Shown: positions 1 to 64,000 of the stretch, one piece after another
How the letters are laid out: each line of letters opens with the position of its first letter
Numbering within the stretch: the stretch's first letter is position 1
Program-made: the position numbers and the translations under genes
NCBI GenBank assembly: GCA_021833625.1
Contig: JAKBEU010000002.1
Coordinates: 62,001 to 126,000, forward strand
Direction: 5' to 3'
Source: a bacterium
GTDB lineage: Bacteria > Patescibacteriota > Microgenomatia > UBA1406 > GWC2-37-13
Length of the DNA stretch: 64,000 nt
The notes under the pieces: model-generated
What the model was told of the DNA's origin: nothing
Database searches by the model: none
What the model saw: only the letters and a program-made list of their open reading frames with translations

Positions 1-2
1 TA

Positions 3-566
3 CAGTTTTTCTTTCCCATATTCCTTTTGTTAAATATATATACGGCAGAACTTGTCTTAAAGATTAAAAATAAAACATTAAGTATGGTTTTTATATGCAT
101 TCTGATCGTTATTTCAATTCCTTACACGGTTGATGCATTGAAGGGATATGTAACCTTTCCCGGGGTCGTGAATGTTTCCCAAAGTGAAAAAGAAGCGCTT
201 TCTTTTTTGAGGGCGTTACCCGATGGGGTGATATATACCCCTGTGTATAAGCCAAACAGTTTATTAAACCAAACGGGGAATATCCCGCTTTTTAACCATG
301 TCGACTCCTCTTATGTTTCTGCATACACGGGGAAACAGACATTCTATACGAATTATGTTCAGCTACAGCTGCTGAATGTTCCATACGAAGAGAGAAAAAA
401 GCAAATAGCGCAAGGGGAGTGTGATCTCGTAAAAGGAATTGACTATGCGTATATTAACTCTTCGCAAGTGAACGACCTGTTTATGAAGAAGTGCATATTC
501 ATGAATAAAGATTTTGAAAAGAAATACTCCAAAGAAGGAATATCTGTTTACATAAAGATAAAATAG
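3..566 (+). CDS. C-terminal part of a membrane protein (cut by window start)
   Basis: The reading frame is open back to the window edge, so this is the end of a longer gene; the first start codon inside the window is a TTG at 27. The visible part has one hydrophobic segment (about residues 18-36 counted from the TTG) followed by a soluble tail of about 140 residues without a catalytic motif that I recognise. A last membrane helix plus a soluble tail is typical of the ends of large GT-C glycosyltransferase-like membrane proteins in these genomes, and such proteins fill the next 13 kb, so that identity is inferred. The gene is convergent with the next one and overlaps its end by 19 bases. Confidence 0.55.
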   Translation, partial: QFFFPIFLLLNIYTAELVLKIKNKTLSMVFICILIVISIPYTVDALKGYVTFPGVVNVSQSEKEALSFLRALPDGVIYTPVYKPNSLLNQTGNIPLFNHVDSSYVSAYTGKQTFYTNYVQLQLLNVPYEERKKQIAQGECDLVKGIDYAYINSSQVNDLFMKKCIFMNKDFEKKYSKEGISVYIKIK

Positions 567-2140
567 GCCACTTTGTTTGAATAATCTGAATACCAGATTT
601 TTTTCAGAGTTAAATTCATGATCAATTGTGCATACTTTCCTTCAGAAAAACATTCCGAAGACACTATTTGGATAACATTCGGTTCCTTCTGTTCCTTGAA
701 TTGGATACAGTCATAAAACTGAGGAGATATTACATCTGTTTCATTGTTAAAAAAAACATAGCTTCTATATAAGTGTATTTTGTTGTTTGTATAGACTTTT
801 TGTTGAAATAGTTTTTGGTTATTAACAATGTACTGAGAGATTTTTCTTTCGTGTTCGTTAAACAGTTCTCCTACAAGAATAGGCCGCCTGAAAAAAAATA
901 TATAAGAGAAATACGTAAAACTAATCATTATTATAACAAAGAATGCCAACGCTGCGGAATATTTCAACGGCTTATTCTTTATCCTTAAAAAAGCATCAAG
1001 CGCAAGCGCAGTGCCTTCAGCAATGATAAACGCATATCCAACCGATGAGAATATTCCCCTTATGCCAAAGGAAACTCCATTCAGACTTAGGAGGGAAGGC
1101 GTCATTCCCAAGGGAATAAATCCTAGAATAAAAAGTGATGTCTTATCCAATTTTTTTCCAAGAGCAGCAAATCCTAAGTAATAGAGAATAATGAACGGGA
1201 GTAGAAATTGTCCGCCACTGATACTGTTGTTTATGGCACTATAGTCGCCATCCTTAAATAGATATGTAAAATCCTGCCCCTTTACGAATGCGGAAATAAC
1301 GTAATTAGCCGACTCCGTAATCTTGTTGTCAAATATGGATTTAATAAGAGGAGGGGCAGAAGAAGTGTTTCTTTTAAAGATTACCGAGCTATCAAAATAT
1401 TTTGTATTCAAAAACACCACCTGATTAAACCTTTTTTGGGTAATATCTCTATCAATCAGGCCAACAGATAGGAGCAAACAGAAAATAAATATGACATACG
1501 GCAACAGGCTTTTAAACTTTTTTATCCCTTTATCGCTATTAAAAAAGAAGAATACATAGAGGATCACGATTGGTATCAGGATCCTAAAACCCTGATATGA
1601 GAAAAAGGATAGAAAATACAGCAAGAATGATATCTTTATATCTTTCTTAAGTTGGAAAAAGATGGCAAGCAGTAAAACCGGAAATGCAATGTTTATCTCA
1701 AATGCAAGTCTGCTTATATGGAAAAGCCAAGGAGAAAAGCAGGCTATGATGCTTGTAAAAAGAGCAATCTTTCTACTTTTTGTCAACAATTCAATCAATT
1801 TATATATTATTAAAACCGAAAAGCTTGAGATGAGTACGAAAGGAAGCCGTGCAAGAAAAACGCTTTTTGCGTTCATAAAAAGCCACCAAAATGCGGAGAA
1901 GTAGATAGACACAAAAGGGGTTTCCGGGGCAATATTTTTTACGGATAATGGCAAAAATGTACCTGAAAGATCCTTACCTGTCTTTGCTATCGAATAACCG
2001 GAAAGGGAGATGTCCCTTTCGTCATGCAAAAGGTTCAGTTGATCAAGAAAAGGAAGACGAATAAGAAAATAGAAGACTAAAATCCCCAAAATAAGCTTAT
2101 GGTTTTTTATCCAAGTCCATATTTTCTTTTTTCTAAGCAT
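548..2140 (-). CDS. GT-C family membrane glycosyltransferase (GT39/PMT-like)
   Basis: A protein of 530 residues with about ten or more hydrophobic segments and a short soluble C-terminus. After the first membrane helix comes an acidic pair (Asp40-Glu41 in HDERDIS), the usual place of the catalytic or metal-binding acid in GT-C enzymes, which transfer sugars from polyprenyl-phosphate donors on the outer face of the membrane. It is the last gene of a minus-strand cluster of related enzymes that starts near 13.9 kb. The ATG at 2140 puts the basic N-terminus directly before the first helix. Acceptor and sugar cannot be read from the sequence. Family placement is fairly safe; substrate is unknown. 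Confidence 0.75.
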   Translation of the reverse strand: MLRKKKIWTWIKNHKLILGILVFYFLIRLPFLDQLNLLHDERDISLSGYSIAKTGKDLSGTFLPLSVKNIAPETPFVSIYFSAFWWLFMNAKSVFLARLPFVLISSFSVLIIYKLIELLTKSRKIALFTSIIACFSPWLFHISRLAFEINIAFPVLLLAIFFQLKKDIKISFLLYFLSFFSYQGFRILIPIVILYVFFFFNSDKGIKKFKSLLPYVIFIFCLLLSVGLIDRDITQKRFNQVVFLNTKYFDSSVIFKRNTSSAPPLIKSIFDNKITESANYVISAFVKGQDFTYLFKDGDYSAINNSISGGQFLLPFIILYYLGFAALGKKLDKTSLFILGFIPLGMTPSLLSLNGVSFGIRGIFSSVGYAFIIAEGTALALDAFLRIKNKPLKYSAALAFFVIIMISFTYFSYIFFFRRPILVGELFNEHERKISQYIVNNQKLFQQKVYTNNKIHLYRSYVFFNNETDVISPQFYDCIQFKEQKEPNVIQIVSSECFSEGKYAQLIMNLTLKKIWYSDYSNKVAYFIFM

Positions 2141-2170
2141 AAATGTTTTGGGGTAAGGGACTTTTAAGTG

Positions 2171-3052
2171 TCAATTTAGTTTTTTTACAAGCCTGCTAAT
2201 AATCCTGTCTATGATTTTTTTTGGAGTCCAATATATCGTTTCATACAGACCCTTTGCAAAAAAGGTTTTTACTTCTTTTGTCGGTTCTTCATTTTTTACG
2301 GCGTATTTTTTATATTCCCAATAGTAGAAATAGACAAGAAAACCGTAGAACATCTGAAGGAAGGAGAGGACAAATCCGTGCATCCCGTCTTTATACCCTT
2401 TTGCTGCAAAATAGCGGCTGATAAATTCGGAAAGGCCGTCCTTTACGGCACTGTTTAACCGATACTCCTGACCGCTTTGTATCTTTTCGTTCGCTTGAGC
2501 CTTGGCATAACGTATTGCTTTCTCCAAATATTCATCGATGGATTCGTAGTTGTGGTGAATTATCGCAAGCTCTTCCTTTTGTTCAAGTTTTAATTCCGTT
2601 CCCTTTGCCTCCGGTTGGTGATGGATTTCAGTGGGCCAAATAACTGCATTTTTTTTAAACAAACGGATCTGATAATCGGGCCACCACCTGCTGTTCTGTA
2701 TCCATTTTCCGAAGATAATATTTTTTCTCGGAATGGATATGTAATCGTATTTTGCGTAACCAGCCCTTAGTATTTCTATAAGCGATGGGGGCAATACTTC
2801 ATCCGGATCAAGGAACAGCACATATTCATTGGACGCCATTTTCTTTAATTTTTCACGTATAAGCTCCACGTAAGGAACGGGAGGAAAGGGGATAACCTTT
2901 ACCGATGCTGACGATGATAATTGGATTTTAAGTTCATCGCTCATTCCAATATCTGCAATAAGTATCTCTTCAGCAAGTTGTTTTAGGGAGTTGAGAGATT
3001 CGTTTATATGTTTTGACGATCTTTTCACCACCATGATGCCGGTTATTGCCAT
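2171..3052 (-). CDS. Family 2 glycosyltransferase
   Basis: A protein of 293 residues with a GT2 (GT-A fold) pattern: an N-terminal beta-alpha start, then FLDPDEVLPP at about residues 95-104, which carries the DxD-like metal and nucleotide-sugar binding motif. It resembles the small LPS core glycosyltransferases (WaaE/KdtX type), including the WWPDYQIRLF segment common in that group. The C-terminal part holds hydrophobic and basic stretches that may lie on the membrane. It is 3 bases from the flippase gene upstream and is probably cotranscribed. The likely role is transfer of a sugar onto a lipid-linked glycan at the cytoplasmic face; donor and acceptor are unknown. Confidence 0.8.
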   Translation of the reverse strand: MAITGIMVVKRSSKHINESLNSLKQLAEEILIADIGMSDELKIQLSSSASVKVIPFPPVPYVELIREKLKKMASNEYVLFLDPDEVLPPSLIEILRAGYAKYDYISIPRKNIIFGKWIQNSRWWPDYQIRLFKKNAVIWPTEIHHQPEAKGTELKLEQKEELAIIHHNYESIDEYLEKAIRYAKAQANEKIQSGQEYRLNSAVKDGLSEFISRYFAAKGYKDGMHGFVLSFLQMFYGFLVYFYYWEYKKYAVKNEEPTKEVKTFFAKGLYETIYWTPKKIIDRIISRLVKKLN

Positions 3053-3055
3053 ATT

Positions 3056-4501
3056 TTATTGTACAAATAACGAACGTAATTCCTTGAACAGATTTATTTT
3101 GAACAGGAAATAGAGGCTTGAAAAATATATTCCGGCACCGAGCGTTGCCGAAAGACCGAGCGCAATTAAGTGTGAGTGGATAGTAAGATTTACGAGAATG
3201 GCGATAAAAGCCATAAGACAGGTAGAGACAAATGGTTTGTATACCGCAGTAATAAATCTAAACCCCACAAATTGCTGCGTTTTGTAAATAACAAGAAGGG
3301 AACTGAGTGAAATAATCGAGACTGTTATCGGGAATCCGTAATAGGAAAAGGCGTGAGTAAGGGGCGGCACCAATAGCCACGTTACGACAGTCCAAATAGT
3401 CATAAAAAAGAGTGAAATCTTGACCTTTCCGAGGGCGTTGGTAATGTTGAGAAGTGGGGACGAAAATGAAGCCAAGAACGCTGAAAAACAGAAAAGATAC
3501 AAGAGGGGGAGAGCAGGAAGCCATTTACCGTATTTCGGAATAAGATGAACGATGTGTTCCATCGAGATGGTCATCCCAAACATAACCGGTGCAAGAAGCG
3601 CAGTCTGCAGGAATAAGATTCTTTCCACAAGTTGTTTTATTCGCTCTTTGTCATGCTGCAGTCGGGAAATAACGGGAAAGAGGACTCTTGTTATATTATC
3701 CATGATGATGCGAATCGGGGCTTCGGCCCATTTTTTTGCCCACCCGATATATCCTACGCCCTCAAACCCTACGACTTTGCCCAAAAACAACATGATGAGG
3801 TCATCTTTAAATAGGGCAAGAAATGAACTGGCTTGGAATGGAACTCCAAAACGGAGCAGTGTCCGTAGTGAATCACGTGAAATTCCAAACGTAGGTTTCC
3901 AAGGAGAAATGATATAAATTATGACGACGCCTACCACTGAGCGAAGAATGACAGCTACGGTAAATGAGGCAAGTCCGAACTTCAGAAATGCGCACCCGAT
4001 AACCGCAGCATAAAAAACGGTGCTTTCAATCACCTGGACGAATACGATTTTTTGAAATTGAATTTTGCGTTCAAGAAGAATTGAAGGGAGGGTCTTGAGC
4101 GAGGAGAGAAAGAAACCAAACAGAAGTGCCCAGTATAAATACATTCCCTGAAGAGGAAGCTTATAGAAGGCAACTACAAAATGCGTCCCGAGATATCCAA
4201 CGAGGACAATCGTAAGAACGAGTATTTGCTGGATGCTGAAGGTGGTGACAAAATCTTCTCTTGTCGTCTCTTTTTTTTGGATGAGGGACGCCGCAAGTCC
4301 GATATCGGAGAAATAATTGAGTACGGAGATAATCGATAAAACCGTGATATACATGCCGAATATGGCAGGGGAAAGGAGAATAGTAACGACGAGGTTTGCA
4401 ACAAGTCCTAAAAATGCAGAATATCCGCTTTGAAAAAAAAGGCTAAAAGCACTCACGATTCCCCTTCGTTTTATGTGTTTATATTGTTCAGTCTGTTCCA
4501 T
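3056..4501 (-). CDS. Wzx-type polysaccharide flippase (MOP superfamily)
   Basis: A protein of 481 residues with about 12-14 hydrophobic helices arranged as in the polysaccharide transporter (PST) branch of the MOP superfamily: a Ser/Phe-rich first helix after a short basic N-terminus, and a repeated two-half layout. Such proteins move undecaprenyl-diphosphate-linked glycans across the cytoplasmic membrane. The start at 4501 lies inside the end of the upstream gene (31-base overlap), which suggests translational coupling. Its place among glycosyltransferases supports a role in export of a surface glycan or teichoic-acid-like polymer. A lipid II-type flippase (MurJ) is less likely because the whole context is capsule or glycan-like. 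Confidence 0.85.
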   Translation of the reverse strand: MEQTEQYKHIKRRGIVSAFSLFFQSGYSAFLGLVANLVVTILLSPAIFGMYITVLSIISVLNYFSDIGLAASLIQKKETTREDFVTTFSIQQILVLTIVLVGYLGTHFVVAFYKLPLQGMYLYWALLFGFFLSSLKTLPSILLERKIQFQKIVFVQVIESTVFYAAVIGCAFLKFGLASFTVAVILRSVVGVVIIYIISPWKPTFGISRDSLRTLLRFGVPFQASSFLALFKDDLIMLFLGKVVGFEGVGYIGWAKKWAEAPIRIIMDNITRVLFPVISRLQHDKERIKQLVERILFLQTALLAPVMFGMTISMEHIVHLIPKYGKWLPALPLLYLFCFSAFLASFSSPLLNITNALGKVKISLFFMTIWTVVTWLLVPPLTHAFSYYGFPITVSIISLSSLLVIYKTQQFVGFRFITAVYKPFVSTCLMAFIAILVNLTIHSHLIALGLSATLGAGIYFSSLYFLFKINLFKELRSLFVQ

Positions 4502-6180
4502 AATTTTCTGTTAAAGGCAACAACCCCCAACCCAACGATTGTGAGAATAGTAATGTAGTTGCCTATCGTTTCGGTTATTGTTTCTTTATATATTACCCTG
4601 ATGGTAGACGATTTTGTTACGGAAAGAATAGGTCTTCCCAAAGAGTCGAATGATTTTGGAACAAGGATCTTGCCGTTAACGGTAATTTGCCAAAAAGGAA
4701 AGTAAAGAGTATTAATCGTTATTGTTTGGTCAGCGAGGCTTACCGCCTCTTTTTCATAGGGAAGATTTTTTTTTATCGAAAGGGATTTGGTACTCCCAAG
4801 AAAAGGCGAGTAATCTCCGGGCTTCGTCATGAGCTTTTGGGGAGTTTTGTAATTCATCCATTTTTGGTAATTTGCGGTCCGGGGAAGATATTCTGGTATC
4901 GCATAAGCTATGCTCTTGTAAATATATTCGTCAGAGACATATTTTGAATAATATTCATTGTATGTTACTCTCCACGGATGTCTAAAATAGGGACGCGATG
5001 AAGAAAGCATCATTATTACAAGCAAAAGGGTAAGAGGTTGAACAACAATTCTTATAATTCGATTTTTTATTGCATTAACCAAATATCCTGCAAAAAAAGC
5101 TATGAAGAAAAGGAAAAAAGAATTAAATCGCCATGGGAATTGGAACGCTGCCAAGACGAAAGAAAATATTTTCCAAAGAAACGTAGAGATATCAAACATC
5201 ATAAATAAAGACATGATGCCAAAAAATGAAACAATAATATATTTCGCATTTCCTTTCGGAAACCGCCTCTTGTGAAAGAGAACTGAGAAAATCCAAGCCA
5301 AGAATCCGAATACTCCTAAGACAAGCTGTATTTTGCCTAGTTTAAAGGACATTCCGTCATTACAACCGATTCCTGATCCTCCCAATTCCCAGGTCGGAGA
5401 ACTCCATAGCTGTAGAGGGCAGAGGAAGTGGTCTGCGTAGGGAGTTTTTTCTGCCTGTGCTTTAGCAAAAGTAAGAGATGATTCAAGTCCAAGCGGAAGG
5501 AAAAAATACGCAGATAACAGTAATGCGGTAAAGATTGCCAATAGGTTCTTTTTATAACCTTTTATCGCAAAGCTGTAGAGAATAAATAAAAGGAATCCAA
5601 TTATGGAAAGCACGTTGTGTGAAGTGAGCGCAAAGCTTACCGTAACTACGGTAGCAACAAAAGTAAGTGGGGATTTGCTTTTGCCGTTTTTTTCAAGAAA
5701 ATACAGTGAAAGGGGAAGGAACGCTATAAACCACAGCTCACCGATATTCCCACGGGCAAAGATTTCCGTCGCAATCCAAATGGAACTCGTGTACACGGTT
5801 GCCGCAACGAGACCTGCTTCAAATGAAAAAAGTGTGGAGATATACAGATACATGAAGACAAACATTGCCAAAATAACAAGAAAAAAAGAGGTCTTAGCAG
5901 CTGCAACAATGGGAACCCCAATAACGTTCAAGAGTCCTCCTACCCAATAGGAAAAAGGAGCATAGAAATTAAAAACGGGGAATCCCATCCCAAATGAAAA
6001 ATGCGGAGCCAAGCGAGGGGGGATCTGGAGATTCTTAAGTGAGAACGCAAACTCCTTCATCCTTCCCACCTGGGTATCATCGTGGAACGAAAAAAACTTC
6101 GCTTCAAAGGGTTGAAGATGCCACCCCAAGAAATAGATGACGCCTATTAAAACTGCAATAAAAACAATATGTCTTTTCAC
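4471..6180 (-). CDS. Large membrane protein, PTPS-related/YfhO-like (GT-C fold)
   Basis: A protein of 569 residues with a GTG start and about 11-13 membrane helices. The first extracytoplasmic loop carries a double Asp (FHDDTQVGR, about residues 32-40) followed by a stretch ending in GMGFPVFNFYAPF. This layout is typical of the 6-pyruvoyl-tetrahydropterin-synthase-related membrane domain and of YfhO-like glycosyltransferases. The name is historical; a GT-C sugar-transfer role is more plausible here. A soluble C-terminal domain of about 130 residues with beta-rich character follows, then one last helix. A TATAAT box lies 6 nt before the GTG, so the gene may have its own leaderless transcript. 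Substrate unknown. Confidence 0.7.
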   Translation of the reverse strand: MKRHIVFIAVLIGVIYFLGWHLQPFEAKFFSFHDDTQVGRMKEFAFSLKNLQIPPRLAPHFSFGMGFPVFNFYAPFSYWVGGLLNVIGVPIVAAAKTSFFLVILAMFVFMYLYISTLFSFEAGLVAATVYTSSIWIATEIFARGNIGELWFIAFLPLSLYFLEKNGKSKSPLTFVATVVTVSFALTSHNVLSIIGFLLFILYSFAIKGYKKNLLAIFTALLLSAYFFLPLGLESSLTFAKAQAEKTPYADHFLCPLQLWSSPTWELGGSGIGCNDGMSFKLGKIQLVLGVFGFLAWIFSVLFHKRRFPKGNAKYIIVSFFGIMSLFMMFDISTFLWKIFSFVLAAFQFPWRFNSFFLFFIAFFAGYLVNAIKNRIIRIVVQPLTLLLVIMMLSSSRPYFRHPWRVTYNEYYSKYVSDEYIYKSIAYAIPEYLPRTANYQKWMNYKTPQKLMTKPGDYSPFLGSTKSLSIKKNLPYEKEAVSLADQTITINTLYFPFWQITVNGKILVPKSFDSLGRPILSVTKSSTIRVIYKETITETIGNYITILTIVGLGVVAFNRKLWNRLNNINT

Positions 6181-6186
6181 GTATCA

Positions 6187-6192
6187 ATTATA
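6187..6192 (-). promoter_or_regulatory. -10 box before a GTG-started gene
   Basis: On the minus strand TATAAT is followed by 6 nt and then the GTG start at 6180. With transcription starting about 7 nt after the box, the message would begin at or next to the GTG. No good -35 is visible. It would give the gene at 4471-6180 a promoter inside the glycan cluster. Confidence 0.45.
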
Positions 6193-6216
6193 CAACAGTC
6201 ACCGAATCTGAATCGC

Positions 6217-7731
6217 TTATTTCGTCAACTCAAACAGCATGATTGCTGATGTTTTCGTGGCCTTGTAGAAGGTTTGGAGAAGCTTCATTGGCCAATCCGT
6301 CGGATAGCTAAGTTCGTGTGCGGTAACTACATACACGTAGTTTTTCCCAATATCTTTCTGATAAGGGAGCAAACTTTCTTTTGTCAAAGGCCAAAGGCCT
6401 ACGATTGAAATGTTCGTATCCGAAGGAAGGATATAGGTATTGAGCAAATCGCCGGTCAGTCCGAAATTCCCTTCAGCCAATATGATAACCGGTTTCTCTT
6501 TTGATTTTGCTCTTGCGAAAGCGACTATTTCCTTTATCCCGTATCCGACCGGAGTTCCGATAACATATTGACCCCTATCTGTTGGCGGAAAGATAATATT
6601 TTGATAATTTGTCCACATGGGGTATTCGAATATAAGAAGCGTGCCGACAATGAAGGAAAGAAGCACTGCCGACAGCTTAGCATTTTTTATCTGTCCAAGT
6701 AGATAAGCGGTAAGAATAACAAGCAAGGTTCCAAAGAATATTATGTAACGGGGGAAAAGAACTCTTGTCATGAATGAAATCCCAAGATAGGGAACCAGTA
6801 GCCAAAAGGAAAAGAAAACGAACAAACGGATATTTTTTTTGAATAAAAAATAAAGGGCAACCAGAGCAAAAGGAACGATTATCCACCCCGATTCAGAAAA
6901 GACAAAATAGGGAACAGTTTTGAGGTTGGAAAACACGACGGCAAACGGATCGCGGATCCACTCACCAAACGTCATGACGAATGTCGAATTCTTACCGGTA
7001 ATATAGTGCATGTAGGGAGAGAGCATTTGAATGCGGTAAATCAGCTGAGAAAGCGCGAAGCTGACCGCAAAAAGGAGAATATAGTTAAGGATTCTGAGGA
7101 CCGGTTTTTTTCCATATTGGATAAAAAGGAACGCGGCACAGAAGCTTACTCCAAAAAACATCTGCACTGATGATTTAGCAAGAAGGCCAAATCCGGCAAC
7201 CATGCCGAATAGCAGTGCAATGTCAAGACGAAGGGATTTCGCAAGAACAATAGAAAGGAAAAGGATCCAGATAAAAAAAGCGTTCACTCCAGAGTCGATA
7301 AGCGCCATCCGGTCATAAAAAAGAAAATAAGGAGTGAATATATAGAGAAGTACCCCTATCCACGCAGTTTTTTTCCCAAAAAGATAGTATAAAAGGAAAA
7401 AAAGTCCGCACAGTGCAAAAAGCCCTGTTGCAACTGAGAAAAATCTTCCTCCAAGGAGAGGGTCATTTGGAAATAGTTTGAGAAACGGAATAGTTCCCCA
7501 TGTCTGGAGCGGTTGCCTTCCGTCCGTAAGGGAGACAAATCTCTGCGAAGCGTCGTGCCATGCTATTTTTGCCCAATGAATATATATTCCCTCGTCCGTA
7601 AAAATGGGAAGGAGAAGAATGTTGTAAAGTCGTGTTGCGAGAAACAAAGCAACTGTTCCTATCGCTGCAAAAACGTCCTTTTTTGTTATGTTTTTTTTGA
7701 CCCAGTTTATTATTTGTTCAAATTCAGTCAT
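6217..7731 (-). CDS. GT39-like membrane glycosyltransferase
   Basis: A protein of 504 residues with many hydrophobic helices. The Asp46-Glu47 pair in FTDEGIYIHW follows the first helix and is the expected catalytic acid of the dolichyl-phosphate-mannose protein mannosyltransferase/ArnT group; the tail is soluble. The ATG at 7731 is preceded on the minus strand by a TATAAT box about 14 nt away (7746-7751) and by a second similar hexamer next to the ATG. The gene therefore may be transcribed separately from those upstream. It is separated by 36 and 39 bases from its neighbours. The enzyme probably moves a sugar from a polyprenyl-phosphate donor to a surface acceptor; identity unknown. Confidence 0.78.
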   Translation of the reverse strand: MTEFEQIINWVKKNITKKDVFAAIGTVALFLATRLYNILLLPIFTDEGIYIHWAKIAWHDASQRFVSLTDGRQPLQTWGTIPFLKLFPNDPLLGGRFFSVATGLFALCGLFFLLYYLFGKKTAWIGVLLYIFTPYFLFYDRMALIDSGVNAFFIWILFLSIVLAKSLRLDIALLFGMVAGFGLLAKSSVQMFFGVSFCAAFLFIQYGKKPVLRILNYILLFAVSFALSQLIYRIQMLSPYMHYITGKNSTFVMTFGEWIRDPFAVVFSNLKTVPYFVFSESGWIIVPFALVALYFLFKKNIRLFVFFSFWLLVPYLGISFMTRVLFPRYIIFFGTLLVILTAYLLGQIKNAKLSAVLLSFIVGTLLIFEYPMWTNYQNIIFPPTDRGQYVIGTPVGYGIKEIVAFARAKSKEKPVIILAEGNFGLTGDLLNTYILPSDTNISIVGLWPLTKESLLPYQKDIGKNYVYVVTAHELSYPTDWPMKLLQTFYKATKTSAIMLFELTK

Positions 7732-7770
7732 AGTATAGTGATGTAATTATACAAATATCGCAAAAAGAGT

Positions 7771-9216
7771 TCATCTCATCATCAGGACATATTGTTTGTT
7801 TTCTGTATCTGCCCGTCTCAATCCGGACGGCAGAGTAAGTATTTTTTCATCATTCTTCTCAAAGATAAAACAACTAGCTTTTTTTGCCTGTTTCAAACGG
7901 TCTTGAAACGATCCAACAGAATAGTCATTGTTAGTTTTTATATTCGCATAATAGGCCATTGACGGATGATCTCCCCACCATGTTGTGGTGTGGATGACAA
8001 GGTCCATTGAAGCGAGCGTGGCATAAGAAGTGCGGGTATTTTCACTTACCAGAATGGACAGATTTTTACACCCGATCTTATTGGCGTTCTGCGCGACTTC
8101 AGTGTGACTGTCCCATGAGGAATAGTTGGTTGTCAGGGGTGCAAACGGCGAATATCCAAAAAAGGTAAAAAATATCAGTAAAATGAAGCCCGCAACTCCT
8201 ACTTGTATCCAGGTTTTTTTAATACAACTAACACAATAAACGGCCAAATAAGCAAATTGTGGGAATACCGGGTAGAGATACCAGGCAATCTTTGTTTTTG
8301 TAACGTTTAAAAATAAAAACCAGGGAACAAAAAGAAGGGAGAAATATGCCGCTTTGCTTTTGTTTTTTAAGAATGTAATGCCGAGAATCAGAACAGAGAG
8401 AATTGCCGGTATGACCGCATATTTCATTTGTTCAAGCAGCAGATCTATGTAGAAAGTGCGTTGCCCAAAATGCTGTTCAATGGAAGCGGTTACGCGCTTA
8501 AATTGATTGTCTAGAAAATGATATTGGATAAACTCCTGCCGATAAACGGCGTATGCCCATATAAACCACAACGAGGCAATTGCAAATTGCAGGGCAATTG
8601 TTTTCAGATAAGAATAAAACTCTTTTCTATTTTTCTTCTTATTAAGAATATAAATCCAGACTTCATAAAGAAAGATCATTCCCAAGGGATAAAACCCGAG
8701 AAGGGATTTGCTCAGTACTCCTATTAGGAGGAACAAAGTTCCCAGCAGGCGACGTTTGTAAAAAAGCGCATATCCAAACCAACCGATAACCAAGAATACG
8801 TCAACATTGACTACTTGATTTCTTTGGAGATAGGAGGGGAGATATGTCGTAATGATGACGGTTGTCAGGGCAACTACGACGGACCGTGAGTATTGGACGG
8901 CAAATAAATAAATGAGCGTGAAAGCAACGGCGCTCAGTAGCACCGTAAGAACTCTCATGGAAACTTCGTTTTGAACAGGGAGGAGGGTCATAAGTCCGTA
9001 CGCAAAAGGAACGAGAGGTGGCTTGTCCAACCAAACTTTCCCTTGCCAAAGGGGAACGGGGGAATGGGCCTTTATCATTTCTTTTCCCAGCTGTACATAG
9101 ATGCTTTCATCCCAATCGTAAAACGGCCGTACATCGGATATTACCTTATAACTGTTAATACTCAAAAAAAACAGGATAAAAACGATAAAGAAAAAGTGTT
9201 TTTTTATGTTTTCCAT
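7771..9216 (-). CDS. GT39/ArnT-like membrane glycosyltransferase
   Basis: A protein of 481 residues from the ATG at 9216; an upstream in-frame TTG at 9237 would add seven residues, but the ATG overlaps the end of the preceding gene by 13 bases and is the simpler choice. After the first helix comes YDWDESIY with the acid pair Asp36-Glu37, then WLDKPPLVPF, the Lys-Pro-Pro-Leu motif typical of ArnT/GT39 enzymes. About ten more helices and a soluble C-terminal domain of about 100 residues follow. The class transfers sugars from polyprenyl-phosphate carriers outside the membrane. Specific substrate not recognisable. Confidence 0.8.
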   Translation of the reverse strand: MENIKKHFFFIVFILFFLSINSYKVISDVRPFYDWDESIYVQLGKEMIKAHSPVPLWQGKVWLDKPPLVPFAYGLMTLLPVQNEVSMRVLTVLLSAVAFTLIYLFAVQYSRSVVVALTTVIITTYLPSYLQRNQVVNVDVFLVIGWFGYALFYKRRLLGTLFLLIGVLSKSLLGFYPLGMIFLYEVWIYILNKKKNRKEFYSYLKTIALQFAIASLWFIWAYAVYRQEFIQYHFLDNQFKRVTASIEQHFGQRTFYIDLLLEQMKYAVIPAILSVLILGITFLKNKSKAAYFSLLFVPWFLFLNVTKTKIAWYLYPVFPQFAYLAVYCVSCIKKTWIQVGVAGFILLIFFTFFGYSPFAPLTTNYSSWDSHTEVAQNANKIGCKNLSILVSENTRTSYATLASMDLVIHTTTWWGDHPSMAYYANIKTNNDYSVGSFQDRLKQAKKASCFIFEKNDEKILTLPSGLRRADTENKQYVLMMR

Positions 9217-10451
9217 AACTTGTTTTCGAATTGACAAATGCTAATTATATACGGAACAAACAATAGTAAAAGGTAGCGAGGAAAAATAGGAGTGAAAAAA
9301 AGAAAAACGTTATATATGAATATAAAAATGGCCAATAATATGTTTTTATTTTTTATTATTGCATATGTTCCGACAATAAATATAAGTGGCCAGAGAATGT
9401 TCCACTCCGAATAAAACGAAACGGTTCGGCCCGTATCCCAGAATTTCCAAGAGCCGGTTGCGATAAGCCGTATATAATTGCCCGCAAATTCGATGAGCGG
9501 AATATGGGAATTTTGATAATAAACAATGATATATTTTTGCAGTCCCAAAAACGATCGGACAGTTCCTCCTTGTACGAAAAATGAGAAGTAGGTAAGGGCA
9601 AAGACAATAAGACCAACCCCTGTCATGCTGCTGAAATGTATTAACGATGTGCGAATTTTTCTTTGGGAGGAAAAATAAAAAAAGGCAAATAAAACAACGG
9701 AAAAGAGGAGAAAAAAGGGAAGAAAAGTCTTCATCGACAATGCACACCCATACCATACTCCGGAAATAAAGAACGTACGTGTTTTTCGATTTTTTTCCCA
9801 TGTGAGAAGAAAATAAAAGAAAAGAAGGGTAAAGAAAAGTTGGAACAGTTCAAGTTGTGGACCATTAATCAGCTGGTCATAAAACAACGGGAACAGGGAA
9901 GTGAGAAAAACAGCAAGGGAGGACGAAAAAAAACTACGCGTTATGAGATGGGTGATTTTATAAACGATAGAAAGGGTGAGAATGCAAATAACAAGAAGTC
10001 CAATATATGGATTGCCAAAGAGGACAGTAGAAATCCCGATTATATATTTCCCCAAAGGAGGATGTTCCGGATTGAGGAGGCTGGGATTCTCTCCCTTAAC
10101 GTACATATATCCCGCATACGAATAAAGAGTGCTGTCCGAAATCCCCTTCTTCTGTACCGCAGTCAATATTTCTTTTTTTATTTTTTCCGTATCTGTCTTA
10201 CTTTTATTTTCGTCAATAAAGTTTTTCCATCCCGTATATTTTTTACCTATTGCCCATTCGTCAAGCACTTTATCCGGAGATATATTCTGGGACTGTTGCC
10301 ATTGGGACTGTTCATACAGTTTTTTTGTTCCTGCGGTGTCATATTTTGTCAGGAAAAGGTTTCTATGAGTTAAACATATGAAAACAAGATACAAAAAAGA
10401 AGCAAAAAGAAAAAAAAGCCCGGATACGTTCTTACTGTTTAATTTTTGCAT
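9204..10451 (-). CDS. PMT/GT39-like membrane glycosyltransferase
   Basis: I start this protein at the ATG at 10451 (415 residues): it gives a short basic N-terminus followed at once by a signal-like helix, and it overlaps the end of the upstream gene by only 20 bases, while an earlier start would add an unlikely 31-residue extension. A soluble extracytoplasmic stretch of about 110 residues sits between helix 1 and helix 2 and ends with NPEHPPLGKY, the EHPPL motif of the PMT family. The long first loop is unlike its neighbours and may form an acceptor-binding part. Role: glycan or protein glycosylation at the cell surface, acceptor unknown. Confidence 0.72.
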   Translation of the reverse strand: MQKLNSKNVSGLFFLFASFLYLVFICLTHRNLFLTKYDTAGTKKLYEQSQWQQSQNISPDKVLDEWAIGKKYTGWKNFIDENKSKTDTEKIKKEILTAVQKKGISDSTLYSYAGYMYVKGENPSLLNPEHPPLGKYIIGISTVLFGNPYIGLLVICILTLSIVYKITHLITRSFFSSSLAVFLTSLFPLFYDQLINGPQLELFQLFFTLLFFYFLLTWEKNRKTRTFFISGVWYGCALSMKTFLPFFLLFSVVLFAFFYFSSQRKIRTSLIHFSSMTGVGLIVFALTYFSFFVQGGTVRSFLGLQKYIIVYYQNSHIPLIEFAGNYIRLIATGSWKFWDTGRTVSFYSEWNILWPLIFIVGTYAIIKNKNILLAIFIFIYNVFLFFTPIFPRYLLLLFVPYIISICQFENKLWKT

Positions 10452-11751
10452 CGGGGTGATTAATGTAATATTGCAGAGGTTTTGTCGCTTCAAAAGCTTC
10501 ATTGAATACCGTTGACTGATACAGGAAATATGTTCGCAAATCATAGACTGCCGAGGCGGAAATTAATCCGAATAAAACAAAAAGAAGAAGAGTGTAACGG
10601 ACTTTAAGTTTATGTTCGGCAAAATAGAATAAGGTCCCCAGTGAAATGGTTGAAAAATAGATAACGGAAGGAATAACGGTAATGGTCCTGAGCATATTCG
10701 GATTTTCCCACGGATAGGTAAGAAGGGTTGGAACAAGTGACAGGAGAAAATACATCAGAAACAGTTGGTTGGTTTTTTTCTTTATATCCTTGACACAAAA
10801 AACAAGTCCAAGGATAAACAAAATAGAAACGATAGGATTGAGGGCAGGTTTATTTGGATAGTTGTGTCTCCCGTTTACATCACCCCTAATGCTGAACATC
10901 CCAACCGATGAAGAAACATTCCGCAAAAAAAATTGTCCTTTTTCTTGGACGGACATATCGGTATTAGCAGGATAGAAAAGCTGATACATGCGTATATCTT
11001 GGTGGGAAGAAAGATAAAGAGATAAGGGAAGGATAACGATAAAAAATGGAACAAGAAATGACAAAAACGAATGCGCAGTTTGCTTTGTAAAAAAAGAAAA
11101 GTCGAGTCGATTTTGTTTTCGCTCCAAAATAGTAAGGAAGATGAGCAGTAGAGGAATGGCAAAAAAGAACCGCCCAGGTTGATATGAATTATATGCCAAT
11201 CCTGCAAAGATGGCAGAATAAACCAACCATTTTTTTTGGTGATGATCGGAATATTTCAACACAAAATAAAGACTAATAAGTTCGAGAAAGAGAAGAAACG
11301 TTGCTTCAAAACTGAAACGGGCAAAATTAAAATACCAACGATTCGTTGCGAATAAAAACGCCCCTGCAATTGGCAAAATTTCCTGGAGGAGGGGAGAATG
11401 GTGAGGAAATGTTTTGCGTATCGATTTTCTGAGAACAAAAAATAGAACGAGCGGAGTAATGACGCCAAATAATGCGGCAGGAAGCCTAAGAGCAAACGAA
11501 GAAATACCGAAGAGTTTCATCGATGCAAGAAGGATATAGAAGTAGAGCGTGGCATGCCCGGTTGCTAGGGGACTATAGGGGACATATGCTTTCCCGTCGA
11601 GGGAAAGGGCTAGTTTTGAAAACTCAATTTCATCAAAAGTGAGATTTTTTGGAATTGCATTAAACCGAAAAAAGACAACAAAAACACTCAAGAGAAAAAT
11701 AATAAGGAGAGTAATGAACAGTTCACGCTTTGTACTTACCCGTAAGGTCAT
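10432..11751 (-). CDS. GT39-like membrane glycosyltransferase
   Basis: A protein of 439 residues with about 11 hydrophobic helices. Asp40-Glu41 in LTFDEIEFS follow the first helix and fit the GT-C catalytic acid; YSPLATGHATLY further on is the segment that normally positions the second conserved loop. The start at 11751 overlaps the end of the GT2 gene upstream by 29 bases, and the end overlaps the next gene, so the three are probably one operon. The preceding gene probably makes the polyprenyl-phosphate sugar donor that this class uses. Acceptor unknown. Confidence 0.78.
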   Translation of the reverse strand: MTLRVSTKRELFITLLIIFLLSVFVVFFRFNAIPKNLTFDEIEFSKLALSLDGKAYVPYSPLATGHATLYFYILLASMKLFGISSFALRLPAALFGVITPLVLFFVLRKSIRKTFPHHSPLLQEILPIAGAFLFATNRWYFNFARFSFEATFLLFLELISLYFVLKYSDHHQKKWLVYSAIFAGLAYNSYQPGRFFFAIPLLLIFLTILERKQNRLDFSFFTKQTAHSFLSFLVPFFIVILPLSLYLSSHQDIRMYQLFYPANTDMSVQEKGQFFLRNVSSSVGMFSIRGDVNGRHNYPNKPALNPIVSILFILGLVFCVKDIKKKTNQLFLMYFLLSLVPTLLTYPWENPNMLRTITVIPSVIYFSTISLGTLFYFAEHKLKVRYTLLLFVLFGLISASAVYDLRTYFLYQSTVFNEAFEATKPLQYYINHPDAKIKQ

Positions 11752-12475
11752 AGTATTTCATTCTCAAAATATCTTTTAATGTCTCGATGGAATCTTTAAT
11801 AAAATTGACGTTTTTTGTTTCGACATGTTTCCAAATGACCGGAATTTCTTTTATTGAATAACCGTATTTATTTGCGAGAAACAAAAATTCAAGATCAAAC
11901 CCGGCTGCAACCGATGAGCCATGTGTTTCTTGTGCCTTTTTAAAAACCTGGAGATTATTAATTATAGTAAGGGCGTGTGAGGTGCGAAACGCTTTGAATC
12001 CGCATTGCGTATCCTTAATGTCCTTAAGTCCGATAAAGAAATTCCGGAAGAAAATAAATCCGACTGCCAATAATTTACGGGTCCATGGAGCGCCTTCACG
12101 ATGACTGTTTCGCGAACCGATAATTATATCCGTACCCTTCTCTATCTCCTTCACCATTTTTTCAACCTCCTCAATCGGGGTTGCAAGGTCGATGTCAGTA
12201 AAGAGAACATATTCGCCCTTTGCCTTTTTTATAGCTGAAATGAGTGCCTGAGCTTTTCCGTGATGTTCGTTTTCAAGAAGCATAAAGAGCGGAAGTTGAC
12301 TAAGATATTCCGAGCGGATTATTTTTTTTGAATTGTCGGTTGATCCGTCATCGGATATTATTATTTCCTTAATTTGAGGGACATGTTTTACGTAATTGCT
12401 GATTTTGTCGAGTACTCCCTTTTGGATATTGAGCTCTTCGTTATAGCAGGGAACAATAAGTGATATGGTATGCAT
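11723..12475 (-). CDS. Polyprenyl-phosphate sugar synthase (GT2, DPM1/GtrB-like)
   Basis: A protein of 250 residues with a full GT2 signature: IVPCYNEELN at the N-terminus, ISDDGSTDNS at about residues 40-49 (nucleotide binding), FTDIDLATP at about 92-100 (DxD metal site) and QCGFKAFR at about 157-164, the acceptor-side motif of the dolichyl-phosphate glucose/mannose synthase branch. There is no C-terminal membrane pair, so it is the soluble type. Such enzymes move a sugar from a nucleotide to undecaprenyl phosphate, making the donor used by GT-C enzymes like those on both sides. The gene is 4 bases from its upstream neighbour and overlaps the downstream one. Confidence 0.88.
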   Translation of the reverse strand: MHTISLIVPCYNEELNIQKGVLDKISNYVKHVPQIKEIIISDDGSTDNSKKIIRSEYLSQLPLFMLLENEHHGKAQALISAIKKAKGEYVLFTDIDLATPIEEVEKMVKEIEKGTDIIIGSRNSHREGAPWTRKLLAVGFIFFRNFFIGLKDIKDTQCGFKAFRTSHALTIINNLQVFKKAQETHGSSVAAGFDLEFLFLANKYGYSIKEIPVIWKHVETKNVNFIKDSIETLKDILRMKYYDLTGKYKA

Positions 12476-12479
12476 GTGT

Positions 12480-13934
12480 TTAATTATTGTGTACTAATTT
12501 AAAGATTCGAATGCCGTCAACATTCCACATTGTATCAATTTTTGCATTTCCGAACATATTAATGTTCCATGAATTCGTGTGTAAAATATCGCATTCACCC
12601 TTGTCACATAAGACAAACATTTGTGGGGCTATTTCATTGTATTTCCGTTCAACTACTTTTCCTCCATTAAGTTCGATGAAATATCTGAAGCAGTCTTCTG
12701 AGGTAAATTCTGTCGGATATGTTGCCATGTTCATAGGAATTCCGTTTGCCTCATTTGCAATAAACTTTCCAACAGTTTTGGGGACTGCGACTTGTCGGCT
12801 TGGCGTGCCAAAAATAAAATTATATCCCGTTGCCTGTTGAAAAATAAACACACAGATAAGGGCAATGCTTAGTCCGTACGCAATTTTATTTTTGCCGGGA
12901 GTCAGGACGTAGGCAATCAGCAGATAGAGGCTTAAATATACAGACCCAAAATAATGCAAAAACCGTTCCGCTCCGATATGGCTGAATCCGATAATGAACA
13001 AAATAACTGCCGCAAGATTCGTGAGGACGAATAGGTTGTCTTTTTTTTGTAATTTAATGACTGTTGCGATTATAAGAACAACCATGATGAGTGCGGCCTG
13101 CCAGGAAGAAAAGTTAATGTTAAAGGCAAAGTGCAAAAATGCTGTATTTGTTTCCAACAGCCGGGATATCCATGAGCCGCCGGCAATAATATTTTGTTTG
13201 GTGAGGACGGAAATAAGATTTTTCGTATTCAAAAAATTGTGGCGGAGATCAAAAATCACAAGCGGGATTGAAGCAAGTAAAAAAGTGGAGAGTGAGACAA
13301 AAGGAATGATAAAAAGTTGTATATTTCGTTTCTTTACAAAGACAAGGATAAATATGACGACAACCGGCAACGCAATAAGGGCGGCCAAATGATGGAGTTG
13401 GAATGAAAGCCCGAACAATAGCCCGAAAGTAAGCGAATAAAGAATTTTTTTCGGCTTTTCAAGGGCGAGTACAAAAAAGAAAAGTGTTGCAAAGGCAAAA
13501 TACGGGAGCGGATTTGGATTCCAAGAATAGCGCGCTGAGTCAACAAGACGATAGGAAAAGGCGGAAAGAAGGAGAAAAATAACTGCGGTTTTTATATCAA
13601 TTCTGTTTTTAACAAAAAAATAGGAGGCAATAAGACCGAAAATACACCATACTGCAACTCCCACTGCAAGTCCGACGGGATCGAGGCGAAACAAGGCAAG
13701 AAACGGTGCGACCATATAATAATAAAAAGGTCCCAAGAATACTTCTCCGATAGATGAAGGGGGGCCAATTGCAGGGAATTTTTGGAATAAGACGATCCCT
13801 TTAACTATGAGAGCGTCACGTCCCTGGTCGGCGAGAAACATAAAAAAGTCCTGTATGCGATAAAAGCGTAAAAAAGCCGCGCATAGTATAATGAAAGTAA
13901 TGAACAAATTTTTTTTATTTTTCAGAAAAGACAT
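12480..13934 (-). CDS. GT39-like membrane glycosyltransferase
   Basis: A protein of 484 residues from the ATG at 13934, chosen because TACAAT lies 8 nt before it; an earlier ATG at 13958 would put that box inside the gene. After the first helix comes FLADQGRDALIV, with Asp36 and Asp40 in the place of the GT-C catalytic acid; ADQGRDA is a recurring form of this motif in CPR-type GT39 proteins. About ten helices and a soluble C-terminal domain of about 100 residues follow. The 5' end overlaps the 5' end of the divergent gene at 13900, which is unusual. It appears to be the first gene of the minus-strand glycan operon. Confidence 0.76.
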   Translation of the reverse strand: MSFLKNKKNLFITFIILCAAFLRFYRIQDFFMFLADQGRDALIVKGIVLFQKFPAIGPPSSIGEVFLGPFYYYMVAPFLALFRLDPVGLAVGVAVWCIFGLIASYFFVKNRIDIKTAVIFLLLSAFSYRLVDSARYSWNPNPLPYFAFATLFFFVLALEKPKKILYSLTFGLLFGLSFQLHHLAALIALPVVVIFILVFVKKRNIQLFIIPFVSLSTFLLASIPLVIFDLRHNFLNTKNLISVLTKQNIIAGGSWISRLLETNTAFLHFAFNINFSSWQAALIMVVLIIATVIKLQKKDNLFVLTNLAAVILFIIGFSHIGAERFLHYFGSVYLSLYLLIAYVLTPGKNKIAYGLSIALICVFIFQQATGYNFIFGTPSRQVAVPKTVGKFIANEANGIPMNMATYPTEFTSEDCFRYFIELNGGKVVERKYNEIAPQMFVLCDKGECDILHTNSWNINMFGNAKIDTMWNVDGIRIFKLVHNN

Positions 13935-13948
13935 ATCAGCATATTGTA
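13887..13948. promoter_or_regulatory. Two head-to-head -10 boxes inside overlapping gene starts
   Basis: On the plus strand TATAAT at 13887-13892 lies 7 nt before the ATG at 13900. On the minus strand TACAAT at 13943-13948 lies 8 nt before the ATG at 13934. Each box is inside the coding sequence of the opposite gene. No clear -35 element is seen for either. Both transcripts would be leaderless or nearly so. Confidence 0.45.
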
Positions 13949-15051
13949 CCTTACTCATCGTTGTACTGGCAAGTATGGTGGTTCTTTGGCTTCCATTTCT
14001 TCTCCATCAACAAAGTTGGCTCGGGCTTTCCATTCCTAATGCAGACTTTTCATATATATATAAGCAGTTTGACGGACCGCTTTATATTATTCCGGCAAAA
14101 ACAGCATATAATCCGGCGCAAATTCAAACACTTGACAGGGACCCCGTTTTTCCGCATAACCCCCGTTATTTTGCGGCCCATCTTCCTCTGTATCCTTTTT
14201 TTATTTATCTCGGATCATTTATTCTGGGATATCTTAAATCAATGGTAGGAGTAAGCGTCTTCTTCACTATTTTATTGACATTTGCATTTTATTCCATAGT
14301 GAAAAAAATGAAATTAACGGAGCATCCTCTACTTCTTAGTAGCGTTATGCTGTTTCTTCCCCGCTTTTTAGTCGTGCGTTCAACAGGAGCCTCCGAGCCT
14401 CTTTTTATGCTCTGCGTCCTTCTTTCCTTGTTTGCGTTTGAGAAAAAAAAGTATTGGTTAGCGGGAATAATGGGTGCCCTTGCTTCAATGACAAAAACGC
14501 CCGGGATACTTTTGTTTGTTGCATATACGCTTGTATATGTGGAGAGTCTCATAAAAAAGGAGAAATGGAATTGGAATTGGCTGGGTATTATGTTTATTCC
14601 TCTAGGACTTGTTGGCGTTTTTGGACTCTATGCGCTCCAATTTAAAGATTTTTTTGCCTATTTTCACACCGGAGGAGTCGTTCCGATGCCATATCCCTTC
14701 TCCGCGTTTAATTTTAGGGCACAGTGGGTAGGAACAGCATGGCTTGAGGACATTTTATTTTATTTTGGACTGTATCTTCTCACAGCGGTCACTTTGTGGA
14801 AGTCAAAAAACAGGAGCTTTTTTTATTTTTCCCTTGTCTTTGTCACTGCAACGTTGTTTGTACAACACCGGGACATCAGCAGATACAGTCTTCCTTTATG
14901 GCCTGTTGCATGTATTACGTTTGAGCGGTTCTTCACCTCAAAGAAATTTGTCTTTGTGGGAGCAATTCTCTTAATAGGTATATATATGTATGCCTGGAAT
15001 TTTATGACATACAATATTATGCCTATTTCAGAGTGGCTTCCATTTCTTTAA
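13900..15051 (+). CDS. Membrane glycosyltransferase, PIG-V/Gpi18-like
   Basis: A protein of 383 residues from the ATG at 13900, which follows a TATAAT box by 7 nt; the ATG at 13891 overlaps that box and is less likely. It has about nine helices and a first outer loop with QFDGPLY and HLPLYPFFI, which resemble the DGxxY and LYP segments of mannosyltransferases related to the GPI mannosyltransferase PIG-V. It differs from the neighbours in having no large soluble tail. It is transcribed away from the glycan cluster and its 5' end overlaps that of the first minus-strand gene by 35 bases. Function is inferred from the fold and context only. Confidence 0.65.
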   Translation: MNKFFLFFRKDISAYCTLLIVVLASMVVLWLPFLLHQQSWLGLSIPNADFSYIYKQFDGPLYIIPAKTAYNPAQIQTLDRDPVFPHNPRYFAAHLPLYPFFIYLGSFILGYLKSMVGVSVFFTILLTFAFYSIVKKMKLTEHPLLLSSVMLFLPRFLVVRSTGASEPLFMLCVLLSLFAFEKKKYWLAGIMGALASMTKTPGILLFVAYTLVYVESLIKKEKWNWNWLGIMFIPLGLVGVFGLYALQFKDFFAYFHTGGVVPMPYPFSAFNFRAQWVGTAWLEDILFYFGLYLLTAVTLWKSKNRSFFYFSLVFVTATLFVQHRDISRYSLPLWPVACITFERFFTSKKFVFVGAILLIGIYMYAWNFMTYNIMPISEWLPFL

Positions 15052-15165
15052 AAAGAGCAGGGTGTTATGGTTGAAATAGAAGGCACCATAAGCGATAATA
15101 AAATTACGCAGCACGTATTTGTTGTAGGCGATATTTTAATCAGTTGTGTTGTTTGACTTATTCAT

Positions 15166-16218
15166 ATGAGAGGTTTCGGAAATAAGGTTTTTTCTTTTGT
15201 AAAGAAGCGATGGTATTTATTCCTTATCGTCATTGTCATTGGGGGAGTGTACTTTAATCAACAAAAGGCAGCACAGGCAAAAAAAGAAAAGGATACAACA
15301 TATGTTATTAAACGACGGGATTTAAAAGAGACGCTCTCTCTTTCGGGACAGATAGACGCGGAAGAACATGTAATTCTCCGTTTCCCGATATCCGGCAAAC
15401 TTGTATGGCTCGGCGCCAAAGAAGGGGAAAGTGTCAAGAAATATCAGGGCCTGGCATCTCTGGATATGAGAGAGGTACAGAAAAAAATGCAAAAGACATT
15501 GAATGATTTTGCGAAAATGCGAAACAGTTATGATCAATCCCAAGATGATAATCAAAGGGTAGGAGATCAACCGACATCTGAAGCGGGAGACGCAATGAAA
15601 CGGCTTCTTGAAAAAGCACAATATGATTTGAACAGCTCTGTTCTTGATGTAGAGATACAGGATCTGGCAAAAGAATATTCATATCTTTACACCCCCATTG
15701 AAGGAATCCTGGTGCGGGCAGACGCAAAATATCCCGGGGTGAATATAACACCGGCCAATGCCGAATTTGAAGTGGTCAATCCTCAAACCATTTACTTTTC
15801 AGCAACCGCAGATCAGACAGATGTAATTAAGCTTAGTGAAAATATGAAGGGTGACATTACCTTTGATTCGTATCCCGACAGTACTTACAAAGGAGAGATT
15901 TCACATATCGGATATACTCCAAAAACAGGGGAATCGGGAACGGTGTATGAGGTGAGAGTGAAAATGATGGACTTGGGCAATGAGCGCAAATACAAAATGG
16001 GAATGACGGGGGACATAGAGTTTGCCATAGGAGGAAGGGAAAACGTAGTTGCAGTTCCGTCCCTTTATGTAAAAAGTGAAGGTGAAAAGAAATTCGTCTG
16101 GAAAATGGTAAACGGAAAAAACGAGAAAACCCCCATAAAAATCGGTCTTGAAGCAGACGGGGCATACGAAATTCTCTCCGGATTGCGGGAGGGAGATGTT
16201 GTAGTTAACGTACCCTAA
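15166..16218 (+). CDS. Periplasmic adaptor subunit, MacA/HlyD-like
   Basis: A protein of 350 residues with an N-terminal membrane anchor (about residues 13-31), then a biotinyl/lipoyl-like half-domain (about residues 48-105, with FPISGKLVW and EGESVKK), a short helical hairpin, the second lipoyl half, a beta-barrel domain and a membrane-proximal domain ending in LREGDVVV. This is the layout of the adaptors of ABC tripartite pumps. The next two genes encode a MacB-like ATPase and permease, so the three form an export operon. CPR cells are usually thought to lack a classical outer membrane, so the adaptor may serve a single-membrane exporter. Substrate unknown. Confidence 0.85.
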   Translation: MRGFGNKVFSFVKKRWYLFLIVIVIGGVYFNQQKAAQAKKEKDTTYVIKRRDLKETLSLSGQIDAEEHVILRFPISGKLVWLGAKEGESVKKYQGLASLDMREVQKKMQKTLNDFAKMRNSYDQSQDDNQRVGDQPTSEAGDAMKRLLEKAQYDLNSSVLDVEIQDLAKEYSYLYTPIEGILVRADAKYPGVNITPANAEFEVVNPQTIYFSATADQTDVIKLSENMKGDITFDSYPDSTYKGEISHIGYTPKTGESGTVYEVRVKMMDLGNERKYKMGMTGDIEFAIGGRENVVAVPSLYVKSEGEKKFVWKMVNGKNEKTPIKIGLEADGAYEILSGLREGDVVVNVP

Positions 16219-16236
16219 CTATTTTTCCCAACGTAC

Positions 16237-16905
16237 ATGATTTCCCTGTCAAATATCAATAAAGAATATAAACTTGATCATGATGTGGTTTTTCATGCAT
16301 TAAAAAACATAACTCTCACCATAAAAGAGGGAGAGTTTGTTGCAATTGTCGGCCCGTCAGGATCGGGGAAATCAACCCTTATGCATATTATCGGGTTACT
16401 TGATGAGCCGTCTTCCGGAACCATTTCTTTTGGCAACCAGCAGATCTCCAAAGTGACGGACGACACTCTTTCGACACTTCGCAGCGAAATAGTAGGGTTT
16501 GTGTTTCAGCAATTTAACTTAATCAATAAGCTCACTATTCTTGAGAATATACTTCTTCCGACGGTGTATGCAAGAAAAAAATTGGACTTTAATCCGGAAG
16601 AAAAAGCGCACTATCTTATTAAACGATTCGGACTGGAGGGGAAAGAACGGTCGTATCCCAATAAGATATCGGGTGGACAGCAGCAGCGTGTCGCGATAGC
16701 ACGCGCACTTATCATGAATCCAAAGTTCATACTCGCTGATGAACCGACAGGAAACCTGGATACAAAAACGGGAAAAGAAATAATAAAACTTCTGACGGAA
16801 TTGAACCAGCAGGAAAAAATCACCATAGTCTTAGTTACCCATGATCCAACGATCGCACTTCTCGCACGAAGAACAATAAAAATTAGAGATGGGGAAATAG
16901 TATGA
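16237..16905 (+). CDS. ABC transporter ATPase, MacB/LolD-like
   Basis: A protein of 222 residues, the normal length for a LolD/MacB-type nucleotide-binding subunit. Visible motifs are Walker A GPSGSGKST (about residues 38-46), the Q-loop FVFQQFNLI, the signature ISGGQQQRVAIARAL, Walker B FILADEPTGNLD and the switch His in LVTHDPT. It sits 18 bases after the adaptor gene and its stop overlaps the permease start (ATGA), so the three are translationally coupled. It powers mechanotransmission-type export rather than classical transport through the membrane, as known for MacB relatives. The substrate could be a peptide, lipoprotein or drug. Confidence 0.92.
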   Translation: MISLSNINKEYKLDHDVVFHALKNITLTIKEGEFVAIVGPSGSGKSTLMHIIGLLDEPSSGTISFGNQQISKVTDDTLSTLRSEIVGFVFQQFNLINKLTILENILLPTVYARKKLDFNPEEKAHYLIKRFGLEGKERSYPNKISGGQQQRVAIARALIMNPKFILADEPTGNLDTKTGKEIIKLLTELNQQEKITIVLVTHDPTIALLARRTIKIRDGEIV

Positions 16906-18101
16906 ACTACATTCTTTTTGCGATCCGGTCGGCCCTTGCCGACTTTGCACGCAATAAAGGAAGAACTCTTCTTACCTCTTTGGGTATTCTTATCGGTGTT
17001 CTTGCAGTGGTGCTTCTTACGGCATTCGGGTTGGGATTAAAAAGATATATCGGCAATCAATTTGAAAGTCTTGGGGCAAACCTCATGATAATAATGCCCG
17101 GTAAAAAAGAAACAATGATGAGAGGAGGCGGACTGATGGGAGGGATTAAGTTTGACGAAAAAGACGCAACAAAGCTTGCCCGTATAAAAAATATCACCCA
17201 TTTGGCTCCTATGTTTGCTAAAAGTGCTGCAAACATATCAGCAAACGGGAAAACAGAAATCATCGACGTTATTGCAAGTAACGAGGAAGTTAGTGCCGTC
17301 ATGAATCTGGAAATAGAAGAGGGCCGGCTGCTTGAAAAGCGGGACATTCAAAAAGGAGCAAAGGTTCTTGTTATCGCTTCCACCTATGCAAAAAAATTCT
17401 ATCCCACGGTAAGTGAAGCACTTGGCAAAAGCTTGGATATTGAGGGGCAAAGTTTTAAGATAATAGGGATTACAAAATCAAAAGGGGGAGGGGGCATGGG
17501 AGGAGATGTGGATGCAAACGTGTATGTTCCGTTTAAGTCAACCGTCGTATTTAATCCTGAAAAAAAATACTTCGCCATATATTTCAAAGTCGACAACAAG
17601 GAAAATATTCCTGCAGTTACGGAAGAAGTAAAAAAAATATTGGGAAAGAGATATGACAAGGACGCTTTTTCGGTAATGGAACAAACCGAACTCATGAATT
17701 CGATATCTTCAATTTTTAATATCGTCAACACCGTACTCATTGCCATCGCGGCGATATCTCTTGTGGTGGGAGGAATAGGTATTATGAACATCATGTACGT
17801 AACCGTTACCGAAAGAATAAAAGAAATTGGTATCCGCAGGGCGCTTGGTGCCAGAAAAAACGATATTCTTCTTCTTTTTCTTGTTGAAGCAATTATTTTA
17901 TCAGTGCTTGGAGGACTGTTGGGGCTTCTCCTATCCTACGCAATCGTGCTTTTAATCCAACCGCTTTTCCCCGCATATATCGACATAAGTGCCGTTATCC
18001 TTGCTCTTGGGGTATCATCACTAATCGGCATAGTCTTTGGTGTTTTTCCTGCAAAAAAGGCGGCCGATCTTTCGCCGATTGATGCCATACGGTACGAATA
18101 G
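16902..18101 (+). CDS. ABC transporter permease, MacB/FtsX family
   Basis: A protein of 399 residues: one N-terminal helix (about residues 22-45), an extracytoplasmic MacB-type domain of about 210 residues, and three C-terminal helices of the FtsX domain. The ERIKEIGIRRALGA motif before the second helix is diagnostic of the family. A Gly/Met-rich piece (MMRGGGLMGG) lies in the outer domain and a second Gly-rich loop (KGGGGMGGD) follows. The gene overlaps the ATPase gene by four bases and is convergent with the GT4 gene 15 bases on. It forms the membrane part of the exporter with the two preceding genes. Confidence 0.9.
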   Translation: MNYILFAIRSALADFARNKGRTLLTSLGILIGVLAVVLLTAFGLGLKRYIGNQFESLGANLMIIMPGKKETMMRGGGLMGGIKFDEKDATKLARIKNITHLAPMFAKSAANISANGKTEIIDVIASNEEVSAVMNLEIEEGRLLEKRDIQKGAKVLVIASTYAKKFYPTVSEALGKSLDIEGQSFKIIGITKSKGGGGMGGDVDANVYVPFKSTVVFNPEKKYFAIYFKVDNKENIPAVTEEVKKILGKRYDKDAFSVMEQTELMNSISSIFNIVNTVLIAIAAISLVVGGIGIMNIMYVTVTERIKEIGIRRALGARKNDILLLFLVEAIILSVLGGLLGLLLSYAIVLLIQPLFPAYIDISAVILALGVSSLIGIVFGVFPAKKAADLSPIDAIRYE

Positions 18102-18116
18102 GGAAGGTATGTAGTT

Positions 18117-19229
18117 TTACTTTGTGTGAGACCGGACAAAATCCATAAACTGTTTTTTGAAGTTTCTTTCAGAATATTTCTCCGATTCGATGCGGCTGTT
18201 TTTTCTCATCAACTGCTTTTTTTCGTCTGATAGATTATTGAATTTTAAAAGGGCAGTAAAGAAAGATTCCGGAGTCAACTCGTCATAGAGATATCCATTA
18301 ATCCCGTTTTTTACCGTTTCTTTCATGCCGCCTGATGCAAATGCAATAACCGGCACGCCCCGTCCCATCGCTTCAACTGGTGCAATGCCGAATTCTTCAT
18401 CAACCGATGCAAAAACAAACGCTCTTGCATGCCTATACAGATTGGCAAGTTCGCTGTCGTTTACATTCCCGACAAATTCAACACTCTTTCCGGCCATAGC
18501 CCGCAATGATGTCTCATCCCGGCCTACCCCGACTATTTTAAGCGGGAGACTATGTTTGTTTGCTGCTTTGATGAGTACATCAACATGTTTGGCACGGGCA
18601 AGCCGGGAAACGGTGATGTAATAATCTTGAGAAGCATTGTTCGGATTCATTTCCTTTGGAATAGTAACCGGAGGGTATATGACAACTGAGGGACGATGAT
18701 AAAACTTTGTGATGCGGGATTGTGTCTCAACAGAATTTGCGATAAGGTAATCAGGCCTTTGTGAAGCTTCAAAGTCCCATTTCCTGAGAAAGTGATTCAC
18801 GACATACGCATATACTTTTATTACCCAATATTTTTGCCATTCGATGGCGGTTTCATATCCGTAGAGGTAGCGGGGTGGGTGATGAATATAACTTATATGT
18901 ACGGTGGGTTTTTTTGTTTTGACACCCTTACACATCCACGATCCGGTTGAGGAAATGACTAGGTCGTAGGCAGACAAATCAAGGCTTTCCCATATTTGTG
19001 GAGTTAAAAAACGGAGCGGAGAATAATATTTATTTACCAATGGGATTTTCCCAAACCACGTTGTCTTTACTTTTTTCGGGTCAATATGACTTTTGTGTTG
19101 CCCCAGGGATTCCCAATCAAATGTGGATGTAAAAATATCTGCATCTGGAAAGAGTTCAAGAATGGAGAATAATACTCGTTCAGCTCCGCCAAACTCTCGT
19201 AACTGGTCGTGGATAACAGCAATTTTCAT
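18117..19229 (-). CDS. Family 4 glycosyltransferase (mannosyltransferase-like)
   Basis: A protein of 370 residues with the GT-B two-domain layout. The N-terminal domain begins with HDQLREFGGAERVL, the usual GT4 entry motif for the acceptor site. The C-terminal domain holds VSRLARAKHVD and the donor-binding E-x7-E block within DEEFGIAPVEAMGRG. Such enzymes transfer mannose, glucose or similar from a nucleotide sugar to a lipid-linked or surface glycan. It is divergent from uppP, sharing a compact promoter region of 24 bases. The pairing with undecaprenyl-phosphate recycling and the glycan cluster upstream suggests a surface polysaccharide role. Sugar unknown. Confidence 0.85.
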   Translation of the reverse strand: MKIAVIHDQLREFGGAERVLFSILELFPDADIFTSTFDWESLGQHKSHIDPKKVKTTWFGKIPLVNKYYSPLRFLTPQIWESLDLSAYDLVISSTGSWMCKGVKTKKPTVHISYIHHPPRYLYGYETAIEWQKYWVIKVYAYVVNHFLRKWDFEASQRPDYLIANSVETQSRITKFYHRPSVVIYPPVTIPKEMNPNNASQDYYITVSRLARAKHVDVLIKAANKHSLPLKIVGVGRDETSLRAMAGKSVEFVGNVNDSELANLYRHARAFVFASVDEEFGIAPVEAMGRGVPVIAFASGGMKETVKNGINGYLYDELTPESFFTALLKFNNLSDEKKQLMRKNSRIESEKYSERNFKKQFMDFVRSHTK

Positions 19230-19238
19230 GACAAATCA

Positions 19239-19246
19239 ATTATAAT
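19239..19246. promoter_or_regulatory. Overlapping divergent -10 boxes
   Basis: The palindromic core ATTATAAT contains TATAAT on the plus strand (19241-19246) and TATAAT on the minus strand (19239-19244). The plus-strand box is 7 nt before the uppP ATG; the minus-strand box is 9 nt before the GT4 ATG. Both genes could be served by one bidirectional element, with little or no leader. Confidence 0.5.
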
Positions 19247-19253
19247 TCACAAT

Positions 19254-20009
19254 ATGACACTTTTACACGCAACAATCCTTGGATTTATCGAAGGAGTAAC
19301 AGAATTCTTACCTATTTCATCCACCGCCCACATGATTATGGGGGCCCGCATCATGGGACTATCCCAAACGGAATTCCAGAAATTTTTTGAAGTATTTATT
19401 CAAATAGGTGCTATTTTTGCGGTGGTATTCCTTTATGGGAAGAAATTCTTTGACTGGAAACTCGTAAAACAGCTTCTTGCCTCATTTATTCCAACGGCAA
19501 TAATAGGATTTGCCCTCTATAAGGTCATTAAAACCGTTTTTTTTGAATCAAATATGCTTATTGCAGCAAGTCTTATCATTGTGGGACTTGTATTCATAAT
19601 TGTAGAAAGAAAAAAATTACAATTGAAGAAATCCATTACTGCAATGACCCTCCAACAGGCAGTTATTATCGGTCTTGCACAGTCATTGGCCGTTGTTCCC
19701 GGCGTCTCCCGGGCGGGAATTGTTATCATTGCAATGATACTTCTTGGTTTCAAACGGGAAGAAAGCGCCCAGTATTCGTTCATGTTGGCGCTTCCCACAA
19801 TTGCCTCAGCTTCGTTGTACGATCTTTACAAGATGAAGGGGATCCATCTATCTGGCAATCAGACACAAATGATTGTCGTGGGCCTTGTTGTGTCTTTTGT
19901 GGTGGCATATGTAAGCATAAAATGGTTTGTTTCCTATCTCCAAAAGCAAAAACTTACCAATTTCGGCTTTTATCGCATAGGGATTGGTATAATAAGCTTG
20001 TTTTTTTAA
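19254..20009 (+). CDS. uppP: Undecaprenyl-diphosphatase UppP (BacA)
   Basis: A protein of 251 residues with seven or eight membrane helices. It carries both signature blocks of the family: EGVTEFLPISSTAH near the N-terminus (about residues 11-24) with the catalytic Glu and Ser residues, and PGVSRAG at about residues 148-154 with the essential Arg. It removes a phosphate from undecaprenyl diphosphate so that the lipid carrier can be reused in peptidoglycan and glycan synthesis. I use the ATG at 19254 because a TATAAT box lies 7 nt before it and the protein then starts at the usual place for UppP. Length is slightly below the common 265-280 residues. Confidence 0.95.
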   Translation: MTLLHATILGFIEGVTEFLPISSTAHMIMGARIMGLSQTEFQKFFEVFIQIGAIFAVVFLYGKKFFDWKLVKQLLASFIPTAIIGFALYKVIKTVFFESNMLIAASLIIVGLVFIIVERKKLQLKKSITAMTLQQAVIIGLAQSLAVVPGVSRAGIVIIAMILLGFKREESAQYSFMLALPTIASASLYDLYKMKGIHLSGNQTQMIVVGLVVSFVVAYVSIKWFVSYLQKQKLTNFGFYRIGIGIISLFF

Positions 20010-20016
20010 GACACTA

Positions 20017-20091
20017 GTTCCCGTAGTTCAACGGATAGAATATGGGTTTCCGGAACCTATGATGGGTGTTCAATTCACCCCGGGAACACCA
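20017..20091 (+). tRNA. tRNA-Arg (anticodon CCG)
   Basis: A full cloverleaf can be drawn by hand: acceptor GTTCCCG pairs with CGGGAAC, the anticodon loop reads TTCCGGA (anticodon CCG, codon CGG), and the T-loop is TTCAATT. The 3' CCA is encoded, unlike in the other tRNAs here. It begins 7 bases after the uppP stop and is the first of five tRNA genes in a row. Confidence 0.93.
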
Positions 20092-20105
20092 TTACGTGTA
20101 TTTTT

Positions 20106-20176
20106 GGGCCTATAGGCAAGCGGTATACCGAGTCATTCGCATTGACTAGTCGCCGGTTCGAGTCCGGCTAGGTCCA
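20106..20176 (+). tRNA. tRNA-Ala (anticodon CGC)
   Basis: Acceptor GGGCCTA pairs with TAGGTCC and contains the G3-U70 wobble pair, the identity element of tRNA-Ala. The anticodon loop is TTCGCAT, anticodon CGC (codon GCG). The D-stem has one mismatch. CCA is not encoded. The T-arm GCCGG/CCGGC with loop TTCGAGT is normal. Confidence 0.9.
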
Positions 20177-20205
20177 CAATTTGGTAAAATACAAAAGGTG
20201 TCGAT

Positions 20206-20277
20206 GCGTCCGTAGCTCAGCGGTAGAGCGCTACTCTTATAAAGTAGATGTCCTTGGTCCGATCCCAAGCGGACGCA
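20206..20277 (+). tRNA. tRNA-Ile (anticodon TAT)
   Basis: Acceptor GCGTCCG pairs with CGGACGC; the anticodon stem CTACT/AGTAG closes the loop CTTATAA, giving anticodon UAU for codon AUA. Most bacteria read AUA with a CAU tRNA modified by TilS, so this is unusual. The T-loop reads TCCGATC: the normally invariant U at position 55 is C. All stems pair fully. CCA is not encoded. Confidence 0.9.
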
Positions 20278-20314
20278 CTTTTAATCGTGAAATGAAAAAA
20301 GGAGGGGGTTTCTG

Positions 20315-20320
20315 TATAAT
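20315..20320 (+). promoter_or_regulatory. -10 box before tRNA-Phe
   Basis: TATAAT at this place, about 20 nt before the tRNA-Phe gene, could start transcription of the tRNA-Phe/tRNA-Gly pair. No convincing -35 is seen 17 bases upstream. Confidence 0.4.
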
Positions 20321-20340
20321 TGGGATGTTCTAAAATCAAT

Positions 20341-20413
20341 GCTGAGGTAGCCAAGGTGGTCACGGCGGGGGTCTGAAAAACCTCAGATGCGTGTTCGATT
20401 CACGCCCTCAGCA
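20341..20413 (+). tRNA. tRNA-Phe (anticodon GAA)
   Basis: Acceptor GCTGAGG pairs with CCTCAGC; anticodon stem GGGGT/ACCTC (one G-U) closes the loop CTGAAAA with anticodon GAA. T-arm GCGTG/CACGC with loop TTCGATT. Discriminator A as expected for Phe. CCA is not encoded. Confidence 0.92.
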
Positions 20414-20429
20414 CCGCATAAAAAAGCAT

Positions 20430-20501
20430 GCGGGCGTAGTTTACCGGTAAAATGTCTCCTTGCCAAGGAGAAGACAGAGGGTCCAATTCCCTTCGCCCGC
20501 T
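20430..20501 (+). tRNA. tRNA-Gly (anticodon GCC)
   Basis: Acceptor GCGGGCG pairs with CGCCCGC; anticodon stem TCTCC/GGAGA closes loop TTGCCAA, anticodon GCC. Discriminator U, typical of bacterial tRNA-Gly. The full CCA is not encoded. Its end lies 3 bases from the stop codon of the convergent radical SAM gene. Confidence 0.93.
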
Positions 20502-20504
20502 CAT

Positions 20505-21344
20505 TTAGTTGATTAACCGAAGAAGTTTTTTGAAGGGGCGGAAATATTTTTTGTAGTTATCTACAACCGCGGATTCGCAATGTCTGCAGAGGACGTCTCC
20601 CATTTTTTCATTCTTTAATTTTTTTTCGATAAGCGTGAACGCATCGTTTTTATAAAGGGAACCGTAATCATTCTTAAGCAAATTTCCTATTCTGTATTGA
20701 AGCGAGTTATCCATACAACACAGATAAACGTCTCCATTGGGAAGTAGCATCGAATGTTTCAGGCCAAACTCACTGTTGCACATAATCGGACCTTCATGGT
20801 GCAGCTTCTTAAAGCGTTTTAAATTACCTGCCTTTGAAAGCATTTTGGGAGATGTGACCAGTTTTCCAAAAAGCTGCATCAGACCCGGATGCAAAGTCCC
20901 CATCGTCATATATGAACAATTCTTAATGTTTGATTTTTTTATTTTTGTCAGGAGTGAGGTATGTTTTTTTGTGAGAGGAATGATGGCGTTATTATCTGCA
21001 TCAGGCAAGTGGACAACAAATTTATCAAAGGGAATTTTTTTTATTTTGTTGATGTCTTCAATTTTCATTCCAACCCCCGTTGTGTAGACACGGAACTTTT
21101 TGAAGCCTTTCTTATACGCATAAAGCAACATCTTTGTCATATCCCGGCTTAGCCATGGTTCGGACATGCCGGAGAAGGTGATCTGGACATCTTTCGGAAG
21201 TTTGTCGACACATTTCTTGAAGGTTTCAAACTTCATAACAATGTCGCCACCCGTTTTTTTATAGCTGTTTATGAAAAGCGCTTGAGGGCAAAACGTGCAC
21301 ATGTTTTTGCAGCCTATGCGTGTCGTAATTTCTATATTTCTCAT
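20505..21344 (-). CDS. Radical SAM protein with SPASM-like C-terminus
   Basis: A protein of 279 residues. The N-terminal GCKNMCTFCP (about residues 12-21) is the CxxxCxxC motif that binds the [4Fe-4S] cluster and S-adenosylmethionine. FSGMSEPW at about residues 58-65 is the position of the G-E SAM-contact motif. The C-terminal part has further cysteines (CNSEF, YLCCMDN, LCRHCES) in the pattern of a SPASM domain with auxiliary cluster(s), as in peptide- and sugar-modifying enzymes. No precursor peptide gene is apparent nearby. The downstream Nudix and GT2 genes on the same strand may be cotranscribed. Substrate unknown. Confidence 0.85.
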   Translation of the reverse strand: MRNIEITTRIGCKNMCTFCPQALFINSYKKTGGDIVMKFETFKKCVDKLPKDVQITFSGMSEPWLSRDMTKMLLYAYKKGFKKFRVYTTGVGMKIEDINKIKKIPFDKFVVHLPDADNNAIIPLTKKHTSLLTKIKKSNIKNCSYMTMGTLHPGLMQLFGKLVTSPKMLSKAGNLKRFKKLHHEGPIMCNSEFGLKHSMLLPNGDVYLCCMDNSLQYRIGNLLKNDYGSLYKNDAFTLIEKKLKNEKMGDVLCRHCESAVVDNYKKYFRPFKKLLRLIN

Positions 21345-21356
21345 TGTGGTTTGAAG

Positions 21357-21791
21357 TTAGGACAATGTATTTTGTTTAAGAATTGTATCAAACGCCTGCT
21401 TGTCCGAAGGATAGGTGAGGATCCTTCTTACCTCATCTTCCGTAACAAACTTCGCATCCATCATTTCCCAGTCATGGTTTGCGGGGTCTCCGGAAAGATA
21501 TTCCATCAAATAGTAGTGAACGGTTTTGTCGATTCGCATATTATTCCACGTGTAGGAATAAAAAACCGTTACGGGTTTTGGGTTTACAATTTTTGTTTTT
21601 ACTCCTCCTTCTTCTTCAACTTCACGGAGTGCCGCAACTTCTTTTGGCTCATCCGAAACAGTGTCTCCTACCAATCCTTTCGGAAAAACCCAACCCTTGT
21701 GCTGGGAATGTTGGGTAATAAGCCACAGAATATTTCTGTCCGTTTTTTTGTAGACTATCCCTCCGGCAGAAGTTTCTTTTTTTATTTTCAT
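21357..21791 (-). CDS. Nudix hydrolase
   Basis: A protein of 144 residues, the normal size for a stand-alone Nudix enzyme. The Nudix box is complete: Gly, five residues, Glu, seven residues, then REVEEEGG, following PKGLVG. These enzymes hydrolyse nucleoside diphosphates linked to another group, such as oxidised nucleotides, diadenosine polyphosphates, ADP-ribose or nucleotide sugars. The form PKG near the N-terminal side is common in the ApaH-like diadenosine tetraphosphate branch, but specificity is not safe to call. It sits 2 bases from the upstream GT2 gene and 12 from the radical SAM gene on the same strand. Confidence 0.9.
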   Translation of the reverse strand: MKIKKETSAGGIVYKKTDRNILWLITQHSQHKGWVFPKGLVGDTVSDEPKEVAALREVEEEGGVKTKIVNPKPVTVFYSYTWNNMRIDKTVHYYLMEYLSGDPANHDWEMMDAKFVTEDEVRRILTYPSDKQAFDTILKQNTLS

Positions 21792-21793
21792 GG

Positions 21794-22552
21794 TCAGTTT
21801 TTTTTATTTTTTTTCTTAAATTCCTGTCCTCCCATTTTATACGTAAAGATAGGGGTTCTGATGGGGCCAACGGTCAGCTGGTACCAAAATGCTTTTATCG
21901 CCTTATAAAGGCTCAGTGGGACTCCTTCGGTGTCAAACCTCCGTCCCGAGACAAATATGTTGGGTTTTCTGTAGATTTTTATGATTGCTTTTTGCTGATT
22001 TGCGCGTCTGGTGAGGTCGAAGTCTTCTCCGAACACTATTTTTTCATCAAAACCGTTGAGGGATTCAAACAGGCTTTTTTTAATTATCATGCATGGGCCG
22101 TTTATCGCCGGCATAACGTATTGAAGGAGGGACATCCCGACGCTTAGTCCATAGAGCAAAAATTGTGCTTGCGGTCCATCCTGTTTTTGTGGCCTGTTCC
22201 ACATAGTGAGAAAATTCGGATGATCTTCCTCTATGTGTTTTTTTACTCCCTTTAAAAAATCGTTTTCAATCTCGACATCGGCGTCAAAAAAGATAAGCCA
22301 CTCTCCGTGTGCATTTTGAGCCCCTTTGTTTCGTGCTTCGCTTACATTTTTTGTTAATGAGGAAAAAAAAGCCAGGCGAGGAATGAGTTTCTGATATTTT
22401 TTTATTACATTAACGGTATTATCCGTTGACTCACAATCGCGAATAATAACTTCATATTCCGTGAATGTTTGTTTGCTTATGCTGTCAAGCAGGACTTCCA
22501 AGTGATCTTCTTCATTAAGCGTAGGGATGATGACGGAAAAAAACGGATTCAT
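21794..22552 (-). CDS. Family 2 glycosyltransferase
   Basis: A protein of 252 residues with a GT-A fold pattern: SVIIPTLNEED at the N-terminus, RDCESTDNT at about residues 37-45, ARNKGAQNA at about 72-80, FFDADVE at about 88-94 (DxD), then FGEDFDLTRR at about 175-184, the acceptor-side ED motif. A hydrophobic stretch near residues 130-150 suggests membrane contact. It may act on lipid-linked or carotenoid-like acceptors, or on surface glycans. On the minus strand a CATAAT box precedes the ATG by about 10 nt. It is the first of three minus-strand genes ending at 20505. Confidence 0.86.
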   Translation of the reverse strand: MNPFFSVIIPTLNEEDHLEVLLDSISKQTFTEYEVIIRDCESTDNTVNVIKKYQKLIPRLAFFSSLTKNVSEARNKGAQNAHGEWLIFFDADVEIENDFLKGVKKHIEEDHPNFLTMWNRPQKQDGPQAQFLLYGLSVGMSLLQYVMPAINGPCMIIKKSLFESLNGFDEKIVFGEDFDLTRRANQQKAIIKIYRKPNIFVSGRRFDTEGVPLSLYKAIKAFWYQLTVGPIRTPIFTYKMGGQEFKKKNKKN

Positions 22553-22664
22553 ATTTTGTTCTATTATGACTGATTTAACACAATATTGCCAATCTTTTTT
22601 GTCATTCTCGGCTGAAGTTCAATTGTGATTGGGGCTCCCATAAAGTAAAATATCAGTTGTATAT

Positions 22665-22737
22665 GGCGCGTTGGCGAAGAGGAAACGCGGATGTCTGCAA
22701 AACATCTACCGCGCCGGTTCGATTCCGGCACGCGCCT
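22665..22737 (+). tRNA. tRNA-Cys (anticodon GCA)
   Basis: Acceptor GGCGCGT pairs with ACGCGCC; anticodon stem GATGT/ACATC closes loop CTGCAAA, anticodon GCA. T-arm GCCGG/CCGGC with loop TTCGATT. Discriminator U, the identity element of tRNA-Cys. CCA is not encoded. Confidence 0.93.
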
Positions 22738-22754
22738 CAGGCAACTTTCAACAT

Positions 22755-22841
22755 GGAGGGGTCGCATAGTGGCCTAGTGCGCTAGTCTTGAAAACTAGTA
22801 TAGGCGCAAGCCTATCGCGAGTTCGAATCTCGCCCTCTCCG
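22755..22841 (+). tRNA. tRNA-Ser (anticodon TGA)
   Basis: Acceptor GGAGGGG pairs with CCTCTCC (one G-U); anticodon stem CTAGT/ACTAG closes loop CTTGAAA, anticodon UGA. A long variable arm (ATAGGC/GCCTAT) follows, as required for class II tRNA-Ser. Discriminator G. It lies 17 bases after tRNA-Cys. Confidence 0.93.
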
Positions 22842-22851
22842 CTTTAGTCAG

Positions 22852-23547
22852 TTAGCTCTTCTTTTGTTTTCCGGAGACTCTTCGTGTCTGGAAGATTTTG
22901 TAAACTGCGAGAGTTTTTTGAATAAGAAGAACCGATATAAACCAGACAAGCCCTCCCACATATCCCCCCACTACGTCGGACGGATAATGGACTCCCAGAT
23001 AAATCCTGCTTATGCCGATAAGAAACACTAAAAAGGCCGAAAAAAGCGCGACGGTTATTGAAAGCTTTTTATTTTTTGTGATATGAAAGAGTAGATAGGA
23101 GAGGGTAAAATAAAAAACAAAGGAATTCATTGCGTGTCCGGACGGAAAGCTATAATCTTTTTCTGTTATAAGAGGATGAAATTGCGGACGGTTTCGTTTA
23201 ATGAGATTTTTTAGTAACACATTATTTATTCCCGACATACAAAAAAGAAAAGCAAATATAAGGGCTTCTTTGAAATATTTTTTTATCACGAAAACAATCA
23301 TTATGATCACTGCAAGAGTTATCATTATTACTCCCCCTAAGTTGGTTATGTTTATCATAAGGGCAGTTAACAGCGGAGTCCGGACGTGATAAAAAAAGGA
23401 GAGAATCTGAGAGTCTATCGGGAACACTTCATTTTCCATTACCTCTCCGGTTAATTTTAAAAAAATCAATAGGGAGAAGAATGTTGCGGCGCTCCCCAGA
23501 AGCATTTCTAAAAAAAGAAGCAGCGGTGCATTTGATTTCTTTATCAT
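22852..23547 (-). CDS. PAP2-family membrane phosphatase
   Basis: A protein of 231 residues with about six membrane helices and the three-part phosphatase motif of the family: K-x6-RP in KNLIKRNRP (about residue 115), PSGH in SFPSGHAMN (about residue 134) and SR-x5-H-x3-D in SRIYLGVHYPSD (about residues 182-193). Such enzymes dephosphorylate phosphatidate, phosphatidylglycerophosphate or undecaprenyl diphosphate at the outer face of the membrane. Since uppP is also present in the window, it may be a second lipid-carrier phosphatase or a lipid phosphatase. A TAAAAT box lies about 7 nt before the ATG, so the gene is probably transcribed on its own. Confidence 0.9.
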   Translation of the reverse strand: MIKKSNAPLLLFLEMLLGSAATFFSLLIFLKLTGEVMENEVFPIDSQILSFFYHVRTPLLTALMINITNLGGVIMITLAVIIMIVFVIKKYFKEALIFAFLFCMSGINNVLLKNLIKRNRPQFHPLITEKDYSFPSGHAMNSFVFYFTLSYLLFHITKNKKLSITVALFSAFLVFLIGISRIYLGVHYPSDVVGGYVGGLVWFISVLLIQKTLAVYKIFQTRRVSGKQKKS

Positions 23548-23614
23548 GGAATAATTTTACCACTCAACACAAGTATTGATATTCTTTTTCTCTTTGAGTG
23601 ATAGACTTACACTT

Positions 23615-24154
23615 ATGTTAACAATAGTCGGAGGGCCAATGTTTTCCGGAAAAACAACGTGGATCATTGACTATGTGACAAAGTTGACTCCGGGAAGCTT
23701 TGTATTGTTCAAGCCCAATATCGATACAAGATTTGGAAAAGACGTATGCGTAACACATCATGGCAAGTCTTTCCCGGCCGTTAACTTGAACACTAAAAAA
23801 ATAGACTTTTCACAATTAAAAGAAGAACTTACGACAATTGTGATTGATGAGCTAAACTTCTTCTCGCCCGATGCGCTTATTCCACTGATTAAAGAGCAGC
23901 AAAAAAAAGGACGAAATATAATCGGAGCGGGACTTCTCTATGACTATAAGCGTCAGCCATTCGGAGCAACTCTTCCCCTGTCAAAAACTGCCGACTCATT
24001 TATTCGGTTATATGCACGGTGTGACAGATGCGGGAAAGATGCAGGACACTCCTACCGCAAAGTGGATGTAAAAAACCAGTTTCTCCTCGGTGCAAAAGAA
24101 ACATATGGAGCCTGTTGTGATGATTGCTGGGAGATTCTTAGCAGTAATGTTTGA
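23615..24154 (+). CDS. tdk: Thymidine kinase
   Basis: A protein of 179 residues from the ATG at 23615, which starts right at the conserved fold; the reading frame is open further upstream but the extra residues are unlike the family. Motifs of type II thymidine kinase are clear: P-loop GGPMFSGKTT, FKPNIDTRFG, the catalytic-base segment VIDELNFF, the lasso region ARCDRCGK and a second Cys pair CCDDC, so the structural zinc site is intact. The enzyme phosphorylates thymidine for salvage, which fits a CPR organism with limited nucleotide synthesis. The next gene follows directly on the same strand. Confidence 0.95.
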   Translation: MLTIVGGPMFSGKTTWIIDYVTKLTPGSFVLFKPNIDTRFGKDVCVTHHGKSFPAVNLNTKKIDFSQLKEELTTIVIDELNFFSPDALIPLIKEQQKKGRNIIGAGLLYDYKRQPFGATLPLSKTADSFIRLYARCDRCGKDAGHSYRKVDVKNQFLLGAKETYGACCDDCWEILSSNV

Positions 24155-24174
24155 TATACTTTTTCTATCATCAT

Positions 24175-24900
24175 ATGAATATCCAACCCGTCATTATCCC
24201 AGTAGGGAACGAAAAATTGTCCGGCCTTCTGTATACTCCCGAACTTTCAAACGAAACGAAACTCCCTTCGGTAGTTATTCTCCATGGACGGGGGAGCAGT
24301 AAAAAACGGTATGCCGATAGGGGAGAAGCCTTAGCAAAAAGGGGGATTCTTACTCTTGTGTTTGATTTCCGCGGATGCGGAGAAAGTGACGGCGATTTTA
24401 AACATCAGACAATTGCAATGGGGTTTGAAGATGCCGTTGCAGGATATGAATTTTTAAAAAATCATCCGCAATGTGACAATAAAAGATTGGGCGTGCTGGG
24501 AGGAAGTTTTGGAGGATATCAGGCGGCTTTGCTTGCGGAAAAGTATTCCATTCCGTCCCTTGTTCTTGCGGCTCCCGCAATTTATCAGGATGACTGGTGG
24601 AATATTGTTCCCGAATCGATGGATCCGGGACGGAAAGAGTTGTACCGAAAACAGTCCGGGTTTGAAGGGACAAAATCAATGGATGCCGTTTCCAAATATA
24701 GTGGAAAAATTCTTATCCTTGAACATGAAAAGGACGAGATTATCCCTCAAAGAGTGACTGAGGCATATTATCAAAATGCAGTAAATGCTCAATTGAAAGA
24801 AAAGAAAACAATCGTCGACGCACCTCACGCCCTGCACGATAAAGTATATATCGATCAGGCTGTGAGAATTGTGTGTGACTGGTTCTCAAAAACGTTGTAA
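24175..24900 (+). CDS. Alpha/beta hydrolase, dienelactone-hydrolase/S9-like
   Basis: A protein of 241 residues from the ATG at 24175. It shows the alpha/beta hydrolase fold: oxyanion segment VVILHGRGSSKKR, DFRGCGESDG, nucleophile elbow LGGSFGGYQAAL (the GxSxGG form typical of prolyl oligopeptidase-like esterases), an acid in HEKDEIIP, and the catalytic His in DAPHALHD. No signal peptide, so it acts in the cytoplasm. Likely an esterase or acyl-peptidase; substrate unknown. A TATACT box lies 14 nt before the ATG, inside the end of the thymidine kinase gene. Confidence 0.85.
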   Translation: MNIQPVIIPVGNEKLSGLLYTPELSNETKLPSVVILHGRGSSKKRYADRGEALAKRGILTLVFDFRGCGESDGDFKHQTIAMGFEDAVAGYEFLKNHPQCDNKRLGVLGGSFGGYQAALLAEKYSIPSLVLAAPAIYQDDWWNIVPESMDPGRKELYRKQSGFEGTKSMDAVSKYSGKILILEHEKDEIIPQRVTEAYYQNAVNAQLKEKKTIVDAPHALHDKVYIDQAVRIVCDWFSKTL

Positions 24901-24955
24901 TCGGAAGTTGGTAACGGGGCTTCATTCTCCGCGTTTGTTATAATAAGTCTTCTCT

Positions 24956-25882
24956 ATGGAGCGATATAGAAACCCGGAAACAATATCTCATCAACAGGAA
25001 TATCTCACAACGCTGACGACGGTAAATAAACTGTGTCAGGAAGCTAATCTGCGTCCGATGTTTGTGGGAGGGGTAATTGCAAAGGCTATTCATCTGGGAA
25101 ATATCGAACAGATAAAGATGGACTCAGCAAGCAGAACCGTACGCATTCCAACAACGGCAGCCGAATATACCGCTCCCCGAAAAGACGGCACGGTGGACGA
25201 CTTCGACATTATCCTTAACAATTCGGACAAAGATCTTGTTGAGGCAACAGTGAGGTGTGTTGACGAGAGTCTTAAAACGCAGGGGCTTGTACATCATTTT
25301 GTCAGTACTGAAGCGGTCAGATATCCCGGTTGGAAATCCCGAAATAAAATATTTCAAATGGTGTCGGGGATTGATGTTGATCAAAATGGTCAGACGCATT
25401 TTTCTTTCGGTTCAACTATTTCTAGGCCGGTTTCAGAAGAATCTTTGCAGCCCTGGACATATATTATGGAAGAAAAAGGTAAAGAAATAATCAGTCTTCC
25501 CAGTTTTGGGCCGACATATTTTGGGTTCCGTTATCTGATGCGATTACCCGTTGCAGGAAGCGGGGGTCTGCGCCAAAAAGACCGTATACAAAAAATTGAT
25601 GAAGATACGGGACATAGGACCACCAAGATCCATACACTCATGACTCTAAGAAGAAAGGCAATTGAAAATGGAGCTGCTGAGGGATACATTCCGGACGATG
25701 AAGCATGGAGACAGTTTATCGTTGATTTGCAACATCCGAAACATCAGGACGCACTGACTCATGCAAAATCGGAATTTTTCCACTTTTATTGGGAAACATT
25801 AGGACCCCTCGCAACGGCCATTGCTCATGGTAAGGGTGTTTTTGAAGAAGTGGCAAAACTTGGAAACAAGTTTACCGGCTAA
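24956..25882 (+). CDS. Nucleotidyltransferase-like protein of unknown function
   Basis: I do not recognise a named family. The protein has 308 residues, no signal and no membrane helix. Residues 35-40 read MFVGGV and residues about 81-86 read DDFDII. A GG pair followed after about 40 residues by a D-x-D motif is the pattern of the pol-beta/aminoglycoside nucleotidyltransferase fold, here with an insert between them. The region 140-220 is rich in aromatic and glycine residues, and the C-terminal third looks helical. A TATAAT box lies 11 nt before the ATG. It is convergent with the PIG-L gene, the two stops being adjacent. Function cannot be inferred. Confidence 0.6.
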   Translation: MERYRNPETISHQQEYLTTLTTVNKLCQEANLRPMFVGGVIAKAIHLGNIEQIKMDSASRTVRIPTTAAEYTAPRKDGTVDDFDIILNNSDKDLVEATVRCVDESLKTQGLVHHFVSTEAVRYPGWKSRNKIFQMVSGIDVDQNGQTHFSFGSTISRPVSEESLQPWTYIMEEKGKEIISLPSFGPTYFGFRYLMRLPVAGSGGLRQKDRIQKIDEDTGHRTTKIHTLMTLRRKAIENGAAEGYIPDDEAWRQFIVDLQHPKHQDALTHAKSEFFHFYWETLGPLATAIAHGKGVFEEVAKLGNKFTG

Positions 25883-26602
25883 TTATAGTCCGTTTAACAG
25901 ATCCGTCTCCGGTAACGCGACATTTCTAAGCGACGTGCGCGCAAGTTCAAAACACTCGTATTGCCACGCATCGTTTCGTGACTTTTTAATTGCGGCAAAC
26001 CTTTCAAGTATGCGGGCAGAGTCTGCCTTCTGCGTACGGTGTGCCTTCATTGCCTGTACTTTTGTTTTCCAAACAGAACTAATGTTTATTTTTGCTCCCT
26101 TTTTTTCGTCAATTCCCCCTGTTCTTCCCAAATAGTTCATAAGTTCCTGCGGCAAACCGTAATAATATATTTTTTTTGGATGAATACGCTTTTCATCATA
26201 TAGTTGTATGACAGACTTTGTTACGGCAATGTGGTCAAGATGCTGTGAAATTCCTCCGGGCTCGAAAATAAGAATTATGTCGGGGTTGATTTTCTCCGTT
26301 TCCTCGGCAATCACTTTTTTCAAGAGCGGTGTTTGAGATTCATTCAAAGTGCCGTCAAAAAATTCTGAGTTGACGAGTTTTTTAACGCCAAGAATTTTTG
26401 TGGCCTTTTGTAACTCGACTACCCGACAGTTTCCAATGGTTGTTTTTATGGGAAGTGAAGCCGCTTGACCTGCCTGTCCCTGGGTTGCGGTAAAAACAAA
26501 AGTTTCATGACCCTGCGCGGCATACAGAGCTAACGTTCCTCCGGGACCGAATGTTTCGTCATCCGGATGGGCAAATATACCCATTATTTTGTATGTTTTC
26601 AT
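25883..26602 (-). CDS. PIG-L family deacetylase (LmbE-like)
   Basis: A protein of 239 residues. The zinc-binding HPDDE motif is at about residues 12-16 in FAHPDDETFGPGG, with the third ligand in the segment SQHLDHIAVT (about residues 125-134). These enzymes remove an acetyl group from N-acetylglucosamine linked to a lipid, inositol or thiol carrier. In this glycan-rich genome a role in surface glycan modification is plausible; bacillithiol or mycothiol synthesis is another family role, but no partner genes are seen here. A TATAGT box lies about 6 nt before the ATG. The acyltransferase gene lies just upstream on the same strand. Confidence 0.9.
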   Translation of the reverse strand: MKTYKIMGIFAHPDDETFGPGGTLALYAAQGHETFVFTATQGQAGQAASLPIKTTIGNCRVVELQKATKILGVKKLVNSEFFDGTLNESQTPLLKKVIAEETEKINPDIILIFEPGGISQHLDHIAVTKSVIQLYDEKRIHPKKIYYYGLPQELMNYLGRTGGIDEKKGAKINISSVWKTKVQAMKAHRTQKADSARILERFAAIKKSRNDAWQYECFELARTSLRNVALPETDLLNGL

Positions 26603-26629
26603 AGTATGACTATACTAGCAAAACAATTA

Positions 26630-27571
26630 TTAAAGAGAAATGTTAATTTTGTAAAGGTTCATATTGTGTGCACCAAGGTCATACTTGTACCGTTCCGTTC
26701 CCCGAAGGAAATCGTGCAATTTTTTATGTGTTTCAATTCCTCTTTTTATAAGAAGCGCATGAAGCATGAGGCCGGCACTATAAAATTTAAAACCCGGATC
26801 AAATCCGGAGTTATAAAGATATGTACGAGTTGCATCTTCAAAAAAGAATACGGCTGCAGCAGGTTTTTCCTCAATTTTAAGCAGTGCAATAAAACTGTTC
26901 CACGACGGAATAGTTATCCGGGACAAAGCTATAAAAAATTGTTCCATAGGGCCCGACATAAACTGGTGTTTATCATTACTCGATTTCCTGTGGAGGGTAA
27001 TAAAATCCTGGAACGCTTCTTCGCTTTTTGCTGGATACACAGTAAAAGAAGTTGAAACGGAATCAAGCCTCTTCATTTTGCGTTTCAGTTCTTTTCGATT
27101 TACCCTATCCAGTTTTTCAAGGTATTGATCCCACGTTGAGGGGAGTGAAATAAACGGAGCAACTTCCTGTTGACTGATGAGGGCATTATGGAAATGCGCA
27201 AAATGCCCGTATGTCTGGCTGTCTTCGCGTACATAGTCAAGGACTATGGAAGTGGCAGAATGGTCTTTTGCGAAAGCAAAGACTCCGTCCCACACTGTTT
27301 TATAGTCAAACGGAGAAATGGTAAGAATGTCTCCATAGTCAGTTATTTCTTGTCCTCCTAATATTTTTTGCATGCCAAGAAAAATAAGGGAAGAGCCCAA
27401 TTTTTCGAAGGGAAGGATTGCAACAAGATGATCATTTTCATAAACTCCGAGTATCAGTATGTTACCGGGTTTGGAGAACATACGGGAAAACAAAGCAAGA
27501 TATGCCCTAGACTGAAAAAGAGAATGGCTGCTTTCGGGTATATCGTTGACGGTTATCTGGCGAAGTTCCAT
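26630..27571 (-). CDS. GNAT/FemAB-like acyltransferase (BioF2/CelD-like)
   Basis: A protein of 313 residues from the ATG at 27571; the TACAAT box 9 nt before that ATG and the poor quality of the upstream residues decide the start. It has two GNAT-like halves as in the FemAB/BioF2-like group: the second half shows AAAVFFFEDATRTYLYNSGF, GLMLHAL and HDFLRGTERYKYDLGA, which is the recurring closing motif of these proteins. Members join amino acids or acyl groups to peptidoglycan precursors or to surface polysaccharides. It lies upstream of the PIG-L deacetylase on the same strand, so acetyl or amino-acyl change of an amino sugar is a possible joint task. Confidence 0.8.
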   Translation of the reverse strand: MELRQITVNDIPESSHSLFQSRAYLALFSRMFSKPGNILILGVYENDHLVAILPFEKLGSSLIFLGMQKILGGQEITDYGDILTISPFDYKTVWDGVFAFAKDHSATSIVLDYVREDSQTYGHFAHFHNALISQQEVAPFISLPSTWDQYLEKLDRVNRKELKRKMKRLDSVSTSFTVYPAKSEEAFQDFITLHRKSSNDKHQFMSGPMEQFFIALSRITIPSWNSFIALLKIEEKPAAAVFFFEDATRTYLYNSGFDPGFKFYSAGLMLHALLIKRGIETHKKLHDFLRGTERYKYDLGAHNMNLYKINISL

Positions 27572-27652
27572 ATCTGCATTGTACAATACAAAAAAATATA
27601 AAATTAAAATAAATAGTCTATTTTTCAAACGCACATATATAATATATTTTAT

Positions 27653-28123
27653 ATGGATAATAGAGCGCTCCAACAATTCTTAATAGATCTGAATAAGGCC
27701 GGGTATGCGGGAGGAGAAGAGAAGAAATGGGTTAAGGAGTTGGATGGTTCAACGACTATTCCCTTTGCAAAGGGGGAATTCCGATCCAACGACAACTTCT
27801 TTGGCGGAGAACCCTATGGAGGGCGCGTCATAGTGTTTCATAAAGATAAACCTGTTTGGATAATGGTGTACTACGGATGGATTGAGACGGGCACAGAGAC
27901 TGATCCTGTATATGCGGTTTTAAGGAATGCTCTCATGAATATGCCGGAAGACGCCCCCTTTAGAGGCCCAAAAGAATTTAAACAGGGAGAATTTGTTTAT
28001 ACAAATACGTGGGAAGGAAATGTCGAAAGATATTCCGGACAGGAGCAGATTAAAAAAGGGGAAGCGATTGTTTACAAAGCCCATTATAGGGGAGGCCTGG
28101 TCGATAAAAGAAGCGGGGTATAA
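27653..28123 (+). CDS. DUF5680-like small soluble protein
   Basis: A protein of 156 residues without a signal or membrane helix. The order of short motifs (FLIDLNKAGYAGG near the N-terminus, NDNFFGGEPYGGRVIV in the middle, PVWIMVYYGW after it) matches what I recall of DUF5680, a domain of unknown function often found alone or behind DNA-binding domains. No DNA-binding domain is present here. A TATAAT box (27638-27643) lies 9 nt before the ATG. The gene is divergent from the acyltransferase and convergent with a permease. The family call is from memory. Confidence 0.65.
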   Translation: MDNRALQQFLIDLNKAGYAGGEEKKWVKELDGSTTIPFAKGEFRSNDNFFGGEPYGGRVIVFHKDKPVWIMVYYGWIETGTETDPVYAVLRNALMNMPEDAPFRGPKEFKQGEFVYTNTWEGNVERYSGQEQIKKGEAIVYKAHYRGGLVDKRSGV

Positions 28124-28134
28124 GAAAGTTTCCT

Positions 28135-28983
28135 CTATCTTAAAAGTAAGATTCCAATCATTACAAAAATAGAGGCGACAATTTTTTTTATCAAGTGGTC
28201 CCGCTCCTTTAAAAAGAGAGCAGCAATAATAATAGTCGCAATGATGGATGTCTGGCTTATAGTTGCAACTTGAGAAGCCTGCCCTCCTGTTGTAATCGCT
28301 AGATAGAAAGCGATCCCCCCGAATGCATAAAACAGGGTCAGTAAGAATATTTTCATAAAACGTTTTTTATGAAAAAAGTACCCCATTTTTTTTATTGCTC
28401 CAGGATTTGTGATAGTAAGAAATAAACCTGGTGTTAACCAGCCGATAACGAGCATAGAATATACATCGGTTTTTTGAAGGATAAAGGCATCATTAGTTAT
28501 CGCAACGCCGGAACACAGACTGTAGGCGAGTGCAAAAAGAACCCCCTTATTTAAACGCATTTTTTTGTTTTGGAAGGATACAAAAATAACAGATGCAAGA
28601 ATGAGGATCGTTCCCAATACTCGTTGGGTATTAAACACATCATGTAAAAAAAAGACAGCAGTAATTATGGTGATGACGGACGAAACAGTTGATATGATGG
28701 TGACTTCCGACGCTTCAAGACTCTTTGAAGCTTTGAAAAGAAGAAGGGAAGAGAGTCCCCACAAAACTGCCTGTGCAATAAAATTAACGGGATACTGGGT
28801 AAGAGGAGGGAGAGAAAATCCATGGAAAAGGGCAAAAGCAAGTACCATTACAAATCCCATATATTGAAAAATAATGCTTGTTGCCATAGCATCACTTTTT
28901 TCTCCCTTCATAATTACTCTCCTAAGGATATTGGAAATAGCAGAACCCAAGACACTTATTATGATGAAAAAAAGCCAACTCAT
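28135..28983 (-). CDS. EamA/DMT-family permease
   Basis: A protein of 282 residues with ten predicted membrane helices in two five-helix repeats, the standard layout of EamA-type drug/metabolite transporters. The end of the first repeat carries the usual pattern of a short charged loop after VFFLHDVF. Members export amino acids, nucleosides or small metabolites, or take up precursors; specificity cannot be read. A TATACT box lies 8 nt before the ATG. A second EamA gene starts 53 bases away in the other direction; the two are only distantly alike by eye. Confidence 0.85.
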   Translation of the reverse strand: MSWLFFIIISVLGSAISNILRRVIMKGEKSDAMATSIIFQYMGFVMVLAFALFHGFSLPPLTQYPVNFIAQAVLWGLSSLLLFKASKSLEASEVTIISTVSSVITIITAVFFLHDVFNTQRVLGTILILASVIFVSFQNKKMRLNKGVLFALAYSLCSGVAITNDAFILQKTDVYSMLVIGWLTPGLFLTITNPGAIKKMGYFFHKKRFMKIFLLTLFYAFGGIAFYLAITTGGQASQVATISQTSIIATIIIAALFLKERDHLIKKIVASIFVMIGILLLR

Positions 28984-29024
28984 ACGTAAAAGTATAACAA
29001 ACGGTATTTTATCGACCCGATTTA

Positions 29025-29030
29025 TATAAT
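29025..29030 (+). promoter_or_regulatory. -10 box 5 nt before a start codon
   Basis: TATAAT at this place leaves only 5 nt before the ATG at 29036. Transcription would start at or inside the start codon, so the message should be leaderless. No -35 is seen. Confidence 0.45.
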
Positions 29031-29035
29031 GAAGA

Positions 29036-29923
29036 ATGGCATTTCAACAAAAAAGGGAAGAATTGGGAATAACAAGCCTGCTTTCAGCGGCATTTATTTA
29101 TAGTTTTTTTGGGATTTTAACTCGCACCATTGGTTTTACTATTCCCGTATTTTTTGCCGGAACACTGCGCAATATCTTAGGATGTATCCTCCTCGGTTCA
29201 ATAGTATTATTGGGCAAAAAGTGGATTTCCGTTTCAAGAAAAGACTTGTCAATTATCGCACTTCGTTCGTTGTGCGGCCTTATTGGATTTGTCGGTTCTT
29301 ACTACTCCTTTTATTATCTTCCCATAGGGACTGCTTATTTTATTTTTTATGGTGTTGTTGCTGTTGCTGGATTTATCGTGGGATCAATTTTCTTCAAAGA
29401 AAAGGTGACTGTTGCAAAAATTGCCGCACTTCTTTTGGCGGTTATCGGACTTGCCATTATGTATCTGCAACGCATACAGACAGGAAGCATTTTTTATATG
29501 ATATTCGCAGCGATTTCCGGGGTCGGAACAGCACTATGGAACAGCGTATCGAAATTTGTTTCTGATAAATACAGCGGGGTTCAACTGAACTTTCTCGATT
29601 ACGTTTTTTCACTCATTTTTTTTATGATCATTTCCCTGACAATGAAAGAACAGTGGACCTTTGCAATTCCTCCTACTCTATGGCTTGCAAACCTGCTGTT
29701 TGTTTTCATGTTTATTTCAACGGGTCAACTTATGATCTATGGATTCAAACATCTTGAATCTCAAGTTGCCAGTATCATAATGCTCAGTGAAGTGGTATTC
29801 GGCGTTGTCCTTGCCTACTTTTTCTATCATGAAGTATTATCTGTATCAACTATTTTAGGCGGATGCATTATCTTTATCGGTTTTATTCTTCCGGAACTAT
29901 TCCACTCTTCACAAAAAAAGTGA
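29036..29923 (+). CDS. EamA/DMT-family permease
   Basis: A protein of 295 residues with ten membrane helices in two repeats, as in the EamA family. LPIGTAYFIFY and the ending of each repeat with a FF-K-E/YHE-type segment (IFFKEKVTV, YFFYHEVLS) match the drug/metabolite transporter pattern. It is transcribed away from another EamA gene and 59 bases before an ABC exporter operon on the same strand. The cargo is unknown; export of a metabolite or uptake of an essential precursor are both possible. Confidence 0.87.
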   Translation: MAFQQKREELGITSLLSAAFIYSFFGILTRTIGFTIPVFFAGTLRNILGCILLGSIVLLGKKWISVSRKDLSIIALRSLCGLIGFVGSYYSFYYLPIGTAYFIFYGVVAVAGFIVGSIFFKEKVTVAKIAALLLAVIGLAIMYLQRIQTGSIFYMIFAAISGVGTALWNSVSKFVSDKYSGVQLNFLDYVFSLIFFMIISLTMKEQWTFAIPPTLWLANLLFVFMFISTGQLMIYGFKHLESQVASIIMLSEVVFGVVLAYFFYHEVLSVSTILGGCIIFIGFILPELFHSSQKK

Positions 29924-29982
29924 GAAGACGATCAGCTTGAGACGGGACAAAACAAATGAGGTATTAGTTATAATAAAAGCTT

Positions 29983-30963
29983 ATGGCAATCATCTCTGTA
30001 AAAAATTTGACAAAATCCTACCAAAGCTACAAGAAAGAAGCGGGAATGGTGGGGTCATTAAAGTCTTTGGTAAGGCGTGAATACTTTGAAAAAAAGGCCG
30101 TCGACTCAATTTCGTTTGAGATAGAAGAGGGCGAACTTATCGGTTTCATTGGTCCTAATGGAGCAGGGAAAACGACGACCCTCAAATGTCTTTCCGGTCT
30201 TTTATATCCCACAAACGGTGAGCTGTCAGTGATGGGATTCACGCCATATAACCGAAAAGAAAAATTCCTTAAACAAATGGCAATCGTCATGGGACAGAAA
30301 AATCAATTGTGGTGGGACTTGCCCGCAATTGAGTCGTACATCTTAAACAAGGAGATTTACGAAATACCAAAATCGGAATTTGACAAGACACTTGGTGAAT
30401 TGACGGAACTTCTGGACGTAAAAAACATACTTAATGTACAAGTGAGGAAGTTGTCCCTCGGACAGCGGATGAAGATGGAACTTATCGGGTCACTACTGCA
30501 TAAGCCGAAAGTGCTTTTCCTTGATGAACCGACCATAGGGCTTGATGTATTTGTACAAAAAAAATTGAGGGACTTTATCCGGGATTATAATAAGCGGTAC
30601 AAAGCAACGATTATTCTCACGAGTCACTATATGCAAGATGTAAAAGAACTGTGTAATCGTGTGATAGTCATCAACTACGGCAAGCTTATTTATGATGGTA
30701 GCTTAAATGATATCGTAAAAAAATATTCACCTGAAAAACGGATTATTATTATTCTTTCCGAATCGGTTGAACGGGAAAGACTGGAAAAATTGGGGCGAAT
30801 TGAAGAAAATGATTTCCCGAGAATCGTATTATCGGTTCCACTTAAAGACTATAAAAAAGTCGCGGCAAAACTTCTTGAAGATTTTCCCGTTGAAGACCTT
30901 AATATAGAAGATCCGGCAATAGAAGGCGTAATCCGTGATATTTTTTCAAACGAAAAAGCTTAA
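29983..30963 (+). CDS. ABC-2 transporter ATPase
   Basis: A protein of 326 residues: an ATPase domain followed by a C-terminal extension of about 90 residues as in the DrrA/NatA branch. Visible motifs are Walker A GPNGAGKTT (about residues 57-65), the Q-loop MGQKNQLWW, signature LSLGQRMKMEL, Walker B VLFLDEPTIGLD and the switch His in LTSHYMQD. The N-terminus carries the insertion typical of ATPases paired with DUF990-type permeases. TATAAT lies 8 nt before the ATG. The two following genes encode permeases and the junctions are very tight. Substrate unknown; relatives export drugs, lipids or polysaccharides. Confidence 0.92.
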   Translation: MAIISVKNLTKSYQSYKKEAGMVGSLKSLVRREYFEKKAVDSISFEIEEGELIGFIGPNGAGKTTTLKCLSGLLYPTNGELSVMGFTPYNRKEKFLKQMAIVMGQKNQLWWDLPAIESYILNKEIYEIPKSEFDKTLGELTELLDVKNILNVQVRKLSLGQRMKMELIGSLLHKPKVLFLDEPTIGLDVFVQKKLRDFIRDYNKRYKATIILTSHYMQDVKELCNRVIVINYGKLIYDGSLNDIVKKYSPEKRIIIILSESVERERLEKLGRIEENDFPRIVLSVPLKDYKKVAAKLLEDFPVEDLNIEDPAIEGVIRDIFSNEKA

Positions 30964-30966
30964 ACT

Positions 30967-31764
30967 ATGCGCTACATAAGAATACTATTGCTCCACTTTG
31001 AGCATGTTTTTGAACAAAGGCTCCGTTCACTTATTTGGTTTGTCGTCACGTTCATCAATCCATTAATACTTATTCTTTTTTGGCGTGGAGCACTTAAGGG
31101 AGGTCAGGAAATAGCTCCCGGGTGGACCCTCACCACAATTGTCTCCTATTATTTTTTGGTCGCAATTACCGGAGCGTTTCTTGTTTCTCATATTGAAGAA
31201 GATATTTCGGAGAGCGATATTCAGAAAGGGGAGCTCGTCCGCTATCTGGTAAAACCGTTTCCCTATTACTGGATAAAGCTGTTTGAAGAAGCGCCTTATC
31301 GCATTCTGCAGGGAGTGTATGGCATCATCACCCTTGCTATTTTTTATTTTTATTTCGGGGGATTTATCTCGTTGTCAAAAGATCCTCTTACCATTTTTTT
31401 GGCAGTAATTATTGCCGTTTTAGCAGCATTTATTTCGAACACCTTTAAGCAGACAATAGGACTTTTGGCTTTTTGGATTACGGATATTTACGGACTGTAT
31501 GAAGTGTTGGATGTGATACATATTGTTTTTGCGGGCATAGTTGTGCCGCTTGTGCTTCTTCCTTCATTAATACAGACTATTGCCAATATACTTCCGTTTG
31601 CATATATCATCTATTATCCGACTATTGCATTCATTGGTCGTCTTTCTTATGTCGAGCTTTTGCGTATTATGGGCATCCAGTGTATATGGCTTGGGGCACT
31701 GGTTTTTGTTTATCATCGGGTATGGAAAGCCGGGATTAAAAAATTTACTGCAATAGGGCAATGA
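30967..31764 (+). CDS. ABC-2 transporter permease
   Basis: A protein of 265 residues with six membrane helices, starting 3 bases after the ATPase stop. The amphipathic start, the LVRYLVKPFPY segment after the second helix and the C-terminal end in WKAGIKKFTAIGQ are typical of the ABC-2/DUF990 family that pairs with this ATPase type. Its stop overlaps the start of the next permease by four bases (ATGA), so both are made together and probably form a heterodimer. Cargo unknown. Confidence 0.87.
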   Translation: MRYIRILLLHFEHVFEQRLRSLIWFVVTFINPLILILFWRGALKGGQEIAPGWTLTTIVSYYFLVAITGAFLVSHIEEDISESDIQKGELVRYLVKPFPYYWIKLFEEAPYRILQGVYGIITLAIFYFYFGGFISLSKDPLTIFLAVIIAVLAAFISNTFKQTIGLLAFWITDIYGLYEVLDVIHIVFAGIVVPLVLLPSLIQTIANILPFAYIIYYPTIAFIGRLSYVELLRIMGIQCIWLGALVFVYHRVWKAGIKKFTAIGQ

Positions 31765-32555
31765 ATATTAAAAAATATTTCCGGGTTTACAAAACGCTTT
31801 TCAGTTTAAACCTCTCCGCACTGACTGCATACCGGGGAGGGTTTTATGCAATGATGGCAAGCAGTGTCGTGTGGGGAACATTTCAGTATATCTCCGTTCT
31901 TCTTCTCACCTCCCGTGTAAAAAGTATTTTCGGTTGGACACGAAATGAACTTATTATCCTGACTGCCGCGTATAGTTTTTTCTGGGGCATATTCCATTTT
32001 GTCCTCGCGCGAAATTTCAGCCGTTTATCACGCGTTATTGATTACGGAGAGCTTGACTTGATTCTTACAAAGCCAATGGACTCACAGTTTTTAATGAGTT
32101 TTTGGATAATGAACTTTACCGGATTATTCAGGACAATTCTTGGGCTTATTATCCTTGTCTATATGCTCTCAATTACTCATGTAGTTGTCATGATTCCTAA
32201 CGTTGTTGGTTTTTTTGTTTTGGGAATCTGCGGACTTACCCTTATTTACTCCTTTTGGTTTATTGCGGCAACGTCCCTTATCTGGTATCCGCGGTTATCC
32301 AACCTCATAGAATTGCTCTACAATGTTACGGGAATTGCCCGTTATCCGTCTCAAATTGTTTACGAAACAAAAAATTTCGTACTCTTTTTCTTATTACCTT
32401 TGACGTTTGCGATAGCAACTCCCACAAAGATGTTGCTGAATAAGGTGATGGGAGGAGACGTGCTGTGGCTCTTGTTTTTTACTTGTATATTTTTCCTTCT
32501 TTCTCGATGGTTTTGGAAATTTGCTCTCAGGTTTTATACTTCAGCAAGCGGGTAA
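31761..32555 (+). CDS. ABC-2 transporter permease (DUF990-like)
   Basis: A protein of 264 residues with six membrane helices. The segment ELDLILTKPMDSQF after helix two is the common motif of the second permease in these three-gene ABC exporters. It overlaps the preceding permease gene by four bases and ends before the cyclophilin gene. The three genes 29983-32555 make a complete exporter: one ATPase working as a dimer and two different permeases. Confidence 0.87.
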   Translation: MNIKKYFRVYKTLFSLNLSALTAYRGGFYAMMASSVVWGTFQYISVLLLTSRVKSIFGWTRNELIILTAAYSFFWGIFHFVLARNFSRLSRVIDYGELDLILTKPMDSQFLMSFWIMNFTGLFRTILGLIILVYMLSITHVVVMIPNVVGFFVLGICGLTLIYSFWFIAATSLIWYPRLSNLIELLYNVTGIARYPSQIVYETKNFVLFFLLPLTFAIATPTKMLLNKVMGGDVLWLLFFTCIFFLLSRWFWKFALRFYTSASG

Positions 32556-32596
32556 TTTTTTTTGTTACAATAAGTGGGTTAAATAATTTTTTTACT

Positions 32597-33253
32597 ATGA
32601 AACAAATAGGCATTGCCGCAGTTATTTTGGTAATATGTATTGCCTTATTATCATTTTTTCTTGTAAAGCCGGAGAAGCAGGCAGAGCAGACAAAACCTGA
32701 TGCAACTCCTACGGCACAAGAAAACCTACCAACTGGAACAGTTGATGAAACTATGAAACAGCCAAAGATGACGATTGATAAAACAAAAAAATATATCGCA
32801 ACACTGAAGACGGAAAAGGGAGATATTGTTATCCAGCTTAATGCCGCAGACACTCCCATTACAGTGAATAATTTTGTGACTCTCGCAAAGAAAGGTTTTT
32901 ATAATAATACCATTTTCCACAGGGTCATAAAAGATTTTATGATTCAGGGTGGGGACCCAACGGGAACTGGAACAGGGGGACCGGGATACAGATTTAATGA
33001 TGAACCGTTTGTCGGCGAATATACCCGCGGTACCATCGCTATGGCAAACGCCGGACCCAATACGAACGGAAGCCAATTCTTTATCATGCATAAAGATGTT
33101 CCGCTTCAGAAGGATTATGTGATTTTCGGTAAAATAATTAAAGGGATTGAGACAGTTGATGCAATAGCAGAAGCTCCAACACAGCCATCAGGAGAGAGAT
33201 CAACACCGGTAACACCTGTGAAAATACTGTCAGTCACGATAACCGAAGAATAA
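32597..33253 (+). CDS. Membrane-anchored peptidyl-prolyl isomerase (cyclophilin)
   Basis: A protein of 218 residues from the ATG at 32597. A single hydrophobic segment (about residues 5-22) acts as signal or anchor, followed by a Thr/Pro/Gln-rich linker and a cyclophilin domain from about residue 58. The active-site pattern is present: FHRVIKDFMIQGGDPTGTG, then PNTNGSQFFI and DYVIFGKI. It is of the compact bacterial type. It would fold or re-fold exported proteins at the outer face of the membrane. A TACAAT box lies about 25 nt before the ATG. It is not part of the copper operon behind it, which has its own promoter. Confidence 0.93.
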   Translation: MKQIGIAAVILVICIALLSFFLVKPEKQAEQTKPDATPTAQENLPTGTVDETMKQPKMTIDKTKKYIATLKTEKGDIVIQLNAADTPITVNNFVTLAKKGFYNNTIFHRVIKDFMIQGGDPTGTGTGGPGYRFNDEPFVGEYTRGTIAMANAGPNTNGSQFFIMHKDVPLQKDYVIFGKIIKGIETVDAIAEAPTQPSGERSTPVTPVKILSVTITEE

Positions 33254-33276
33254 TTATCCTCTTGCACCATGACCTC

Positions 33277-33330
33277 TTGACATAGATTATATTTGTCTGT
33301 ACTATATACCTATACCCCAGGTGTGGGTAT
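33277..33330 (+). promoter_or_regulatory. Copper-operon promoter with CsoR operator
   Basis: TTGACA (33277-33282), a 17-base spacer and TACTAT (33300-33305) form a near-consensus promoter. Right after it, at the expected start of transcription, lies the inverted repeat ATACCC-N7-GGGTAT (33312-33330). A GC-rich core flanked by TA steps is the form of known CsoR operators. The first gene of the operon encodes a CsoR-type repressor, so autoregulation by copper is likely: apo-CsoR would block the start site and Cu(I) would release it. Confidence 0.75.
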
Positions 33331-33350
33331 TACCATTGTTTCAAATTTCT

Positions 33351-33632
33351 ATGATTCAAATGCAAAGCGATAAGCAAAAACTCCTAACTAATTATAAAAA
33401 AGCAAACAGTCTCCTTGAGAAAATAATTGAAATGACAGAAAATGGCGAGTACTGTATTGACATTATGCAACAGAACCTGGCAGTCATAGGGCTACTCAAA
33501 TCAGCTCATAAACAGCTTATGGAGTCGCACTTAAATTCATGCTTTAAGCATGCGATGAAAACAACTAATGAAAAAAGGAAAGATGAAATGATAGAGGAAA
33601 TTCTAAAGGTTACCAATCTACAAAATAAATAA
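33351..33632 (+). CDS. csoR: CsoR-family copper-sensing repressor
   Basis: A protein of 93 residues from the ATG at 33351; an earlier in-frame GTG at 33321 lies inside the operator and is not used. The family's three-helix layout is visible and the Cu(I) ligand set is complete: Cys35, His60 and Cys64, with spacing of 25 and 4 residues exactly as in CsoR (Cys36-His61-Cys65 of the M. tuberculosis protein). RcnR/FrmR-type members have other residues in the first positions. Its stop overlaps the next start by one base. It should repress the operon csoR-HMA/TauE-copA. Confidence 0.9.
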   Translation: MIQMQSDKQKLLTNYKKANSLLEKIIEMTENGEYCIDIMQQNLAVIGLLKSAHKQLMESHLNSCFKHAMKTTNEKRKDEMIEEILKVTNLQNK

Positions 33633-34975
33633 TGGAAACGAGAACAATTTCAATAAAAGGGATGCACTGCAAGTCGTGTGAAATCCTTATAGAAGATGAG
33701 CTTAAAAAAATAAAAAATATAGGAAAAGTAGATATACATCATAAAACCGGAAAAGCGACTATCCAATACAAAGGAACAGTGAGCCAAACGGATATTGTGC
33801 AAGCGGTCCAGACCGCAGGGTATACACTCGGGGAAGAAAACAGCCTTGCGCTTTTTTCTCACAATAAGCAAGATTATATTGACTTGGGTATCGCGGCGAT
33901 AATGGTTACTTTGCTGTATTTGATTCTAAAAGAATTAGGAATTTTCAATTTAAATCTGATAGGACAAAATAACCTTAAAAGTTTACCGGTTGTTTTTATC
34001 GTTGGACTTACCGCCGGAGTTTCAACCTGTATGGCTCTTGTTGGAGGATTGGTGCTGGGAGTTGCAAGCAGATTTGCCCAACAAAATGAAAGTGCAAGCG
34101 TGGGGGAAAAGTTTATACCTCACATATTTTTTAATGCAGGAAGAATTGTGTCCTTTTTTATTTTAGGAGGACTAGTCGGTCTTATCGGATCGTTATTTCA
34201 ACTTTCTCCGATTGGAGCAGGCACTTTGGTTGTAATTGTCAGCGTTATAATGATTATATTGGGTCTGCAACTCATTGGCATATTTCCCCGACTTATGACA
34301 GTTTCTATCTCCCTACCAAAGGGAATAAGTAGGGCACTTGGAATTTCAAGTCACGGTAATAAAGCGTATTCGCATACAAACACAATGATGCTGGGGGCTC
34401 TTACTTTTTTTGTTCCGTGCGGTTTTACGCAGGCGGTTCAATTGTATGCAATGACGACAGGGTCATTCCTGCAGGGAGCAATTACATTGTCGGTCTTTGC
34501 ACTTGGCACAACTCCGGGGCTCTTAAGTCTTGGTGGTGCAACGTCTTTTATAAAGGGTAAGTCCGGGCTTTTGTTTAGAATTGTCGGACTTATTGTGATT
34601 GGGACAGCCCTTTTTAATATGAGGAACGGTCTCACGCTTGCGGGCATAAAAGCACAAATACGTACTCCACAGGTTGCACAAGAGGATGCAAATGTAAAAA
34701 TAGAAAACGGTGTTCAGGTTGTTCATATGGAACAGAATGCCCACGGATATTCTCCTAACAGTTTCACGGTAAAAAAAGGAATGCCGGTCAAGTGGATAGT
34801 TAAATCGGTTTATCCTTATTCATGTGCAAGTAGTCTTGTTGTTCAGAAGCTAAATATCCGGGCGCTTCTTACGGAGAAGGAGCAGGTATTTGAATTCACT
34901 CCCCATGAAAAGGGAGAAATACCATTTAGTTGTAGTATGGGAATGTATAGTGGGTCGATTGTTGTTTCAGAATAA
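33632..34975 (+). CDS. HMA domain - TauE/SafE-like membrane domain - cupredoxin-like domain fusion
   Basis: A protein of 447 residues with three parts. Residues 1-68 are a heavy-metal-associated domain with the Cu-binding GMHCKSC. Residues about 85-340 form a six- or seven-helix membrane domain of the sulfite exporter TauE/SafE (UreH_2/DsbD-like) class, with [12 protein letters not shown] and [10 protein letters not shown], where Cys residues sit in helices. Residues about 355-447 resemble a cupredoxin-like fold: [19 protein letters not shown] and the closing [11 protein letters not shown], with Cys and Met residues able to bind copper. It lies between csoR and copA, with 5 bases to copA. Likely it moves copper or electrons across the membrane for copper handling. 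Confidence 0.88.
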
Positions 34976-34980
34976 AAGAT

Positions 34981-37239
34981 ATGAATAATAAAACAAAACT
35001 AAACTTGTCTCTCTCCGGTATGCATTGTGCATCATGTGCTCTTATCATAGAAAGATCGTTAAATAAGGTAGAAGGGGTTAAAGAAGCGCACACAAATTTT
35101 GCCGCAGAAAAAGCAACAGTCATATATGACGGGTCGGTCGTAAAAGAAAGTGCTCTTATCGATGCAGTAAAAAAAGCAGGATACCAGGCATATGTCGTTG
35201 ATGAAAAGGATGCTCAGACTGAAGTTGTGAGAAGAAAAAAGGAAACAAGCGCTTTATTCTATTCATTTGTAATAAGTCTTGTTTTAAGTATTCCGATGAT
35301 TTTTTTTATGTTGCTCAATTTTATTCCGGGTATTCCGGGCGGAATGAGCATACTTCCTTTTGCCGGCATTGTTTCATTCGTGCTTGCAACTCCCATACAG
35401 TTTGTAATCGGAGCGAGATTCTATAGGGGCATGTGGGCGGCACTCAGGTTGAAGACCTTCAACATGGACTCCCTTATTGCAATTGGGACGAGCGTTGCTT
35501 ATTTTTACAGTGTCGCAAATTATATTTCCTACTATCTTGCAACAAAATCAATAATAGGGCTGGGGGGGGAAATGATTCCCGAACTCTATTTTGAAACGGC
35601 GGCATTTCTTATTACGTTTGTCCTTTTGGGAAAATGGCTTGAAGGACAAGCGAAAAGTCACACATCGGATGCCATAAAAAAGCTTGCAAATCTTCAAGCA
35701 AAAACGGCACGGGTACTTCGAAACGGAAAAACTTTTGACGTCGCAATAGATACTGTTATTAAAGGAGATATTGTCTTTGTACGTCCTGGCGAAAAAATTC
35801 CCGTTGACGGAATAATAATAGAAGGAAGTTCTGCAATTGACGAGTCAATGCTTACCGGGGAAAGTCTCCCGGTTGAGAAGCAGATAAACGATACGGTAAC
35901 AGGAGGAACAATGAACAGGATGGGGAGTTTTGAGTTCAAGGTAACAAGAGTCGGTGCAGAAACTAAACTGGCACGAATTATTAAACTGGTTGAAGACGCT
36001 CAAGGTTCAAAAGCTCCCATTCAGGACTTTGCTGATACGATCTCTGCTTACTTTGTCCCAACGGTGATAGGAATAGCTCTTCTCACATTTATTGTGTGGT
36101 ATTTTTTTCTTGGTGCAACACTGTCTTTTGCTCTTATGACATTTACGGCAGTAATAGTTATCGCCTGTCCCTGTGCACTTGGTCTCGCGACTCCAACTGC
36201 CATAATGGTAGGGACGGGAAAAGGAGCGGAGAACGGCATCCTTATAAAAGGAGGGGAACCGCTTGAGGAGGCATGTAAAATAAACACGATAGTGTTTGAT
36301 AAAACAGGAACACTGACAAAAGGAACGCCTGAAGTGACGGATATAATTTCGCTAAACGGGGACAAAACAGATGAGGTGTTGTCCATAACCGCCGCGCTTG
36401 AGAAACATTCGGAGCATCCGCTTGCTGAGGCAATTTGTGAATATGCAAAAAAGGAAAAAGATTCACGTAAGTCAGTCACAGACTTTAAGGCCTTACCGGG
36501 ACTGGGAGTGAGAGGACAGATCGATAAGGTCGAATATTATTTCGGAAACAGAAAGCTTGTTAATACCGTTATCGGATTGCCGACGGAAAAAATTAACAAA
36601 AAGATGAACTTGCTTGAGGAACAGGGAAAAACCGTGATGATTCTTTCAAGTAAAAAAGAAATAATAGGACTCATAGGAGTAGCCGATACCGTAAAGAAAA
36701 CTTCAAAAGAGGCTATATCTCGGTTGAAAACAATGGGAATTGATACGTATATGATAACGGGAGACAATGAAAAAACCGCGCGTGCAATCGCCGCTCAAGT
36801 GGGAATTATAAACGTACTGTCTGAGGTGTTGCCTGAGGATAAGTCAGAGCAGGTGAAAAGACTTCAAAAATCCGGCAAAAAGGTAGCGATGGTGGGAGAC
36901 GGCATCAATGATGCACCGGCTCTGGCTCAAGCAGATTTGGGTATTGCGATGGGATCGGGAACCGATGTTGCGATGGAATCCGGGGGAATTGTTATCGTAA
37001 AGAATGATTTAACGGATGTGGTAAACGCCATTAATCTCTCCAAAGCAACCATTGCAAAAATTAAGCAGAATATGTTTTTTGCCCTTATTTATAATGTCCT
37101 GGGGATTCCTATTGCTGCCAGAGTACTTATGGGTGTGGGTATTATTCTGAAGCCCGAACTTGCCGGACTTGCGATGGCACTCAGCTCTATTTCGGTTGTG
37201 TCAAATTCGCTTTTACTCAACAGATGGAAGAAAGGATAG
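34981..37239 (+). CDS. copA: Copper-exporting P-type ATPase
   Basis: A protein of 752 residues. One N-terminal HMA domain has GMHCASC (Cys16 and Cys19). Eight membrane helices carry the Cu(I) site CPC (residues 396-398, in [12 protein letters not shown]). The phosphorylated Asp is D440 in [10 protein letters not shown]; the His-Pro motif SEHPLAEA, the actuator TGES and the hinge [10 protein letters not shown] are all present. This is the complete P1B-1 pattern of CopA, which pumps Cu(I) out of the cytoplasm. It is third in the csoR operon and ends 4 bases from the end of the convergent Lon-like gene. Confidence 0.97.
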
Positions 37240-37243
37240 GGCG

Positions 37244-38314
37244 CTATGGAGCAAACTCACGATAGTTACCTTCGGTTATCGTGAAGTTAGTGCCTTTGCC
37301 TGAGACTATCTGGAATGCAGCTTTCCGTACAATCATCTCGATTTCCCGTTCCAAGCTGCGGATTCCCGGTTCAAAGCCAAGGGGACGGACTAGTTTCTCC
37401 CACATAGCATCATCAATAGTTATCTGGTTTGCAGACAGACCGGTTTCTTTCAGGAATTTAGGCAATACGAATCTCTTTCCTATTTCTATTTTTTCCGCAT
37501 CGTTGTAGGAAGGCATCTGTATGACCTCCAGTCGGTCAAGGACAGCACTTGCAATAGCACTTGTATTGTTTGCCGTTGCGACAAACAGTATCTGAGAAAG
37601 GTCAAAGGGATAGTCAATAAAATAATCAGTGTAGGTGGCATTTTGTCCCGGATCGAGAAGCTCAATAAGAACACCCATAATGGAAGAACGAGACTCGGGG
37701 GTACATCTGTCGAGCTCATCAAGAAGAATGACAGGATTTTTTGTACCTGCCCTGCGGAGAGCCTTCATTATCATGCCCGGCTCTGCCTCGGGAGACGTTT
37801 TTGACTGACCTCTCAAATCAGACGAGGAAGAGAGACCTCCAAAAGGAATACGCACGAGCTTGCGTCCCAACGCCTCGGCAATGGAAAGGGCGAACGTTGT
37901 TTTACCGGTACCAGCAAGTCCCACAAAGAAAAGGTTTGGGGCATGAAAGGAAGTATTGTTGGGATCTTTTTTTTGCAGGATAATAACCGACAGATACTCA
38001 AGAATCATTTCCTTTACTTTCTCCAATCCAAAGTGATTTTTGTCCAGGTATTCTTTTGCCTTGTTAATATCAAAGGTGTCCTGTGAAATGGTATTCCATG
38101 GGAGATGGGTAATCCAGTCGACGTATTTTGCGGTGATGTCCAGTTGGGCAAGATTTCCTCCATATTTGATGGTGAGGTTAATGCGTTCAATCTGTTCCAT
38201 CGCTTTTTCATACAAATAAGTAGGTAACTGCACTGATTGCAGTTGCTGCTTTAGTTTGTCAATTTCCGACAAACTATTTGGCTGATTTGTTTGATTAGCA
38301 GACGAAGTATCCAC
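37244..38314 (-). CDS. Lon-like AAA+ ATPase without a protease domain
   Basis: A protein of 356 residues with a GTG start. After an N-terminal helical segment resembling the end of the Lon N-region (AQLDITAKYVDWITHLPW), the AAA+ module carries Walker A GLAGTGKTT, Walker B VILLDELDRC, the second-region motif FVATAN and the arginine-finger segment LDRLEVIQMPSY, as in Lon. It ends after the small helical AAA domain (PGIRSLEREIEMIVRKAA). The Ser-Lys protease domain is absent and the next gene is copA, so it was not split off nearby. The Lon substrate-binding domain is also missing. It is divergent from groES-groEL; a chaperone-like unfolding role is an inference. Confidence 0.85.
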   Translation of the reverse strand: MDTSSANQTNQPNSLSEIDKLKQQLQSVQLPTYLYEKAMEQIERINLTIKYGGNLAQLDITAKYVDWITHLPWNTISQDTFDINKAKEYLDKNHFGLEKVKEMILEYLSVIILQKKDPNNTSFHAPNLFFVGLAGTGKTTFALSIAEALGRKLVRIPFGGLSSSSDLRGQSKTSPEAEPGMIMKALRRAGTKNPVILLDELDRCTPESRSSIMGVLIELLDPGQNATYTDYFIDYPFDLSQILFVATANNTSAIASAVLDRLEVIQMPSYNDAEKIEIGKRFVLPKFLKETGLSANQITIDDAMWEKLVRPLGFEPGIRSLEREIEMIVRKAAFQIVSGKGTNFTITEGNYREFAP

Positions 38315-38343
38315 TTGACAAAATGAGAAATCTTTATTATAAC
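38315..38343 (+). promoter_or_regulatory. groES-groEL promoter
   Basis: TTGACA (38315-38320), a 17-base spacer and TATAAC (38338-38343) form a strong housekeeping-type promoter about 38 nt before the groES ATG. The -35 begins right next to the GTG of the divergent Lon-like gene. On the minus strand TATAAT (38336-38341) overlaps the same -10 region and could serve that gene. No CIRCE inverted repeat is present. Confidence 0.7.
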
Positions 38344-38381
38344 TACAGTACTAAAAATCATTTTATAAATTATTTCGATTA

Positions 38382-38693
38382 ATGTCTATGACCAAAACAA
38401 GTGGAACCAAAATCAGTCCTTTGTTCGATTTCGTACTTATTAAACCTCTTACTGCCGAAACGAGAACTCCCTCGGGGATTGTCTTGCCGGACAGCGCCAA
38501 AGAAAAGCCTCAGGTAGGGGAAGTAATGGCAATCGGACCGGGTGCACATAATCCTGATGGGAAACTTATTCCTATGGTTGTTAAGAAAGGGGACAAGGTA
38601 ATGTATAAAAAATGGGGAGGAAACGAAGTGAAGGTGAATATGGAAGAATGGCTTCTTGTTGAACAAAAAGACGTAATGGCAATTGTTGAATAA
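38382..38693 (+). CDS. groS: Co-chaperonin GroES
   Basis: A protein of 103 residues. The GroES fold is clear: PLFDFVLIKPL, the mobile loop with TRTPSGIVLPDSAKEKPQVGEV, the roof segment and the C-terminal WLLVEQKDVMAIV. The heptameric lid closes the GroEL cavity during folding. A second ATG at 38388 would shorten it by two residues; no Shine-Dalgarno decides between them. groEL follows after 30 bases. The mobile-loop hydrophobic tripeptide that contacts GroEL (IVL) is kept. Confidence 0.96.
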   Translation: MSMTKTSGTKISPLFDFVLIKPLTAETRTPSGIVLPDSAKEKPQVGEVMAIGPGAHNPDGKLIPMVVKKGDKVMYKKWGGNEVKVNMEEWLLVEQKDVMAIVE

Positions 38694-38720
38694 TTTCATA
38701 TTACAATTTTTTACTAATAA

Positions 38721-40397
<1,677 letters not shown>

Positions 40398-40436
40398 GGA
40401 AAAAAGGGAGTAGGAAAGCGCACTAACCCTAAAAGG

Positions 40437-40462
40437 CCCCGTCAGAAATGGCGGGGTTTTTT
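40437..40462 (+). terminator. Intrinsic terminator after groEL
   Basis: A stem CCCCGTCA/TGGCGGGG (one G-U pair) with a GAAA tetraloop is followed by six T. Read on the other strand, the same stem is followed by CCTTTT, so it may also end the small minus-strand gene at 40461-40562. Confidence 0.9.
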
Positions 40463-40562
40463 ATTGATTGATGAGCCCGAGCATGGGAAGAACAAGAAGA
40501 ATGACGAGAGCGGAGACGAGCTCTGCGGCGATACCGGTTGAGTATTCTCCTGTTTCTTTCAT
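40461..40562 (-). CDS. Small membrane protein, 33 residues
   Basis: An open frame of 33 codons from ATG at 40562 to TAA at 40461 fills the gap between groEL and rubrerythrin. The peptide has a charged N-terminus (MKETGEYSTG) and one hydrophobic helix of about 20 residues (AELVSALVILLVLPMLGL). On the minus strand a TACTAT/TATAAG box lies a little more than 10 nt before the ATG, and the groEL terminator hairpin follows its stop directly. Single-helix proteins of this size are easily missed. I know no family for it. Composition, promoter-like box and terminator support it, but the short length leaves real doubt. Confidence 0.4.
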   Translation of the reverse strand: MKETGEYSTGIAAELVSALVILLVLPMLGLINQ

Positions 40563-40630
40563 ATGACTATAGCTTATAGTATTACAACATAGTATACATC
40601 ACGCTCTGAATATTTGTCAAATAGATTGTC

Positions 40631-41188
40631 TTAACGGACTAATCCAAGTGGCATGTACCATGAAAATGGCTTTTTACACACAGGGCAACTCATTGGAGGC
40701 TGTTTGCCCTTATAGATAAAACCACAATTGACGCATTTCCACTCAAGCTCTGCGTTTGAGTCGTAGAGTGTTTTGTCGTCCAGTTTTTTTGCGATGATGA
40801 TATAGCGCTCTTCATGCTTTTCTTCAACAAGCTTGAGGGATCCGAATAATTTTGCGGCTTTCTCATCCTTTTCTTCTATGGCAATCTTTTCAAAGTCAGG
40901 ATACATGGTTGTCCATTCGTATTTTTCCCCTTCTGCTGCCATTTTAAGATTGTCGAGTGTTTTTTTGAACGGTTCAATGGAAAGTTCTACGGGTGTTTTG
41001 ACCGGTCCTGTTATCAGTTCCGTTAACTCTTCCGCATGCGCCCGTTCGTTATCGGCGGTTTCTTCAAATATGCGGGCAATCCACTCCATTCCTTCTTTAC
41101 GTGCAAACTTTGCAAAAAACGTATATTTGTTTCGGGCCTGGCTTTCGCCTGCGAACGCTTTTAGCAGATTCTGTTGTGTTTGTGTCAT
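40631..41188 (-). CDS. rbr: Rubrerythrin
   Basis: A protein of 185 residues, close to the usual 190. The N-terminal four-helix domain has the diiron ligands in ESQARNKY, EETADNERAHAEE and LVEEKHEERY. The C-terminal rubredoxin domain has CVNCG and CPVCK, binding one iron. Rubrerythrins reduce hydrogen peroxide with electrons from NAD(P)H through small redox carriers, protecting oxygen-sensitive iron-sulfur enzymes such as the [FeFe] hydrogenase encoded at 57.8 kb. A promoter with both boxes lies upstream. The gene is monocistronic, divergent from the DUF1653 gene. Confidence 0.96.
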   Translation of the reverse strand: MTQTQQNLLKAFAGESQARNKYTFFAKFARKEGMEWIARIFEETADNERAHAEELTELITGPVKTPVELSIEPFKKTLDNLKMAAEGEKYEWTTMYPDFEKIAIEEKDEKAAKLFGSLKLVEEKHEERYIIIAKKLDDKTLYDSNAELEWKCVNCGFIYKGKQPPMSCPVCKKPFSWYMPLGLVR

Positions 41189-41196
41189 ATGAAGTT

Positions 41197-41225
41197 ATAG
41201 TACCAGATAACTTTTTATTCTTCAA
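41197..41225 (-). promoter_or_regulatory. Rubrerythrin promoter
   Basis: On the minus strand TTGAAG (41220-41225), a 17-base spacer and TACTAT (41197-41202) precede the rubrerythrin ATG by 8 nt. Spacing is ideal and the leader would be only a base or two long. Confidence 0.6.
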
Positions 41226-41249
41226 TACAGGGTGATACACTTAGTACAT

Positions 41250-41471
41250 ATGAAAATAAAACCGGGAGTATATAAACATTACAAAGGAAATAAATATAAG
41301 GTATTAAAAATGGTCCGGCATAGTGAAACCTTGGAAGAATTGGTCCTGTATGAAGCATTATATGAAAATAAATTGGGGAAGTTGTGGGTGAGACCTGCCC
41401 AAATGTTTGAAGAAACGGTTAAAGTCAACGGAAAAGAAGTTCTGAGGTTTGAATTTATAAGTGAAACATAA
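41250..41471 (+). CDS. DUF1653 small protein
   Basis: A protein of 73 residues from the ATG at 41250, chosen because TGATACACT (an extended -10) lies 8 nt before it. The motifs PGVYKHYKGNKYKVL, ETLEELVLYEALY and WVRPAQMFEETV are the full DUF1653 pattern, an SH3-like small beta domain of unknown function found in many bacteria. It shares the intergenic region with rubrerythrin, transcribed the other way. Its last codons come just before the start of the next gene. Family call is firm, function unknown. Confidence 0.85.
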   Translation: MKIKPGVYKHYKGNKYKVLKMVRHSETLEELVLYEALYENKLGKLWVRPAQMFEETVKVNGKEVLRFEFISET

Positions 41472-41478
41472 TTCAGTT

Positions 41479-41838
41479 ATGGACCAGCAAGATGATTATA
41501 AAAAGAAAGTCGAATTGTTTGAGACGATGGCTGAGGTTGAAGCAAAGGAAAAGAAAATAAAAGCGTCAGAGGGATACGGAAAAGCATATTTGCTCAGCGT
41601 TCTTCTTCCTCCGATAGGACTTTATTATTTTGTTAAATATCTTTTTTTTACGGGGGGTGAGGATGAAAATATTAAAGCGGGAATTATTTCACTTGTCCTT
41701 ACTATTGTTTCTCTTGTCGCTTCCCTCCTTTTGTTGGGAGGACTTTTGAATCAGCCATCTTCCTCGCAAAACCTTCAACTATTAAAGGATATGTCTTCTC
41801 CTGACAATCAAAAGCAACTTCTTGATTTGTATAAATAA
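41479..41838 (+). CDS. Small membrane protein of unknown function
   Basis: A protein of 119 residues from the ATG at 41479 (a GTG at 41461 overlaps the previous gene). It starts with a charged coiled-coil-like helix (about residues 4-32, rich in Glu and Lys), then two hydrophobic segments (about residues 38-58 and 66-90) separated by an acidic loop, and a polar C-terminus. This helix plus two-segment layout is seen in many small CPR membrane proteins; I do not recognise a named family. It directly follows the DUF1653 gene and is probably cotranscribed with it. It precedes the sulfur-activation gene, which has its own promoter. Confidence 0.6.
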   Translation: MDQQDDYKKKVELFETMAEVEAKEKKIKASEGYGKAYLLSVLLPPIGLYYFVKYLFFTGGEDENIKAGIISLVLTIVSLVASLLLLGGLLNQPSSSQNLQLLKDMSSPDNQKQLLDLYK

Positions 41839-41850
41839 CACCAATACTTT

Positions 41851-41868
41851 GTAAACGTTTACTATAAT
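41851..41868 (+). promoter_or_regulatory. Palindrome next to a -10 box before sat-cysC
   Basis: The perfect 12-base palindrome GTAAACGTTTAC (41851-41862) abuts TATAAT (41863-41868), which is 15 nt before the ATG at 41884. A symmetric site filling the -35/-10 spacer is the usual place of a repressor operator. The TATAAT is followed by GGGAG, a possible weak ribosome site. The binding protein is unknown. Confidence 0.5.
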
Positions 41869-41883
41869 GGGAGCTACAAAGAT

Positions 41884-43587
41884 ATGAAAGACCTTTTATT
41901 GAGAAGTCATGGAGGTGCTCTCGTGAATCTGTATGAAACAATAAAAGAGAATGAAAAACTGTTTAAGAACACTCTTCCGTATTTACCAAGACTCGTTCTT
42001 AATGAACGGCAGATATGCGACCTGGAGCTGATAATGAACGGAGGATTTTCCCCATTAAGTGGTTTTCTCAACGAAGACGAATATGTTTCGGTGATTACAA
42101 AAATGAGACTCCCGAATGGAATCTTGTGGCCAATTCCCATTGTACTGGATGTACACGGCAAGGATGTATATTCTGTTGGAGGTGATGTTCTTCTTTGTGA
42201 TACATTTGATAATCCGTTGGCCGTGATACGGGTTGAGTCGATATACAAATCCGATAAGGAGAAGGAGGCAAAAGCCGTATACGGTACAAAGAGTCAAGAT
42301 CATTTTGGAGTGAACTATTTGTACGGGAGAGTGAATGAGTATTGTCTTGGCGGAAAAATTTATGCGTTGCACAAAATAGAACATCTCGACTATCCCGATT
42401 TAAGATTGACTCCCGCGGAACTCCAGGCGTGGTTTTTTAAAAAAAACTGGAAACACATTATCGGATTCCAGACACGAAACCCTATTCACAAAGCACATTT
42501 TTCATTGATAAAAGATGCGGCAAAAAACGTTGGGGGAAAAGTTCTTATTCACCCATCTGTTGGGTTAACGAAAGACGGAGACATTGACGCGGTGACCCGT
42601 ATTAAATGTTATCAGATAATACAGGATAAATATGCGAAAGATTTCAGCAAGCTTAACTTATTACCTTTGGCGATGAGGATGGCAGGTCCGAAAGAAGCGC
42701 TCCTTCATGCGATAATCAGAAAAAATTACGGATGTACACATTTTATTATCGGAAGAAATCACGCGGACCCAGGAAACAACCGTCAGGGAATTCCTTTTTA
42801 TAAGCCGTATGAAGCTCAAGAGTTGGCTTGTCAGTTTGCAAAAGAAATAGGGATAGAGATTCTTTGTTATAAGGAGATGGTGTATGAAGAAAAAAGTAAA
42901 AAGTATGTCAGCGTCGACAATATTAAAAAAACCGATCGGGTAAAAAAAATATCCGGAACAGATTTTAGAAAAATGCTGTTTATGAACGAAAAAATCCCCG
43001 GTTGGTTTTCTTTTCCCGAAATAATAAAGTTTTTGAGAATAAATGCAAAATATAACAGGGGATTAACGGTCTTTTTTACCGGATTACCTTCATCGGGAAA
43101 GTCAACTCTATCAAGAAGTTTGGGGGCATATATTATGAATACGTATCATCGAAAAGTGACTCTTCTTGACGGGGACATTGTAAGAAAAAATTTGAGTAAG
43201 GGACTAGGCTTTAGCAAAGAAGACAGAAAAACAAACATAAGAAGAATAGGATTTGTGGCGAGTGAAATAACAAAGCACGGAGGGATTGCGCTTTGTGCAG
43301 CTATTTCTCCTTATAAAGATGCCCGAAAAGAAGTAAGGGACATTGTCTCCGTAAACGGAGTATATGTTGAAGTATATGTATCTACTCCCCTTGAACTATG
43401 TAAAGAACGGGACATAAAGGGACTGTATAAAAAAATGAAAGTCGGTCTTATAAAAGGAGTTACGGGAGTTGACGACGCATATGAGAGACCCATTAATCCA
43501 GAAATAACCGTTAATACGTCAGGAAAAACCATTAAACAATCGCTGCGTTTCATTACGGCGTATCTTGAAAAAAGAAAGCTCCTGTAA
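41884..43587 (+). CDS. sat-cysC: Bifunctional ATP sulfurylase / APS kinase
   Basis: A protein of 567 residues with two enzymes in one chain. Residues 1 to about 385 are a Sat-type ATP sulfurylase: SHGGALVNL, GFSPLSGFLNEDEY, the ATP-binding QTRNPIHKAH and the GRNHADPG motif (normally GRDHAGPG). Residues about 390-567 are an APS kinase: P-loop GLPSSGKST, LLDGDIVR, the switch with AISPYKDAR and a closing segment with PINPEI. Together they turn sulfate and two ATP into PAPS. The order Sat-CysC matches known fusions. A palindrome next to a -10 box suggests regulation. It is convergent with a CysD-like gene, one base apart. Confidence 0.95.
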   Translation: MKDLLLRSHGGALVNLYETIKENEKLFKNTLPYLPRLVLNERQICDLELIMNGGFSPLSGFLNEDEYVSVITKMRLPNGILWPIPIVLDVHGKDVYSVGGDVLLCDTFDNPLAVIRVESIYKSDKEKEAKAVYGTKSQDHFGVNYLYGRVNEYCLGGKIYALHKIEHLDYPDLRLTPAELQAWFFKKNWKHIIGFQTRNPIHKAHFSLIKDAAKNVGGKVLIHPSVGLTKDGDIDAVTRIKCYQIIQDKYAKDFSKLNLLPLAMRMAGPKEALLHAIIRKNYGCTHFIIGRNHADPGNNRQGIPFYKPYEAQELACQFAKEIGIEILCYKEMVYEEKSKKYVSVDNIKKTDRVKKISGTDFRKMLFMNEKIPGWFSFPEIIKFLRINAKYNRGLTVFFTGLPSSGKSTLSRSLGAYIMNTYHRKVTLLDGDIVRKNLSKGLGFSKEDRKTNIRRIGFVASEITKHGGIALCAAISPYKDARKEVRDIVSVNGVYVEVYVSTPLELCKERDIKGLYKKMKVGLIKGVTGVDDAYERPINPEITVNTSGKTIKQSLRFITAYLEKRKLL

Positions 43588-43588
43588 G

Positions 43589-44272
43589 CTACCAGTAACC
43601 CATTTGTCTGAGTTTTTCCATCGACTCTTCTTTTTCTCTATCGCGTCCTGAACGTTCACCCTCCTTAGATTTTTTTGTAAACGGTTTTTCACCGATAGAA
43701 CGATACCCTTTATCGTAGAGTGATAAATAGGGGACATTAAACAACCTGATATAATCCCACACATCCTTTTCAGTAAAGTGAAGGAGAGGATGAATGCGTA
43801 TATGGTCTGGTCTTTGGGAAAAATATGTTTCATTTGCGCGGGCGGGGTGCTCATCCCGTCGTATTCCCAACATATATCCTTTTAAGCGATAGATCTTAAG
43901 TGCTTTATTTAATGAATTAATTTTCATTATTCTTGACAGTTCTTTTTTGCGTTTTTTATCCCGTGTCAAGTGGTACTCTGCAAGTTCTTTTTCGTTATGT
44001 TTTACTATTTTAAGATCAAGTCCCCATAACTTTTGGAGATGGCTGATAAAACGGTATACTTCCTTAAATTCGAGAGTAGTGTCGTTGAACATAACCTGAA
44101 AAGGAATTGCTCCGTCATACATCGTGAGAATAATGTGCATAAGGGTAGTTGTATCTTTCCCCCCTTTCCAGGCGATTGCGATATTTCCTGCTCCATACCT
44201 GGCAATTGCTCTTTTGACAATTTTTTTTGTCCGTGCTATTTTTTGGTGTATACTTTCCGTACGTTGCATCAT
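43589..44272 (-). CDS. CysD-like PP-loop protein (PAPS reductase/CysD superfamily)
   Basis: A protein of 227 residues from the ATG at 44272. AWKGGKDTTTL is a PP-loop (SGGKDS-like) ATP pyrophosphatase motif. The rest follows CysD, the catalytic part of the two-subunit ATP sulfurylase: GIRRDEHPARAN, RIHPLLHFTEKDVWDYI, GYRSIGEKPFT and the closing ERSGRDREKEES block. The C-terminal ECGIH motif of PAPS reductase (CysH) is absent, so reduction of PAPS is not supported. The GTPase partner CysN is not in the window. It faces sat-cysC tail to tail and is divergent from the hydrolase gene, with 3 bases between the starts. Confidence 0.75.
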   Translation of the reverse strand: MMQRTESIHQKIARTKKIVKRAIARYGAGNIAIAWKGGKDTTTLMHIILTMYDGAIPFQVMFNDTTLEFKEVYRFISHLQKLWGLDLKIVKHNEKELAEYHLTRDKKRKKELSRIMKINSLNKALKIYRLKGYMLGIRRDEHPARANETYFSQRPDHIRIHPLLHFTEKDVWDYIRLFNVPYLSLYDKGYRSIGEKPFTKKSKEGERSGRDREKEESMEKLRQMGYW

Positions 44273-44275
44273 TTT

Positions 44276-46405
44276 ATGTGTATTTTTTGTCAAACACCCG
44301 CAACACATGGGGCTGAAAAGATAATTTTTGCCGGTTATATTGACCCCGGTTCCGGATATATTTTCTCCTCCATTGTACCATTTATCCTTGGCATGATCGG
44401 AACAGTGGCTTTGAGCGTAGGGATATTTTTGAAAAGGACTTTCCTATCGTTGTATAAAAAAAAGATATTCTTTTTTTGTTTATTATTCTTTTTTCTTTCT
44501 GCGATAATAGTATCCATATATTATATGGGGCATAAGACTTCAAAAAAAATACCCGATGAGAAGATTGTTGTATTGGCCGTTGACGCATTGGATCCACATG
44601 TAATAGAACAGGGAATAGAAAACAACGTATTGCCCAATTTTAGGAAACTCAAAGACGAGGGTTATTTTTCACAACTTGGAACGTCCACTCCTCCTCAGTC
44701 TCCCGTTGCATGGGCAAACTTCATAGTGGGGGGGACGACAAGTAAACATGGAGTATATGATTTTATCGGGAGAGATCCCAAAGACTATCGTGTCAGTCTG
44801 AATATGTCGGACAGTGTTCCTCATAAGTGGCTGACAAAACCTTACTGGGAAGTGGCAAGTGAAAACGGGCTTTCAACAACCACACTTTTTCTTCCCGATA
44901 CTTATCCGGTTCCGAAAAAAATAGTCGGGAAAATGATCTCAGGAATGGGAACGCCGGATGTCCTTGGAACAGAGGGAACTTTTACGTTGTTTACTACGAA
45001 GGACTATCCATCAAACCCAAGTTTCAGGGGAATGCTCATACGCTTAAAACGTGAAGTGATAAATGAAACGGTTATCAAAGGGCCAAAATTCAGGTACTTT
45101 TCGGAAGTAAAAAATATGACCATTCCGCTTGAGGTAAAGGTGGTAAATGATAATGAGGTGCGGCTTAATTTTCAAAATAATGTATTTACTCTTAAAAAAA
45201 ATGAATTCTCTGACTGGAAAAAATTCGTATTTGACGTAGATATATTTACTCACATAAACGGGGTGGGGAAGTTTTATTTAAAAAGCGTAACTCCGGAACT
45301 TGAGCTGTATCTGAGTCCTATAAACTTTGATCCAGAGAATCCGGTTTATCCCATTTCTTATCCCAAAGATTATGCAAAAGATACGGCAAAAAAAATGGGA
45401 TTATTTCATACACAGGGATTGCCTATTGACTCATGGGCACTTGAAGAAGGAGTACTTGATGACAAAGCTTTTTTGAGTCAGGCGAGTGAGATCCTAAACG
45501 AGCGGGAAAAAATATATCTTTCTGAACTGGCAAACATGAAGAAGGGCGTCCTTATTGCTTATTTCGGTTCTGTTGATACCGTTCAACATATGTTTTGGAG
45601 TGATGAAGAGGGTGGAAAGTATTCTCCTGTCGTCATGGATTATTACGAGAAAATTGACCGGATAATAGGGGAGACAATTGAAAAAATAGACAAAAAAACA
45701 ACACTCGTCGTCCTATCAGATCACGGGTTCGGCTCATTTAATTTTGAGATTAATTTGAACAATTGGCTGAACGATAATAAATATCAGAGTATAGCGGACA
45801 ACAAAAAAGCATCCCTGGGGACACTTGATCATATTGATTGGAGTAAAACGAGGGCATATTCTATCGGATATAACGGTATTTATTTAAATCTTAAAGGAAG
45901 AGAGGGAAAGGGGATTGTGGACAAAAAAGATTACGACTTATTACTTAAGGAATTATCAAAAAAATTGTTGGAGTTTAAAAATCCGTACAATAATGCTCCC
46001 ATCATTAAAAAAGTGTATACAAAAAAAGATTTGGGCATTCCGGACTCTGATGTAAATTCTCCTGATCTAGTCATAGGATTTTACAAAGGAGCACGTTCTT
46101 CGTGGGATAATGCGGTTGGGCAATTGAGCGCTGCTGCCATATCACCCCGGAAAGGAAAGTGGAAAGGGGATCATCTGTTTGATCCGTCAGAAGTCCCCGG
46201 AGTCCTTTTAATGAATAAAAAGTCGGAAGTACAAAATCCAAAAATCAGCGACGTGATGCCGTCAATTTTGGGAAAATTCAATATTACCATGAACGGCGGA
46301 GACGATAAAAATATTTTTAACACCTTCAATCAACAGAAAGAATCAGAACACGATCAGAAAGACAATACAAATCCCGACACTTTAATGAGTCTTCCCTACA
46401 GATGA
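44276..46405 (+). CDS. Membrane-anchored alkaline-phosphatase-superfamily hydrolase
   Basis: A protein of 709 residues from the ATG at 44276; a TATACT box lies 21 nt before it. The N-terminal AGYIDPGSGYIF and two hydrophobic segments (about residues 30-55 and 65-85) form the membrane part. From about residue 98 comes the alkaline-phosphatase-like fold: VLAVDALDPH (metal Asp), TPPQSPVAWANF with a Ser in the place of the nucleophile, LSDHGFGSF (metal Asp-His) and KGDHLFDP. The group includes type I phosphodiesterases, nucleotide pyrophosphatases and some sulfatases. Next to PAPS-making genes it may handle phosphodiester, PAP or sulfate esters at the cell surface; this is inference. Confidence 0.82.
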   Translation: MCIFCQTPATHGAEKIIFAGYIDPGSGYIFSSIVPFILGMIGTVALSVGIFLKRTFLSLYKKKIFFFCLLFFFLSAIIVSIYYMGHKTSKKIPDEKIVVLAVDALDPHVIEQGIENNVLPNFRKLKDEGYFSQLGTSTPPQSPVAWANFIVGGTTSKHGVYDFIGRDPKDYRVSLNMSDSVPHKWLTKPYWEVASENGLSTTTLFLPDTYPVPKKIVGKMISGMGTPDVLGTEGTFTLFTTKDYPSNPSFRGMLIRLKREVINETVIKGPKFRYFSEVKNMTIPLEVKVVNDNEVRLNFQNNVFTLKKNEFSDWKKFVFDVDIFTHINGVGKFYLKSVTPELELYLSPINFDPENPVYPISYPKDYAKDTAKKMGLFHTQGLPIDSWALEEGVLDDKAFLSQASEILNEREKIYLSELANMKKGVLIAYFGSVDTVQHMFWSDEEGGKYSPVVMDYYEKIDRIIGETIEKIDKKTTLVVLSDHGFGSFNFEINLNNWLNDNKYQSIADNKKASLGTLDHIDWSKTRAYSIGYNGIYLNLKGREGKGIVDKKDYDLLLKELSKKLLEFKNPYNNAPIIKKVYTKKDLGIPDSDVNSPDLVIGFYKGARSSWDNAVGQLSAAAISPRKGKWKGDHLFDPSEVPGVLLMNKKSEVQNPKISDVMPSILGKFNITMNGGDDKNIFNTFNQQKESEHDQKDNTNPDTLMSLPYR

Positions 46406-46416
46406 GGCGAGTTTTT

Positions 46417-46983
46417 TTATTTAAGCGGAACGGCGATTTCCCTCAACGGTTTTCTGAGGGACACTTCTTCGTTTTCCGCTTCACTTGTCGGTTCGCCGAC
46501 CGCTATCATGCACTCTATAGAGAAATCGTCGCCCAGTTTTAGGTATTCTTTTGCTTTTGCATAGTCAAATCCGCTCATGCCATGGACAACTAAATTTCTT
46601 TTTGTTCCCTCAATCGCAAAGGCTTCCCATGCGGCGCCCGTATCAAAAGAATGGGTCTTGTCCAGTTTTCCGTTATGCTCAAAACTTATTTTCGAAACCA
46701 ATAGAATGAGAAACGAAGCATTTTTACACCAGGACTGATTGGAGGGAGTCAGCAGATTGAACAGTTCGACAAAACTTTTGCTGTCTTTCTTGGAATAATA
46801 AAACTGTTCCGGCTGGGCATTAAAAGCAGAAGGAGCATACTTGGCTGCTTCAAAAAGTGGAGTCAGTACGTCTTCCGGAAGCGAGGCTCCGCTCATACTT
46901 CGAGGAGACCAGCGATAGATGATTGAATCCAGAACTCCTTCCGGGTTTTTTCTTACATTTTTTGCCGTATCTTGAATGGTCAT
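46417..46983 (-). CDS. Nitroreductase family protein
   Basis: A protein of 188 residues from the ATG at 46983; the frame is open further but the upstream residues are unlike the family and overlap the divergent gene. IIYRWSPRSMSG is the FMN-binding entry motif, AKYAPSAFNAQPEQFYY the second, and GAAWEAFAIEGTKRNLVVHGMSGF the central helix with the cofactor contacts. Nitroreductases are FMN-dependent NAD(P)H oxidoreductases acting on nitro compounds, quinones or flavins. Length is slightly short compared with 200-220. It is divergent from the dioxygenase gene. Substrate unknown. Confidence 0.88.
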   Translation of the reverse strand: MTIQDTAKNVRKNPEGVLDSIIYRWSPRSMSGASLPEDVLTPLFEAAKYAPSAFNAQPEQFYYSKKDSKSFVELFNLLTPSNQSWCKNASFLILLVSKISFEHNGKLDKTHSFDTGAAWEAFAIEGTKRNLVVHGMSGFDYAKAKEYLKLGDDFSIECMIAVGEPTSEAENEEVSLRKPLREIAVPLK

Positions 46984-47050
46984 ATTATTTTTAGTTGGTA
47001 AATGGGATAATTGTACTCGTATCAGGAAGTTAATAACAGAGAGAAACAAT

Positions 47051-47845
47051 ATGAATAAAAACGGGATGCGCACGCCCTTATTGTTTGTCGGACACGGAAA
47101 CCCCATGAACGCCATTTCCGACAATATTTATTCCCGCATGTGGGAAAAGATAGGAAAAAGCTTAGCCCCTCCAAAGGCAATCGTATGTTTCAGCGCCCAC
47201 TGGCTAACCTCTGGGAGCTTCGTAACCTGTAAGTCTAATCCTGAGATAATCTATGACTTCTACGGATTTCCGGAAGAATTATATAACGTGAAATATCCGG
47301 TGGCGGGAGATGAGCATCTCGCAAAAACGATTTCGCAAACGGAAAAAACAATTCGCTTGGATACAAAATGGGGGATAGACCACGGGACGTGGTCCGTATT
47401 AAAAAGGATGTTCCCGAAGGCCAATATTCCTGTGCTTCAGATAAGCGTTGACTATTCGGCGCCTCCCGAAATTCAATTTGAACTTATAAAAAAATTAAAA
47501 GGCATGCGCGAAGAGGGAATCTTATTTATCGGAAGCGGAAACATCGTTCATAATCTGCCCCTTGCCGCAATGAATTCCAAGCCGTATGATTGGGCGATTG
47601 AGTTTGAAGAAATATGTAGAAAATTGATTGAAAAAAAAGACTTTGCTTCACTCATTCACTACGAACAATTGGGAGCGTCTTCCCGACTGGCTGTTCCCAC
47701 GGATGATCATTACCGCCCCATGCTCAATACTCTTGCCCTTGCCTATGAAGATGAGGAGCCGTCTTTTTTCAATAGAGGGATTGATCTTGGAAGTGTAAGC
47801 ATGTTGTCTTTCATTATGCAAACCCCGGGAAATAATCCGTTTTGA
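47051..47845 (+). CDS. LigB-type extradiol dioxygenase (YgiD-like)
   Basis: A protein of 264 residues from the ATG at 47051, which has a GAGAG ribosome-site-like sequence before it. Residues matching the class III extradiol dioxygenase (YgiD, DODA) group are visible: FVGHGNPMNAI, CFSAHWLTSGSF, DFYGFPEELY, GIDHGTWSVLKRMFP, IGSGNIVHNL and TDDHYRPML. The His residues in HGN, AHW and HGTW are the expected zinc or iron ligands. YgiD opens the ring of DOPA-type catechols. Its 3' end overlaps the end of the convergent flavin operon gene by 32 bases. Physiological substrate here is unknown. Confidence 0.9.
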   Translation: MNKNGMRTPLLFVGHGNPMNAISDNIYSRMWEKIGKSLAPPKAIVCFSAHWLTSGSFVTCKSNPEIIYDFYGFPEELYNVKYPVAGDEHLAKTISQTEKTIRLDTKWGIDHGTWSVLKRMFPKANIPVLQISVDYSAPPEIQFELIKKLKGMREEGILFIGSGNIVHNLPLAAMNSKPYDWAIEFEEICRKLIEKKDFASLIHYEQLGASSRLAVPTDDHYRPMLNTLALAYEDEEPSFFNRGIDLGSVSMLSFIMQTPGNNPF

Positions 47846-49331
47846 TTTTATTTGTCAGAATTCCCATTTCTTGCAAAGTTGTTGCATTTGCAGTGACCAT
47901 TGCGTGCGGTCCGGACAAATAGTAGGTTCTCTCATTATAATCGGGCACTTCCTCCTGGATCATGTGGGCATCTATTCTCCCCACTTTTCCTTTCCACTCC
48001 TTCGGTACGGTATTTTTATCAGTAAGCGTGTAAACGGTTTTTATTCCCAAGTCCTTTTGTGCCTCGTCAAAGATTTCCCGATATGCGATTTCACTTGCCA
48101 TTTTATTTGCATAAAAAACGGTTATCGGACGCGGTTGGTTTGTATCGATAAGGTATTTAATCATGCTGCGAAATGGAGTAATTCCGATTCCTCCTGCGAT
48201 AAGAACACATTTTTCCTGCGGATTCTTGGGAAGAGTGAATTCTCCGGATAGCTGTGCTCCGACAAGGGGAGTGTTGGCGTCAAGGGAGAAGAGAGTTTTT
48301 TTAAAACTGCTTCCCTGGGGATAAAATTTAATACCCAAATGGAGAGTGTCTTCTGTGGGCGAGGAGGCAATAGTAAAATATCTTCTGTTTCCTCTCGCGT
48401 CAGGATTTTTATGAGGAAGAGTCCACTCCATATATTGTCCGGGAACGAATGACAATTTTTTTCCAAGAAAAAATTGATAATCAAAAATATCTGTTCCGTA
48501 CGGTATTTTTTCCTTCAAACGAAGCAATAATTTATACTTCGGACTGACTATATAAGAAAATATATTTCCGATTGAAAGGGCAATTTCGGGGGTGCCATAC
48601 ACTCCCGCTATCCGAAGCTGAGGGGCGGACAAAAAACCGACAAGTACTCCATACAGTATCTGCTTTTTTTTTGTCGGAGGAGTTGTCAATGGTTCGGTAA
48701 GCATGACAAAGCTGAGGAAAAGCAACGAAGAATTTAAAACAATATTCGTTACCGTTTTAAACACGTCTCCTCCCGATAGAATGGCAAAAAGAACAGACGT
48801 TGCAAGGGAGGCAATGATAAAACTGTAAAGAAGATCTGCCCTTTTTATTTTTCTTACGATAAGAATTCCGCCAACGAGTACGAACGGGGCGAGTGAAGTC
48901 GTGCCGACCCACCAACTTGCAGCTCCATTAATTCCTATCGCGGTAAGTACAACCGCAATTGCCACGGGATTGAAAACATGCTTTTTATGTATGGCAAGAA
49001 TATATTTTGTAGACATGGCAAGAACTCCGGCCCAAAAGAGGAGCCACACGTCCTGAAATGAGGCAATGGGAGTTATGATGAGAGCAAGGATAAGTGCGGA
49101 TATATATGCCGATTCATTATTGGTAGGGGCATGAAACGCAGCGGAAAAAAACTCATTAGTCGCAAGACAAACAACGGTTAAAAATCCGACTGAGACAATA
49201 AGAGAAAACGGACTAAAGGGAAGAACATGCAGTGCACTCAAAACAACCGAGGCGATAAGAAGTCCAATGAGATAATACAGCATCAACCGATACATAGTGA
49301 TTGAGTCGAGAAATCTGTCGATAAAGCTCAT
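47814..49331 (-). CDS. NqrB/RnfD-like membrane domain fused to a ferredoxin:NAD(P)H reductase domain
   Basis: A protein of 505 residues in two parts. Residues 1 to about 265 hold about eight or nine helices resembling the NqrB/RnfD family, with MLTEPLTTPPTKKKQ in the place of the family's DP/EP loop. Residues about 275-505 are a ferredoxin-NADP reductase-like module: RYFTIASSP (FAD), GGIGITPFRSM (NAD(P)H) and YYLSGPHAM near the end. It would take electrons from NAD(P)H in the cytoplasm and pass them through the membrane. It is the third gene of the operon apbE - FMN-binding protein - this gene, overlapping its neighbour by four bases. Confidence 0.88.
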   Translation of the reverse strand: MSFIDRFLDSITMYRLMLYYLIGLLIASVVLSALHVLPFSPFSLIVSVGFLTVVCLATNEFFSAAFHAPTNNESAYISALILALIITPIASFQDVWLLFWAGVLAMSTKYILAIHKKHVFNPVAIAVVLTAIGINGAASWWVGTTSLAPFVLVGGILIVRKIKRADLLYSFIIASLATSVLFAILSGGDVFKTVTNIVLNSSLLFLSFVMLTEPLTTPPTKKKQILYGVLVGFLSAPQLRIAGVYGTPEIALSIGNIFSYIVSPKYKLLLRLKEKIPYGTDIFDYQFFLGKKLSFVPGQYMEWTLPHKNPDARGNRRYFTIASSPTEDTLHLGIKFYPQGSSFKKTLFSLDANTPLVGAQLSGEFTLPKNPQEKCVLIAGGIGITPFRSMIKYLIDTNQPRPITVFYANKMASEIAYREIFDEAQKDLGIKTVYTLTDKNTVPKEWKGKVGRIDAHMIQEEVPDYNERTYYLSGPHAMVTANATTLQEMGILTNKIKTDYFPGFA

Positions 49332-49834
49332 AGTGAATTTTTAGCTTTAATTAACGTCGATTGTAACGACTGAACAAATGCTTGGCTTGAATCGGTTGCG
49401 CCGGAAACGACGTCAACCTGTGCACTTTGCGCTTGGATTGCCTCTGATTTCAAAATGGGCATGGCATCCTGGTTTATTCGTATCGAATGAGTTCTGTCAT
49501 TTGGATATTGGAGAAACTGAATATCCGCAATTTTCCCTCCCTGTATCACCGTTTGTACTTGAATATTTCCATACAATGCATCAATGACGTCTCCCGTATA
49601 CGATCCGTCTTTAAATGCTGCGCTTGGAGCAGTATTTGGAACGGATGTCAGACTTTGGGAAGGAGTAAGAGGAGGGGGAGAACTTTGTGAGGGGACTGAA
49701 CTTGGAGAGGTGGGAACAGGCGAAGAAGGACTTCCGGTTTGATTTATTATCGGCAGTTGGCCCAGAAATCTGTAATAAAGTGAAAAGAGGACAAATGAAC
49801 CGATAACAGCACCTGACAATAGAAAACGCTTCAT
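49328..49834 (-). CDS. Exported FMN-binding protein (flavinylation target)
   Basis: A protein of 168 residues. An N-terminal membrane anchor (about residues 4-24) leads into a Ser/Pro-rich linker of about 35 residues and an FMN_bind domain from about residue 75: FKDGSYTGDVIDALYG, GGKIADIQFLQYP and near the end VVSGATDSSQAF. The Thr in SGAT is the residue to which ApbE joins FMN through phosphate in RnfG/NqrC-type proteins. It overlaps apbE and the NqrB/RnfD-like gene by four bases each. It should be held at the outer face and take electrons from the membrane partner. Confidence 0.92.
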   Translation of the reverse strand: MKRFLLSGAVIGSFVLFSLYYRFLGQLPIINQTGSPSSPVPTSPSSVPSQSSPPPLTPSQSLTSVPNTAPSAAFKDGSYTGDVIDALYGNIQVQTVIQGGKIADIQFLQYPNDRTHSIRINQDAMPILKSEAIQAQSAQVDVVSGATDSSQAFVQSLQSTLIKAKNSL

Positions 49835-50610
49835 AGACTTGATTGAATAAATGAATCAATAATTCCGTTCGTTTGAGTGTATTTTGCAAAACCGCTTGTA
49901 TATGTTGCGGTTCCATTTTTATCGATAAGATATCCTTCAAGCCCGGCCATCTTTTCTATAAAATATATCCCGTTTTTTCCCATCGCAAACGCAGCGGTTG
50001 CAAACCGGTCTGCTTCGTACACATTCGGCCCTATTACTGTCATACTAATGGTTTCGTCAAGCAATTGGTTGGGGGAAAGCGGATTGTAGATATGATTTCC
50101 CCGAATATATGTTCCTGAAGTTGCAACGGCACAATCGGTAAGATTAAGTATTTTTATATTCTCAAAACGGTTGAAGGGGTTCCGGATTCCGACGGTCCAT
50201 TTTTTCCGTTGAAAGGTTAATCCTCTTACTTCAATATCTCCCCCCGCATCAATAATATAGTTGTCACATCCTCTCTTTTGTAACATATCAGACGCCTTTT
50301 TTATAGCCCATCCTTTGACAAGACCGAGGGGGTCAATAAAGTCACCTCTTTTATGATTGAAGTATCCAGACGACTCCTTTTTTGTGATTTCACAAAGGGA
50401 GATAACGTCATTCATTTCGTGACTCCATTCGTTTCTTTTTACTTCGCCGCGATTTATCCGACTGATCTCACTGTTCTCTTTAAAAATATTAAATAATGAG
50501 TCTACATGTAAGAAGTAATCAAATATACTGTCGATTACCGATTTATCTGTAGCAACACCCGCGATATTGATTGTTATGGGCATGTCCCACATGAGTCTTG
50601 TTTCTTTCAT
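49831..50610 (-). CDS. apbE: FAD:protein FMN transferase ApbE
   Basis: A protein of 259 residues from the ATG at 50610; a CATAAT box ends 9 nt before it, while an ATG at 50619 touches the box. ApbE features: the N-terminal domain, GDFIDPLGLVKGWAIKKASD, YIIDAGGDIEVRG, VGIRNPF and the Mg-binding EADRFATAAFAMG near the end. It joins FMN to Thr of target proteins, using FAD. No signal peptide is obvious, so it may act in the cytoplasm or be anchored otherwise. The target gene follows with a four-base overlap, so it probably modifies that protein. Confidence 0.94.
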   Translation of the reverse strand: MKETRLMWDMPITINIAGVATDKSVIDSIFDYFLHVDSLFNIFKENSEISRINRGEVKRNEWSHEMNDVISLCEITKKESSGYFNHKRGDFIDPLGLVKGWAIKKASDMLQKRGCDNYIIDAGGDIEVRGLTFQRKKWTVGIRNPFNRFENIKILNLTDCAVATSGTYIRGNHIYNPLSPNQLLDETISMTVIGPNVYEADRFATAAFAMGKNGIYFIEKMAGLEGYLIDKNGTATYTSGFAKYTQTNGIIDSFIQSSL

Positions 50611-50719
50611 ACTGCCCATATTATGATTACTAGCTGAAAATAAGCTTAATAAATAGGGGAAGAAAAGGCGCCTTGTCTGACTTCAGGAATCTTTCAGAAT
50701 ACTATTATATCCTTCTTCT

Positions 50720-50750
50720 CCCCAATAATAATTTTTATAAATTAATGGGG
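50720..50750 (+). promoter_or_regulatory. Leader hairpin covering a ribosome-binding site
   Basis: CCCCA (50720-50724) pairs with TGGGG (50746-50750); after one mismatch TAAT pairs with ATTA around an 11-nt A/T-rich loop. The GGGG strand is the likely Shine-Dalgarno of the gene starting at 50760. A candidate -10 (TACTAT, about 50700) lies before it, so the hairpin would be in the leader. Confidence 0.35.
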
Positions 50751-50759
50751 AAAAATACT

Positions 50760-51311
50760 ATGATGAATAAAAAAAGTTCTCTAACTATTCTTGCAGTGAT
50801 GGTGATTACCGGGTCGTTGTTTATGTCTAAGCCTGCGTATGCAGCAAACGGTTTTTTTGGAGGAAGCAATTTCTTTACCGGTCTTGTTGAGTTTATCTCC
50901 CAAAAGTTTGGGTTAGATAAAACAAAGGTACAGAGCGTTCTTCAAGATTATCAAAAACAAAAAATGGCAACGATTATACCGCGACCAACAATGACTCCTC
51001 AGCAACAGGAAGACGCCGAGAAGAAAAGATTTGACGTTCTTGTTACCCAAGGGAAAATAACAAACGCGCAGGAAACTGCAATAATTGCCGAACTTGCGGC
51101 GTTAAGGGCGAAGTATCCTTTTGATCAAAATACAACACCCGATAAAAGAAAGACACAGATGCAGGATATACAAAAGGAATTGCAGGCATGGGCTCACGCT
51201 CAAAATATTCCCTTAGGATATATTATGCGTGTAAGAGGCGGTTTTGGAGAAGAAATCGGCAACGGAGGAGTTCGAAAGGGGCGCGATTTTCAAACCGGCC
51301 TTCACCCCTGA
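50760..51311 (+). CDS. Secreted protein of unknown function
   Basis: A protein of 183 residues starting at ATG 50760 (or 50763). The N-terminus is a signal peptide: Met-Asn-Lys-Lys, a hydrophobic core of about 18 residues, and a likely cleavage after AYA. The mature part has an aromatic start (NGFFGGSNFFTGLVEFISQKFGL), a helix with many Gln and Lys, a segment ITNAQETAIIAELAALR and a Gly-rich end. The helix-turn pattern of 'GKITNAQ... ' resembles DUF2680-type exported proteins, which are also unexplained. It is divergent from the flavin operon and closed by its own terminator. Confidence 0.7.
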   Translation: MMNKKSSLTILAVMVITGSLFMSKPAYAANGFFGGSNFFTGLVEFISQKFGLDKTKVQSVLQDYQKQKMATIIPRPTMTPQQQEDAEKKRFDVLVTQGKITNAQETAIIAELAALRAKYPFDQNTTPDKRKTQMQDIQKELQAWAHAQNIPLGYIMRVRGGFGEEIGNGGVRKGRDFQTGLHP

Positions 51312-51346
51312 TAAATGACAAAATGTGCGTTTGTCGTTCATAAAAA

Positions 51347-51376
51347 GCGCCTAGAGGGAGACCTCGGGCGTTTTTT
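51347..51376 (+). terminator. Intrinsic terminator
   Basis: A stem built from CGCCT/GGGCG and GAGG/CCTC with one bulged A, loop GAGA, is followed by six T. It ends the transcript of the secreted protein 35 bases after its stop codon. Confidence 0.85.
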
Positions 51377-51476
51377 AATTCCCACGTGTATCCAGTTATT
51401 CACTTATCTGTCGTAAAGAAATATAAAATGATATGATTCAAAGGTGAATGTTTAAAAAAATTATCTTTTCCTTCTT

Positions 51477-53882
51477 ATGAACAAAATAAAATCTTTTCCT
51501 ACAGTTCTTATCATTCTTGGGGCAACCGGCGATTTGATGCACAAGAAAATCGTTCCCGCACTTTTTAATCTCTACGAAAAAAATAAAGCACCGAAGATGT
51601 TTCATATCGTCGGTTTTTCGAGAAGGGATTTTGATGATGTGCGATTTCGTGCCTCATTGAAAGAAATCCTCAAGGAGCATTTTCAAGGAAAACAGATAGA
51701 TGAGGAAAAAATAAAGTCGTTCATCAATCTGTGGTCATACAATAAGGGGACATTTGAAGAGAGAGGTGATTATGAAAAACTGGCAACCCAGCTTGGTTAT
51801 TTTGACAATGAGTGGCATACCTGTTCAAACAAACTGTTTTATATTGCTGCTCCGCCACAGTATTATGAACCGATTCTTAAAAATCTGAAGCTCTCAAATC
51901 TGACGCTTCCATGTTCAAGTGAGGAAGGGTTCACGAGAGTGTTGATTGAAAAACCGTTCGGAAAAGACACGGACACCGCAACAAAACTGGAGACACTCTT
52001 AAGCGGTCTTTTTAAAGAAGAACAGATTTTCAGGATTGATCATTATTTGGCAAAAGAGATGTTACAGAATATTCTCAGCTTTCGTTTTTCAAATGCATTG
52101 TTTGAAAGTGCGTGGAGTAATAAATATATTGAAAAGGTGCAGATACGGGTATGGGAGACCTTGGGTGTTGAGAAGCGTGGGAGTTTTTATGACGGCCTTG
52201 GCACACTGCGTGATGTCGGGCAAAATCATCTACTACAGATGCTTGCTCTCATTGCAATGGACAATCCCGGCAACTTCAATACGGAGCCAATTCGCACTCA
52301 GCGGGCAAAAATTTTGGAGACACTGAAAATTCCGGGGAGTGACGAAATAAAAAAATATTCCTACCGGTCGCAGTACCTGGGGTATGACAAAATAAAAGGC
52401 GTTAATCCGCAATCAAAGACAGAGACTTACTTCAAGATCCGTGCGTTCTTAAACACTCCCCGTTGGGAGGGTGTTCCTTTCATTTTGGAAAGCGGGAAGC
52501 GGTTGGAAGGGGCACGGAAGGAAATAATCGTGACATTTAAACATCCTGATTTTTGTCTCTGTCCAGTGGGGTCGGATCACTTAGGAAAAAATAAAATTGT
52601 TTTCCAGTTTGAACCTGAGGAGGGAGTGTTTATCGATCTTCTCTCAAAAAAACCGGGATTGCTTTTTGAAACGAAGGGAGCAAAATTCCAATATTTCTAT
52701 CGTGAAAACAGAAATAAGGTGCAGTATGTTGAAGAGTATGAAAAACTCCTTCTTGATGCCATCGAAGGAGACCAAACACTCTTTGTCAGAAGTGACGAAG
52801 TGGTAGGCATGTGGAAGTTTATTGACCCCATTATTAATGCATGGAAAAATGATGAGGTGCCTTTACATTCATACAAACCTGACACGGAAGAGGCGATGAC
52901 TGATTCGAAATATATTGATGAAAGCGGCAATTCCGTGACGAAAAAGGCGTCGATAAAAAAAGAAATAGGAATAATAGGCTTGGGGAAAATGGGCGGGGGG
53001 GTTGCAGAGAGACTTATCGATAAGTCGTGGAATGTGGTTGGATTTAATCGAAGCCCGGAAACAACCAAAAAACTGGAAGCAAACGGATTAAGGGGTGTTT
53101 TTTCCCTTAAGGAATTGGTTGCAAAAGTATCAAAACCAAGAATAATTCTGTTATCGCTTCCTGCAGGAGAACAAATAGACAAAACATTATTTTCTGAAAA
53201 CGGACTTGCCGATTTGCTTGAAAAAAACGACATCATTATTGACGGGGGCAACTCGTACTATAAGGATTCCATAAGACGTGCAAAGATGCTTGAAAAACGG
53301 GGAATTCGATTTATGGATGTTGGTATTTCCGGCGGCCCGACCGGCGCACGAAATGGAGCATCATTAATGATTGGTGGAATGAAAAAAGATTTTACTGAAT
53401 ACGAGCAACTTTTTTTTGATATGTCTCTCCCCGACGGCTATCAATTTTTTGAAGGATACGGAGCGGGACATTTTGTCAAAATGGTACATAACGGAATTGA
53501 ATACGGCATGATGCAGGCAATTGCGGAAGGGTTTGCAGTTCTCAAAAAATCAGATTATCGTTTAGATTTGTCGCGGGTAAGTGATGTATATAACCATGGG
53601 AGCGTTATTGAATCAAAATTGATAGGGTGGTTAAGACAAGCATTTGCCGTATATGGAGAAGACCTGTCTTCTATATCTGGAGTGGTAAGTCATACCGGGG
53701 AGGGAGAGTGGACGATTAAGAGTGCCAAAGAATTAAAAGTAAAAACAAAAATTATTGAAGGTGCGCTGCAGTTTCGCATTGATTCGGAAAAAAATCCCGA
53801 CTATGTGGGAAAGATTCTGTCAGTACTTCGCAATCAATTTGGAGGGCACACGGTGTCATCCGGTACTGGCCGTCCGACTTAG
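51477..53882 (+). CDS. zwf-gnd: Fused glucose-6-phosphate dehydrogenase and 6-phosphogluconate dehydrogenase
   Basis: One uninterrupted frame of 801 residues. Residues 1 to about 475 are a G6PD: LGATGDLMHKKIVPAL (coenzyme), EKPFGKD, the substrate motif RIDHYLAKE and the C-terminal DEVVGMWKFIDPI. A charged linker of about 15-20 residues follows. Residues about 495-801 are a short-type 6PGD (about 300 residues): IIGLGKMGGGV (coenzyme), GGNSYYKD, ISGGPTGARNGASLMIGG and the catalytic FVKMVHNGIEYG. Both parts look complete. The chain would give two NAD(P)H and ribulose 5-phosphate from glucose 6-phosphate, except the lactonase step, which is not included. It overlaps the end of the convergent MFS gene by 27 bases. 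Confidence 0.95.
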   Translation: MNKIKSFPTVLIILGATGDLMHKKIVPALFNLYEKNKAPKMFHIVGFSRRDFDDVRFRASLKEILKEHFQGKQIDEEKIKSFINLWSYNKGTFEERGDYEKLATQLGYFDNEWHTCSNKLFYIAAPPQYYEPILKNLKLSNLTLPCSSEEGFTRVLIEKPFGKDTDTATKLETLLSGLFKEEQIFRIDHYLAKEMLQNILSFRFSNALFESAWSNKYIEKVQIRVWETLGVEKRGSFYDGLGTLRDVGQNHLLQMLALIAMDNPGNFNTEPIRTQRAKILETLKIPGSDEIKKYSYRSQYLGYDKIKGVNPQSKTETYFKIRAFLNTPRWEGVPFILESGKRLEGARKEIIVTFKHPDFCLCPVGSDHLGKNKIVFQFEPEEGVFIDLLSKKPGLLFETKGAKFQYFYRENRNKVQYVEEYEKLLLDAIEGDQTLFVRSDEVVGMWKFIDPIINAWKNDEVPLHSYKPDTEEAMTDSKYIDESGNSVTKKASIKKEIGIIGLGKMGGGVAERLIDKSWNVVGFNRSPETTKKLEANGLRGVFSLKELVAKVSKPRIILLSLPAGEQIDKTLFSENGLADLLEKNDIIIDGGNSYYKDSIRRAKMLEKRGIRFMDVGISGGPTGARNGASLMIGGMKKDFTEYEQLFFDMSLPDGYQFFEGYGAGHFVKMVHNGIEYGMMQAIAEGFAVLKKSDYRLDLSRVSDVYNHGSVIESKLIGWLRQAFAVYGEDLSSISGVVSHTGEGEWTIKSAKELKVKTKIIEGALQFRIDSEKNPDYVGKILSVLRNQFGGHTVSSGTGRPT

Positions 53883-55181
53883 TTTCATTGTCTTTATTTT
53901 ATTACGGAAATAGAGAAGTCCGAGGCCGAAGGCGACGAGAATGAGTGCGTTTATACGAATGGCCAGTTCTGTTCCCATTTTTTCCGCAAGAACTCCAATT
54001 TCAAAGTTGCCCAATGGGGCAAGACCGATAAAAGAAATGGTGTATATTGCCATAACGCGTCCCCGCATATGATCATCTATTAAATTTTGGATGATGATAT
54101 TCATCATGGAAAATTGTGACACTATGCCAAGCCCAACAAGAAAAAGGAAGAAAGCTGCAATGTATGCATTTGTAATGAAAGTGAAGATTAAGAGAAAAAC
54201 AGAGAAAAAAACATTCCCCACAATGATTATTGACCAGTGGTTGAATTTGTGGGAAAAAGTTGAAATAAGAAATGCCCCCAAAAGTGCGCCAACCCCTGCG
54301 CTTGCATACAGATATCCAAGCCCCGACGCGTTGATGTGGTACACGGTACCTGCCATGACCGGCATAAGCGTGCCATATGACCAACCAAAAACTGACATAA
54401 GCACAGAAAGAAGAAGGACCATTTTTATGGTGGGACTGGCAAAAGCATACTTTAATCCTTGTTTGATAGCTTCAACAGGATGGGTGTGCGTTTGTAGGGG
54501 CTTATAGACCGTATTAATGTGGAAAAGAGCTATGATGACTGCAATATAGCTCAGTCCATTCAACAAAAAAGCAATACCCGTTCCAAATCCCGCAATGAGA
54601 AGTCCTGCAATGGTGGGGCCGATTACCCGGGCAGCATTGAACATACCTGAGTTGAGGGCAATGGCAGAAGACAAATGTTTTTTGTCGTCAACAAGTTCAA
54701 CAACGTAGGATTGTCGTGCCGGAGAATCTATTGCATTTACAACTCCAAGAAGGAATGCAAGAAGGAGTATTTCCCATACGCGAATCACATTAAAAACGGT
54801 CAAAATTCCTAAGATAAATGCAAGAGTCATAGAGGCGGCCTGAGTAAAAATGAGGATTTTTCGCTTTGAAAAGCGATCAACTATCACGCCTCCAAAAAGG
54901 GACAGAAAAAGCGTGGGAATTGTCGAGATTGCAGCATCAAGTCCGACATAAAATGCGGAGTGGGAGAGCTGGAATATAAGCCATCCTTCAGCAACAATTT
55001 GGAGCCATGTGCCGATAAGGGAAACCAGTTGACCGATAAAATAAAAAAAATAATTTCTACTTTGGAGTGCGGGGAATGCCGAGAATATCCTTTGTGTCCA
55101 CCCGGTATTTTCTCCAAGAGAGATTTCTGGACTTTCATCCAGAACATACTCTTCATTTAGTGGTTCTTTGTGTGTACTCAT
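53856..55181 (-). CDS. MFS transporter (EntS/MFS_3-like)
   Basis: A protein of 441 residues from the ATG at 55181; further upstream codons are open but add an unlikely extension, and a TATACA box lies about 12 nt before this ATG. About 12 helices are present, with the signature between helices 2 and 3, GGVIVDRFSKRKILI, the G-x3-DRx-x-RR/K form of the major facilitator family. The closest group by eye is the MFS_3/enterobactin exporter-like one, which also holds many drug and unknown exporters. It opens with a hydrophilic tail of about 40 residues. Its 3' end overlaps the fused dehydrogenase gene. Substrate unknown. Confidence 0.87.
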   Translation of the reverse strand: MSTHKEPLNEEYVLDESPEISLGENTGWTQRIFSAFPALQSRNYFFYFIGQLVSLIGTWLQIVAEGWLIFQLSHSAFYVGLDAAISTIPTLFLSLFGGVIVDRFSKRKILIFTQAASMTLAFILGILTVFNVIRVWEILLLAFLLGVVNAIDSPARQSYVVELVDDKKHLSSAIALNSGMFNAARVIGPTIAGLLIAGFGTGIAFLLNGLSYIAVIIALFHINTVYKPLQTHTHPVEAIKQGLKYAFASPTIKMVLLLSVLMSVFGWSYGTLMPVMAGTVYHINASGLGYLYASAGVGALLGAFLISTFSHKFNHWSIIIVGNVFFSVFLLIFTFITNAYIAAFFLFLVGLGIVSQFSMMNIIIQNLIDDHMRGRVMAIYTISFIGLAPLGNFEIGVLAEKMGTELAIRINALILVAFGLGLLYFRNKIKTMKLSRTASTG

Positions 55182-55420
55182 ACAGCTTAGATATGTATAG
55201 TTTATGCCAAGAGGCGTATCTGATATCTTAACACAAAATTCCGTTATCTTCATCCATAGTAGGAGTGCATAGGAAGTGAGGAAAAACTCAAAAAAGGCAA
55301 GAACTATATGAAGGAGGTGTGCACCACAAGGGAATTATGTCGTTGAGAGATACTGCTTGTGATGAGCTTCGCGGTAGTAATCGTAGATTTTTGAGTTTCG
55401 GACAGTTACAACATCCCGAA

Positions 55421-55930
55421 TTAATCAAAATTTTTTTGAAGGAGATTTACACATTCATCAAGAGATGTTTTTTCCGTATCGAGTTTAACCGCCCCATGAA
55501 AAGGATTCTTTTCGATTATGCCTGATACATTCCTTATCACAAAGTCGTCTAATTGTTTTCTACACCCCTCCTTAACTCCGGGTCTTGTTTTATCCCGCTC
55601 CTGAAGTGTTTTGACAGAACAGTTGAGTTCATACACAACCGCGGGAACATTTTTCTGTTTTGCCATATCTACCGCCTCTTGAATGTAAAGAGGATTCTGA
55701 AATACTCCCTCCATAACAACGGAGAACTTTTGATCTAAGAGATGTTGTAATACAGCAAGAGCGGTTTTGTTGACATCTTCCAAAATTATATCGCTGCTCT
55801 CTGCGAAAAAGGGCTTAAAGTTGTCTACTTTCAACCACGCGATTTTCCTTTCATAGTCTCTCAGGCTTTTAGCAATCGTTGATTTTCCGCTTGAAGGAGC
55901 TCCTCTGAGAATAATGAGAACCTGTTTCAT
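55421..55930 (-). CDS. Small P-loop kinase (AAA_33 / zeta-toxin-like)
   Basis: A protein of 169 residues starting with the P-loop LRGAPSSGKST at about residues 8-18. Further motifs are WLKVDNFKPFF, VVMEGVFQNPLY (Walker-B-like), YELNCSVKTLQERDKTRPG (lid with Arg residues). This is the small kinase layout of the chloramphenicol-phosphotransferase/polynucleotide-kinase-like and zeta-toxin-like group. No antitoxin-like gene is seen next to it, so a toxin is not supported; a sugar, nucleotide or drug kinase is as likely. TATAAT lies 6 nt before the ATG, so the message should be leaderless. Confidence 0.8.
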   Translation of the reverse strand: MKQVLIILRGAPSSGKSTIAKSLRDYERKIAWLKVDNFKPFFAESSDIILEDVNKTALAVLQHLLDQKFSVVMEGVFQNPLYIQEAVDMAKQKNVPAVVYELNCSVKTLQERDKTRPGVKEGCRKQLDDFVIRNVSGIIEKNPFHGAVKLDTEKTSLDECVNLLQKNFD

Positions 55931-55994
55931 AAAAAAATTATAACAAATTGGGCGAGTGCCGACTGCATACAGTTCCCGCTATCCTAAGATATAT

Positions 55995-56026
55995 AAAAAT
56001 AGACAGCATAAATGCTGTCTATTTTT
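55995..56026 (-). terminator. Long hairpin terminator after tRNA-Tyr
   Basis: An almost perfect 32-base palindrome: A5 and TAGACAGCAT pair with ATGCTGTCTA and T5. On the minus strand the stem is followed by a T-run, so it should end the tRNA-Tyr transcript. On the plus strand the same is true, making it bidirectional. Confidence 0.8.
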
Positions 56027-56031
56027 CTAAG

Positions 56032-56114
56032 TCCAGAGGGAGGGATTCGAACCCCCGCAGGGAAAACCCGACAGATTTACAGTCTGTTGCGATTGGCCAC
56101 TCCGCCACCTCTGG
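56032..56114 (-). tRNA. tRNA-Tyr (anticodon GTA)
   Basis: On the minus strand acceptor CCAGAGG pairs with CCTCTGG. The anticodon stem ACAGA/TCTGT closes loop CTGTAAA, anticodon GUA. A class II variable arm and a T-arm GGGGG/CCCTC with loop TTCGAAT follow. CCA is not encoded. A strong terminator lies just downstream. Confidence 0.93.
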
Positions 56115-56183
56115 TTTGCAGCTCCTATTGTATCAAATAAGCGAGGCGTCCGCTAGGGGGAAAGGAGGCAAAATGGCAAGGGT

Positions 56184-56213
56184 TTGTGGGTAAGAAGCAA
56201 GTTGTGATAAAAT
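56184..56213 (+). promoter_or_regulatory. Candidate promoter of the hydrogenase operon
   Basis: TTGTGG (56184-56189), an 18-base spacer and TAAAAT (56208-56213, preceded by TGA, an extended -10) lie about 40 nt before the ATG at 56253. This is the only reasonable promoter before the operon. A tiny open frame with a strong Shine-Dalgarno lies just upstream. Confidence 0.45.
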
Positions 56214-56252
56214 GTTTGTAGCCGTTAATAAGTTTATCCGTAGTATATCCTT

Positions 56253-56780
56253 ATGGAACAGAATAAATTACAAGACAGCGTGTCGCTTCCTCAGACCCAA
56301 TTGTTAATAAAGGCACTGTTCACCATATTCGTTTTTGCGTCGGTTTTCCTATTGCCGTTTTACATCCATAATCAACTGGTTACCGGAAGTTTGGTAAACG
56401 CAGGACTTCTTGTCGCTTCCTTTGTACTTGGAGTGCCGACGGCGCTTTTGTTGAGCTTTGCGCCAAGTGTCATCGCACTGCTTCGCGGACTGCTCCCCGT
56501 GTCCTTTGCGCCGATTGTTCCCTTTATCATCGCAAGCAATATCTTCTACGTTCTCATCTTCCAACTTTTTCCGAAAAAAAAGATACTGGGAGGAGTAGCC
56601 GGATCGGTTGTTAAATTTGTATTTCTTTATACAATAGGGCAGGCGCTTTTTTCCCACATTATTGTTCCCAATTTGTTGCAAAAAGCTTCTCTTATGGTGG
56701 GATGGTTTCAGCTCATCACCTCTCTTATCGGAGCGGGAATTGCGGTTATGATTGAGAAAACATATCAAATTGAAAAATAA
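56253..56780 (+). CDS. Integral membrane protein of the hydrogenase operon (ECF-S-like)
   Basis: A protein of 175 residues with five hydrophobic segments. Its fold by eye (short N-terminus, then AGLLVASFVLGVPTAL, PIVPFIIASNIFYVL, a basic PKKK loop and a final helix) resembles the membrane S-components of ECF transporters and the HymD/HmpT-like proteins found beside clostridial [FeFe] hydrogenases. It lies 11 bases before the NuoF-like gene and appears to be first in the operon. It might anchor the hydrogenase or supply a cofactor or metal. No name can be given safely. Confidence 0.65.
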   Translation: MEQNKLQDSVSLPQTQLLIKALFTIFVFASVFLLPFYIHNQLVTGSLVNAGLLVASFVLGVPTALLLSFAPSVIALLRGLLPVSFAPIVPFIIASNIFYVLIFQLFPKKKILGGVAGSVVKFVFLYTIGQALFSHIIVPNLLQKASLMVGWFQLITSLIGAGIAVMIEKTYQIEK

Positions 56781-56791
56781 TTTTTATACCC

Positions 56792-57820
56792 ATGACGACA
56801 AAAAACAGTGATATTCTTGAACAGATAAAAACAGCCGCCTTGGTTGGGAGAGGGGGAGCGGGATTTCCGGTGTATATGAAATGGAAACGAATGAAGGAGG
56901 TTGAAAATAAAAAGAAATATGTTGTCTGCAACGCAAGTGAAGGGGAGCCCGATGTAAAAAAAGATCACTATCTTCTTGACCATTATCCCGAGACGGTCGT
57001 AAAAGGAATGGTCATTGCTCTTGATTTTTTGGGACAAAAAGAAGCATATTTCAACATAAACGCCCATTACTTTGCTGAGTTTGAAGAAAAATTGAAAAAG
57101 GCAATTGAGCCGTATGAAAAAAAGGGATATATTTTCCATTTTTTTATTGAAAAGCCAAGCTATATAGGAGGGGATTCGGGAGCAATTCTTAATGCCATTG
57201 AAGGAAAACGGACCCAGCCCCGTGCAAAACATCCCTCTCCTTCCATCTTGGGAATTTTTGGAAATCCGACGCTTGTTCATAACGTTGAGACTTTGTACAA
57301 TATCGCGCGGGTTGCTGAGGGTTCATTTTCTAATACGCGGCTCTATACTATCGGCGGAAAGGTAAAAAACCCGGGAGTATTTGAACTTCCCGATACGTTT
57401 ACCGTTGAGGAAGTTCTGCGCAAAACAAACAACTATTCGTCATTTCCTTTTTTTGCTCAAGTAGGTGGCGGGGCGAGCGGGGTTGTAATAAATGAAGAAC
57501 AAATGAAGACCGACACGGCTTTTGGGTGCGCTTCAATACAGGTGTATGACAGTGAAACAACGACTCGTGAGCTTCTTTTACAATGGTTTAAATTTTATGA
57601 GAGGGAAAGCTGCGGGAAATGCACTCCCTGCCGGGAGGGAACGTACCAGTTATATGAAATGATAAAAAAAACGGAAACAATTCCGTGGAAAAATATTCTT
57701 GCAATCGTAGACGTATTGAAGACGACGACATTTTGTGCTCTCGGAAGTTCGCTTCCCATACCGGTCGAATCGTATATTAAAAATATTTTGAAAGTAGATC
57801 GAGACACGTTAATAAATTAA
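56792..57820 (+). CDS. NuoF/HydB-like flavoprotein subunit
   Basis: A protein of 342 residues. The FMN-binding GRGGAGFPVYMKW at the N-terminus and VCNASEGEPDVKKD match NuoF/HydB. An SLBB-like region follows, then the C-terminal [4Fe-4S] site ESCGKCTPCREG with a distal Cys in FCALG. Two points are odd: the nucleotide-binding loop, normally YxCGEETAL, reads YIGGDSGAIL, so the usual glutamates are changed; and the thioredoxin-like N-terminal domain of HydB is absent. No NuoE/HydC partner is in the window. It sits 13 bases before the hydrogenase gene, so the two should form a complex. Confidence 0.9.
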   Translation: MTTKNSDILEQIKTAALVGRGGAGFPVYMKWKRMKEVENKKKYVVCNASEGEPDVKKDHYLLDHYPETVVKGMVIALDFLGQKEAYFNINAHYFAEFEEKLKKAIEPYEKKGYIFHFFIEKPSYIGGDSGAILNAIEGKRTQPRAKHPSPSILGIFGNPTLVHNVETLYNIARVAEGSFSNTRLYTIGGKVKNPGVFELPDTFTVEEVLRKTNNYSSFPFFAQVGGGASGVVINEEQMKTDTAFGCASIQVYDSETTTRELLLQWFKFYERESCGKCTPCREGTYQLYEMIKKTETIPWKNILAIVDVLKTTTFCALGSSLPIPVESYIKNILKVDRDTLIN

Positions 57821-57833
57821 GTAAAGAACCTCT

Positions 57834-59546
57834 ATGCAAAAAAGCGTCACGATATTCATAAACGACACGCCCCTTGTCTGCCTAGAGAATGAAAGTGTGC
57901 TTAAAGTTGCCATAGATAATAAAATAGAAATCCCCCATTTTTGCTATCACGAAGATTTAGATATTGAAGCAAACTGCAGAACGTGTCTTGTCCAAAATGC
58001 TGAAACGAAAAAAATCACCACCTCCTGTGATCTCAGGGCAAAAGAGGGGCTCAAAGTAGTGACAAAGTCCCCCATTCTTGAAAAATTAAGAAAGAAAAAC
58101 ATGGAACTGCTTCTTCTCAACCACACAAAGGGATGTCCGAAGTGCGCTAAAGGATATTTCTGTAAAGTAAAAGAAAAAATAGAAGAATTCAAGTTAGATA
58201 CTCTCCAGTATAAAAAAATCAAAACGGATTATCCCGTTCATAAGCTGGGAACAGCAGCAGAACTTGATCCGAATATTTGCATTTCCTGCAATAACTGTGT
58301 AAAAATTTGTGAAAAAATAGGAATACATTTTCTTCACCTTGAAGGGCAGGGTGCGCATTCTCACATAGAACATTCGCAGGATCCGCTCGTTGACTGTGTG
58401 TATTGCGGTCAGTGTACGGCGCATTGTCCGGTGGGAGCTGCGCGGGAACAAAGTCATTTGCAAAAAGTGGAAGAAGTCCTTAAAGATAAAACAAAAACCG
58501 TTATTGTCCAGATGGCACCGTCGGTGCGCGCAAGCATAGGAGAGGAATTCGGAGGTAAGCCCGGTCAAGATGTGACTGGACAGATGTACACCGCGCTTCG
58601 ATTGCTTGGATTCGACAAAATATTCGATGTCAATATGGGAGCTGACATAACGACGACAGTCGAGGCTGAAGAGCTGATTGACAGAATCAAGAATAAAGGA
58701 GTGCTCCCGATGTTTACGTCCTGCTGTCCGGCGTGGGTGAAATTTGTTGAGTTTTATCATCCCGAATTTATCCCCAACCTTACAACCTCCCGTTCTCCCC
58801 AAATTCATTCCGGTACAGCATATAAAACATGGTGGGCCGAAAAAGAAAAAATTGATCCGAAAAAAATAGTCATTGTTTCGATAATGCCCTGCACTTCAAA
58901 AAAATATGAAGCAAGTCATGAAAAATTCAAGGTTAACGGCATGGACCCTGTCGACTATGTCCTTACAACCCGTGAAACTGCAGTATTGCTCAAAAAAAAT
59001 AATATCGATCCTCTGAAGCTTTCCCCAAGCAAAGTAGATCATTTTGGAGAATATTCGGGTGCTGCGGCAATTTATGGGGCTTCGGGAGGGGTTATGGAGT
59101 CGGCACTCCGCACCGCCGTAAAGCTGGCAACAGGAGACGATCTTAAAAAACTGGAATTTGAGGGAGTCCGTGGTATGAAGGGAATAAAAAAAACAACGGT
59201 TAAAATAGGACTGCTCAATCTTAAAATTGCAGTCGTTTCTACTCCAAAAAATGCCCGCGTCATTTTAGGGGAACTCAAGAAAGATCCGAAAGCATATGAT
59301 TATGTCGAGTTTATGGCATGTCCTGGAGGGTGCATCGGAGGAGGAGGACAGCCTATTCCAACGACTGACAGGATTGTAAAGGAGCGCATCGCAGGACTTT
59401 ACTCCATAGATACACACATGAAAATGAGACAGGCCCACGAGAACCCGGTCGTTAAAGATTTTTTTGAATATGTAAAAAAGCTTCCTCATGAAAAACAGCA
59501 TGAACTGCTTCACACGTCCTATTCAAAAAGGAATAAATTCGAATAA
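57834..59546 (+). CDS. hydA: [FeFe] hydrogenase catalytic subunit
   Basis: A protein of 570 residues. N-terminal [2Fe-2S] ferredoxin domain (HFCYHEDLDIEANCRTC), then the His/Cys cluster motif H-x3-C-x2-C-x5-C (HTKGCPKCAKGYFC), two [4Fe-4S] motifs (CISCNNCVKIC, CVYCGQCTAHC), then the H-domain. All three H-cluster signatures are complete: TSCCPAW (about residues 295-301), MPCTSKKYE and FMACPGGCIGGGGQP. The proton-transfer Cys in TSCC is kept and the small-subunit-like C-terminal helix is present. This is a group A-type enzyme making or using H2. The maturation genes hydE, hydF and hydG are not in the window. Confidence 0.97.
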   Translation: MQKSVTIFINDTPLVCLENESVLKVAIDNKIEIPHFCYHEDLDIEANCRTCLVQNAETKKITTSCDLRAKEGLKVVTKSPILEKLRKKNMELLLLNHTKGCPKCAKGYFCKVKEKIEEFKLDTLQYKKIKTDYPVHKLGTAAELDPNICISCNNCVKICEKIGIHFLHLEGQGAHSHIEHSQDPLVDCVYCGQCTAHCPVGAAREQSHLQKVEEVLKDKTKTVIVQMAPSVRASIGEEFGGKPGQDVTGQMYTALRLLGFDKIFDVNMGADITTTVEAEELIDRIKNKGVLPMFTSCCPAWVKFVEFYHPEFIPNLTTSRSPQIHSGTAYKTWWAEKEKIDPKKIVIVSIMPCTSKKYEASHEKFKVNGMDPVDYVLTTRETAVLLKKNNIDPLKLSPSKVDHFGEYSGAAAIYGASGGVMESALRTAVKLATGDDLKKLEFEGVRGMKGIKKTTVKIGLLNLKIAVVSTPKNARVILGELKKDPKAYDYVEFMACPGGCIGGGGQPIPTTDRIVKERIAGLYSIDTHMKMRQAHENPVVKDFFEYVKKLPHEKQHELLHTSYSKRNKFE

Positions 59547-59563
59547 TTTGATACACTAGACGT

Positions 59564-60031
59564 ATGTTTATCCCAACAGTATATGCTCAATGTCCGGTGT
59601 GCATTGTTACGGTGGGCGGAGGACTTCTTATTGCCAAGAAGCTTGGGATTGATAGTCTTCTTACCGCATTGTGGATTTCGGGATTAAATACTGCCATTTC
59701 TTTCTGGTTCGTCTCTTATATCAAAAAACCCAAATTTTTAAAGAATCCGTTTCTTTGGACGACTGTCTTTTTTGCCTCGACATGGGGGTATTTGGCAGCA
59801 TCAAAGCAAATGTATCACAAAGGCGATACGTTTTTACACATAGATAAAGTATTTATCGGTCTGCTTGTTGGGACTGCTGTATGGCTTCTTGGTATTTGGC
59901 TTGATAAATTAACACGAAAACTAAATGGAGGAAAAATTCTCTTTTATTATCAACGAGTGATAATTCCTTTATTTGTTTTGCTTGCCACGACAGGCATTTT
60001 TGCACTGCTTATTAAAAATATTCGCATATAA
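59564..60031 (+). CDS. Membrane protein with CPVC motif, unknown function
   Basis: A protein of 155 residues with four hydrophobic segments. Right at the N-terminus, next to the first helix, stands AQCPVCIVTVGGG: a CxxC pair in a membrane protein. The order fits a redox or metal-binding Cys pair at the outer or inner face. The ATG at 59564 follows TGATACACT (an extended -10) by 6 nt, so it may be transcribed on its own although it lies 17 bases after the hydrogenase gene. I know no named family. Adjacent to a hydrogenase, it may pass electrons or help maturation. Confidence 0.6.
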   Translation: MFIPTVYAQCPVCIVTVGGGLLIAKKLGIDSLLTALWISGLNTAISFWFVSYIKKPKFLKNPFLWTTVFFASTWGYLAASKQMYHKGDTFLHIDKVFIGLLVGTAVWLLGIWLDKLTRKLNGGKILFYYQRVIIPLFVLLATTGIFALLIKNIRI

Positions 60032-60033
60032 CT

Positions 60034-60561
60034 ATGGATGAAAATAAAGTGAAAGAATTCATGAATAAAGTTAAATCAATCGAGAAGGGGGAGAAACTTG
60101 ATCTGTCTTCAGGAGAGGATCTCTCAATAGGGATAATGAACCTCATCTCCATTGAAGAGCACCTGTTTTTTTCCGCAGGAAAAACAAAGAATACAAAATA
60201 CTATGATTTATTGAATGAGGTGCGTAAAATGCGCGTTGATCTCATGAAGATGATGATTAAGGAATATGAAGGAGAAGTCTGGTGCATCAGCAAGCATCTT
60301 CTCGGTGCTTCAATGCGGGTGATGGAGGTAGGAACAAAAGCCCTCAAAAATAATGAAACGGAAAAAGCTTACGGGTTGTTCCGAAAATCATACGATCTCT
60401 ACAACATGTGTTGGGCCCTTAATTTAGGGGTACTGGACACAAAGGAAATGAAGGCAATAAAGATCCCGGAAAATGAAAAACCGATTCTTCAAGAAGAAAA
60501 AACGGTGTTTGCAAGGGTCGGAACTCTGGTTGGGAAAATGCTTGATTGTTGCCGCGAGTAA
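60034..60561 (+). CDS. Soluble helical protein of unknown function
   Basis: A protein of 175 residues with no signal or membrane helix. It looks fully alpha-helical and charged, with ISIEEHLFFSAGKTKN (about residues 37-52), a Met-rich helix (VRKMRVDLMKMMIKEY), ISKHLLGASMRVMEVG and a closing MLDCCRE. The Glu, His and Cys residues could make a metal site, but no family pattern is clear. It starts 2 bases after the previous stop and ends inside the region before the next gene, so the three are probably one transcript. Confidence 0.6.
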   Translation: MDENKVKEFMNKVKSIEKGEKLDLSSGEDLSIGIMNLISIEEHLFFSAGKTKNTKYYDLLNEVRKMRVDLMKMMIKEYEGEVWCISKHLLGASMRVMEVGTKALKNNETEKAYGLFRKSYDLYNMCWALNLGVLDTKEMKAIKIPENEKPILQEEKTVFARVGTLVGKMLDCCRE

Positions 60562-60578
60562 TCTGCTATCATAAATTT

Positions 60579-61640
60579 ATGACCTTAACCGAGGCATCTT
60601 ATTATTCTCGTAAATTTGCTCCTTTTGTCGTCTTTGTCTTCGTCATTTTAATGATTTTTTTCTATTCAATTAAACTTTTTCTTCTGGTAGTTTCACTCAA
60701 TCAGCCGAAAGTCACCTACATTAATCCCATATTCAAAGAATTAAAGCCTCCTGTCATAAAGAAAGACGCAACAACAAGCGCCGGGTTTTCGTTCGTCCTC
60801 GATACTATAGACGGAGCTCCCGTATCCGCAACGGAGACTGCTCAGGTGTTCCTCCTTCCTCAGGCAAAATTCCAGTTCGATTATCTTCCAAAGGTATATG
60901 TCATGGCAAAAACACTGGGGTTTGATACGGAAGTGGTGAAGCACAAGTTGGTAAATAACGAGGCTGTCTTTGACGATGGAATGAGGCATCTGGCAATAGA
61001 TATCAACACGTATAACTTTAGGTATGATTATGACTTTAAAAAAGACACAGAGCTTATTAATACTTTGAAAACTCCCGATCAGGATGAGGCGGAAAACAGC
61101 GCTGTCAATTTCCTCAAGTCCATTGATAAATATCCGGACGAATTCACTAAAGGAAAAACAAACTCCATTTATATGGCATACGACAAGGTTTCTTCAAGTG
61201 CGGCGGTTGTTGATAATCTGCAGGATGCAAATATGATAGAGATAGACTTTTATCGCCCCGACATCGGACAATACCCCGTCGTATCCTCTTCCTATTTCAA
61301 TAGCCAAAACTATGTCGTCATGATGGTTACTCCCAATACGACGCGTATCGTAAGTGCGCAGATGAGATTTTTTGACAAGTCGGATACACAAATCGGAGTG
61401 TACCCTCTCATAACGGGTCAGAAGGCATACGAAGAACTGCTGGGAGGAAAGGCGATACTCGTGTCATCGGGAACAGGAAAAAAAGATATCACCATCAAAA
61501 AAATGTTTTTGGGATATTTTGATCCGGACGTATATCAGGACTATCTCCAGCCGATATATATATTCCTGGGGGACGATAATTTTGTCTCCTACGTCCCTGC
61601 AGTGTCAAGGCAATATCTTATTGATGAGTCGAAGTTATAA
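60579..61640 (+). CDS. Single-pass anchored protein of unknown function
   Basis: A protein of 353 residues from the ATG at 60579; TATCAT lies about 6 nt before it. One membrane helix (about residues 17-40) is followed by an outer domain rich in beta structure and aromatic residues, with many polar repeats of the type YxxAYDK. No catalytic motif is seen. This type of anchored protein with a large beta-rich outer part is common in CPR genomes, where it is usually annotated as hypothetical. It is convergent with the carboxypeptidase gene, overlapping by 6 bases. Function unknown. Confidence 0.65.
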   Translation: MTLTEASYYSRKFAPFVVFVFVILMIFFYSIKLFLLVVSLNQPKVTYINPIFKELKPPVIKKDATTSAGFSFVLDTIDGAPVSATETAQVFLLPQAKFQFDYLPKVYVMAKTLGFDTEVVKHKLVNNEAVFDDGMRHLAIDINTYNFRYDYDFKKDTELINTLKTPDQDEAENSAVNFLKSIDKYPDEFTKGKTNSIYMAYDKVSSSAAVVDNLQDANMIEIDFYRPDIGQYPVVSSSYFNSQNYVVMMVTPNTTRIVSAQMRFFDKSDTQIGVYPLITGQKAYEELLGGKAILVSSGTGKKDITIKKMFLGYFDPDVYQDYLQPIYIFLGDDNFVSYVPAVSRQYLIDESKL

Positions 61641-62555
61641 AGGCATCGGAACGAAAGACACAGCATCATCTATCCATTTGGTAAGTTGTTTTGTATCCTC
61701 AAAACGGTCAAGACTTTTTAGGACAACAATGATGTACTGGTGTCCATTTTTTTTATAAAAGCTGACGAGGTTCTCTCCCGCAAGTTCTGTGTATCCGGTT
61801 TTGAGCCCACCAATCCCGCTCACTTCTCCCAACAGTTCGTTCACATTACTCAGTTTATGAAAGTGAGTGTAATCTACATCCGAAATCGTTATCTCTTTCG
61901 TTGAAACAAACTTTGCAAGGTAGGGATTTTTAAGCAGTGCTCGTGCGGCGAGTGCCAGATCGTATGGAGAGGTGAGCTGACCCTGTTCGTCAATCCCGTC
62001 AGGATTGGAAAAATGAGTACTGTTCATGTGAAGCTCGGCTGCTTTGTCATTCATTTTTACAATAAAATTGTCATATCCATAATTCTGAGCCAATATCATT
62101 GCTGCATCATTTGCCGAGTGGACAAGGATTCCGTAGAGGAGATTTTCGACGGTAATCCTTTCTCCGGTGACAAGCCCCATAAGCTGCCAGTCGGGTTTTT
62201 CCTCTTTTGTTATGGCCTTTTTTACCGTAATAATGTCAGTCGGTTGAAACACGTCGGCAACGACAAGTGCGGTAATGATTTTGGCGGTTGATGCAGGAAA
62301 AAATTTTGCCCTACTGTTTTTTTCAAGAAGGGGAGTAAAGGAGGTAAGGTCGGTTATGAATACTCCCTCAGCCGAAACATAAGGAGGAGAGAGCGGGGAG
62401 ACAACAGGGATAGGATCCGCGGATAATTTTTTTGCCTGAACCGTTCGTCCCAGTTGAGGATTTTGTGAAAACGTATGTATTATCCAGGAATTCCCAGGAT
62501 AAAACAACAAAACAAATGTTATAACCAAAAATTGGACAATACGAAATCCAGACAT
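61635..62555 (-). CDS. D-alanyl-D-alanine carboxypeptidase (S11 family)
   Basis: A protein of 306 residues with an N-terminal signal or anchor (about residues 5-25). The three active-site motifs of penicillin-binding S11 peptidases are present: SxxK in FPASTAKIITA (about residue 86), SxN in VHSANDAA (about residue 147) and KTG in GLKTGYTE (about residue 253). It trims the last D-alanine from peptidoglycan stems. The C-terminal PBP5-type domain is absent, so it is the short form. TACAAT lies 7 nt before the ATG. It follows aspS on the same strand but has its own promoter-like box. Confidence 0.92.
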   Translation of the reverse strand: MSGFRIVQFLVITFVLLFYPGNSWIIHTFSQNPQLGRTVQAKKLSADPIPVVSPLSPPYVSAEGVFITDLTSFTPLLEKNSRAKFFPASTAKIITALVVADVFQPTDIITVKKAITKEEKPDWQLMGLVTGERITVENLLYGILVHSANDAAMILAQNYGYDNFIVKMNDKAAELHMNSTHFSNPDGIDEQGQLTSPYDLALAARALLKNPYLAKFVSTKEITISDVDYTHFHKLSNVNELLGEVSGIGGLKTGYTELAGENLVSFYKKNGHQYIIVVLKSLDRFEDTKQLTKWIDDAVSFVPMPL

Positions 62556-62579
62556 GCCTATTATTGTACTTGTTTTTTC

Positions 62580-63902
62580 TTACGTTTTGGGAAGAGCGAT
62601 GTCAACTCGTTCCATATCCCGTGGGAAAAGGGACGCTTCCCTGATATTTGCAAGTCCTAGGACGTTCATGGTAATGCGTTCCAATCCGAGGCAGAATCCC
62701 CCTTCAGGAGGCATGCCATATTTAAACGCCTGTAAATACGGTATCTCAAAATGAATAGGGTCCTGTCCCCATTTTTTTATATTTGTAACCAACTGCTCAT
62801 AGTTGTTTATGCGTTGTCCGCCAGTTATCCATTCCTGTCCTTTTCCGATTAAGTCAAAGCTCAATGTCTCTTCTGGGTTTTCAGGGTCCGGATAAGTATA
62901 CATCGGTCGTTTTTTTGTCGGATAATGCGTAACAAAAACAAGATCGCTTCCATGGGTTTCGCGTGCCCATTTTGACATTTCACGTTCTCCTTCCGGATCG
63001 AGGTCCGGTTCTGTGCGGATGTCTCGACCGGTTCTTTTGAAAATAAGTTCCTTAGCCTCTGTCAATTTGATGCGGGGAATGGATGACTCAATTTTCGGAA
63101 CCTCCACTCCATACTGGGTAAGGATGTCAGTGTGTTCCGTCTTTACGGCTTTAAAAATATTTTTAAGCAATGTTTCGGCCATATCCATTACTTCTGTCCA
63201 ACTGTCGATAAATCCCATTTCCGCATCAAGTCCGACGTATTCTGTCAGATGTCGTGTCGTTACCGACGGTTCGGCTCTATATGCATGTGCGACTGTAAAT
63301 ACTTTTTCGAAAATGGAGACAAGTATCTGTTTATAAAATTGGGGACTCTGTGCAAGGAAAGCTTTCTTGTCAAAGTAGGAGATAGGGAAGACCTCTGCTC
63401 CTCCTTCTGTTGCGGTTGCCACAATTGTGGGCGCTTGTACTTCCGTAAACCCCGCATCTTTCATTGTCTTTCTGAATGTTGTAACAATTGTTTCCTGAAC
63501 TTTGAATATAGAACGGATTTTACCGTGACGGAGAGTAAGGCTGCGATAATCCAGAAGAACTGGAAGTGTAAGTCCCAAATCTTCTTTTCCCATGTCAAAC
63601 GGAAGCTCCTGTGCCGCGGCAAGAAGAGTAAATGATTTTGCTTCCATTTCAATGGTACCCGTCAATAGTTTGGGATTTATGAGTTTTTCCGGCCGTTTTT
63701 TCACCAATCCTTTTATCGTGACTACGTCTTCCGGTGAAAGCTGTGCAAATGAGCTGTCGCCGACAACCTGTACGACCCCGCTTGCATCGCGGATATCAAG
63801 AAAGACTATTTTTTTATGGTTACGAATTACATTGACCCATCCGCGGATCTCAACCTCCTCACCGATATGCGATACAATTTGTGCGATATTTAGTTTTTTC
63901 AT
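62580..63902 (-). CDS. aspS: Aspartyl-tRNA synthetase, archaeal type
   Basis: A protein of 440 residues from the ATG at 63902; TATAAT lies 7 nt before it, which decides against the open codons upstream. The N-terminal OB-fold binds the anticodon (EIRGWVNVIRNHKK). The catalytic core has class II motif 2 (FTVAHAYRAEPS), TRHLTEYVGLDAEM and motif 3 (GGFCLGLERITM). The bacterial GAD insertion is absent and length is 440 rather than about 590, so it is the archaeal/eukaryotic form, which is often non-discriminating and also charges tRNA-Asn. Confidence 0.95.
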   Translation of the reverse strand: MKKLNIAQIVSHIGEEVEIRGWVNVIRNHKKIVFLDIRDASGVVQVVGDSSFAQLSPEDVVTIKGLVKKRPEKLINPKLLTGTIEMEAKSFTLLAAAQELPFDMGKEDLGLTLPVLLDYRSLTLRHGKIRSIFKVQETIVTTFRKTMKDAGFTEVQAPTIVATATEGGAEVFPISYFDKKAFLAQSPQFYKQILVSIFEKVFTVAHAYRAEPSVTTRHLTEYVGLDAEMGFIDSWTEVMDMAETLLKNIFKAVKTEHTDILTQYGVEVPKIESSIPRIKLTEAKELIFKRTGRDIRTEPDLDPEGEREMSKWARETHGSDLVFVTHYPTKKRPMYTYPDPENPEETLSFDLIGKGQEWITGGQRINNYEQLVTNIKKWGQDPIHFEIPYLQAFKYGMPPEGGFCLGLERITMNVLGLANIREASLFPRDMERVDIALPKT

Positions 63903-63939
63903 ACGTTCTATTATACAATCTTTTTTTACCATCTCTCCG

Positions 63940-63968
63940 TTGTGATGGAAACTATCTTATAGTATAAT
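63940..63968 (+). promoter_or_regulatory. Promoter of the gene at the window end
   Basis: TTGTGA (63940-63945), a 17-base spacer and TATAAT (63963-63968) lie 15 nt before the ATG at 63984. Spacing and -10 are ideal. Confidence 0.6.
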
Positions 63969-63983
63969 ACATACTAAATATAT

Positions 63984-64000
63984 ATGAGTAAAGTTGAGCA
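63984..64000 (+). CDS. First codons of a gene cut by the window end
   Basis: ATG followed by four full codons (Met-Ser-Lys-Val-Glu) after a good promoter. Nothing more can be said about the product. Confidence 0.4.

Follow-up and report, generated by a model that had tools for sequence, protein, structure and literature searches.

A compact flavin operon in a CPR genome, probably a one-way electron relay to the cell exterior, with an outer carrier that may be exchanged in relatives

Rnf and Nqr complexes move electrons along a semicircular path and pump ions, and in Listeria the surface flavoprotein PplA is fed by Ndh2, quinone and EetA/EetB, with FmnB an exported lipoprotein. A respiratory chain is missing from most CPR cells, and an electron outlet is therefore central to their reductant balance. 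The locus analysed here is closest to the NQR/RNF-like system described in Meheust 2021, with 127 clusters, mainly from Actinobacteria and CPR, in a survey that chose its clusters by the presence of ApbE, FMN-binding, DUF2271 or DUF3570 genes (PMC8238504). A 2024 preprint modelled the fusion/carrier pair of this system and suggested that the covalent flavin of the carrier samples the membrane protein's flavin site (PMC10979944).

The 64,000-nucleotide stretch of CPR DNA analysed here, referred to as the window, carries an operon of three genes only, all on the minus strand: apbE, encoding an FAD:protein FMN transferase (49831..50619, 262 aa), the gene for an anchored FMN_bind carrier protein (49328..49834, 168 aa), and a gene in which an NqrB/RnfD-like membrane domain is fused to an NAD(P)H reductase (47814..49331, 505 aa). 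The operon is an ordinary member of the NQR/RNF-like system, and this minimal CPR version, put forward as new in the original prediction, is already described in PMC8238504. The ORF positions bear out the four-base overlaps described at each joint (apbE/FMN_bind and FMN_bind/fusion, both ATGA). The predicted span, 47814-50610, has the correct start, but its end misses the first ATG (50619) by 9 bases; the conserved ApbE start is probably an inner methionine (MKETR...) downstream of that ATG. The identities proposed for the parts (ApbE, an SGAT-bearing FMN_bind protein, and the fusion) are backed by Pfam, solved-structure and AlphaFold comparisons, and none of the NCBIfam models exceeded its cut-off for any of the three proteins. 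Placement in a CPR host also held, the window's genome sharing its phylum with a Doudnabacteria genome.

The fusion matched Pfam NQR2_RnfD_RnfE (PF03116; E=2e-11, 44.2 bits against a cut-off of 27.7) and, in its C-terminal half, NAD_binding_1 (PF00175; E=6e-19, above the curated cut-off), and its AlphaFold model, built with the window's protein and 18 relatives as input, reached a mean pLDDT of 87.5. Residues 1-262 (48546..49331, minus strand) make up a ten-helix membrane half whose profile matched NqrB and RnfD in the PDB and whose model aligned with RnfD (8rbq_D) at Z 24.2 and rmsd 3.7 over 253 residues, a match that came up in a second-look aligner, the first 50 Foldseek matches being to reductase domains. 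The kinship with NqrB/RnfD on which the original prediction depended is thus found by Pfam, by PDB profile and by structure. In the profile alignment of the membrane half, NqrB 136-211 and 272-393 are covered, with only 13 query positions between, and the covalent-flavin threonine of NqrB, residue 236 in Vibrio cholerae numbering, falls within the missing stretch 211-272; judging by this alignment, the threonine is absent from the membrane half, which lacks the covalent-flavin segment and probably holds a non-covalent flavin. This agrees with PMC10979944, where the covalent-flavin site is described as not conserved in NQR/RNF-like proteins. Residues 266-505 (47817..48536, minus strand) form an FNR-type reductase half with RRYFT (FAD) and GGIGITP (NAD(P)H) motifs, which matched cytochrome b5 reductase and NqrF among solved structures, and reductases in the structural comparison with Z up to 27. 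FAD_binding_6 matched the fusion below threshold, a point against the relay described below.

The carrier matched Pfam FMN_bind (PF04205; E=9e-9, above the curated cut-off), and its profile matched the SaFMN3 flavin domain among solved structures (8p2a, E=1e-19). The modelled domain superposes on 8p2a at 40% identity, with a TM score of 0.84 when scaled by target length, within an AlphaFold model of low overall confidence (63.5). Residues 3-24 (49763..49828, minus strand), a helix in the model with a hydrophobic window of 2.15, are a probable membrane anchor and, by this simple hydrophobicity measure, the export feature of the protein; the MKR start suggests that the N-terminus lies inside. 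A Ser/Pro-rich tether had been predicted for the flavin domain, and the composition of residues 25-74 (49613..49762, minus strand) agrees, with 13 Ser, 11 Pro and 5 Thr among the 44 residues at 31-74; this segment is disordered in the model (pLDDT under 50 at residues 26-70). The SGAT flavinylation motif (residues 144-147; 49394..49405, minus strand) is conserved in relatives, and motif and fold together predict covalent FMN on Thr147.

ApbE matched Pfam PF02424 (E=4e-35, above the curated cut-off) and FMN transferases in the PDB (E=4e-15). It is leaderless: a hydrophobic N-terminal signal was found neither in the window's protein nor in 40 others (41/41 full-type ApbEs beside a fusion), most of which begin a few residues ahead of a conserved M-x-MP motif. 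Unlike these enzymes, the carriers of the same operons have N-terminal anchors or signal peptides; 40 of 48 exceeded a simple N-terminal hydrophobicity threshold, and among the remaining 8 some starts are truncated, over-extended or signal-peptide-like. The ApbEs characterised so far are mostly exported lipoproteins, cytosolic ones being known for targets in the cytosol, and a seven-residue tag is enough for flavinylation (PMC12052999). Since ApbE is leaderless though its target is exported, it seems probable that FMN is loaded onto the carrier in the cytosol, before or during export, which poses the question of how a protein carrying covalent flavin gets across the membrane. A cytosolic ApbE could also mean that the FMN domain itself is cytosolic, with the anchor inverted, so that the enzyme meets its target normally and the operon acts as an inner-face diaphorase, as the uniform lack of export signals in these ApbEs would allow. 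We regard this as very unlikely, given the MKK/MKR ahead of the anchor helix, the cleavable-looking signal peptides of alphaproteobacterial carriers (L019), a low-complexity Ser/Pro tether typical of exported proteins, and the concentration of carrier-type-linked divergence in predicted outer loops.

We consider it quite probable that the operon is a one-way relay from NAD(P)H through FAD and a membrane flavin to covalent FMN, by which electrons would be exported; the two-protein relay of the original prediction is judged right, as is its likely electron order, which we infer from the assembled parts. Cytosolic NAD(P)H would reduce FAD in the C-terminal reductase domain of the fusion, from which electrons would pass to a flavin, probably non-covalent, in the membrane half, and then to the FMN held covalently on Thr147 of the tethered carrier. 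The carrier may dock at outer loop 9-10, with the Ser/Pro tether swinging it to reduce an acceptor outside. With two proteins and one modifying enzyme, the operon is a compact test case. Our estimate covers the relay and its direction, with the acceptor considered separately. Partner outer proteins were sought beside the operon, as had been suggested, and no conserved secreted partner was found in the neighbourhoods of flavin-linked loci; because no partner gene is conserved there, the likeliest acceptor is an oxidant, either diffusible or mineral (Fe(III), quinone or O2).

The window's genome (1.10 Mb, 99.6% complete) encodes one ApbE and one FMN_bind protein. Heme-copper oxidase (COX1) and bd oxidase had no match in this genome, each sought with one family model, and the operon is the only flavinylated outlet found in a genome without detectable heme-copper or bd oxidase. 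FAD synthetase, also sought with a single family model, gave weak sub-cut-off matches only, which counts against the relay. The same parts could instead serve assimilatory metal reduction, the tethered FMN reducing Fe(III) or Cu(II) for uptake and not for the disposal of reductant. A VIT1 iron transporter accompanies six of the published NQR/RNF-like clusters (PMC8238504), and P-type metal ATPases are encoded near 8 loci of the fusion family; the window's genome has a VIT1 homologue as well, but on another contig and unlinked to the operon, which itself has no adjoining metal transporter, and the one family model used for FeoB_C went unmatched in this genome. On balance we think metal uptake rather unlikely to be the purpose of the operon, and favour export of electrons.

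Next to the operon and divergent from it, one gene encodes an 801-aa protein that joins glucose-6-phosphate dehydrogenase with a short 6-phosphogluconate dehydrogenase (51477-53882, plus strand), a possible source of NAD(P)H. Further on, at 56792-59546 (plus strand), a NuoF-like protein is followed by an [FeFe]-hydrogenase near the NADH-dependent group A6 (below the cut-off of the model), a pair that is likely a second electron sink. The window also encodes a bifunctional sulfate adenylyltransferase/APS kinase and a PAPS reductase-domain protein (41884-44308), here in a CPR genome, and a convergent 4,5-DOPA-extradiol-dioxygenase-type protein (46976-47845, plus strand) whose gene shares 32 bases with the fusion gene's end. 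The nitroreductase and DODA dioxygenase neighbours were rejected as operon partners, as they lie beside no other fusion among the first 23 loci.

The fusion was present in 3 of 56 other nearest-relative genomes and in 66 of 380 genomes sampled across the phylum (the window's own included), and relatives outside the CPR include three alphaproteobacterial records, among them Solirhodobacter olei Pet-1. The search for the same gene order in relatives, which had been proposed, found the three genes together in more than 40 loci, so their grouping is not due to chance, but it did not find the window's order elsewhere: among loci with readable context, FMN_bind-ApbE-fusion was commonest (41 loci) and ApbE-FMN_bind-fusion occurred once, in the window. 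The patchy presence among nearest relatives would fit a decaying, functionless remnant of Rnf or Nqr; that idea has next to no probability in our estimation, as the ORFs are intact, motifs are conserved at 40-60% identity, the fusion is present in 66 of the 380 phylum genomes, and the operon structure recurs. At 11 of 60 flavin-linked loci (L005, L009, L018, L021, L082, L088, L100, L110, L114, L125, L146), response-regulator and kinase-type genes lie within ~4.5 kb of the flavin operon, hinting that its expression is signal-controlled, and at L081 and L099 two FMN_bind genes beside a single fusion suggest duplicated carriers.

The fusion also occurs without flavin genes. Among 24 fusion-carrying genomes, 14 had both FMN_bind and ApbE and 10 had neither, and 16 further carriers with no flavin gene beside the fusion had no FMN_bind anywhere in the genome, bringing to 26 the tested fusion carriers without any FMN_bind protein. 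In a tree of 85 fusions, one clade of 13 (support 100/99) contains no flavin-linked member, and a cupredoxin is encoded near the fusion in 8 of these 13; losses of flavin genes are also scattered outside the clade, and some may be assembly gaps. Of the 25 loci lacking flavin genes, 11 had a cupredoxin-like neighbour (that of L008 being a weak match), against 0 of the 60 that have them; the Fisher p=2e-7 makes this difference look stronger than it is, as the loci share ancestry and the test was made after the pattern had been noticed. The cupredoxin gene is directly upstream of the fusion on the same strand at L011, L012, L014 and L122, and likewise at L118, which lies outside the clade of 13; it is convergent with the fusion at L130, L131 and L133, and at greater distance at L015 and L115. 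These cupredoxins, found in genomes without a flavin carrier, are of two types, one with Cys, His and Met present (L115, L118, L122, L131) and an HPxH/YHxHL type without the Cys, for which type-1 copper is ruled out.

From gene position we would guess that the cupredoxin takes electrons from the fusion, and that in relatives the outside carrier may be exchanged for it. We tentatively propose, as an idea with a serious though less than even claim, that the fusion serves CPR generally as a one-way transmembrane exit module for NAD(P)H electrons, with a swappable carrier, either a cytosol-loaded FMN protein (most lineages) or an anchored cupredoxin (a distinct clade). The flavin-free cupredoxin form would have been missed by the published survey because its clusters were selected by flavinylation-linked genes (PMC8238504). 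A role for the cupredoxin-linked fusion as the missing donor to the copper nitrite reductase NirK in CPR was considered (PMC12931201 mentions that a plastocyanin receives electrons from an unidentified protein) and set aside, as none of the 7 genomes over the NirK cut-off or the 1 just below it carries a fusion, a non-overlap that is weak evidence, with ~1.4 co-occurrences expected by chance among the eight genomes. Some weak NirK matches were the cupredoxins beside the fusion.

The carrier exchange seen among relatives makes it possible to ask, as in a natural experiment, where on the membrane protein the carrier docks. On a topology based on the positive-inside pattern and the model, loop 9-10, predicted to be outer (residues 235-247; 48591..48629, minus strand), was the most divergent between the cupredoxin clade and flavin-linked fusions (mean 0.62, compared with ~0.24 for the helices and 0.23 for the reductase half), while two flavin-linked clades gave 0.31 and 0.22 as controls and random splits 0.13. 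Divergence of this loop was also high in a mostly flavin-linked sister clade (0.50) and a distant flavin-linked set (0.46), so the change may partly track distance; outer loop 7-8 (0.54) was variable in every comparison. Flavin-linked fusions have a PQxHIGxxYxTPE-like loop, with Pro248 in 46/46, where the cupredoxin clade has Leu or Phe. Because it changes wholesale in the cupredoxin clade, loop 9-10 is likely the carrier-docking site. The window's loop carries Arg at a position that is His in most flavin-linked fusions, and this counts against the relay.

Neither the leaderless ApbE nor the flavin-free cupredoxin form was found in the open literature searched, and the novelty of both is provisional. 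In other respects the operon resembles the NQR/RNF-like system as given in PMC8238504 and PMC10979944: the window has the NqrB/RnfD-like N-terminus, PF00175 in the C-terminal part of the same protein, adjacent FMN_bind and ApbE genes and a lost covalent threonine in the membrane half, and shares with that system a CPR host and a proposed one-way flow; its order ApbE-FMN_bind-fusion is unusual. Rnf and Na+-NQR have homologous membrane (NqrB/RnfD), carrier (NqrC/RnfG) and reductase (NqrF) domains, but form a separate six-subunit complex (NqrC/RnfG, NqrD/E or RnfA/E), against only three genes in the operon. The operon differs further in lacking a return path and any equivalent of the NqrB covalent-flavin segment, and in having its reductase fused, and the genome has a single FMN_bind gene, that of the carrier. 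The six-subunit comparison drawn in the original prediction also mixes two jobs, since only the outward half is present here and flow is predicted to be one-way. With the flavin-based extracellular electron transfer of Listeria (PplA, FmnB), the operon shares, as its exit point, an FMN protein tethered at the surface and loaded by an ApbE-type enzyme, and the PplA model gave a weak match in the window (E=4e-4, below the NCBIfam cut-off); it differs from Listeria in its direct NqrB-reductase fusion and its leaderless ApbE.
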